DNA of 39,895 nt, from positions 1 through 39,895 of the forward strand of contig JANXWH010000055.1 in NCBI GenBank assembly GCA_025351245.1, in the 5' to 3' direction. Source of the DNA: Chloroflexota bacterium (GTDB lineage: Bacteria; Chloroflexota; Limnocylindria; Limnocylindrales; CSP1-4). Under the pieces are notes generated by a model that was given only the letters and a program-made list of their open reading frames with translations, searched no databases and had not been told where the DNA came from. How positions within the stretch are numbered: the first letter of the stretch is position 1; each line of letters opens with the position of its first letter. Of the stretch, positions 1-39,895 are shown one piece after another. Both the position numbers and the translations under genes were made by a program.

Positions 1-38
1 GCCGGCGTCGGGCGATCCGGGTCGGCTGGGACGGTCAT
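1..38 (-). CDS. 5' end of an unidentified downstream gene running off the left edge (starts MTVPADPDRPTP)
   Basis: ATG (minus, 38-36) overlaps the TGA stop (37-35) of the oxidase gene as ATGA; too short to identify. Confidence 0.3.
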   Translation of the reverse strand, partial: MTVPADPDRPTP

Positions 39-1636
39 CGCGCGTCCGGCAGCAGGACGCCCGGATGCATGATGGCGGCCGGGTCGAAGCGCCGGGCGAG
101 GTCCCCCAGGGCCGCCATGCCCAGCTCTCCCTTCTCGGCGGCGAGGTAGGCCGCGTGGTCGCTCCCGACTCCGTGCTGGTGGCTGATCGTGCCGCCCAGC
201 CGAACGATGGCCTCCGATGCCGTGGCCTTGAGCCGGCGCCATCGCTCCAGCGTCACGTCGGGGTCGTCGGCAAGGCGGAAGACGAACGTCGTGTAGAGGC
301 TGCTCCCGGTCGGGTAGACGTGGGACAGGTGGGTGAAGGCGTGGACCCGCTCGCCCTCGTCGGCAAGGCCGCGCCGAATCGCCGGCGCGAGCGAAGCCGC
401 CATGGCCGGGACGCGGTCCCAGGCGACCGCCGTCTCGAGCGTGTCGATCCCATAGCCGGCACTCCACAGCGTGTTGCGCAGGTACGGCGTCCGGAAGCGG
501 CCCTTGTGCCACTGGCGCCCGAACATCGACGGCGCCCTGACCGCTCCGAACGCGCGGGCGATCCCCAGCACCTCTACGTAGGTTGCGGCCGTCACCCGCC
601 GCCGCCCGACCAGGCCCAGGAGCACCATGCAGCGGCCCGGGCCGGCGCCGCGTGCGGTGAGGTACCGGCGCAGGGCGGTCAGCGTCCGCTGGTGGCCGGC
701 CATGGCGAGGTTCGTCCACGTCTCGGCGGGCGTGGAGGTGCGCACCATCGCGAGCGGGAGCCGCGCCCGCGCGAGCGCCCGGGTGAACGCGAGCGCCCGC
801 TCCCAGTCGGGCAGGAAGAGTGTCGGGAAGGCCTCCACCTCGGGGAGCGGCGCGACGCGCAGGACGGCATCGGTGAGGATCCCGAACCGCCCTTCGCTGC
901 CCAGGATCGCCTGGCGCAGGTCCGGACCGGCGGCCGAGGCCGGGTGCGGCGGCATCCCCAGGGTCCCGGCCGGCGACTCCACGGTCCCGCCGGCGAAGAG
1001 CGTCTCGATCCGCCCGTAGCCCGCCGATTGCTGGCCCGCGCTTCGCGCCGCCACCCAGCCGCCGACCGTGGAGAGCTCCCAGCTCTGCGGATAGTGCCCA
1101 AGGGTCAGGTTCCGCGCGCGCAGGGCGGCTTCGACGTCCGGCCCGATCGTGCCAGCCCCGAACGTCGCCAGCAGGCTCGCCTCGTCGAGGACCCGCAGCC
1201 CCGCCAGGTGCGCCATCGAGATGGTCAGCCACGGCGAACCGTCGGTCGCGGGCGTCACTCCGCCGACGACGCTCGTGCCACCCCCGTATGGAACCACCCG
1301 GGCACCCACGGCCGCGGCCCACGCCAGCAGCTCGCGGACCTCGACCCCGTCATTCGGGAAGGCGATCCCATCCGGAACCGCGCCCAGCCGTCCCGTGCGG
1401 AGCGCCACCCAGTCCGGGAGGCTCTGGCCCCGCGCGTGGCGGACCCGCGTCTCCGGGTCGTCCACGACGAGGCGGTGGCGGGGGAGGCGGCTCGCCGGAA
1501 CTCCGGCGAGCACGTCGGCCAGGATCGCGTCGCGCCGAGGCGTGGCCGGCCCGACCACGCGCTCGATCGCGTCGGCCCCGCCGGCCGGGAGCTCGTCGCT
1601 GATCGACTCGTCGCCCCAGCCGTTCCAGCGTCGCAT
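35..1636 (-). CDS. FAD-linked oxidase, alkyldihydroxyacetonephosphate synthase (AGPS)-like
   Basis: ORF with FAD_binding_4-type motifs (VPYGGGTSVVGG, STVGGWVAARSAGQQSAGYG) and C-terminal GGTISHQHGVG; start trimmed from 1936 to MRRWNGWGDES. Confidence 0.8.
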   Translation of the reverse strand: MRRWNGWGDESISDELPAGGADAIERVVGPATPRRDAILADVLAGVPASRLPRHRLVVDDPETRVRHARGQSLPDWVALRTGRLGAVPDGIAFPNDGVEVRELLAWAAAVGARVVPYGGGTSVVGGVTPATDGSPWLTISMAHLAGLRVLDEASLLATFGAGTIGPDVEAALRARNLTLGHYPQSWELSTVGGWVAARSAGQQSAGYGRIETLFAGGTVESPAGTLGMPPHPASAAGPDLRQAILGSEGRFGILTDAVLRVAPLPEVEAFPTLFLPDWERALAFTRALARARLPLAMVRTSTPAETWTNLAMAGHQRTLTALRRYLTARGAGPGRCMVLLGLVGRRRVTAATYVEVLGIARAFGAVRAPSMFGRQWHKGRFRTPYLRNTLWSAGYGIDTLETAVAWDRVPAMAASLAPAIRRGLADEGERVHAFTHLSHVYPTGSSLYTTFVFRLADDPDVTLERWRRLKATASEAIVRLGGTISHQHGVGSDHAAYLAAEKGELGMAALGDLARRFDPAAIMHPGVLLPDAR

Positions 1637-1801
1637 GGGGAGATGATGCGCTCCCGCGCCTCGGCCCGTCGCGTCGCGTCGGCTCCGATGCTGCCAGTAA
1701 CGTGCGATGCTGCGCGGAGGGTGCGCCGTCCGCGACGATCGCCACACCTCGACAAGGGCCCGCCGGAGGATCCGCTGGAGCGTGGGTTTCGCGCGCGCGG
1801 G

Positions 1802-1831
1802 TTGGCAGCGAAGGCGCCCGCCCCGTACACT
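1802..1831 (+). promoter_or_regulatory. candidate sigma70-type promoter for the micro-ORF
   Basis: TTGGCA (1802-1807), 18-nt spacer, TACACT (1826-1831), just upstream of AAGGAGGA SD (1838-1845). Confidence 0.4.
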
Positions 1832-1850
1832 CCCTGCAAGGAGGAACCAC

Positions 1851-1922
1851 ATGGGCGACAAGACACCAAAGCGTCCGCCGAAGCCGAAGAAGCCGAAGAC
1901 GCCGACGGCCGCCACCCGCTGA
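1851..1922 (+). CDS. 23-aa Lys/Pro-rich micro-protein MGDKTPKRPPKPKKPKTPTAATR
   Basis: Near-consensus SD aaggagga 5 nt upstream of ATG, terminator-like hairpin shortly after stop; strongly biased composition. Confidence 0.6.
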   Translation: MGDKTPKRPPKPKKPKTPTAATR

Positions 1923-1946
1923 ACCCGGCACTCCACGACGTCGGGG

Positions 1947-1968
1947 CGCGGCCGATCGGTCGGCCGCG
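1947..1968. terminator. Perfect 9-bp stem, 4-nt loop hairpin between convergent micro-ORF and pyrE
   Basis: cgcggccga-tcgg-tcggccgcg. Confidence 0.5.
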
Positions 1969-2004
1969 TTGCCGGCTTTCGTCAGGCGCCCGCGACAGCG
2001 GCGG

Positions 2005-2682
2005 TCATGCGCCCGCGGCGCCCGTGCTCCCCGGCGCGTGGAGCGGCGCGCCCGCGGCGCAGCCCGGGCAGGTCTCCGGCCCTGGGTCGAAGGTCGGGAT
2101 CTCGAGCTGCCAGAGGCCCTGGACCGGGTAGCGGCGCTCCGTCGTCGGGGAGACCAGGACCGCTGTCCCACCCGAGCGGTCGGCCAGCACGAAGCAGGCC
2201 ACGATCTCCCCGCCGGCCGCCTCCACGGGCGGCAGCATCGCGAGCAGCGAGCCGCCAGTGGTCAGGATGTCGTCCACCAGCAGGACCCGCTCGCCGGGCT
2301 CGATCCGGAACCCGCGCCGGAACTCACGGCGGGTCGCCCCATCGGGGCCCCGGACCTCCTCGGCGAAGATACCGCGAACCCCGAGCTGGCGCGCCGTCTC
2401 GAACGCCAGCACGATCCCGCCGGTCGTTGGACCGGCGACGACGTCCACCATCGGCCGGCCCTCCGTCCCGCGGGCCGCGGCGGCCCAGAACGAGCAGAGC
2501 TCGCTGGTCACGGCCGGGTCCTGGAGGAGCAGGAACTTTTCCAGGTAGCGCTCGCTGTGGCGGCCGGACTTGAGGAGGAAGTGGCCTTCCTTCAGGGCGC
2601 CGGCGCGCTGGAAGAGGGACTCCGTGCGGGCGCCCATCGCGGCGCGCGCTGCTGCGTCAAGGGCGGGGCGGATCGTGGTCAT
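2005..2682 (-). CDS. pyrE: Orotate phosphoribosyltransferase
   Basis: PRTase motif RVLLVDDILTTGGSL; HFLLKSGRHSERYLEK; pyr gene neighbourhood. Confidence 0.9.
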   Translation of the reverse strand: MTTIRPALDAAARAAMGARTESLFQRAGALKEGHFLLKSGRHSERYLEKFLLLQDPAVTSELCSFWAAAARGTEGRPMVDVVAGPTTGGIVLAFETARQLGVRGIFAEEVRGPDGATRREFRRGFRIEPGERVLLVDDILTTGGSLLAMLPPVEAAGGEIVACFVLADRSGGTAVLVSPTTERRYPVQGLWQLEIPTFDPGPETCPGCAAGAPLHAPGSTGAAGA

Positions 2683-2770
2683 GTCCGGATTCTACGGGCC
2701 GCGGCAGGGCGCCATGGGCCGGCATCCGCGCAGCACCGGCATCTGCGGAAGGTCGGCTGGGACCCGCGCG

Positions 2771-3043
2771 TCAGGAGACGAGCAGCCAGAGCAGGAGCCC
2801 GACCCAGAGCACGGTCGCGACCGATTGCACGATCCAGAAGCTGCGGTGCTGCGTCTTGTGGCGCATCCCGAAGAACACGAGCCAGGCGCCGCCCACGCCG
2901 CCGAGGAAGCAGAGCAGCCAGAGCGTCCGCTCGCGGATCCGGCGCCCGCCGCGCCGCGCGGCGACCTTGTCGAGCGCGTACGCCACGCCGGTCACGAGGT
3001 TGATGGCGATGAGCCAGGACAGCAGGGCGGGGACGAGCTGCAC
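2771..3043 (-). CDS. DUF1294 family small membrane protein
   Basis: YALDKVAARRGGRRIRERTLWLLCFLGGVGGAWLVFFGMRHKTQHRSF is typical of DUF1294. Confidence 0.8.
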   Translation of the reverse strand: MQLVPALLSWLIAINLVTGVAYALDKVAARRGGRRIRERTLWLLCFLGGVGGAWLVFFGMRHKTQHRSFWIVQSVATVLWVGLLLWLLVS

Positions 3044-3076
3044 GTGGACCTCGTGGACAGATGCGCCGGCGTGCCG

Positions 3077-4246
3077 CTACGGCCGGTACTCGACGCCCTT
3101 CGCGGAGGCTGCGTTCGGCCGCGTTGGCAGCGCCGTCCCGATCAGCGGCCCGTACGAGGCGAGGCCCCGGCGGCCGCATTCCGCCGCCAGCTGATCCACC
3201 AATCGCACGGGCAGCGTCGGGTCCGCGAAAATCGCCGTCCCCACCTGGACCGCGACCGCGCCGGCCGCCAGGTAGTCCAGGACGTCGTCGAGCCCCGTCA
3301 CCCCGCCGATCGCGATGACGGGGATGCCCACGACCTGCGCCACCTCGTAGACGATCCGAAGCGCCACCGGCTTGATCGCCGGGCCGGACAGCCCGCCGTA
3401 CGTGTTGCCGAGGAACGGGCCCGTCCGGTCCGCGCGGAGCGCCATCCCGGAGAGCGTGTTGACCGCCGAGAGCGCATCGGCCCCGGCGGCGGCGATTGCC
3501 GCCGCGATCGGCCGGATGTCGGCGACGTTGGGCGAGAGCTTGACGATGAGCGGCAGCTCCGTGGCGCGCCGGACCGCGCGCGTCACGGCCGCCGCGGCTT
3601 CCTGGTCGATCGCGAACTGGAGCCCGCCCTTCCCGACGTTCGGGCAGCTGATGTTCAGCTCCACGCCGGCAATCCCCGGCACGAGGTCGAGCTTCCGGAC
3701 CACGCCCACGTAATCCTCGATCGACTCTCCGGCGACGTTCACGATCACGGGAACCTTCCAGCCTGCCCACTGCGATGCGTACCGCTCCAGCACCGCGTCG
3801 ACGCCGGGGTTCTGCAGGCCGATTGAGTTGAGCATCCCGCCCGGCGTCTCCGTGACGCGCGGCGGGCGATTTCCCTGGCGTGGCCGCAGCGTGGTTCCCT
3901 TGCAGCAGATCGCCCCGATCCGCTGGATGTCGACCACGTCGGCGTATTCCACCCCGTAGCCGAACGTCCCCGACGCGACGAGGATCGGGTTGCGCAGGAC
4001 CAGGCCGCGCCCGAGGTCCACCGAGAGATCCACGGTGGATCGGGCGGGTCCCGCGACCGGCGGGCCGACCGGTCGGGCGGCGGGCGACGCCGGACCCGGC
4101 GGGGGCGCCGGCCTCGGCTCCACGATCGCGCTCCGGATCGTGCGGACGGTGGGCGTCCGGCGTGTCTTCGGCGCGGGACCGCTCGTCGCGCCCCGCGACG
4201 GCGGCACGGCCTTGCCGTAGGTCACGACCCGCTTCTTCGCCCTCAT
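3077..4246 (-). CDS. pyrD: Dihydroorotate dehydrogenase (class 1B catalytic subunit) with Pro/Arg-rich N-terminal extension
   Basis: ELNISCPNVGKGG, VKLSPNV, IGGVTGLDD motifs; ATG overlaps pyrK stop (ATGA). Confidence 0.9.
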   Translation of the reverse strand: MRAKKRVVTYGKAVPPSRGATSGPAPKTRRTPTVRTIRSAIVEPRPAPPPGPASPAARPVGPPVAGPARSTVDLSVDLGRGLVLRNPILVASGTFGYGVEYADVVDIQRIGAICCKGTTLRPRQGNRPPRVTETPGGMLNSIGLQNPGVDAVLERYASQWAGWKVPVIVNVAGESIEDYVGVVRKLDLVPGIAGVELNISCPNVGKGGLQFAIDQEAAAAVTRAVRRATELPLIVKLSPNVADIRPIAAAIAAAGADALSAVNTLSGMALRADRTGPFLGNTYGGLSGPAIKPVALRIVYEVAQVVGIPVIAIGGVTGLDDVLDYLAAGAVAVQVGTAIFADPTLPVRLVDQLAAECGRRGLASYGPLIGTALPTRPNAASAKGVEYRP

Positions 4247-5121
4247 CGCTTGTGCGTCCCCGCCCCGGCCGTCGCCTCCCAGTCGATCTCGTCGAAGGCG
4301 AAGACCGGGCCCTCGCGGCAGACGCGCTGCGGTCCGTTGACGCCCCAGATCACGCAACCCAGGCAGGCGCCCACCGCGCAGCCCATGTTCTGCTCCATCG
4401 CGACCTGCAGAAAGGCCTTCTTCCGGGCCGCCGGCGACCCGAGCGGGACCGGCCTGCCGCCGCCTCGCTTGCGCCCGAGCGTCGCGACGCCAAGGCGGCC
4501 CTTCCGCCCGGCGACCAGGCCTGCCAGGGTCCGGAGCATCGGCAGCGGGCCGCAGGCAAAGGCCTGGTCCGCCCACGCCTCGTAGTCGAGGACGAGATCG
4601 GTGACGAACCCGCGGTGGCCCACCGACCCGTCGTCCGTCGCGACCAGGTATTCCACCTCGTCCGGAAGGAGCGACGAGGGATAGACCTCGGACGCGTCGC
4701 GGCAGCCGTAGAGGAGGACCACCTGCCGACCGTCGCGGAGCGCCTCGTCGACGAGCAACCGGAGGTCGGCGATCCCCAGCCCGCCGGCCACCAGCAGGAG
4801 GTGCCGGCTCCGCGAATCCACCTGGAACCCCTGACCCAGCGGGCCCAGCATGTCGATCCTTTCGCCCGGCCGCAGGCGTGTCAGCCAGGCGGTCCCGCGG
4901 CCGACTTCCCGGAAGTGCAGCGAGATCGCGCCGGTCGCGGGGTCTGCGGTGTTGATCGTGAACGGCCGGCGCAGGACGAGCCCTGAGCAGTCACCGGTCC
5001 GGACATGCACGAACTGCCCGGCCCGGGCGCTCACCGCCAGCGCCGGGGCGTGGTACTGCTGGAGCCACTGGCCCGGCAGGACCTGCCGGCTTTCCTGGAG
5101 TTCGGCGTCGACGAGCTGCAT
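4243..5121 (-). CDS. pyrK: Dihydroorotate dehydrogenase electron-transfer subunit
   Basis: FNR-like fold motifs (RRPFTINTAD, LLLVAGGLGIADLRLL) plus C-terminal [2Fe-2S] Cys motif (NMGCAVGACLGCVIW...RVCREGPVF). Confidence 0.9.
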   Translation of the reverse strand: MQLVDAELQESRQVLPGQWLQQYHAPALAVSARAGQFVHVRTGDCSGLVLRRPFTINTADPATGAISLHFREVGRGTAWLTRLRPGERIDMLGPLGQGFQVDSRSRHLLLVAGGLGIADLRLLVDEALRDGRQVVLLYGCRDASEVYPSSLLPDEVEYLVATDDGSVGHRGFVTDLVLDYEAWADQAFACGPLPMLRTLAGLVAGRKGRLGVATLGRKRGGGRPVPLGSPAARKKAFLQVAMEQNMGCAVGACLGCVIWGVNGPQRVCREGPVFAFDEIDWEATAGAGTHKR

Positions 5122-5189
5122 ACGGCGTGTTCGGTGATGACAGCGTGCGACAGGCCAGGCGAGGACGGCTTCCGTCGCGTTCCTGGCGG

Positions 5190-6113
5190 CTAGCGGTCCG
5201 CCCCCGGGCGGGCCTCGGCGGCGGCGTTCGAATTGTCGTCGTCGTCATCGTCGGATTCGTCGTCCTCGTCGGACTCGTCGTCCTCGTCCATCTCGGGCGC
5301 GACGACCGGGTAGGCCTCCGCGATTGCATCCGCGATGTCGCCAAAGACGTCCGTCGGGTCGTAGAACTCCACCAGCTCCTCGGGCGTCGTGAGCTTGCGC
5401 CACGCACCCTCGTCGCCCTCCGGCTCCACCTCGGCCTGGATCTGGCCGGAGCGGGCCAGCGAGAGCCGCTCGTCGTCGTCGTCGATGACGATCAGGTCGC
5501 CCACCTGCTCGGCAAGGCCGCTCGCCGCCTGCTGGAACTGCTCGATCAGGCGGGCCTCGGACAGCTGGCTCCGCTCCTGGAACGTGAGCGCGAGGTCGTA
5601 GAGCTTGTGCGCGGCCGACGTCTCGTCGTCGGCGTCGAGCGGCTGGCCGGCCGCCCAATCGTCGGCGGCGGCGGCGTACGCGACGTCGGCCTCCGGCGAG
5701 ACCGTCTCTTCGGGTCCGATCCCGGCGACGTTGAGGAGATCATCGGCGGCGGTCGGCTCCGGCTCCAGGCCAGCGGCTTCGCGCGCGGCCTCGGCGAATG
5801 CCGCGTAGATGTCGGCGGGGTTGTAGAGCTCCACCAGCTCCGCGGCGCTCTCGATCACCTCGGTCTCGCTGACCCACTCGTCGGTCACCTCGTCCTGAAA
5901 TCGTGTCCGGCTGCGGAACGAGAGATCGGGCGCGACGGAGAGGTAGTCGGGGTCGTCGTCGATCAGCGTCATGCCGCCGATCTCCTTGATCCGGGCGGCG
6001 TTCGCCTCCAGGAAACCCTGGAGCTGTTCGGCCGATCGGACCAGGAAATCGGAACGCTCGAGGGCGGCGTCGCGGGCGAGCTCGCCGAGCAGATCGGTGC
6101 GGTTCGCGTCCAT
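5190..6113 (-). CDS. Uncharacterised acidic protein with an internal duplication and Asp/Glu-rich C-terminal tail
   Basis: ORF trimmed to MDANRTDLLG; two related segments (LIDDDPDYLSVAPD...AAELVELYNPADIYAAFAEA and VIDDDDERLSLARS...PEELVEFYDPTDVFGDIADA); tail DEDDESDEDDESDDDDDDN. Confidence 0.7.
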   Translation of the reverse strand: MDANRTDLLGELARDAALERSDFLVRSAEQLQGFLEANAARIKEIGGMTLIDDDPDYLSVAPDLSFRSRTRFQDEVTDEWVSETEVIESAAELVELYNPADIYAAFAEAAREAAGLEPEPTAADDLLNVAGIGPEETVSPEADVAYAAAADDWAAGQPLDADDETSAAHKLYDLALTFQERSQLSEARLIEQFQQAASGLAEQVGDLIVIDDDDERLSLARSGQIQAEVEPEGDEGAWRKLTTPEELVEFYDPTDVFGDIADAIAEAYPVVAPEMDEDDESDEDDESDDDDDDNSNAAAEARPGADR

Positions 6114-6165
6114 TGCTGGCGCCTCCTTCTCGATTCGATGTCCGGGTCGTCGTCGGCGCCCGGTG

Positions 6166-6492
6166 CTAGGGGTGGTATTCAAGGTCGGTGCCCATCCGCT
6201 CCCGGAGGAACATCGAGTGGTGCCGCTCGAAGATCCACTCGCCGGCCCGATGGCCGAGCGCGCGGGTGGCCTCGTCGGCCTCCAGCTTGTCGAGGGTGGC
6301 GTAGTCGGGCAGGTCCATGAGGATCACGTTGTCGAAGTCCCAGCCGTGGGCCACGTTGTACCAGCCCAGGAACCGGATGCCGAACTTCTCCTCGTACTCC
6401 CGAACCTGCCGCGGGAAGATCGTGCGCATGAAGAACTTGAAGAACGGGTCGCGCCCACGTCGGACCGAGAAGTAGGTCGCGAGCACCGGCAC
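6166..6492 (-). CDS. Small protein, possible dimeric alpha/beta-barrel (NIPSNAP/EthD-like) fold
   Basis: 108-aa ORF; YEEKFGIRFLGWYNVAHGWDFDNVILMDLPDYATLDKLEAD resembles this fold class; no specific family recognised. Confidence 0.55.
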   Translation of the reverse strand: MPVLATYFSVRRGRDPFFKFFMRTIFPRQVREYEEKFGIRFLGWYNVAHGWDFDNVILMDLPDYATLDKLEADEATRALGHRAGEWIFERHHSMFLRERMGTDLEYHP

Positions 6493-6575
6493 GGCGGTCA
6501 GCCCTCCTTCTCCGCCGGCCCTCCCGGCGGTTCGGGGACGCGAGCCCCCTGGTTGGTCGCCGTTCGCGGCGAACG

Positions 6576-7091
6576 CTATTCTCGCACGCCCTCCGACCCG
6601 GGCTCGATCGTCTGCGGCGCGGGGGGCTCCGTCGCGGCAGTCGCACCTCCGCGACCGACTTCATCGGCGGCCGGCACGCCGAGCAGCACGTCCTCCAGCT
6701 CGCCCACCGTCGGCGTGGCGCTCGCAAGCGGCCGGCGACGACCCGCGTCGCGGCGATCGGCCGCCACGAGCCGCAGCAGGAAGATCAGCGTCTGGCCCAC
6801 GAAGAGGAGCAGGCCCAGCGCCACGAAGAGGAGCGCCGCGAGGACCTCGAACGGCCAGTTCAGCGTGACGCCGATCGGGATGAGGACCAGAAAGAAGGCG
6901 AGGACAACAGCCTGGAACCAGAAGCAGCCAAGGCCCGGGCCGCGCGCGGCATCGAGCTCCTCCCCCTTGTAGGCGGGGCGACGGGCCGCGACGTCGGCGG
7001 AGCTCCGGCGATCGCCGGAGGGTGCCGCGGCTCCAGCGGGGTGGGATGGCTCGCGGTCAAGGGCAGTCGTGGGCGTCGCGTCGTCGGTCAC
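6576..7091 (-). CDS. Small membrane protein with two predicted TM helices
   Basis: C-terminal part of ORF 6576..9917; GTG start assumed; GCFWFQAVVLAFFLVLIPIGVTLNWPFEVLAALLFVALGLLLFVGQTLIFLLRL. Confidence 0.55.
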   Translation of the reverse strand: MTDDATPTTALDREPSHPAGAAAPSGDRRSSADVAARRPAYKGEELDAARGPGLGCFWFQAVVLAFFLVLIPIGVTLNWPFEVLAALLFVALGLLLFVGQTLIFLLRLVAADRRDAGRRRPLASATPTVGELEDVLLGVPAADEVGRGGATAATEPPAPQTIEPGSEGVRE

Positions 7092-7262
7092 GGAGTCGGA
7101 TGTCCTCGGCGGCCCCGCGGGGCATTTCGATTTCGTCGGCCTGACGAATTTCGTCGGCGTGACAATACGCCCGAACGATCCCGAGCGTCCGAGGACCCGG
7201 CAAGTGGCCCCCCGCACCGCGGTCAGACGGCACACGTGCGGCGTCCGGTACGATCTCCGGCG

Positions 7263-8918
7263 ATGCACGACGAGCCCGCCGACCCACTCGCCCGCTTCCG
7301 CTGGCACCCGGAGCCTGAGCTGCTGGGGATCGGCGACGAGGCGACCAGCCGGGCGGCACTCGAGCGCCTCGGCGCGGCAGCATGGCAGACGAGCCTGGAC
7401 TACCTCTACCGCGAGGGCGTCCGGCGCGGAACGGGCCCGGAAACGTACGCCGAGCTGCGCAAGCGCCACTTCGGCGCGTCGGGCGGGCCCGGCCCGGCCC
7501 CGGCCACGCCGACGCCGGCCGCGGAGATCCTCGCCGAGTTCACCGCCCGGCTGGCGCCGTACCAGCTCAACCCCTACCACCCCGGCGTCCTCTCGTACTT
7601 CACGCCGCCGCCACTCGCGCTGTCGATCGTCGGAGAGCTCCTCGCCCAGTGGATCAACCAGGGGATCGACGTCTACCAGGCGGGCCCGGTCGGGACGTTC
7701 GTGGAGGAGGAGGTCAACCGCTGGCTGTGCGACCTCGTGGGGTACGGCGCGGGGAGCTGGGGCGTGCTGACGTCCGGCGGCACGATGGCCAACCTGATGG
7801 CGCTCACGGTCGTCCGCGACGTGCACCTCGCGCGGCTGGCGGCCGCCGCCGCGGCCGGGCTGCCGGCGGCGGCAGCCCTGGATCCGGCGCGCCTCGCAGC
7901 GGGTGGCGTGGCCGCCTATCCGGCCGTGCCGCGCGGGGCCGCGCTCGACGGCGTCCGCGTCTACGCCAGCGACCAGGCGCACTTCTCGATCGCGAAGGCG
8001 CTCGACATCCTGGGCTTCCCGGAGGGGACGCTGCACGTCGTGCCATCCGACGAGCGATTCCGCCTCCGCGGCGTGGACGTGGCTCGGGCGCTCGCCGAAG
8101 ACGCCGCGGCCGGCCTGCGGCCGCTCGCCATCTCGGCTGTCGCCGGGAGCACGAACACGGGTGCGGTGGACGCGACCGGTGAGCTGGCCGACGTGGCGGC
8201 GGCCCACGGGCTCTGGCTCCACGTGGACGCGGCGTACGGCGGAGCCGCGCTCCTTTCTGCGCGGGACGCGGGCCGCGTGCCAGACCTTGCGCGGGCAAAC
8301 TCCATCACGATCGACCCGCACAAGTGGTTCTTCCAGGCCTACGACATCGGCGGGCTCCTGGTCCGGCGGCAGGAGGATCTGCGGCAGACGTTCCACCGTG
8401 AGCCGGAGTACTACCGCCACGGCAACCTGGACGAGGAGCCGATCCACTGGTACCAGTACAGCTTCGAGGGGACGCGGCGGTTTCGCGCCCTCAAGCTCTG
8501 GGCAAGTTGGAAGCACCTCGGGACGGCTGGCCTGGGACGGCTTGTAGAGATGAACGACGATCTCGCCGCGCACCTCGCGGCCCGGATCGCGGAGAGCGAC
8601 GACCTGGAGGCGATCCCGGACGGCGCCCCGGACCTCTCGGTCGTCTGCTTCCGGCACGTCCCGGGCGGGCGGGCCCGGGCAGCCGAGCTCGAGGCGTCCG
8701 ATCCCGCTTCGCTCGACCACTACACGGACCTGCTCTGCGCGGCGCTGAACCGGTCCGGCGAGGGCTGGCTCTCGACCACGATCCTCCGCGGCCGGACGTA
8801 CCTGCGGGCCGGGATCGTCAACTACCTGAGCTCGCCGGCGGCGGTGGACGCGGTCCTTGCCACGCTTCGCCGCCTGGCGCCCGCGGCGGCCGACGCGGCG
8901 GGGCTCTCCCTGACCTGA
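7263..8918 (+). CDS. Group II pyridoxal-phosphate-dependent amino-acid decarboxylase
   Basis: GVLTSGGTMANLMAL, LHVDAAYGG, SITIDPHKWFFQAYDIGGLLVRR (PLP lysine). Confidence 0.9.
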   Translation: MHDEPADPLARFRWHPEPELLGIGDEATSRAALERLGAAAWQTSLDYLYREGVRRGTGPETYAELRKRHFGASGGPGPAPATPTPAAEILAEFTARLAPYQLNPYHPGVLSYFTPPPLALSIVGELLAQWINQGIDVYQAGPVGTFVEEEVNRWLCDLVGYGAGSWGVLTSGGTMANLMALTVVRDVHLARLAAAAAAGLPAAAALDPARLAAGGVAAYPAVPRGAALDGVRVYASDQAHFSIAKALDILGFPEGTLHVVPSDERFRLRGVDVARALAEDAAAGLRPLAISAVAGSTNTGAVDATGELADVAAAHGLWLHVDAAYGGAALLSARDAGRVPDLARANSITIDPHKWFFQAYDIGGLLVRRQEDLRQTFHREPEYYRHGNLDEEPIHWYQYSFEGTRRFRALKLWASWKHLGTAGLGRLVEMNDDLAAHLAARIAESDDLEAIPDGAPDLSVVCFRHVPGGRARAAELEASDPASLDHYTDLLCAALNRSGEGWLSTTILRGRTYLRAGIVNYLSSPAAVDAVLATLRRLAPAAADAAGLSLT

Positions 8919-8935
8919 GCCCGGCGCGGCGTCCT

Positions 8936-10255
8936 TCAGGCCCGCGGCCGCTCCCGGCCGGCCCGCCAGTCCGCGAGGCGGTACCACTCCCCCACGGCCG
9001 GCAGGAACCAGGGTCGGCCCTCGTATGGCGCCGGGACCAGCGGGAAACGCAGCGACGCGAGCGCCGGGGCCGGCTCGCCGCCCAGGATCCAGCCCGCCGC
9101 GCGATGCCCCAGGTACGGCAGGATCGCGACGCCGCTCCCGCAGCAGCCGCTCGCATAGGTGATCCCGCCCAGCCGGCCGACGTGGGGCATCCGGTCGAAC
9201 GTGAAGCTCACCTTGCCGCCCCATGCGTATGCAATGCGAACGCCGGCGAGCTGCGGGTGAACCCGGAGCATGCCCCGGAGCAGGATTCGCGCCGTCTTCT
9301 CGACCGACGAGGGCCAGAACGAGGCGCGCCCGCCGAAGAGCATCCGCCGGTCCGGCGTGAGTCGCCAGTAGTAGAGGAAGTTCTTCGAGTCGAAGAACAT
9401 CCGGCCGTTGGGGCTGATCTCGCGGGCCAGGTCCTCGGAGAGCGGATCCGTGGCGACGATGTAGCTGCCGATCGGCATGACCCGCCGACGGAGCTCCGGC
9501 GCGGCGCCATCCGTGTACCCGTTCGTGGCGACGAAGACCTCGCGCGCGACGATCGGGCCCGCCGTCGTCTCCACCACCGCCCGTCCGTCCGCCTGCGGCC
9601 GCACCCGGAGCGCTCGGACACCCTCGTGGAGCGACGCGCCGGCACGCTCGGCCGCGGCCGCGAGCCCGGCGGCATACTTCGCGGGGTGGAGCCCTCCGGA
9701 ACGCTCCACGACCAGCGCCCCGTGATAAGCATCCGTGCCGATCTCCGTGCGCATCTCGGCGGCCGGGATGGCGCGCGCGCGCTCGCCAACGGTCGCGAGC
9801 GATGCCACGGCAGTCGAGAGGTGCTCCATGTGGGACGGCGCGTAGGCGAGCTCCAGGTGCCCGGAGCGCACGAAGTCGGCGTCGATCGCCTCGTCCGCGA
9901 TCGTGGCCGCGGTCCATTCGAAGGCGTCCACGGATTCCCGGTAGATCGCTTCGCCCAGGATCGCGCCGTGGCGCTCCATGAGCTCAGCCGGGCCCCATTT
10001 GAAGCCGGGGTGGCACATGCCTCCGTTGCGCGACGAGGCGCCCCAGCCGATCGCTTCGGCTTCCAGCAGCACCACCCGTGCCCCGAGCTGGGCCCCCCGC
10101 CGCGCGGCCGCGCTCCCGGCCAGGCCGCCGCCGATGACGACGAGGTCCGCGGCGTCGGGAAGCGGCCGCCCGCGCCGGTCCGGCTGGGGCGGAAGCTGGG
10201 CCTGCCAGAGCGCGCGGCGCTCGAATGAACGAAGCGGGTCGGCGGTCGGCGACAT
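8936..10255 (-). CDS. FAD-dependent amine/amino-acid oxidoreductase (DAO family, PuuB-like)
   Basis: VIGGGLAGSAAARRGAQLGARVVLLEAEAIGWGASSRNGG and C-terminal GCCGSGVA motif. Confidence 0.85.
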   Translation of the reverse strand: MSPTADPLRSFERRALWQAQLPPQPDRRGRPLPDAADLVVIGGGLAGSAAARRGAQLGARVVLLEAEAIGWGASSRNGGMCHPGFKWGPAELMERHGAILGEAIYRESVDAFEWTAATIADEAIDADFVRSGHLELAYAPSHMEHLSTAVASLATVGERARAIPAAEMRTEIGTDAYHGALVVERSGGLHPAKYAAGLAAAAERAGASLHEGVRALRVRPQADGRAVVETTAGPIVAREVFVATNGYTDGAAPELRRRVMPIGSYIVATDPLSEDLAREISPNGRMFFDSKNFLYYWRLTPDRRMLFGGRASFWPSSVEKTARILLRGMLRVHPQLAGVRIAYAWGGKVSFTFDRMPHVGRLGGITYASGCCGSGVAILPYLGHRAAGWILGGEPAPALASLRFPLVPAPYEGRPWFLPAVGEWYRLADWRAGRERPRA

Positions 10256-10550
10256 TGCATCGCGAGGGTAGCGGACGCGGTGCGACGGCGACGGCGTGTT
10301 CCGGGCGGTGCGGTGCCGGCGAGCGATGTGCCGCCAGACCGGCGGAGTGCGGCGCGCTCGGCCGGCGGCGTCGTGCCGCGCACGGCCAGCCGTTCGGCGG
10401 GTCGGGACGGGACGACCGGCCCTGTGCGCGCGGCCGCCGCGTTCATTGATCTCGCCCCGTACGGCTACTCGCCGCCGCAGCCGGGCGCGATGCCCTGGCG
10501 CTCGCGGCAGACGCGACCGCCGCCGTTCGCGGCCGCGGCCGACACGCCCC

Positions 10551-11984
10551 CTACGCGTCTCCGGCTGCGTCCCGGTAGGCCAGGCGACCCTGCGCCACGG
10601 TCAAGAGGATGCGGCCCGGGAGCTCGCGGCCGAGGAGCGGCGTGTTCTTGCCGCGCGACGCAAGCGCATCGGCAGTGACGAGCCAGCGGTCCCCGGCGTC
10701 CACCACGACGAGGTCCGCGGGAGCGCCCTCCACGAGCCCGCGCGCGCCGCCGCGCCGGCCCGGCCGGGCGCCGAGCACGGCCGCCGGCCCGATCGTCAGG
10801 GCCGCAACGGCCCGGGCCAGCGGGAGCTTCCCGGCGGCGACCGCGGCGAGCAGCACGCCGAAGGCCGTCTCGGCGCCGCTGATCCCGTTCGCGGCAAGCC
10901 CGAACTCCGCCTCCTTGTCCACCGCTGTGTGCGGGGCATGGTCGGTCGCGACCGCATCCGCGGTCCCATCGGCCAGCGCCGCGAGGCACGCGGCCGCATC
11001 CGACGCGCCGCGGAGCGGCGGGTTTACCCGACAGGCGGTCCCGTACGGATGGGCGACCAGGGCGCCGTCGGCCCACGGATCGCGCGCTGTTCCCGCGCCG
11101 TCCAGCGCCTCCCAGGCCCAGCGCCGCGCGCCCGCGACCCACTCGTCGGTGAACCCCAGGTGGTGCGGCGTCACGTCGCAGGTCACCGGCAGCCCGGCCG
11201 CCTTTGCGCGCCGCACCGCGTCCAGCGCTCCGGCGGTGGAGAGATGCGTGAGATGGAGCCGGGCCCCCGGCGCGTCCGCACGCACCGAGTCGAGGATCGC
11301 GATCGCGCGCTCCACCGCCGAGATCTCGGCGGCCGCAGGCCACCCCTTGAGGCCCAGGATCGTCGCGACGAGACCCTCGTTCGCCTCGGCGCCCCCGGTG
11401 AGCGTCACGTCCTCGGCGTGCTCCACGATCGGGAGCCCCAGCATGCCGGCGTACAGGAGCGCATTGCGGAGAAGGATCGCGCTCTTCACCGGCGAACCGT
11501 CGTCGGAGAGGCCGACCGCCCCGGCGTCGGCCAGCTCCCCGAGCGCAGCGAGGCGCTCCCCTCCCCGGCCGACGGTGACCGCTCCGTGGAGGAGCAGCTC
11601 CACCGGCGAGCCGGATGCCGCGGCCGCCCCGGCAACCCGCGCGAAGACGCCCGGCTCGTCCGCGGCCGGCGTCGTGTTCGGCATCGCGCAGACGGTCGTA
11701 AAGCCACCGTGCGCGGCTGCGGCGAGCCCGCTCGCGACCGTCTCCGCGTCCTCGTTGCCCGGCTCGCGCAGGTGCACGTGGAGGTCGAGGAATCCCGGCA
11801 GCACGAGCACCCCGTCCGGCCCGATGCCGTCGGCCTTGGCGCCCCGAAGCCAGGTCACGGCCTCCAGGATGCCGTCGCGGACCACGATCTCGCCGGGTCC
11901 CTCGCGCTCCCCGACCGGGTCCACCAGCCAGGCCCGGCTGATCTCAAGGAGCGGGACCATCGTGCCGACGCGCAGATCAGGCAT
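10551..11984 (-). CDS. pyrC: Dihydroorotase
   Basis: PGFLDLHVHLREPGNE, AVATDHAPHT motifs; overlaps pyrB stop. Confidence 0.92.
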   Translation of the reverse strand: MPDLRVGTMVPLLEISRAWLVDPVGEREGPGEIVVRDGILEAVTWLRGAKADGIGPDGVLVLPGFLDLHVHLREPGNEDAETVASGLAAAAHGGFTTVCAMPNTTPAADEPGVFARVAGAAAASGSPVELLLHGAVTVGRGGERLAALGELADAGAVGLSDDGSPVKSAILLRNALLYAGMLGLPIVEHAEDVTLTGGAEANEGLVATILGLKGWPAAAEISAVERAIAILDSVRADAPGARLHLTHLSTAGALDAVRRAKAAGLPVTCDVTPHHLGFTDEWVAGARRWAWEALDGAGTARDPWADGALVAHPYGTACRVNPPLRGASDAAACLAALADGTADAVATDHAPHTAVDKEAEFGLAANGISGAETAFGVLLAAVAAGKLPLARAVAALTIGPAAVLGARPGRRGGARGLVEGAPADLVVVDAGDRWLVTADALASRGKNTPLLGRELPGRILLTVAQGRLAYRDAAGDA

Positions 11985-12993
11985 TCGTCACGGCCTCCGG
12001 GTGCCCGCCGGCGAGGAGATAGAGGAGTGCCATCCGGACCGCCACGCCGTTCGTCACCTGCTCGGTGATCACGCTCCGGTCGAGGATCGCCACGTCCGGC
12101 GCGATCTCCACGCCCTCGTTCATCGGCCCCGGGTGCATGACAAGCGCAGCCGGCTTCGCGACCGCGAGCCGCTCGCGCGTCAGCCCGAACCGCGCCGCGT
12201 ACTCGCGCAGCGACGGGAGGAGCCCGGCGTCCATCCGCTCGCGCTGGAGACGCAGCGCCATCACGACGTCGGCGTCGCGGAGCGCGGCGTCCACGTCCGA
12301 GGTGACGGTGAAGCCGACGTGTCCCGGTGCGCCGCCGCCAGCCCAGCGGCCGGCCCAGGCGTCGAAGCCGCGCAGGATCGTCGTGGGCCCGCAGATCCAG
12401 AGGTCCGCACCGGCCGCGGTGAGCGACCACACGTTGGAACGTGCGACCCGCGAGTGGAGGACGTCGCCGAGGATCACGACCTTCTTCCCGCGGACGTCGC
12501 CAAGGTGCGCCCGCATCGTGTAGAGGTCCAGGAGGGCCTGGCTCGGGTGGGCATGCCAGCCGTCTCCGCCGTTGAGGATCGAGCCGGAGAAGACCTCGGC
12601 CGCAAGGTACGGCGCGCCCGACGTCCCGTGGCGCATCACGATCATGTCAGCGCCCAGCGCCTCGACGGTCCGGATCGTGTCCACCAGCGACTCGCCCTTC
12701 GTCACCGACGACGACGACGCAGCGATATTCACGACATCGGCGGAAAGGTTCTTGGCGGCGACCTCGAAGCTCACCCGCGTTCGCGTCGACGCCTCGTAGA
12801 AGAGGATCGTCACGTTCGTGCCCCGGAGCGCGGGGACTTTCGAGATGGGCCTAGCCAGGACCTCCTTCATCGCGTCCGTCGTCTGCATCACCAGCTGGAT
12901 CTCGGCGAGGGAGAGGGCGTCCACGTCCAGGAGGTGCTTCTGTCGCCAGGCGACGTCGGGCGGGGTTGGGGTGCGGGAGGCGTTCATGGCCAT
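11977..12993 (-). CDS. pyrB: Aspartate carbamoyltransferase catalytic subunit
   Basis: FYEASTRTRVSFEVAAKNL, HPSQALLDLYT, LGDVLHSRVARSN; start trimmed to MAMNASRTP. Confidence 0.93.
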   Translation of the reverse strand: MAMNASRTPTPPDVAWRQKHLLDVDALSLAEIQLVMQTTDAMKEVLARPISKVPALRGTNVTILFYEASTRTRVSFEVAAKNLSADVVNIAASSSSVTKGESLVDTIRTVEALGADMIVMRHGTSGAPYLAAEVFSGSILNGGDGWHAHPSQALLDLYTMRAHLGDVRGKKVVILGDVLHSRVARSNVWSLTAAGADLWICGPTTILRGFDAWAGRWAGGGAPGHVGFTVTSDVDAALRDADVVMALRLQRERMDAGLLPSLREYAARFGLTRERLAVAKPAALVMHPGPMNEGVEIAPDVAILDRSVITEQVTNGVAVRMALLYLLAGGHPEAVTNA

Positions 12994-13000
12994 GCCGCCC

Positions 13001-13660
<660 letters not shown>

Positions 13661-13709
13661 TCAGCGGCGCGGCCAGCGGGATGCAGGCCCGCGAGCGAAG
13701 GGCGGACCG

Positions 13710-15764
13710 TCAGCGAGCGACGACGAGATCGTCGGTCCCCGGATCCGGGGCGCCGTGGAGGCTCCCGGCACCATCCTTCGACCACGCATACACGCTCATG
13801 GTGCTCCCCTGCCCGTTCTGGCCGGGCGGGCTGGCCCAGGCCAGCCGGTCGCTGCCAAGCGACAGGCCCGGGAGCGCCGCGATGTCGGCCAGCAGCGTGT
13901 CGCCGACGCTCCCGTCCGCGTTCACCGCGAAGAGGCTGAGCCGCCCGGCCGACCGGTCCGTCGTGTCGGCGATCCAGACGGCCAGGTGCCGGCCCGACGG
14001 ATCCCAGCGCACATCCCAGCTTGTGACGCCCGCCAGCCCGGCGGACCCGGGGAGCGGCATCGCGGTGACGTCGCCGGGGCCGACGAGCGCCTGCCAGTCG
14101 GCAGTGACGAGCCGGCCATTCGTGGGGATCCACGTGTTGGTCGCGGGATCCAGGGCCTGGTTGCCGGTCCAGAAGACGACGCTCCGGTTCGTCGGGTCCA
14201 CGACGGGGCGCCAGACCCCCGGGCGGGCGATCGGCGTCTGCGCGCCGGTCACGGGATCGAGCAGGAAGGAGACGACCGGGCCGCTCGGAGGCGCGGACGG
14301 GACCGCGGGAGACGGGGACGCCGACGGGGCCGCACGTCCGGTCGGGACGGCGGGCGACGGGGACATCGAGGGGGCCGGAGTCGCGGAGGGCTCTGCGGAC
14401 GCCGCCGGGGACGCCGCCGCCGGGGACGCGGCTGCCGTGATCTTGACGGCCGAGGTCCCCGACCCCGTGCTGCCGGCCAGCAGCACGGCGCTTCCGAGGA
14501 TCTGATCGACGTCCCAGGCGGAGAACACCGACGCGTGGTCCGTGGTGAGCAGCCGCGCCTTCGCATCGCCCACGTGCCAGACGTAGATGTCCGGGCCCCG
14601 GGTGCCATCCGACGCTCGCGCCGAGAAGGCAACCCACTGCCCGTCTGTGGAGTAGGCCGGCGGTGCACCCACGAGCACGACGCCCTCGACGATGGGGGTC
14701 GTCACGGCCGCCGACGGGGCCGGGCTCGCGGGCGGGATGCTCACGAGCGAGGCCGGCGGCGTCGGCACATCCGAGGCCGGCGGTGTCGCGCCAGGCTCCC
14801 CGGACGGGGCGGCGGTCGGGAGGAGAGAAGCGGTTGGGGCGGGCGCCGTGGGTCCGGCAGACGCGGACGCCGCCGGTACAGCGGACGCGGGCGACGGGGT
14901 CCCGGTGGGGCGCGGACTGGGGGAACCGGTCGGGACGGGAGTGGCTACTGGAGGAGTAGCGGCCACTCCCGTCACCGACGGCGTCGGGGAAAGTGCCCCG
15001 GGTGTCGGGATGGAGGACGAAGGAACGGACGTCGGTGTGACGCGAGCCTCGCGCGGGACGGAGAACGCGTAGAGCGCGTTGCGGCCCACGAGCACCGCGG
15101 ATGTCCCGTTGTGCTGCAGGAGGACAGCCGACGGCTTCACCGTGAGCGCCACCAGCTGTCGGGCGCCGCCATCCAGCGTCCCGCAGGGCGAGGCGTCGAG
15201 CCCCGGGCACACCAGGTCGACCGAGGCCCTGCTGAGGACGTAGCTCCCGTCGGGCTGCCGCTGGACCCACGCCACGGCCTGCGTGTCCACCGTCATCGGC
15301 GTCGCGGCCGGAGCGCCGCTGCCGCCGGGCCCGGGACCGATCGGGGCATTCCCGATCCCGAGCCAAGCCAGCGTGAGCGGAAGGAAGACGACCGCGAGCA
15401 CCGCCGCAACGGCGATCCCGACGAGCGCGAACGACGGCGACCCGAGGAGCGACCGCCGACCCCGACGGACGTCCTCCCGGACGGCCCGCCGAACCTCGAC
15501 GTCGAGCGCCCTGGACAGGCGCGCGCCCAGGTCGCGGGGAGGCACCGGCAGTTCGTCGCGGAGGGCGAGGATCCTGGCGCGGTCCGCCGCGAACGAATCT
15601 GCCATCTGGCGGCACGGGCCGCACGCGTCCAGGTGATCCCGGAGCCACGCGGCATCCTCCCCCGGCAATGGGGCAAGAAGCCGGTCGGAGGCGAGCGCAC
15701 GCGCGTGGGCGTGCGGATCGCTGCGGCGGTCGGGGTGGCGCATGGCGCGCTGCAGACCGCTCAT
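13710..15764 (-). CDS. Membrane anti-sigma factor with ZAS-type zinc finger, one TM helix, Pro/Ser/Thr/Ala-rich linker and C-terminal propeller-like repeats
   Basis: HLDACGPC zinc motif; TM FALVGIAVAAVLAVVFLPLTLAWL; ATG overlaps sigma stop (ATGA). Confidence 0.8.
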   Translation of the reverse strand: MSGLQRAMRHPDRRSDPHAHARALASDRLLAPLPGEDAAWLRDHLDACGPCRQMADSFAADRARILALRDELPVPPRDLGARLSRALDVEVRRAVREDVRRGRRSLLGSPSFALVGIAVAAVLAVVFLPLTLAWLGIGNAPIGPGPGGSGAPAATPMTVDTQAVAWVQRQPDGSYVLSRASVDLVCPGLDASPCGTLDGGARQLVALTVKPSAVLLQHNGTSAVLVGRNALYAFSVPREARVTPTSVPSSSIPTPGALSPTPSVTGVAATPPVATPVPTGSPSPRPTGTPSPASAVPAASASAGPTAPAPTASLLPTAAPSGEPGATPPASDVPTPPASLVSIPPASPAPSAAVTTPIVEGVVLVGAPPAYSTDGQWVAFSARASDGTRGPDIYVWHVGDAKARLLTTDHASVFSAWDVDQILGSAVLLAGSTGSGTSAVKITAAASPAAASPAASAEPSATPAPSMSPSPAVPTGRAAPSASPSPAVPSAPPSGPVVSFLLDPVTGAQTPIARPGVWRPVVDPTNRSVVFWTGNQALDPATNTWIPTNGRLVTADWQALVGPGDVTAMPLPGSAGLAGVTSWDVRWDPSGRHLAVWIADTTDRSAGRLSLFAVNADGSVGDTLLADIAALPGLSLGSDRLAWASPPGQNGQGSTMSVYAWSKDGAGSLHGAPDPGTDDLVVAR

Positions 15765-16489
15765 CCGCGTCCGTTCGGTCGGGTGCCGCGCGTCGCCGGC
15801 CGGTCCAGGGGCCGCCCGGCAGCCTCTGCCTCGGCGGCGAGGAGCCGCTCCTCGGCAAAGACGCGGCGAAGGCTCTCGCGGGCGCGCGTGAGGAGCGCGC
15901 GTGCCGCGACGTGCGAGGTGCCCAGAGACGCGGCCAGCTCCACGCCGGTCAGCTCGTGAACTTCGGCGAGGAGCAGGGCGGAGCGCTGCCGCTCCGGGAT
16001 CCGGGCGAGGGCTCGCTCGAGCTCGCCGGAGAACCGCGTATCCATTGCCAGCCGCTCCGCGGACGGCGCCGCGCCGCGGGACTCTCCCGTCCACGGGATG
16101 AAGCGGACGATCTTCCGGCGGCGGATCTCGTCGAGCGCGACCCGGTTGGCGATCTGGTAGAGCCACGCGCGGGCTTTGGTCGGGTCCTCCAGGCTGGCGT
16201 GCGCTCGATAGGCACGGATGAAGGCGTCCTGGGCAAGGTCGGCAGCGAGCTCCGGGTCGCGGAGCATGCGGATGAGGTACGCGTAGATCTCGCCGTGGTG
16301 GCGCGCAAAGAGACCTTCGACGAAGGCGCGCGCCGCGATCGGATCGGCCGGCAGCGCAGCCGCGGCGTCCTCGGCGGCTGGGAGGAGCACGTCCGACACG
16401 GGCTCGTCGGGCACGTCCGACCGCGGCTGGGGGCCGCGGGGCAGGCTCATCGGCCCGATCCCCCAGCGGCGCGTGACGTCGAGGACCAC
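15761..16489 (-). CDS. ECF-family RNA polymerase sigma factor
   Basis: Sigma70 region 2 (DPELAADLAQDAFIRAYRAHASLEDPTKARAWLYQIANRVALDEIRRRK) and region 4 (RIPERQRSALLLAEVHELTGVELAASLGTSHVAARALLTRARESLRR); alternative start at MSLPRG (about 16450). Confidence 0.9.
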   Translation of the reverse strand: MVLDVTRRWGIGPMSLPRGPQPRSDVPDEPVSDVLLPAAEDAAAALPADPIAARAFVEGLFARHHGEIYAYLIRMLRDPELAADLAQDAFIRAYRAHASLEDPTKARAWLYQIANRVALDEIRRRKIVRFIPWTGESRGAAPSAERLAMDTRFSGELERALARIPERQRSALLLAEVHELTGVELAASLGTSHVAARALLTRARESLRRVFAEERLLAAEAEAAGRPLDRPATRGTRPNGRG

Positions 16490-16604
16490 GAATTCTCCAG
16501 CCCGAAGACAAAATCACGCGGGTCCGCCCCGCGCTCTGGACGGTTGACGACGCAGCCTGCGACGGTGTGACGCGCGGCGCTGGCGCGAAGGCGCGGCGGA
16601 CGGT

Positions 16605-17621
16605 TCATCGACGGGCCCCCGGCCGCTCGTCCCGCCCTTCGTCGGGGTCGCGCGACAGGCGGTGGAGCAGCTGGTCGACCGCCTCTTCGGGGCTCACCGG
16701 GTTGACCGGCAGGCCCGTCCCCAGCTCGAGCCCGGCGATCTCGCGCAGACGCGGGTGGACCTCCCAGTGCCAGTGGTACGTGGCGTCCACGTTGCCGCCC
16801 AGCGGTGCCGTGTGGAGGACCAGGTTGTACGGCGGGCCATCGAGCTGCGCCAGCAGCCCGAGCACGTGGCGGAGGCCCTCCGCGGCGGAGGCGAGGTCGT
16901 GGTCCGTGGCCCGCCCGAAGTCCGCCTCGTGGCGACGCGGCACGATCCAGACCTCGAACGGCGAGCGCGATGCGAACGGCGCGAACGCGATCGAGTGGTC
17001 GTCCTCCCAGAGGAAGCGGGTTCCGCGCTCGCGCTCCACCCGGACCGCGCGGCAGTACGGGCACTCGCTCTCGCGGATCATGAAGCGCGCCGCACCCCCG
17101 ATCTCCTCCGCAACCTCGTGCGGGATCTGGGGCAGGTCGTACAGGTCCAGGCAGAGGTGGTTCGTGCGGGCGCCCGCCTGGCGGCCCCAGTTCTGGAGAA
17201 CCTGCAGGTACTGGGTCTGGCCCGCCCCACCGGCCTCGATGATCGCCTCGCGGGCGCCACGGAGCAGCGCCGCGATCAGCTCCGTCCCCACCGAGTGGAG
17301 GGGCCTGTGCTCGCCGGGTGGCGCCACGATCGTCCGCCAGCTGCCGGCGGCCCGGGCCTGGCTGAGCGTGATCTGGCTGACGCTCTTCTCCTGCTCTCGC
17401 GCGTCGGCCTCCGTCCCGACCGTTCGGAACGCGAAATCCTTGAGGATGCGGAGGCGGACGCCATCCCCGGCGGGCAGTCGGCAGTTGAGGCAGTCCCCGC
17501 CGTCGTCGATGGGCTCCGCGGCCAGCGTGAAGCGATCGCGTTGAAAGGCGCGGTCGACCACGGTGGCGACCCACCAGCCGGTGATCGAGTCGCGGCGCAG
17601 CTCGAAGAGCCCGGCAGACAT
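16605..17621 (-). CDS. Galactose-1-phosphate uridylyltransferase-like nucleotidyltransferase (HIT superfamily)
   Basis: ECPYC zinc motif and HWHWEVHPRL active-site-like motif. Confidence 0.75.
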   Translation of the reverse strand: MSAGLFELRRDSITGWWVATVVDRAFQRDRFTLAAEPIDDGGDCLNCRLPAGDGVRLRILKDFAFRTVGTEADAREQEKSVSQITLSQARAAGSWRTIVAPPGEHRPLHSVGTELIAALLRGAREAIIEAGGAGQTQYLQVLQNWGRQAGARTNHLCLDLYDLPQIPHEVAEEIGGAARFMIRESECPYCRAVRVERERGTRFLWEDDHSIAFAPFASRSPFEVWIVPRRHEADFGRATDHDLASAAEGLRHVLGLLAQLDGPPYNLVLHTAPLGGNVDATYHWHWEVHPRLREIAGLELGTGLPVNPVSPEEAVDQLLHRLSRDPDEGRDERPGARR

Positions 17622-18517
17622 CAGCGGGCGCCTGCGGGGGTGGGCGTCAAGGATGGCGCGCGGAGGCGTTCGACCAGCGCCTCCAGCGCCCGGCGCTCTC
17701 CTGTCGCGTCGTCGCCCGGTGGCAGGTCGCCCACAAGCTCGAAGCCCAGGCGCCGCGCGAGGGCCGGCGCGAAGGCCGCGGCCGCCTCGGCAACGCTCGC
17801 GGTCGTCGGCGCCGCGTCCGCGTCCGCGTCCACACCCGGAAGGCCCGCTCGGGCGCGCTCGCGCGCGAGGGAGGTCGAGCGGAGCCCGGGCATCCCGCAG
17901 GGGTCAATCAGGTCGAAGTCCGCGAGGTTCGTCGTCACGTTGAGGGCGATTCCGTGGAAGCTGACCCCGCGCGCGACCCGGATCCCGAGCGCTCCAATCT
18001 TGCGCGGCAGCGGCCCCGTCGCATCCACCCAGCAGCCCGGATGGCCGGGGCGCGGACCGGCTGCGATGCCGGCGGCCGCGCACGTGTCGGCCATCGCGCC
18101 CTCGAGGGCCTCGACGAAGGAACGGACGCCGAGGGGGCGCGAACCCACGTTCGCGGAACCGGCGCCCGGCGCCGCAACGGCGACGATGGGGTACGCGACA
18201 AGCTGGCCAGGGCCGTGGTAGGTCACCTCGCCGCCCCGCTCCACGCGAATCGGCTCGATGCCGCGCTCGCGGAGCAGCGGCTCCGGGGCGATCACGTGCC
18301 CGACGTCGGCATGACGCCCGAGCGTCAGGACCGCGTCATGCTCCAGGAGGAGGAGCTGGTCTTCGTCAAGCGTTCCGTCCACGCGGGCCGCTGCCAGCGC
18401 GCGCTGCAACGCCCAGGCATCGCGATACCCGATCCGGCCCAGCCATCGCGCGCGGAGCGTGCGGGTGCGAGGCGGGACGGCGCGCGCGTCCACGCGTGGC
18501 GTGCCGGGCTCCTCCAT
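17621..18517 (-). CDS. lipB: Lipoyl(octanoyl) transferase
   Basis: RGGEVTYHGPGQLVAYPIV, RKIGALGIRVARGVSFHGIALNV; stop overlaps next gene ATG (TGATG). Confidence 0.9.
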   Translation of the reverse strand: MEEPGTPRVDARAVPPRTRTLRARWLGRIGYRDAWALQRALAAARVDGTLDEDQLLLLEHDAVLTLGRHADVGHVIAPEPLLRERGIEPIRVERGGEVTYHGPGQLVAYPIVAVAAPGAGSANVGSRPLGVRSFVEALEGAMADTCAAAGIAAGPRPGHPGCWVDATGPLPRKIGALGIRVARGVSFHGIALNVTTNLADFDLIDPCGMPGLRSTSLARERARAGLPGVDADADAAPTTASVAEAAAAFAPALARRLGFELVGDLPPGDDATGERRALEALVERLRAPSLTPTPAGAR

Positions 18518-18995
18518 ACGCTCCACGTCGTCCACGATACCAGCCGAGGCTGCGCGCGCGGCCGACGATCCCATGAACCGCCGTCGGGCAACGGTGGCGG
18601 GTCGGCGCACTGCCGCAGCCGCGGCCTGTGCTTTCAGGATGAATTCAGGCTCCGGTGGTCAACTTCGCGTCACGGAGCTCGGCTCCCTCATCCGAGCCTC
18701 CACCTCCGCCGGCCCGACCGACCTCCTCCCGGTTAACCGGCACCGAACACGGACCCGCGTCGCCCCTGCACCTCGGGCGGCCGGGTCCGTTTCGCGTCCA
18801 CGAGAGCGTCGGCGGATCCCGCTGCGACATGTCCGGAAACCTGGAGCGTCGCGCTGTCCGGTCGGGCGGTCACGGGTCGGCCGAAATCGCGGGCAATGGC
18901 TCGGGGGCTTCAAGGCGCGAGAGCAACGTTCCGGGCGTCGCGGGGAGCGAGATCGAGTAGCCGATCCCGGCGGCCAGCCCCGCGGCGACGCGGGG

Positions 18996-20306
18996 CTACG
19001 AACCCGACCTGGGCGCAGGGGGGCTCAAGCCTGGCGAGCGCCGCCCCGCGTGGAGCTGTCCGGCCTCGGTGACCGACGCACGCCCGGGCTGTGCCGTCAT
19101 ATCCGCCTCGCCCGAATCGACCGCCGGCGCCCCGGGGACCAGCCCCGACGGCACCTGCCCATCCGGCGCGTCGTCGCCCGGGCCCGCCGGCCAGGCGCGC
19201 AGGCTGCCCCGCCACAGCGCCCGGGCGTGGAAGGAACCCTGCGCCGTGATGCCGTCCATGTCACCGCTCAGCACCAGCGTCTCGAGGAGCGGGGCCAGCT
19301 GGGAGCCGTAGACGTGCATGCAGGGTTCGGGGCGCACGCCCGGCCACGAGTAGCACGACACGACGGTCCGGCGGTGTGTGGTGGGAACCGTCGACGGCAG
19401 CGCATCCCAGGCGGGATCGTCCGGCGCGAATTCCCACTGGTCGAGGTCGCCCTGCGGGATCCCTTCGATCCCCCGCACGACAGCCGGCTGGACGTCGAGG
19501 AGATACGGGTCGACGATGAGGTCGCACAACACCGCATGTGGCGGCATCAGGCCGATCCACTCGTTGCGGACCACCGAAACGGATGGGTCGCGGCGCTGTG
19601 TGGCGTCCACGAGCAGGTCGGTGATCGCGAGCCGCGCCCGGAAGTACGCTGTGTCCTGGGTCAGGTTCCGGCCGGTGGTGACGACCTCGACGCCCGGCAG
19701 CCCGAGCCGCATGAACGCCTCGTTGCGGGCGTCGTCGCCGTACTTCGTGGCGAACTCAACAGCGTGCTTCCCAACGGTGCCGGCGCCCATGATCGTGACC
19801 CGGACGGGCGACCGGTTCGGATCGGTCAGGCCGGGCCACGTTCGCTCGAGGGCTGCAAACGCCGCGCCGACGCCGTTCCAGGCCACGCTTCGCAGGTTCT
19901 CGACGAGTCGCCGCCCCTCGTCGTTCGCGACCAGGTCCATGCTGATCGCGTCAATCCCAAGATCCCGCAGGAGCGCGACACGCGCCGGCCGGGTCGCGAA
20001 GTGGAGCATCGACACGAGCACGGCGCCGCTCCGCATCTTCTCGTAGCGGCCCTCCGGCGCCCGAAGCACGACGACCACGTCCTGGCGGTAGGCACCGTCC
20101 TCGTCGGTGACGTGCACGTCGGGCGACAGGGCCGCGTAGTCGTGGTCGGCGTAGCCCATCCCGGACCCCATGCCCGTCTCGATGTGGACCTCGGCGCCGA
20201 GCGCGGTCAGCAGGCCGACGAAGGGCGGCAGGAAGTCGCGCCGCTCGCCGGCCTCCTTGTGCATCCGCGGGAACCCGATCGTCAGCGGGCGAACGGCGTC
20301 TGCCAT
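18996..20306 (-). CDS. Alanine dehydrogenase / transhydrogenase-alpha-like NAD(P)-binding protein (AlaDH/PNT family)
   Basis: IGFPRMHKEAGERRDFLPPFV N-terminal domain and VTIMGAGTVGKHAVEFA Rossmann motif. Confidence 0.7.
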   Translation of the reverse strand: MADAVRPLTIGFPRMHKEAGERRDFLPPFVGLLTALGAEVHIETGMGSGMGYADHDYAALSPDVHVTDEDGAYRQDVVVVLRAPEGRYEKMRSGAVLVSMLHFATRPARVALLRDLGIDAISMDLVANDEGRRLVENLRSVAWNGVGAAFAALERTWPGLTDPNRSPVRVTIMGAGTVGKHAVEFATKYGDDARNEAFMRLGLPGVEVVTTGRNLTQDTAYFRARLAITDLLVDATQRRDPSVSVVRNEWIGLMPPHAVLCDLIVDPYLLDVQPAVVRGIEGIPQGDLDQWEFAPDDPAWDALPSTVPTTHRRTVVSCYSWPGVRPEPCMHVYGSQLAPLLETLVLSGDMDGITAQGSFHARALWRGSLRAWPAGPGDDAPDGQVPSGLVPGAPAVDSGEADMTAQPGRASVTEAGQLHAGRRSPGLSPPAPRSGS

Positions 20307-20626
20307 AGCCTGTACTCCCCCTGGGATCGCGTCGCAGCCCGGACCGACGCCGGCGCGGCATCGTCAGGTCCGCGGATCGTGCCCCGCTGGCCCGATCCTC
20401 GCATGTGCCAAGCGTCACGAGCGGCCGGGACGCCGGGCCCGATGACCGGGCGCCGTTCAGGCGGTTGGTGGGAGGACGAACCGGAGCGCTGATGCCGTCG
20501 AGGCGGCAGAAGACCCGGCGGGGTTCGGGGTGGCTGGACTCCGGCCTGGCTTCGGGTGGCACGTGCCTCGTGGGTCCCGGAAGGATTCGCGGAGCGCTCG
20601 CAACCAATCACGCCGCGACGGCCGTC

Positions 20627-20923
20627 CTAGTCCGCCCGAACGTCGAGCAACACCGGCCCCACGACCCGATCCTGACTCTCCGCGTGGGGAGCGATGAACG
20701 TGTTGAAGACCCCAGGACCCAGGATCGCGGCCCCTGCTCCGGCCGCCTCGACCGAGCTCCACGAGATGACGACCACCATCTCGTTCGCCCCCACCTGGAC
20801 CAGGCTGGCTCGTTCGAACCCCGGGAGTCCCCGGAGCACGGGCAGGACCTCGCGCTCGACCGCGGAGGCCACTTCCTCGACAGGAACGCGGAGCTTGATC
20901 CGATTGACGACGATCGCCGACAT
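20627..20923 (-). CDS. Small dimeric alpha/beta-barrel (ABM-like) protein
   Basis: 98-aa ORF ...VEREVLPVLRGLPGFERASLVQVGANEMVVVISWSSVEAA. Confidence 0.5.
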   Translation of the reverse strand: MSAIVVNRIKLRVPVEEVASAVEREVLPVLRGLPGFERASLVQVGANEMVVVISWSSVEAAGAGAAILGPGVFNTFIAPHAESQDRVVGPVLLDVRAD

Positions 20924-21175
20924 GACGACACCCCCCCGTTTCGGCCGAAACCGGATCGGCCCGGGTCGTCGGGGAGCCTACCATCCCGGGGCGCTGCCGC
21001 TTCCGAACGTCAGGCTGCGGAGCGGCTACACCTGGCCCACCGGCCACCCGCGCTTGCCCGGGCTCCTGTCTGGGCGGATGGCCGTTCGCTCAGCGCGCAG
21101 AGGGTGAGAGCTGGGACTTTCTCGCAGCGCCCACCGGCCAGGGCTGCCGATACACCTGCGCCGGCCGGTCGAAGC

Positions 21176-21799
21176 TCAGCGCCAGCTCAGCACGATCGAG
21201 CCGACCCCGGTGCCCAGCGGGCCGCAGACGCGCTGGAAGACGGCTGCGTCGAGGTCGACGAGGTTGCCTCCGCCGGCCGACGGGCCGTTCCCGGATGACA
21301 CGCCCTCCCAGCAGCCGAGGCTGCCGCAGACGCGGATGCGGGTTCCCGGCGGCAGGCGGGTGATCACGGCGCCTCCGAAGTTGCCCCAGGTGGCCCGCCC
21401 GGTGGCCCGGTATTGATACACGATCGCGGGCGTCGGCTTCGGAGTGGGAGCCGGGCGCGGCGTCGGCGCCGCGGTCGCCCGGACGGCCGGCTTCTTCACG
21501 GGGACGGCCGTCGGACGGGGCGTCGCCTTCGGGCGTGGGGTCGCCGTTGGTCGGGGCGTCGCCTTCGGGCGCGGCGTGGCCCATGCCACGGCCGGCGAGG
21601 CGGAATGCGGCACGCCGCCGGAGGCGTCGCCCGACGCCTCACCCGCGGGATCGGCCGACACGATCGGCAGGGAGGAGACCGCGGCGTGGAACCGCGCCAG
21701 GCTTGCCTCGATCGACGGGACGGTCGGGGCGGCGCTGCCGGTGGTCGACCCGGCCACCATCCTGGTGGACACAAGAGCGACGGCAAGTAGAACGCCCAT
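21176..21799 (-). CDS. Secreted RlpA-like double-psi beta-barrel protein with Thr-Pro-Arg-Pro repeat linker
   Basis: Signal-anchor; ATPRPKATPRPTATPRPKATPRPTA; C-terminal ATWGNFGGAVITRLPPGTRIRVCGSLGCWEGV..NLVDLDAAVFQRVCGPL. Confidence 0.7.
   Translation of the reverse strand: MGVLLAVALVSTRMVAGSTTGSAAPTVPSIEASLARFHAAVSSLPIVSADPAGEASGDASGGVPHSASPAVAWATPRPKATPRPTATPRPKATPRPTAVPVKKPAVRATAAPTPRPAPTPKPTPAIVYQYRATGRATWGNFGGAVITRLPPGTRIRVCGSLGCWEGVSSGNGPSAGGGNLVDLDAAVFQRVCGPLGTGVGSIVLSWR
21517..21571. repeat. Tandem 36-nt periodic repeat encoding TPRPKATPRPTA
   Basis: ggggcgtcgccttcgggcg at 21517-21535 and 21553-21571. Confidence 0.6.
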
Positions 21800-22159
21800 G
21801 ACCCAGCCCGGCTCTACGCGGATGCCGCCGGCGTGCAGGGCGACGCGGTGCGCCTGGCGCACCGGCGGGATCCCGGGAGTGCGCAGGCGACGCGGGTCAT
21901 AGGGGCGTTTCCCGGACCTCGGGCCGCCCGCTGGGGACGGTCCTCCGACGGAAACCGAAGCGACGATCGAGACCCTCCGATTGGCTGGGAAACGATGGTA
22001 CGCGCCCTGCGTCCGGGGCGCCAGAGCTTGCGCAGGCCAGGACCCACAACGCCGACCGGATCGCGGCCGGGCCACCCAGGTCCCGCCCGCGATCGGACGG
22101 CAGCGTTGATCGCTTCCATTCTGGGCGGAATCCTTGCCGCTCGACCGCGCGTCTCCGCG

Positions 22160-22496
22160 CCGGTCGCCGTTGGCATCCAGGCGCGGACGCGGTTGGCGAA
22201 GGCCGGGAGCTCGACGGCGGGCAGGCTTGGTGCAGTCGGCAGGAACGAGGTGACACCGTGGCGCTGGAGCGCGCGAGCCATGCCCGCCAGCGCGTCCCCA
22301 CCGCCGGTCGCGTCGTGGCCGCCCCAGCCGTGCACGTGGATGTCCACGAACCCCGGTGCCGCGTATGGGCTGTTAGCGGCGCGCGTCCGGCTCCACGGCA
22401 GTGATCCAGCCGTCCTCCACGGTCACGCGCCCCGGCACGACGGTCTCGGCAAGCACCAGCCGACCGCGGACCACCTCACCCGGCATGCTCGACCTC
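22160..22496 (-). pseudogene. nagA: Decayed N-terminal fragment of N-acetylglucosamine-6-phosphate deacetylase
   Basis: MPGEVVRGRLVLAETVVPGRVTVEDGWITAVEPDARR* then, in a shifted frame, NSPYAAPGFVDIHVHGWGGHDATGG...GVTSFLPTA..FANRVRAWMPTATGAE; remainder absent. Confidence 0.75.
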
Positions 22497-23627
22497 GCGA
22501 ACCGCCAACCGCATCGCAAGCACGTTCTCCGGCGGCACGTTGGGCTGGATGTTGTGGACCGCCGCGAACACGAACCCGCCGCCCGGCGCGAGGTCGCCGA
22601 CCCGGCGCCGGACCTCGGTGCGCACCTCGTCCGGCGTGCCGCTGCCCAGGACGCGCTGCGTGTCGACGCCGCCGCCCCAGAAGACCAGGTCCCGGCCGAA
22701 CTCGCGCTTGAGCGCCGCGGTTTCCATGCCCGCCGCGGAGACCTGGACGGGGTTCAGGACATCCACGCCGATCTCGATGAGGTCGGGGATCAGCTCGCGC
22801 ACCGCGCCGCAGGTGTGGAAGAACACCTTCGCGTCGGTGTGGGCGTGGAGGAAGGCGAACAGCTCCCGGTGGAGCGGCTTGACCAGCGTCCGGTAGGTTG
22901 CCGGTGAGAACAGCGTCCGGTCCTGGCCGCCCAGGTCGTCCGCTTCCCCCACCACGTCCACGACGCCGGCAAGCTGGGGCAGGATGCTCGCCCAGTAGGC
23001 GAGCTTCACCTCGAGGATCCGCTCCATCAGCCGGCGCGCCCGGGCAGGCTCCGCCGCCAGGTCCATGTACCCGTCCTCGAAGCCGCGCAGCTTGAACAGG
23101 CCCTCGGTCAGGCCGCCGCATATCGAGCCGACGTGGACCGCCCGCTGCTCCTCGAGCGCGTACCGACGAGCTTCCTCGGCCATGCCCGCGGAGCGAGCCG
23201 GGTCCGCGGCATCCGGCCAGGGATAGGCGTCGATCGCTGCATCCTCGACGTCGCCGGCGAGGGGGGGTGCATACGCGTCGTAGTACAGGCCGCCGTCGAG
23301 CGGAATCCGTCGACCGACGCCCCACTCGTCCACGAACGTTCGGTATTCGCCGTCCTCGCTCAGCTCCCGGCGGTACCTGGAGGCGGCGCGCGGCGCCACC
23401 CCGCGGACGTCGCAACCCAGCGCGTCCAGGACGTCCGCCTCCACGTCGGCCAGCTGCTGGGTGATGTCGCCGACGCGCGGCTCCCCGACCGGGAGGCCCA
23501 GCAGCGCGCGGAGCCGCGCATAGGCACGGACGTGGATCCCGGTGACGCGGGACCCACCGAGGTCGAATGGAATGCGGTCGGGCTCGCGGTGCGCAAGCGC
23601 GGCCCGCACGCGCTCGCGCGAGGTCAT
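22476..23627 (-). CDS. Uroporphyrinogen decarboxylase-family protein (methyltransferase-like)
   Basis: MTSRERVRAALAHREPDRIPFDLGG, FFHTCGAVRELIPDLIEIGVDVLNPVQVSAAGM. Confidence 0.8.
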   Translation of the reverse strand: MTSRERVRAALAHREPDRIPFDLGGSRVTGIHVRAYARLRALLGLPVGEPRVGDITQQLADVEADVLDALGCDVRGVAPRAASRYRRELSEDGEYRTFVDEWGVGRRIPLDGGLYYDAYAPPLAGDVEDAAIDAYPWPDAADPARSAGMAEEARRYALEEQRAVHVGSICGGLTEGLFKLRGFEDGYMDLAAEPARARRLMERILEVKLAYWASILPQLAGVVDVVGEADDLGGQDRTLFSPATYRTLVKPLHRELFAFLHAHTDAKVFFHTCGAVRELIPDLIEIGVDVLNPVQVSAAGMETAALKREFGRDLVFWGGGVDTQRVLGSGTPDEVRTEVRRRVGDLAPGGGFVFAAVHNIQPNVPPENVLAMRLAVREVEHAG

Positions 23628-23844
23628 GCCCCCACGCGATCGGGCGACGAGGTCGGCGGCCGGGGCTGCAACGTCACGCATGGCCGGTCGGCGTCTGCCT
23701 GCCCAGGATCCGGGTCGTCGAGCTCGACGTCAAAGACGACGTCCAGGGCATAGGTATCAGCCGGGTACCGGGACGCTGCGCGATCCCGGTTGCCTCGAGG
23801 GGCAGGCCGGTCATGTCTGGAGGGTCATGTCAGGGCCACAGTAC

Positions 23845-23872
23845 GGGGGATGACGGCGAACCGCCATCCCCC
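23845..23872. repeat. 12-bp hairpin near the likely IS end
   Basis: gggggatgacgg-cgaa-ccgccatccccc, one non-Watson-Crick pair. Confidence 0.45.
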
Positions 23873-23914
23873 GACGGAACCGGTCAAACCCCGTGAGACA
23901 CCCCGGCGTGCGGA

Positions 23915-24222
23915 TTACTGGGGCGGTATCTCCTTCTTCGTAGGCGGGTTGATCCAGACCGCCGGCGGGCCCTCGGGCAGCGCGGGTGTCGGCGGACGAA
24001 GCGCTCGGGATGGGCGAGATAGGCGGCGTCGAGGGTGAGAGCCCGGGCAACCGTGATCTCGGCGGCCCGCCCGGCATGAATGCCGGCCGGGGTGAGACGG
24101 CCGATCCCCGCGTGGCGGTGCCCCGCGTTGTACCAGGTGGAGAGGGTGGCTCAGAGGGCCCGGGCCTCATCGACCGAGCCGAAGCGCGCCGCCGGCAGCG
24201 GCAGCTCCACCACGGCGCCGCT
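23915..24222 (-). pseudogene. C-terminal remnant of an IS3/IS481-like (rve) transposase
   Basis: PAARFGSVDEARAL*ATLSTWYNAGHRHAGIGRLTPAGIHAGRAAEITVARALTLDAAYLAHPERFVRRHPR then a frameshift to LPEGPPAVWINPPTKKEIPPQ*. Confidence 0.75.
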
Positions 24223-24284
24223 ACCATCGCGTTGGTGTGGACGGCCCCGCGGTGGGTTCACGACGCAGCGATCGGAGGGCGCGG

Positions 24285-25142
24285 ATGGAAGTCACGGTTC
24301 GTGAGGCGGAGCCGGACGATTGGCAGGAGTGCGGGCGCATCTGCTACGAGGCGTTCGGGACGCTCGCGGCGCGCCACGGATTCCCGCCGGACTTCCCGAC
24401 GGTCGCGGCGGCGGCCGAGCCGATCAGGTATCTCATCAACCATCCACATGTCTACGGGGTGGTCGCGGAGGGCGGCGGCCGCATCCTGGGCAGCAACTTC
24501 CTCGACGAGCGGTCGACCATCTCCGGGCTGGGGCCGATCAGCGTCGATCCCACCGCGCAGGACCACAAGGTTGGTCGCGCGCTCATGACCGCCGTGCTCG
24601 ATCGGGCGGTTGAGCGTCGCGCCCCGGGCGTCCGGCTGCTCCAGATTGCCTACCACAACCGGTCGCTCAGCCTCTACGCGAAGCTCGGCTTCGACGTTCG
24701 CGGCTCGTTCGCCGCGATGTACGGGGAACCTCTTGGGATCTCGATGCCGGGCTACGCCGTTCGCGCGGCCACGAGTGCCGACGAGGCCGCGTGCAACGCC
24801 CTGTGCGTCCGCGTGCACGGCCACGATCGGGCGGGCGAGCTGCGCGAGGCGATCGCCGACGGCAACGCGAAGGTGGTGGAGCGTCTGGGGCGCATCACCG
24901 GCTACACGACCGGTATCACGTACTTCAGCCACTCGGTCGCGGAGACCACCGACGACCTCCAGGCGCTCATCGGCGCGGCAGCGGACTTCGGGAGGCCGGG
25001 CTTCCTCGTTCCCCTGGCCAACACCCAGCTCTTCCGCTGGAGTCTGGCCCATGACCTGCGCGTCTTCTTCGTCGTGAACATGATGACGATCGGCATCTAC
25101 CAGGAACCCGCCGGCGCCTACATGCCCTCCGTGGGCTACTGA
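24285..25142 (+). CDS. GNAT-family acetyltransferase with C-terminal extension
   Basis: LGPISVDPTAQDHKVGRALMTAVLDRA...IAYHNRSLSLYAKLGF. Confidence 0.8.
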   Translation: MEVTVREAEPDDWQECGRICYEAFGTLAARHGFPPDFPTVAAAAEPIRYLINHPHVYGVVAEGGGRILGSNFLDERSTISGLGPISVDPTAQDHKVGRALMTAVLDRAVERRAPGVRLLQIAYHNRSLSLYAKLGFDVRGSFAAMYGEPLGISMPGYAVRAATSADEAACNALCVRVHGHDRAGELREAIADGNAKVVERLGRITGYTTGITYFSHSVAETTDDLQALIGAAADFGRPGFLVPLANTQLFRWSLAHDLRVFFVVNMMTIGIYQEPAGAYMPSVGY

Positions 25143-25292
25143 CCCGGCCCCTGCAGCCGCGGCCGGGAGGCCGGGCGCGGCGCGGGGTCTCCTTCAGAAC
25201 GAGACCAGCATCTGCCAGATGAACGTCGCGCCGCCGGCGTCCGCCGCTTCGCCTGGTAGAGCGCCTCCAGGTCCTGGCACATGCGGGTTCGC

Positions 25293-26282
25293 CTAGGACT
25301 CCGCTGTCACGCGCGTGTAAGCGGCCGCGACGACGACGATGATCGCGCCGAAGAGGACCTGGCGCGTCGGCTCGGGCAGCCCGAGCACGGTGAGCAAGGC
25401 CGTGAGCACCGTCAGGATGAGCGCGCCGACGATCGTGCCGCCGAAGCCGCCGCGGCCGCCAAGGATCGAGGTCCCACCGATCACCGCCGCCGCGACGGCC
25501 GGCAGGAGCGAGGTATCCACGAGCGACACGCTGGCGGTGTTGGTGAGACCCGTGATGAGCAGGCCGGCTATCGCCGCCATCAGCGCGGAGATCACGTACA
25601 GGGCGATCAGGACCTGCCATGCGCGGGCGCCCGACAGCCGCGCGGCAACCGGGTTGTCGCCGATCGCGTACAGCAATCGGCCGAATCCGGTCCGCCGCAG
25701 GCCCAGGAGGATCAGGAGCATCAACGGAACGAACACCACCAGGCTGTACGGCAGGACGTCGAGGAACGTGCCCGTCCCGAGCGTCCTGAGCGACGAGGGA
25801 ACACCCGCGCCCGTCTGCACCATCTGCAGCTGCCAGACGTTCGCCAGGCCCAGCACGACGAAGCTCATCCCGAGGGTCATGATCAGCGGGTGCACCCGGA
25901 ACACGCCGACCCCGATCCCGTTGAGCAACCCGGCCAGTGCCGCCGCCACGAGCGCCACGGCGATGCCCTCGATCACGCCGCCGGGACTGTTCACGAGCGT
26001 TGCGGTGACGAACCCGGCCATGGATGCGACCGCGGCGACCGAGAGGTCGATGCCGCCGGTCAGCATGGTCAGCGTCTGGCAGCCGGCAAGGATTGCCAGG
26101 GGCACGGAGGCGCGCAGGATGACGCTCGCCCACTCGGGATTGACGATGCCCGGATCCGCCAGCTCGATGACCACGACCAGGAGGACGAGCAGTCCGACCA
26201 GCGGGATGATGGGCCGGTCGCGGAGCAGACCGCGCCAGGCGTCCACCCTGAGCCAGCGGTTGGCAGGCGGGGTCGCGCTCAT
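25293..26282 (-). CDS. Ribose-type sugar ABC transporter permease
   Basis: LTMLTGGIDLSVAAVASMAG, GDNPVAARLSGA, VIGGTSILGGRGGFGGTIVGALI. Confidence 0.88.
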   Translation of the reverse strand: MSATPPANRWLRVDAWRGLLRDRPIIPLVGLLVLLVVVIELADPGIVNPEWASVILRASVPLAILAGCQTLTMLTGGIDLSVAAVASMAGFVTATLVNSPGGVIEGIAVALVAAALAGLLNGIGVGVFRVHPLIMTLGMSFVVLGLANVWQLQMVQTGAGVPSSLRTLGTGTFLDVLPYSLVVFVPLMLLILLGLRRTGFGRLLYAIGDNPVAARLSGARAWQVLIALYVISALMAAIAGLLITGLTNTASVSLVDTSLLPAVAAAVIGGTSILGGRGGFGGTIVGALILTVLTALLTVLGLPEPTRQVLFGAIIVVVAAAYTRVTAES

Positions 26283-27274
26283 GCGCGGGCCCGCCGAAGC
26301 TGGATGAGGCTCCCGAACATCACCACGCCGATGAGGATGACGCCCTGGGCGACGAGCGCCAGGTTCGAGTCCATGTTGAGGAACGTCATGTCGGTCGCGA
26401 TCAGTTGGAGGACGACGACGGCGACGATCGGGCCGAAGACACCGCCCCGGCCGCCGGCGAGGCTGACGCCGCCGAGGACGACCGCCGCCACGCTCTCCAG
26501 CGTGTACGGCCCGGGGACGGGCGTCCCGATCCCGGTGCTCGCCGTGAGGGAGAGGCCCGCGAACGCAGCGAACAGGCCGGTGAGGGCATAGGCGAGGAAC
26601 CTCGTCCTCCCGACGGCGACGCCGCTCCGGAACGCCGCCGGGCGGTTGCTGCCGATCGCGTAGATCGACAGGCCCAGCCGCGATCCCCGGATCGGGATCC
26701 AGATGATGGCCACCGTGACGACGAGGACGACTGCCGCCTTCGGGACCCATTCGTTGGCAAACGACCCGGTTGCGAGTCCCATGAGCCAATGCGAGGCGCC
26801 GCCACCCGGCGCGGCCCGGACGAGCAGCGCGACACCGGCCCACACGAAGGACATCGCGAGCGTGACCACGATGTCCGGGACGCGGGTGATGACGATGAGG
26901 GCGCCGTTCACGGCGCCGAGCGCGAGACCCAGGAGGAGCACGGCCACCACGACGGCGACCCCGAACTCCTCGCCCTGGCCTTGCATCGCCGTTGCCGTGA
27001 CGACACTGGTGAGCGCCATCATCGATCCGATCGACAGGTCGATCCCGCCGCCGATGACGGCGACCCCCTGCGCGACGGCGGCGAAGGCAAGCGGCAGCAC
27101 GCCGATGCCGAGCCCCTGGACTGCCGCCACCCCGTAGCTCGGCTGGATGAGCTTCGTGAACGCCAGGAGGAGGGCAAGGAACCCGAGCAGCCCGATCGTC
27201 CAGGTGTTGCGGCGGGCCGTGGCGACAACCGAGTCGAGGGTGCGCTGGCGCGATGCGATCGCCGCGGCGGTCAC
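26279..27274 (-). CDS. Ribose-type sugar ABC transporter permease (second)
   Basis: VAVIGGGIDLSIGSMMALTS, LGGVSLAGGRGGVFGPIV; GTG start overlaps ATPase stop. Confidence 0.88.
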   Translation of the reverse strand: MTAAAIASRQRTLDSVVATARRNTWTIGLLGFLALLLAFTKLIQPSYGVAAVQGLGIGVLPLAFAAVAQGVAVIGGGIDLSIGSMMALTSVVTATAMQGQGEEFGVAVVVAVLLLGLALGAVNGALIVITRVPDIVVTLAMSFVWAGVALLVRAAPGGGASHWLMGLATGSFANEWVPKAAVVLVVTVAIIWIPIRGSRLGLSIYAIGSNRPAAFRSGVAVGRTRFLAYALTGLFAAFAGLSLTASTGIGTPVPGPYTLESVAAVVLGGVSLAGGRGGVFGPIVAVVVLQLIATDMTFLNMDSNLALVAQGVILIGVVMFGSLIQLRRARA

Positions 27275-28854
27275 CCCCGGGCCTCCGGGCCCCCGGCCAC
27301 CTCGGATGGCGGCCGGTCGACGCTCGCCGCATCGACGACGGCGGCGGCGACCTGCTCGGGCATCGGAGCGTCCGACCGCAGGTGGTAGGCAGCGCGCAGG
27401 AGCGTCGCCTCGTCCGCGTCCACGGCGCCGACCTCGGCCACCACCCGCCCGCCGAAGATCACGATCGCGCGGTCGCACACGAGCTGCACCTCCTTCAGCT
27501 CCGAGGTGTAGAGGAGCACCGCCGCCCCGGCTTCGGCGAGGTCGCGGAGCAGGAGGTAGATCTGCTGCTTGGTCCTGATGTCGATCCCGCGGGTCGGGTC
27601 GAAGCACAGCATGGTACGGACCCCGCCGGCGACCCACCGCGCGATCGTCACCTTCTGCTGGTTGCCGCCGGAGAGCCGGCGGACCTCGCTTCCGGCGCGG
27701 GCGTCGATCTGCAGCTTGGTGACCGCCTGGTCGACCTTCTGCCGCTCCGCGCCCAGGTCGATCAGCCCCCACCGGCCGATGCGCGCCGTGAACGGCAGGG
27801 CGATGTTCTCCCGCACCGACCGCTGCATGAGGAGGGCCTCCGCACGGTCGGCGGCGACGTACACCAGCCCGGCGCGGATGGCGTCCGCAGGGTGACGGAA
27901 CGAGGCGGCGGAACCGTCCACGAGGAGCTCGCCGCTGCCCGGGCGCTCTGAGCCGGCGAGGATGTCGAACAGCTCGTCCTGGCCCTGGCCCTCCAGCGCC
28001 ACGACCCCGAGCACTTCGCCGGGGTAGAGGTCGAACGAGACGTCCCGGAGCTTCGTCCCCGAGCTGATCCCGCGCACTGCCAGGCGCGGCGTCGCGCCCG
28101 TCCCACGGTGCCCCGCTGTCGCCTCCGCGACCGCCGGCATCTCGTGGATGATCTGGCCGAGCATCAGCTCGACGATCCGCTCGTCCGAGCCCGCCGTCAC
28201 GTCGACGACGCCGACGGTCTCGCCCTCCCGCAGCACCGTCGCCCGGTCGCACACGGACGCGATCTCGCTGAGGCGGTGGGAGATGAAGACGACCGAGCGC
28301 TCTCCGCCGCGTCGGCTCCCGACCACCTCGAGCACGCGCTCCGTCAGGTTGGCGGGCAGGGCCGCGGTCATCTCGTCGAGCATGAGCACGTCGGGCTCGA
28401 TCGCGAGCGCCCGCGCGAGGTCGATGATCCGGAGCGAGGCCAGCGGAAGGCGCCGCGCCATGCTCGACAGATCAAGGTCCCCGAGGCCGAGCTCGGCGAG
28501 CCAGTGCCGGAATGGCTCCAACGGCGTGTCGGTCAGGCGCAGGTTGGCCCGGATGTCCAGGTCCGGGATGATGGACGGCTCCTGGTACACGGAGACCAGC
28601 CCACCGCGGCGCGCCTCGGCCGGGGAGTGGACGGTGCGTTCCCGCCCTCGGACCGCGATCCGTCCGCCGTCCGGCCGGACTGCCCCGGTGAGGATCTTGA
28701 CGAGGGTGCTCTTGCCGGCGCCATTGGCGCCCATGAGCGCATGGACCTCCCCGGGGCGCACGGCCAGGGACGCCGACCTCAGGGCAACGACGGCGCCGTA
28801 GGTCTTGGAGACGCCTGTCGCCTCGAGCATCAAGTCAGTGGCGGTGATGGTCAT
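27271..28854 (-). CDS. Sugar ABC transporter ATP-binding protein with two NBDs (RbsA/MglA type)
   Basis: Walker A GANGAGKSTL in NBD1; LSGGNQQKVTIARW signature in NBD2. Confidence 0.9.
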   Translation of the reverse strand: MTITATDLMLEATGVSKTYGAVVALRSASLAVRPGEVHALMGANGAGKSTLVKILTGAVRPDGGRIAVRGRERTVHSPAEARRGGLVSVYQEPSIIPDLDIRANLRLTDTPLEPFRHWLAELGLGDLDLSSMARRLPLASLRIIDLARALAIEPDVLMLDEMTAALPANLTERVLEVVGSRRGGERSVVFISHRLSEIASVCDRATVLREGETVGVVDVTAGSDERIVELMLGQIIHEMPAVAEATAGHRGTGATPRLAVRGISSGTKLRDVSFDLYPGEVLGVVALEGQGQDELFDILAGSERPGSGELLVDGSAASFRHPADAIRAGLVYVAADRAEALLMQRSVRENIALPFTARIGRWGLIDLGAERQKVDQAVTKLQIDARAGSEVRRLSGGNQQKVTIARWVAGGVRTMLCFDPTRGIDIRTKQQIYLLLRDLAEAGAAVLLYTSELKEVQLVCDRAIVIFGGRVVAEVGAVDADEATLLRAAYHLRSDAPMPEQVAAAVVDAASVDRPPSEVAGGPEARG

Positions 28855-28878
28855 CGATTTCCTGGAACTGGAGGGATG

Positions 28879-28919
28879 TCGCGCGAGGGACGCCGGCGGA
28901 ACCGGCGTCCCTCGCGCGA
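28879..28919. promoter_or_regulatory. 18-bp perfect-stem hairpin between substrate-binding protein and ATPase genes
   Basis: tcgcgcgagggacgccgg-cggaa-ccggcgtccctcgcgcga. Confidence 0.75.
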
Positions 28920-28938
28920 GCTGCGTCTGCTGGTCGAG

Positions 28939-30123
28939 TTACGCGCCCTTGCAGGACGCGGGGACGGTGTTGGGATCGTACGTGGTCCAGCCCTCGATGG
29001 AGAGGCTGAGCGGCCACAGCAGGTCCATCCCGGGGACGGACACCCACGAATTCAGCCCCGCCTTGCCGGTATCGGTCAGGTTGTCGAGCAACACCGGGTC
29101 CAGCAGGACGGTGTTGGCCTTGGCGCCGGCAGAGGCGGTGACCGTCTCGCCGTTGAGGAGCTTGAGCGCCAGGGTGATGCCCGCACCGCCGACGGAGGCC
29201 GTGTTGGTCACGGCCGCGCCCTTGAGGCCCGGGAAGTTGGTGGGATCGAGGAGCTGGGCGACGAACCCGCCGATGTCGGCATCGACGATGGGCACGAACT
29301 TCTTGTTGGCAGCTTTGATGGCATCGACGATCTGCTTGCCCATGCCCGACGCCCAGATGCCCTGGATCTTGTCGTACTGGCCGCTCTGGATGAAGTCGTT
29401 GGTCAGCTGGGTGGTCTTTGCCGGATCCCACCCCGTGAACACGCCGTCCGCGGTCGGGACGACCTTGATGCCCGGGTAGTCCTTGAGGACGTTCTTGAAC
29501 CCGATGTCACGGTCGGAGTCGGCCGGGTGGCCGGCGAGGCCGCGCGTGTACCAGACGGTGCCCTTGCCTCCGAGCTGGTCGAACAGCCACTTGGCGCCGA
29601 GCTCCGCGTACTTCACCTGGTTGTTGGTCAGGTTCCACGTGCTAGGGTCGGTCACGTTGGCATCGACCGAGACGGTCACGATCCCGGCGGCTTTCGCCTC
29701 GGCAAGGGCCGGGTTGAGGGCAGCCGGATCGTTCGGGTTGAAGACGATCGCTTTGACGCCCTTCGCGATCAGGTTCCGGATGTCGGACAGCTGGCCAGCA
29801 GCGTCCGTGTTGCGGTGGATCACGGTGAGGTTGGAGACCGAACCCGACGCCTTGGCCTGTGCCTTGGCCGTGCAGACCTGCTCCTCGCGGAAGCCGTTGC
29901 CCACGCCGCCGCCGTTCGAGTACCCGATCGTGTACTGCTTCGGGGCTGCCGACGGCGAGGCTGCCGCTGCGGACGGCGCGGCGGACGGCGCGACGGACGC
30001 CGCTGCAGACGGCGCTGCGGCCGATGCCGCGGGCGAGGGTGTTGCGGCACCGGAGCACGCTCCGACGACGACCGCGATCGCGGCCAGCATCGCGAGGCTG
30101 CGCACGATTCCGTTTCGTTTCAT
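28939..30123 (-). CDS. Sugar ABC transporter substrate-binding lipoprotein
   Basis: Lipobox-like VVVGAC, Ala/Ser/Pro linker, periplasmic-binding type-1 features; RBS ggaggag. Confidence 0.87.
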   Translation of the reverse strand: MKRNGIVRSLAMLAAIAVVVGACSGAATPSPAASAAAPSAAASVAPSAAPSAAAASPSAAPKQYTIGYSNGGGVGNGFREEQVCTAKAQAKASGSVSNLTVIHRNTDAAGQLSDIRNLIAKGVKAIVFNPNDPAALNPALAEAKAAGIVTVSVDANVTDPSTWNLTNNQVKYAELGAKWLFDQLGGKGTVWYTRGLAGHPADSDRDIGFKNVLKDYPGIKVVPTADGVFTGWDPAKTTQLTNDFIQSGQYDKIQGIWASGMGKQIVDAIKAANKKFVPIVDADIGGFVAQLLDPTNFPGLKGAAVTNTASVGGAGITLALKLLNGETVTASAGAKANTVLLDPVLLDNLTDTGKAGLNSWVSVPGMDLLWPLSLSIEGWTTYDPNTVPASCKGA

Positions 30124-30381
30124 GAACGGGACTCCTCCACTGGGTGACCGCCGGCTCCTCGCTGGAGCGCCGGTCGAGCCATTGATGACTGCGTTGCTGC
30201 GGCCCGTCGCCTCGTTATCCACCTCCTCGCTGGTCGATCGCACGGGCCAGCTGCCGCGCGTGGTCTCGGTAGGTGCGTCCACGAGGGTGACTGCGCCGAC
30301 GGTGGACCCGGGTCCAATGGGGCTCTCCGGGCCGCCGGTCGTCACCATCCGAATCGAGCATCCCCAGCCGGCCGGTACGCA

Positions 30382-31122
30382 TCAGTAGCCGCCCGGCTCG
30401 CCGGTCGACGCACCGGCGGGCGCGGTCCCGGCCTTGCGCGCGCGGAAGTCCAGGATGATCGCCTCGGTCGCGGTGGCGCCGATCCGGGTGACGCCGAGCT
30501 CCATGACGGCCAGGAGCGCGTCGAGCGTTCGAACCCCGCCGGCGGCCTTGACCCGGACGTGGGGCGAGGTGTTGGCGCGCATCAGGCGGAGGTCGTCGTG
30601 CGTTGCGCCGGACGGCGCGAAGCCGGTGCTCGTCTTCACGAAGTCGGCGCCGGCGGCTTCGGTGAGGCGGCACGCTCGGACCTTCTCGTCGTCGGTCAGG
30701 TAGGCGTTCTCGAAGATCACCTTGACGATCGCGCCGGCGGCATGCCCAACCGTCACGACGGCCTCGATGTCCGCCTGGACGTCGGCGTCGCGGCCGGACT
30801 TGAGCGCGCCGATCTGGAGGACCATGTCCAGCTCGGTGGCACCGTCGGCCAGCGCTTGCTGGGCCTCGAAGACCTTCGTCTCCGTGCGGTGGTTGCCGTG
30901 CGGGAACCCGATGGTGGTGCCGACCGCGACATCCGTACCGGCGAGGAGCGCCGCCGCCCGCCTGACGTCCACCGGCCGCACGCAGACCGATGCCACGTCG
31001 TACTTCGCGGCCAGCCGACAGCCGGCCTCGACGAACGCGTCGTCCAGCTCCGGCCGCAGCAGCGAGTGATCGATGGTCTTCGCGATGTCGCGCTCGGTGA
31101 GCTTGTCGATGAAGAGTGCCAT
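30382..31122 (-). CDS. deoC: Deoxyribose-phosphate aldolase-like
   Basis: IDHSLLRPE, IGFPHGNHRTETKVFE, ADFVKTSTGF (Schiff-base Lys). Confidence 0.87.
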   Translation of the reverse strand: MALFIDKLTERDIAKTIDHSLLRPELDDAFVEAGCRLAAKYDVASVCVRPVDVRRAAALLAGTDVAVGTTIGFPHGNHRTETKVFEAQQALADGATELDMVLQIGALKSGRDADVQADIEAVVTVGHAAGAIVKVIFENAYLTDDEKVRACRLTEAAGADFVKTSTGFAPSGATHDDLRLMRANTSPHVRVKAAGGVRTLDALLAVMELGVTRIGATATEAIILDFRARKAGTAPAGASTGEPGGY

Positions 31123-31142
31123 GGGGCTCCTGCCTGGGGACG

Positions 31143-32057
31143 CTACTTGCAGTACGGCCGCAGCACGTCCCTCGCGATGAGGAACCCCTGTTTGACCTTG
31201 TCGTCGGTGCCCTCGAAGCGGCGATCCTCGTGCTCGATGATGCAGTCGCCCTCGAAGCCCTGCCGGTAGAGCTCCGAGAAGACGATGCTCCAGTCAACCT
31301 CGCCGAGGCCCGGGATGCGCGGGATCTGCCAGCCGATGCCCATCGAGAAGACGCCCCGCTCGTAGAGCCCGTCGCGGTCGATCATCAGGTCCTTGGCCTG
31401 GAAGTGAAGGACGTGGGCGCCGAACTCCTTGAGGAACCGGCGCGCATCGATCATCTGGAGGACGAGGTGCGACGGGTCGAAGTTGAGCCCGATCGTGCCG
31501 CCCCACTGCTCCAGGATCCGGCGCCACATGCGCGGGGTCGTGGCGATGTTGTGCCCGCCCGGCCATTCGTCGTACGAGAACAGCATCGGGCAGTTCTCGA
31601 GCGTGACCTTCCGACCGTGGTCGTTGGCGAATGCCACGACGTCCGGCCAGACGCGGAGCGCCTCCTCCCAGTTCTGGTCCTGGTTCTTCGCGCCGTCACC
31701 GCCCATGAACGTGTTCACCAGGGGCACGCCCATCTTCTCCGCGGCGGTGATCACGTGCTTCAGGTGGCCGATCACCTGCTCGCGATGGGCCGGGTCGGGG
31801 TGGAGCGGGTTCGGGTAGAAGCCCAGGCCGGAGATCGAGAGGCCCTTGCCCGCGAGCTCGTCCACGATCTCGGTGGCCTGCGACGACGACAGGTTCGCAA
31901 CGTCGATGTGGCTCGTCCCGGCATACCGGCGGGTGGGGCCGGTGGTCCGCGGCCAGCAGGCGATCTCGAGGACCTCGAAGCCGGTCCCGGCAGCCCAGTC
32001 GGCCACCTCCATGAGCGGCGTGGCGGGGAATGGTGCGGTCAGGAAGCCGAGCTTCAT
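31143..32057 (-). CDS. Sugar phosphate isomerase/epimerase (xylose-isomerase-like TIM barrel)
   Basis: VTLENCP, GLNFDPSHLVLQ, HFQAKD, GDCIIEHEDRRFEG. Confidence 0.85.
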   Translation of the reverse strand: MKLGFLTAPFPATPLMEVADWAAGTGFEVLEIACWPRTTGPTRRYAGTSHIDVANLSSSQATEIVDELAGKGLSISGLGFYPNPLHPDPAHREQVIGHLKHVITAAEKMGVPLVNTFMGGDGAKNQDQNWEEALRVWPDVVAFANDHGRKVTLENCPMLFSYDEWPGGHNIATTPRMWRRILEQWGGTIGLNFDPSHLVLQMIDARRFLKEFGAHVLHFQAKDLMIDRDGLYERGVFSMGIGWQIPRIPGLGEVDWSIVFSELYRQGFEGDCIIEHEDRRFEGTDDKVKQGFLIARDVLRPYCK

Positions 32058-32112
32058 CGCGGCTGACCCTCCAGGCTCAACGGCGTGACGAGGTGACACG
32101 AGGGGATGATTG

Positions 32113-32123
32113 TCGATAATCGA
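32113..32123. promoter_or_regulatory. Candidate operator: odd palindrome TCGAT-A-ATCGA upstream of the isomerase gene
   Basis: attgtcgataatcgattg in a 121-bp intergenic gap. Confidence 0.35.
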
Positions 32124-32178
32124 TTGCCGAGAGTATCACCTCGCCGCGCGCCGTCCAAGCCCATCGGGCAAACGCCGC

Positions 32179-33339
32179 TCATGCGGGTCGGGCCACCTCG
32201 ACCCAGCGGCCGGCGCGCGAGCTCTCCAGGACGGCGTCGCCGATGAGCATCTCCTCATGGCCGTCGGCGAAGGTCGCGTAGGCGGGCGCCCGGGACGGGA
32301 CCCCGGCGACGACGTCGGCGTAGATCGCGGCGAAGACGGCGCCGAACGTGTCCGCAAATCCTTCCACGTGCCCGCCCGGCAGCCGGGCGGCGGCGCGCCC
32401 GCTGGCGTTCATGAGGGCCGGGTTTCGGAGAAGGAGCTCGTTGGGCCGGTCGCGATGGCCGATCCAGAGCTGCTCGGGCTGCTCGGAGTCCCACGCCACG
32501 GCGGACGAGGAGCCGTCGATCTGGTAGGCAAGGCTGTTCTTCCGGCCTGGACTGAGCTGGGAGATCGCCACGCTGCCGCGCGCTCCGCCCTCGAGACGCA
32601 GGAGGATCGTCGCCACGTCCTCCGTGTGGATCTCGACCGGGATGGTCTCCGAGGCGCGCTCCGTGGAGAAGGTGAGGACGGGACCGGCGGGCTTCCGGCG
32701 GACCGGGATGAACGTGGTGAGGTCGGCCATGACCGCCTCGACCCGGCGTCCGGTCAGGAACGTGGTCAGGTCGAGCCAGTGCGAGCCGATGTCCCCCACT
32801 GCCCGCAGGGCTCCGCCCTGGTCCTTTTCCAGGCGCCAGTTCCAGTCCGTGTCGTAGAGCAGCCAGTCCTGGAAGTACCGCCCGGTGACCAGCCGGACGT
32901 CGCCGAGCCCGCCCTCGCGGACCAGGCCGGCCACGTGCTGGTTGAGCGGATAGAAGCGGATGTTGAAGTTGACCGCGTTGACCAGGCCGCTGGCCGCGGC
33001 CAGCTCCACCAGTTCCGCCGACTCCCCGGACGTCATCGCCAACGGCTTCTCGCAGATGACGTGCCGACCCGCGGCGAGGATCTCCTTGACCTGCGGATGG
33101 TGGAGCTCATTCGGCGACGTGACGTGCACGACCTGGACGGCGTCGTCCGCGAGGGTCTCCGCCAGGCTCGCATAGGCCCGCGGCAGCCCCAGCTCCGCGG
33201 CGCGCACGGCGCCCAGCTCCGGCGTCGCCTCCAGAAGCCCGACGACCCGGACGCCGATCCGGCGCAGCGCCTCGATGTGGACCGTGCCGATGAAGCCGCT
33301 GCCAACGACGGCGGCCCCGATGTCACTGAAGTGCCTCAT
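32179..33339 (-). CDS. Gfo/Idh/MocA-family oxidoreductase
   Basis: AVVGSGFIGTVHIEALRRIG Rossmann motif; HVICEKPLAMT; GDIGSHWLDL. Confidence 0.88.
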   Translation of the reverse strand: MRHFSDIGAAVVGSGFIGTVHIEALRRIGVRVVGLLEATPELGAVRAAELGLPRAYASLAETLADDAVQVVHVTSPNELHHPQVKEILAAGRHVICEKPLAMTSGESAELVELAAASGLVNAVNFNIRFYPLNQHVAGLVREGGLGDVRLVTGRYFQDWLLYDTDWNWRLEKDQGGALRAVGDIGSHWLDLTTFLTGRRVEAVMADLTTFIPVRRKPAGPVLTFSTERASETIPVEIHTEDVATILLRLEGGARGSVAISQLSPGRKNSLAYQIDGSSSAVAWDSEQPEQLWIGHRDRPNELLLRNPALMNASGRAAARLPGGHVEGFADTFGAVFAAIYADVVAGVPSRAPAYATFADGHEEMLIGDAVLESSRAGRWVEVARPA

Positions 33340-33373
33340 ACCAACTCCGGAGCCCGCGACGTCATGCTGTCGG

Positions 33374-33447
33374 TCGCCAGTCTCGCGGTCGGCGCTCGCC
33401 AGCGGCAATGACACTAACGGCAGATTAACTGTCAGGAGCGGCTGGCG
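33374..33447 (-). repeat. 74-bp regulatory element, copy 1 (oriented toward the Gfo/Idh gene)
   Basis: 68/74 identical to the inverse-oriented copy at 34651-34724. Confidence 0.85.
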
Positions 33448-33597
33448 CCGGGCGTCGGTGACGTCCCCCGCCGGGATGAGTTGGACATGTTTGGCCATTT
33501 CCGTCCATTCGGCCCTCCTGCCAACCGGGCCACGAGTCCGATCATCCACGCCAGGCCTGCAGCATCTCCCGGACGTCGGCGGAGGCGAAGCCGGGCC

Positions 33598-34548
33598 ATG
33601 GAGGGTTTCGTGACGGTCTTCTTCTGGCAGCACGACCTCGATCCGGCGTTCCCACTGTCCGTGCTCGAATACGAGACACGTGACGCGGACGACCAGCTGC
33701 ACTGGCACGAGTACCTCGAGATCGCGCTATGCCTCCAGGGGAGCGGGCGGTTCCTGTTCGGGCGCCGCAGCTATCCTGCCGAGCCCGGAGACATCTTTCT
33801 GATCGACGACGCCGAGCCGCACGTGTGCGTCACCGATCCCCCCAACCGGATGCGCCTCCTCCTCGCGCTCTTCCGCCCGGAGCTCATCGCGGCGCCGGGC
33901 TGTCGCAGCTTCGACGCCGAGTACCTGGCCCCTTTCAGATGCGGTGGGCGTCCGTTCGCCAACCGCCTTCCAGGAGGAGGGCCGGCCGCCTCCGAGCTCC
34001 GGCCGATCCTCCTCGAGCTCAAGACGATCTGGGACCGGGAGGATCCCGCCGATCGGCACCTCCTCGACGCCATCCTGAGACGCGCGCTCGCCGTCCTTGT
34101 GCGGCATGCGCGTGCCAGCGAGTCGGCTCGGGATGACTCGGCCGCGCCCAGCGATCGACACGAGCAGGTTCGGCCGGTGCTGAGCTACGTCGAGCAGCAC
34201 TTCAGGGAGAGCCTGACGCTGGAGCGGGTGTCGGAGCACGTGCACGTGAGCGCGTCGCGCGTGCGCCACCTGTTCAAGGACGTGACGAGCGTGGGCTTCA
34301 AGGAGTACGTCACGAGCCTGCGCCTCTCGGAGGCGAAGCGCCTGCTTCTGACCAGCGATACCTGCGTGCAGGAGGTGGCCTACACCGTCGGGTACACCAA
34401 CCTGAACCAGTTCTACAAGGTGTTCCAGCGCTACTCGTCGATGTCGCCCGCCGACTACCGGCGGTACTACCGGCGTTCGGGCGGGGCAGAGGTCGTGCTG
34501 CGGGAAGACCGCGGGCTTGCGCGCGGGGGTCCCGCGCGCGTCGCGTGA
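33598..34548 (+). CDS. AraC-family transcriptional regulator with N-terminal cupin
   Basis: Cupin LHWHEYLEIALCLQGSGRFLF; HTH ESLTLERVSEHVHVSASRVRHLFKDVTSVGFKEYVTSLRLSEAKRLLLTSDTCVQEVAYTVGYTNLNQFYKVFQRY. Confidence 0.9.
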   Translation: MEGFVTVFFWQHDLDPAFPLSVLEYETRDADDQLHWHEYLEIALCLQGSGRFLFGRRSYPAEPGDIFLIDDAEPHVCVTDPPNRMRLLLALFRPELIAAPGCRSFDAEYLAPFRCGGRPFANRLPGGGPAASELRPILLELKTIWDREDPADRHLLDAILRRALAVLVRHARASESARDDSAAPSDRHEQVRPVLSYVEQHFRESLTLERVSEHVHVSASRVRHLFKDVTSVGFKEYVTSLRLSEAKRLLLTSDTCVQEVAYTVGYTNLNQFYKVFQRYSSMSPADYRRYYRRSGGAEVVLREDRGLARGGPARVA

Positions 34549-34575
34549 CTCACGGGCACGCGTTGCCCGTGAGTC
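34547..34575. terminator. 12-bp perfect-stem hairpin overlapping the araC-family stop codon
   Basis: gactcacgggca-cgcgt-tgcccgtgagtc. Confidence 0.6.
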
Positions 34576-34650
34576 GCGGACGCCGTCGCAGTGCCGTTGC
34601 TGACAACTCGGACGCGACCGTCCGGAGCCCGGAACGCCACCGCCGCGCCG

Positions 34651-34724
34651 CGCCAGCCGCTCCTGACAGTTTATCGGCCGCTAGTGACATTGCCGCTGGC
34701 GACCGTCGACCGCGAGACTGGCGA
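34651..34724 (+). repeat. 74-bp regulatory element, copy 2 (oriented toward the OYE-family gene)
   Basis: cgccagccgctcctgacagtttatcggccgctagtgacattgccgctggcgaccgtcgaccgcgagactggcga. Confidence 0.85.
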
Positions 34725-34796
34725 TCAAGACCGCGCATCGGTCGGGACGTCCCGTTTCCGCTGCGGATGCGACCCGCGCCAGTCAGGGAGAGGTCC

Positions 34797-36971
34797 ATGC
34801 CGTCGTTCCCGCACCTGTTCAGTCCGATCCAGCTCGGTGGCCTGGAGCTGCCGAACCGCGTGGTCCATGTTCCGACGGACATCAGCTCCTCCCACGCCGA
34901 CGGCGAGGTGAGCGAGCGCGACATCCACCACCACGCCGACATCGCGCGCGGTGGGGCCGGGTTCATCATCGTCGGCGCCACGACGCCGGACATGAGAACC
35001 GGGCGACCGACGGTGACGTGCCTCGTGGCCGACGGTGACAACTACATTCCGGGCCTGGCGCGCCTCGCCGAGAGCATGCATCGCTACGGCGCGAAGTGCG
35101 CGGTGCAGCTCCAGCACCCAGGCCGCCAGTGCGCGATCCCGCGCTACAACACCCTGGGCGCGACCGACCGGGTCCTCAAGCTCCCATGGTCGGCCGGGCA
35201 CGAGATCATCTACGAGAACGCCGAGGAGAAGGGCAAGGAGATCCGGGCCGCCTCGATTGCCGAGATCCTCGAGCTGGTCGACCTCTTCAGCGAGGCCGCG
35301 TGGCGCGTGAAGCAGGCCGGCTTCGACGCCGTTGAGCTCCACGCAGCCCACGGCTACCTGCTCTCGGAGTTCATGAGCCCGTTTCTCAACCAGCGCAACG
35401 ACCGGTTCGGCGGGAGCCTCGAGAACCGGATGCGCTTCCCGCTGGCGGTCGTCGATTCGATCCAGAAGAAGTGCGGCAAAGGCTTCCCGGTCCTCGTCCG
35501 ATACTCCTTCGACGAGTGGTGCGAGGGCGGACGCGGGCTCGAGGAGGGCATCGAGATCGCGAGGATGCTCGAGCGGGCCGGTTGCGCCGCGGTCGACCTC
35601 TCGATGGGCATGCAGGAGAGTCCCGGAGCCGGCTTCGACCCGATGCAGTATCCCCAGGGCTGGGCAACGTACGCCGCCGAGGCGACGAAGAAGGCGGTCC
35701 GGATCCCGGTCATCACCAGCCACTCACTGCGCGATCCGGAGTACTGCGATCGGATCATCGCGGAGGGCAAGACGGACCTCGTGGGCCTGGCCCGCCAGTT
35801 GCTCGCGGACCCGTACTGGCCGGTCAAGGCACAGTACGGCAGGGTCAAGTCGATCCGGAAGTGCATCTCCTGCCTGGGCGGATGCTGGCAGGAGTCGCTG
35901 ATGGCGAAACACGAGATCGCCTGCTCGATCAACGCGGCGTGCGGGAATCCCGCGTACGCGGACATGCAGCGAACGACGAAGGCAGTCCGCGTCGCGGTCG
36001 TCGGCGGCGGACCGGCCGGGATGGAAGCCGCGCGAATCGCCACGGAGCGCGGGCACACCGTCACCCTGTTCGAGAAGGCCGGCGAGCTGGGCGGCGCATT
36101 GCTCTACTGCTGCCTGGTGCCGGGCAAGGAGAAGATGCGCTGGTACCTGGATTGGATCCGGAACCAGCTCCTTGACCTGCACATCGAAATCCGGCTCAAC
36201 CACGCCCCGACCGTGGACGAGCTCCGCGGGTTTGACGTCGTCCTGAACGCGACCGGCGCGATCTCGTACGTCCCGGAAGTCCTTGGCCAGCGTGATCGGG
36301 TCGTGCCCTTCGAGGAGGCGATGGCCTGCCCGAAGATCGCGTGCGAGTGCCATCCCGGCGCACGGAAGCTCCACAAGCTGGGGTCGCACGTGCTCCTGTG
36401 GGGCGACCATTACGCCGCGGCCGACACGGCAGCATTCCTGGGCAGCATCGGCAAGCAGGTCACGATCGTGACCGAGAAGCACGAGTTCGCGGCCGAGTGC
36501 GAGGTCATCCACATGTATGTCCTGCGCAAGCGCTTCGCGCAGGGCGACGCCGAGGCGCTCAGCTCTCGACCGTTCAGGCACCCCGTGACCGTCATCACGA
36601 ACGCCACCGTGCGCGAAGTGCGCGAGGGCGAGGTCGTCATCGAGGACCACGACTTCGGCCGCACCACGCTCCAGGTGAGCGACGTGGTTTCGTGCCATAC
36701 GCGACCCGTCGTCGACCTGCTCGGCGAGCTGCAGGCCGCCGGCGTCCACGTCATCAACGTCGGCGACTCCGTGCGTCCCCGCAACCTCTACTACGCCGTG
36801 AAGGAAGGGTCGGCGTTCGGCCTCGCGGTCGACGAGCACATGCTGTTCAACCCGAACCACGCAATCCTCAACGAGCTCCCGATCGACGTTCTCGCGCAGC
36901 TGACGCGTGAGGAGGCCCCTGCCTACTCGCACCAGCAGATCGTGGCGCTCACGGCGCGGCGCGATGGCTGA
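34797..36971 (+). CDS. OYE-family NADH:flavin oxidoreductase with 4Fe-4S and NAD(P)/FAD domain (2,4-dienoyl-CoA reductase-like)
   Basis: FDAVELHAAHGYLLSEFMSPFLNQRNDRFGGSLENR; CISCLGGCWQESLMAKHEIAC; VAVVGGGPAGMEAARIA; true ATG 34797 rather than the ORF-track start 34545. Confidence 0.88.
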   Translation: MPSFPHLFSPIQLGGLELPNRVVHVPTDISSSHADGEVSERDIHHHADIARGGAGFIIVGATTPDMRTGRPTVTCLVADGDNYIPGLARLAESMHRYGAKCAVQLQHPGRQCAIPRYNTLGATDRVLKLPWSAGHEIIYENAEEKGKEIRAASIAEILELVDLFSEAAWRVKQAGFDAVELHAAHGYLLSEFMSPFLNQRNDRFGGSLENRMRFPLAVVDSIQKKCGKGFPVLVRYSFDEWCEGGRGLEEGIEIARMLERAGCAAVDLSMGMQESPGAGFDPMQYPQGWATYAAEATKKAVRIPVITSHSLRDPEYCDRIIAEGKTDLVGLARQLLADPYWPVKAQYGRVKSIRKCISCLGGCWQESLMAKHEIACSINAACGNPAYADMQRTTKAVRVAVVGGGPAGMEAARIATERGHTVTLFEKAGELGGALLYCCLVPGKEKMRWYLDWIRNQLLDLHIEIRLNHAPTVDELRGFDVVLNATGAISYVPEVLGQRDRVVPFEEAMACPKIACECHPGARKLHKLGSHVLLWGDHYAAADTAAFLGSIGKQVTIVTEKHEFAAECEVIHMYVLRKRFAQGDAEALSSRPFRHPVTVITNATVREVREGEVVIEDHDFGRTTLQVSDVVSCHTRPVVDLLGELQAAGVHVINVGDSVRPRNLYYAVKEGSAFGLAVDEHMLFNPNHAILNELPIDVLAQLTREEAPAYSHQQIVALTARRDG

Positions 36972-38046
36972 CGGGGGCGGTCCCGGCTTGCACGCGGGCA
37001 GCCGAGCGGTGAGCGACATGAGGCCAGCCCGAGCCCGCACAGATACGCCGTTGCGCGTCGGCGTCGTGGGGGCCGGGTTCATCGGCGAGACACACGTCGC
37101 CGCATGGGCCGCCGAGGGCGTCCAAGCCGTGATCCACGACGTGGATGCCGGCCGCGCGGCCGCGCTTGCCGACCGGCACGGGGCACGCGTCGCGGAATCC
37201 CTCGACGAGCTGTTCGGCGCGGTCGACGTCGTCGACGTCTGCTCGCCCACACACCACCATGCCGGAGTCGCCATCGCCGCTGCACGCCCCGGCCGCCACG
37301 TGAACTGCGAGAAGCCGATGGCGCGCACCCTGGCGGACGCAGAGGCGATGCTCGCGGCCGCGCGCGACGCCGGTGTCCGGCTCTTCGTGGCTCACGTGGT
37401 GCGGTTCTTCCCGGAGTACGTCGCGGCGCGGGCGGCCGTGCTGGCCGGCGCGATCGGCGAACCCGCCGTGCTCCGCCTCACCAGGGCGAGCTTCCGTCCG
37501 CGGCAACCCGCCGGACACTGGTTCTTCGACCATGCCAAGTCGGGCGGGATCGTCCTCGACCTGATGATCCACGACCTCGACTACGCGCGCTGGATTGCCG
37601 GCGACGTCGTGGCGGTTCATTGCAGATCGGCGAGCCTGGCGCAACCGGACGCGGGCGTCGACCACGCGGTGGCAATCCTCACCCACCGATCGGGCGCGAT
37701 CAGCCACGTCTCGGCATCGTGGGGCTACGCGCCGCCCATCTTCCGGACCGCCCTGGAGATCGCGGGCTCACACGGTCTCATCGAGCAGGACTCGACGACG
37801 ACCGCGCCGGTCACGCCGTCACTGCTCGCAGGCGCCGCGGGCGGTGGCCTGACGGGGATTGCCGACACGGGCCTCGCCGGGGACCCCTTCCGCCTGGAGC
37901 TCGCTGAGTTTGCCAAGGCGATCCGCGACGGGTCCGAGGCGAGGATCGGGGCCGCGGACGGCCTCGAGGCACTCCGCATCGCTCTCGCCGCCGACGCGTC
38001 GGCACGGACCGGGGCCGTCGTCCGGCTCACGCAGGCGGCCGGGTGA
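36964..38046 (+). CDS. Gfo/Idh/MocA-family oxidoreductase
   Basis: VGVVGAGFIGETHVAAWA; HVNCEKPMART; start overlaps OYE stop (alternative ATG 37018). Confidence 0.87.
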   Translation: MADGGGPGLHAGSRAVSDMRPARARTDTPLRVGVVGAGFIGETHVAAWAAEGVQAVIHDVDAGRAAALADRHGARVAESLDELFGAVDVVDVCSPTHHHAGVAIAAARPGRHVNCEKPMARTLADAEAMLAAARDAGVRLFVAHVVRFFPEYVAARAAVLAGAIGEPAVLRLTRASFRPRQPAGHWFFDHAKSGGIVLDLMIHDLDYARWIAGDVVAVHCRSASLAQPDAGVDHAVAILTHRSGAISHVSASWGYAPPIFRTALEIAGSHGLIEQDSTTTAPVTPSLLAGAAGGGLTGIADTGLAGDPFRLELAEFAKAIRDGSEARIGAADGLEALRIALAADASARTGAVVRLTQAAG

Positions 38047-39065
38047 TGGTCGTCGACCCGGAAGGCCGTGCGCCCGTGCGGATCGGCGTCCTCTCCGCCG
38101 AGCATGTCCACGCGCCTACGTACATCTCGCTCCTAGCGTCGATGCCGGGCGCGCACCTGGTAGGGGTGTGGGACGACGATCGGCAGCGCGCCGCGGCCGC
38201 GGCGGAACCCGTCGCGACGCGCGCGTTCGACGCCATCGAGGCGCTGCTCGAGCGCGTCGACGGCGTCGTGATCGCCTCGGCCAACAGCCGCCACCTGCGG
38301 CTCGTCGAGATCGCAGCGGGGGCGGGGGTGCACATCCTGTGCGAAAAGCCGCTCGCGACCACGGTCGAGGACGCCCGGGCGATCGTGGACGCCTGCGCCC
38401 GTGCGGGCGTTCGCCTGATGACCGCGTTCCCCACCCGCTGGAACCCCGCCGCGCGGGCGCTGGAATCCGCGGTGCGGTCCGGGGCACTCGGCACGCCGGT
38501 CTTCCTCGAGGGCGTCAACACCGGGACGATGCCGGACATCCACGCGGCCTGGTTCGTCGACCCCGTCCTCGCCGGGGGCGGCGCGGTGACGGACCACGTC
38601 GTGCACCTGGCGGACCTCTTTCGCTGGATCCTGCGCTCCGAGGTCGTCGAGGTGTACGCCGTCGCGAACCGGATCCTCCAGGAGCGATTCGCGGGGGTCG
38701 AGACCGGCGGGCTCGTCTCGATGCGCTTCGCCAGCGGCGTGTCCGCCACCATCGACTGCAGCTGGAGCAAGCCGCGCTCCTACCCAACGTGGGGCGGCCT
38801 CTCGGTCCAGGCGGTTGGCACGGGCGGGGCGTTCGGCATCGACGCCTTCCGACAGCGCCTCGCCGTGTATGGAACACGCGAAACCGGGATCTCGTGGCCG
38901 ACGTGGGGCCCCGACGCCGACCGCGAGATGCTGGCAGAGTTCGTATCCATGGTGCGGGACGATCGGGAGCCGGCGGTGACGGGGGTCGATGGGCTGCGGG
39001 CGGTCGAGATCGTCGACGCGGCGTACCGCTCGATCGCGGCCAGTGCACCGGTCTCGCTCGGGTGA
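38043..39065 (+). CDS. Gfo/Idh/MocA-family oxidoreductase
   Basis: VRIGVLSAEHVHAPTY; HILCEKPLATT; start overlaps upstream stop. Confidence 0.85.
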   Translation: MMVVDPEGRAPVRIGVLSAEHVHAPTYISLLASMPGAHLVGVWDDDRQRAAAAAEPVATRAFDAIEALLERVDGVVIASANSRHLRLVEIAAGAGVHILCEKPLATTVEDARAIVDACARAGVRLMTAFPTRWNPAARALESAVRSGALGTPVFLEGVNTGTMPDIHAAWFVDPVLAGGGAVTDHVVHLADLFRWILRSEVVEVYAVANRILQERFAGVETGGLVSMRFASGVSATIDCSWSKPRSYPTWGGLSVQAVGTGGAFGIDAFRQRLAVYGTRETGISWPTWGPDADREMLAEFVSMVRDDREPAVTGVDGLRAVEIVDAAYRSIAASAPVSLG

Positions 39066-39895
39066 CGTCCACCCGGCACCTCGGGCTGGACCTGGGGGGC
39101 ACGCTGCTGAAGTGGGCCGTGGTCGAGTCCACGGACAGCGGCTGGGACCGGCTCGCGACCGACCTGGTCCCGACGCGCCTGGACGCAGGGGCTGACGGGA
39201 TTGTCGACCAGCTGGGGGAGACGGCCGCCGCCGCCGCCGTCGATTGGGGCCCCATTGCCTCGGTCGGCCTGGGTGTTCCGGGGCGCTACGACGCCGCCGG
39301 CGGCCGAGTGATCCTGACCCCGAACATCCCCGTGCGCTGGGCGGGCATTCGCGTGGTCGAGCGCCTCGAACGGGTCGTCCACGTGCCCGTCCACCTCCTG
39401 AACGACGCGCGTGCGTTCACGCTTGCCGAGCTTCGCCTCGGGGCGGGGCGGGGCGCCCAGACGCTCGTCGGCATGACGTTGGGCACCGGCGTCGGCGGGG
39501 GGATCGCCATCTGGGGAAAGCTGTATCTCGGCCGTGACGGCGCAGCCGGCGAGATCGGCCACCAGACGATCGACCCCGACGGTCCGCTCTGCAATTGCGG
39601 GAACCGCGGCTGCGTCGAGGCCTTCGCCCGGGCAGACGTCATCGCGGCGACATGCGGCACGTCCTCCGTGGAAGCGGCCGTGCGGGCGGCGGCCGCCGGC
39701 GACGCCCGGGCGCTCGACGGGCTCGCGCAGGTCGGTCGCTACCTGGGGATCGGAATCGCGAACATCGTGACCACCTTGACGCCGGATCGCGTGGTGGTGG
39801 GGGGCGGCGTGGCAGCGGCGGGCGAGATCCTCTTCGCGTCGATCCGCGCGGAGCTGGACCGGCGAGTCCGGATGACGGGCACGGTGATGACGGTC
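39062..39895 (+). CDS. ROK-family sugar kinase/regulator, truncated by the window edge
   Basis: LGLDLGGTLLKWAVV, CNCGNRGCVEAF zinc motif; GTG start overlaps upstream stop (GTGA); no stop before the edge. Confidence 0.85.
   Translation, partial: MTSTRHLGLDLGGTLLKWAVVESTDSGWDRLATDLVPTRLDAGADGIVDQLGETAAAAAVDWGPIASVGLGVPGRYDAAGGRVILTPNIPVRWAGIRVVERLERVVHVPVHLLNDARAFTLAELRLGAGRGAQTLVGMTLGTGVGGGIAIWGKLYLGRDGAAGEIGHQTIDPDGPLCNCGNRGCVEAFARADVIAATCGTSSVEAAVRAAAAGDARALDGLAQVGRYLGIGIANIVTTLTPDRVVVGGGVAAAGEILFASIRAELDRRVRMTGTVMTV

Follow-up and report, generated by a model that had tools for sequence, protein, structure and literature searches.

An AraC-family regulator gene lies between two divergent catabolic gene arms in the 39,895-nucleotide stretch of DNA from an uncultured Chloroflexota bacterium analysed here as a whole (hereafter the window), and nearly the same sequence stands on either side of it in inverted orientation. 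What is this sequence, and why does it occur in front of both arms? The features collected in Table 1, read together with the genomes of relatives, lead us to propose that each copy is, in all likelihood, a module of operator and promoter through which the AraC-family protein from the intervening gene acts.

Table 1. Positions of the repeated element, its parts and the surrounding genes in the window
Feature	Position	Strand	Evidence or remark
Copy 1, conserved 45-bp core GCGCCAGCCGCTCCTGACAGTTAATCTGCCGTTAGTGTCATTGCC	33404..33448	-	PWM 57.5 bits; 41/45 identical to copy 2
Copy 1, distal half-site (I1-like) CCGCTCCTGACAGTTAA	33425..33441	-	21 bp from proximal half-site
Copy 1, proximal half-site (I2-like) CCGTTAGTGTCATTGCC	33404..33420	-	overlaps predicted -35
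Copy 1, predicted -35 TTGCCG	33403..33408	-	sequence; register with -10 fixed in 28/28 elements
Copy 1, predicted -10 GAGACT	33379..33384	-	spacer 18; nAnnnT at offset in 28/28
Copy 2, conserved 45-bp core GCGCCAGCCGCTCCTGACAGTTTATCGGCCGCTAGTGACATTGCC	34650..34694	+	PWM 62.4 bits
Copy 2, distal half-site (I1-like) CCGCTCCTGACAGTTTA	34657..34673	+	half-site scan
Copy 2, proximal half-site (I2-like) CCGCTAGTGACATTGCC	34678..34694	+	half-site scan
Copy 2, predicted -35 TTGCCG	34690..34695	+	sequence; fixed register
Copy 2, predicted -10 GAGACT	34714..34719	+	spacer 18
AraC-family regulator, predicted binder	33598..34548	+	cupin AraC_binding PF02311 2.2e-13; HTH_18 PF12833 1.1e-20
Conserved block upstream of araC (CCATTCGGCCCTCCTGCC...CGATCATCC)	33503..33551	+	aligns with G050/G059
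Gfo1, Gfo/Idh/MocA oxidoreductase	32179..33339	-	first left-arm gene, predicted copy 1 target
Xylose-isomerase-like TIM barrel protein, left arm	31143..32066	-	PF01261
DeoC-type aldolase, left arm	30382..31122	-	TIGR00126, 223.8 bits, above cut-off
Sugar ABC importer, left arm: substrate-binding protein, ATPase, two permeases	25293..30120	-	domain and family models
OYE/2,4-dienoyl-CoA-reductase-like flavoenzyme, predicted copy 2 target	34797..36971	+	PF00724 1.5e-62; structures 6qkg, 1ps9
Gfo2 and Gfo3, two further Gfo/Idh genes, right arm	36907-38046; 38043-39065	+	domain search

The inverted pair and the genes around it

The first-pass annotation had reported a match of 68/74 positions between 33374-33447 (minus strand) and 34651-34724 (plus strand), and pairwise alignment returned the same figure, while the next best 74-mer in the window agreed with copy 2 at only 39/74 positions. 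In a repeat search, the similarity of the pair reached 94 nt at 88% (33374-33467 and 34631-34724). The annotation was also right that the open reading frame track buries copy 2 inside an over-extended frame, which had been drawn from a GTG (34545..36971); the real start of the OYE-like gene (OYE) is the ATG at 34797, where GGGAGAGG precedes it as ribosome site and the alignment of orthologs begins at residue 1-4. Each copy was correctly placed in front of a catabolic arm, copy 1 lying upstream of the Gfo/Idh gene and ending 34 nt 5′ of its ATG at 33339.

The protein encoded between the copies combines an N-terminal cupin ligand-binding domain of the sugar-type subgroup with a C-terminal AraC-type double HTH, which was also recognised by PF00165 (5.3e-13) and by comparison with structure 2k9s, the DNA-binding domain of AraC (7.8e-10). 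Its gene most likely starts at ATG 33598 rather than at TTG 33481. Among 11 orthologs, conservation was 0.75-0.78 in the HTH domains, 0.69 in the cupin domain and 0.45 in the linker. The equivalog of E. coli AraC (NF007860) was ruled out for this regulator by a score of 80.2 bits against a cut-off of 208, and those of RhaS and MelR by scores below their cut-offs. The block upstream of araC, which aligned with G050/G059 at a score of 102 compared with 43 for the best of 500 shuffles, is the probable araC promoter or leader. In each of two genomes, the araC match (locus L056, G058:C110; and G109:C46) contains a single in-frame stop (TAG, TGA); decay, an assembly error or a match overrunning the gene end are possible causes.

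Since the island encodes an importer, three Gfo/Idh enzymes, an isomerase-like protein and a DeoC aldolase, its substrate is presumably a sugar or a sugar-like compound, and no closer assignment is justified. The NCBIfam model nearest to Gfo1 was levoglucosan dehydrogenase, at a score far below the cut-off (154 vs 650), and OYE fell below all cut-offs when compared with the BaiCD, bilirubin reductase and mycofactocin OYE models. The window also holds a GNAT acetyltransferase gene (24237-25142, plus strand) and a URO-D/MtaA-like methyltransferase gene (22476-23681, minus strand). Both kinds of gene are found near the araC/OYE locus in G027, G044 and G056, and the GNAT gene is also near it in G058 and G042; on this ground, a role in the same pathway is possible for both.

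Half-sites and promoter register of the element

The element pattern was derived from 13 relatives and two public contigs in addition to the window's genome; the two contigs appear identical to contigs in G117 and G124. In all, 28 elements from the window's genome and its relatives were compared. In the window, both copies carry a pair of direct half-sites (GCCnnTnnTGnCAnT), with an offset of exactly 21 bp. Over the 28 elements, the profile matched itself with a score of 2.05 at offset 21, compared with 0.6-1.4 for all remaining offsets between 8 and 30, and 8 of 5000 column permutations reached the 21-bp score at any offset. The inner half-site ends in CATTGCC, of which TTGCC together with the next base forms a possible -35 hexamer, and all 28 elements carry nAnnnT 17-18 bp after this TTGCCn hexamer, against a background of 1.2%.

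Mean pairwise identity over the same elements was high in the core (0.74) and in the -10 (0.69) and low in the flanks and spacer (0.30-0.38), which indicates that the conserved unit consists of the two half-sites plus the promoter. A scan of the window for single half-sites, allowing 3 mismatches, found 11 where 9 were expected; as this is the chance level, single half-sites have no predictive value. Two half-sites followed by a promoter, the latter predicted from its motifs, is the layout of a class II activator site of the AraC family. The predicted -10 is far from TATAAT; weak on its own, it counts against the promoter reading, although it fits a promoter that depends on an activator.

Targets of the element and its link to the regulator

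The elements in the window's genome and its relatives stand before genes of the same island, with 27/28 fronting OYE, the sugar importer or a Gfo/Idh gene. In nearly all genomes the element precedes OYE, 60-110 bp 5′ of its start, with araC divergent in most of them and in tandem in the window, G002 and G117; in three genomes it precedes the sugar ABC importer. Second elements lie upstream of the importer's substrate-binding protein gene in G012 and G050, on contigs without araC, and in G124 (L043). An element in front of Gfo1 was present only in the window among the genomes examined. Elements upstream of Gfo1 orthologs in other genomes were sought and none was found, the best PWM score being 4.2. 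Hence the first-pass idea of one switch at both arms is supported for this locus and does not extend to a family rule for the Gfo/Idh copy: control of that arm by a copy of its own would be a local innovation of this genome.

The gene order of two relatives bears on the unity of the arms. In G031, a single element precedes OYE, Gfo1, the isomerase, the aldolase and the importer, all on the same strand, and in G005 Gfo1 lies on the strand of OYE-Gfo2-Gfo3, about 9 kb further on and without an element; from this, the two arms appear to form a single metabolic unit. The Gfo1 arm of the window, on the far side of araC, looks to be served by a second copy of the switch.

Two further observations were made on element positions. 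G042 (8% contamination) has two OYE loci, L086 (C238) and L065 (C192), each with its own element and divergent araC, one of the two araC genes being partial; this reflects either a paralogous regulon or a mixed bin. The strong orphan element at L142 (G117:C90, 3920-3964, minus strand; PWM 47.6; -10 GAAACT) has no island gene downstream, which speaks against the proposed role, and about 100 nt after it there is a GC-rich hairpin with a pyrimidine run, the next same-strand ORF (HEAT repeats) being about 550 bp away. This element could drive a short RNA, or it could be a relic.

Two similar sites in inverted orientation on both sides of araC recall the loop that forms between araO2 and araI1 in E. 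coli, and the pair might mainly serve repression, with the copies 1.2 kb apart looping across araC. Autoregulation of araC would be compatible with the position of the element in the shared araC/OYE intergenic region of most genomes. However, the inner half-site overlaps the -35 in the activator register in 28/28 elements, and near araC most relatives carry one element only, which rules out two-copy looping as the conserved function. We consider a mainly repressing or looping role unlikely.

The assignment of the element to the AraC-family regulator, as its operator with the promoter, draws on their joint occurrence. The AraC ortholog was found in 22 of 107 family genomes, and the element in the identical 22 and in none of the other 85 (Fisher 2.6e-23, with kinship among the 107 genomes uncorrected), while a reversed control pattern gave 0 matches across all 107. 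In a first set of 101 genomes that included other families, AraC was found in 14 and the element in the same 14. Six of the 22 genomes (G101, G105, G107, G109, G128 and G129) lay outside pattern building and therefore confirm the association independently; the second elements on other contigs do so too. The close relatives that carry names are uncultured Chloroflexi assemblies. As the element occurs exactly where the regulator occurs, it very likely combines the site to which this regulator binds with a promoter.

Part of this association has a simpler source, since AraC usually adjoins the element and block inheritance therefore contributes to their co-occurrence. Such linkage could mimic a functional tie if the element were in fact bound by a different regulator, or acted as a strong constitutive core promoter, and AraC merely hitchhiked with it. 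This explanation appears quite improbable. OYE (E<=1e-250) was detected in 23 genomes of the family search, and in the two genomes that keep OYE without AraC, G005 (OYE 93% identical) and G057, the element is absent as well. G005 retains the araC-upstream block (CCATTCGGCCCTCCTGCCAACCGG...ATCATCCACG) a short distance from the OYE leader, as if araC and the operator had been excised together. Elements also persist at other importer loci of AraC-bearing genomes, a 21-bp offset between direct half-sites suits AraC-family proteins, and the annotated genes of the island include no second regulator.

A cis-acting RNA, riboswitch or leader, common to both transcripts would account for an element in the 5′ region of two related gene sets. 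It is very improbable, as the sequence 3′ of the -10 is unconserved (identity 0.32 over the 28 elements) and the conserved core, being upstream of the predicted -10, would be untranscribed; an Rfam search matched no family (best E 0.94, far below gathering).

In the source genome (a 94%-complete assembly of 2.92 Mb in 243 contigs), BLAST found the two copies (E 1.6e-34 and 3.5e-25) before the next match at 0.056; copies 1 and 2 were also the only matches to the core pattern when up to 3 mismatches were allowed. A mobile-element remnant or a dispersed inverted repeat flanking araC by chance is suggested by the likeness of inverted copies around a gene to terminal inverted repeats, and a dispersed repeat had been considered in the first-pass annotation. 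This reading is hardly credible and was rejected on the copy number of two, neither copy being unlinked; moreover, no transposase occurs among the annotated island genes, and single homologous copies in several genera keep a fixed distance from OYE, with unconserved flanks.

A proposed switch, its possible origin and known systems

How an operator-plus-promoter module on either side of araC might work can be outlined from its layout. Two AraC DNA-binding domains, presumably of one dimer, would occupy the direct half-sites 21 bp apart, one on each, and the cupin domain would sense a ligand, presumably the sugar or sugar-like substrate of the island or a derivative of it. Once bound, the regulator may recruit RNA polymerase to a weak sigma-70-type promoter (-10 GAGACT), activating rather than repressing it; recruitment as a class II activator is proposed because the inner half-site overlaps the -35 TTGCCG. 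Copy 2 would drive OYE-Gfo2-Gfo3 from a transcript start at about 34726, and copy 1 would drive Gfo1-isomerase-aldolase-ABC importer from about 33372, the extents of both operons being predicted. With the copies driving separate arms, one regulator and one signal would switch both divergent arms. Such co-regulation, which the first-pass annotation had suggested, is an interpretation well supported by the AraC/element co-occurrence and by the half-site and promoter layout. Copying of the switch would then have placed the two arms of a sugar-type catabolic island under a single protein.

As to the origin of copy 1, we tentatively suggest that the araC segment was inverted and its operator-promoter duplicated in inverted orientation at the other end, by which the neighbouring operon was recruited into the regulon. 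Most relatives have araC divergent from OYE with one element between them, and the window and G002 have araC in tandem with OYE; in the window, the inverted elements flank araC, and the Gfo1 arm, which shares the strand of OYE in G005 and G031, lies on the far side. Homology links the stretch from copy 1 to araC with that from element to araC in G050/G059, as an inversion predicts, so copy 1 and araC keep the divergent module and araC is turned relative to OYE. An inversion with end duplication would give the present inverted pair. The G002 contig ends at the araC start, and a DNA search with the copy 1 region found there only the OYE-side element. Among the genomes examined, copy 1 at the Gfo/Idh gene is a lineage-specific addition. 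In the part of the literature searched, the titles on inversion breakpoints concern eukaryotes.

A testable regulon, with predicted regulator, operator consensus, promoter register and targets, is now proposed for a lineage that is represented here by metagenome assemblies alone. Natural experiments are at hand in G005, where regulator and operator were lost together, and in the re-targeting of the same operator to OYE, the sugar importer or Gfo/Idh in different genomes. The locus also offers a miniature case of a regulon gaining a second target by copying a whole operator-promoter module upon a rearrangement of gene order.

The architecture itself is well known, and this regulon appears undescribed, no description of it having been found in the part of the literature searched. 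At E. coli pBAD, the direct half-sites I1 and I2 are 21 bp apart, I2 overlaps the -35 at araBAD, and araC is adjacent. The locus in the window resembles pBAD in the 21-bp direct half-sites, the inner one on the -35, and the adjacent regulator gene, and its regulator likewise combines cupin and AraC HTH domains; it differs in the half-site sequence and in having the element on both sides of the regulator gene. RhaS/RhaR and MelR are also sugar-type AraC activators with an adjacent target operon; the regulator of the window has moderate HMM similarity to them but does not reach their equivalog cut-offs. For RhaR, the sites are arranged as inverted repeats (PMC3870299). Comparative genomics has been used to infer AraC-family L-rhamnose regulators in Bacillales, Bacteroides and Enterococcus, and direct repeats with 21-bp periodicity were described for AraC-family sugar regulators in the same work (PMC3870299). 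The regulon proposed here differs from those of the L-rhamnose regulators in motif, target enzymes and phylum, with no rhamnose pathway genes recognised in the window, and it is like them in being deduced from shared upstream motifs and in its 21-bp direct-repeat periodicity.
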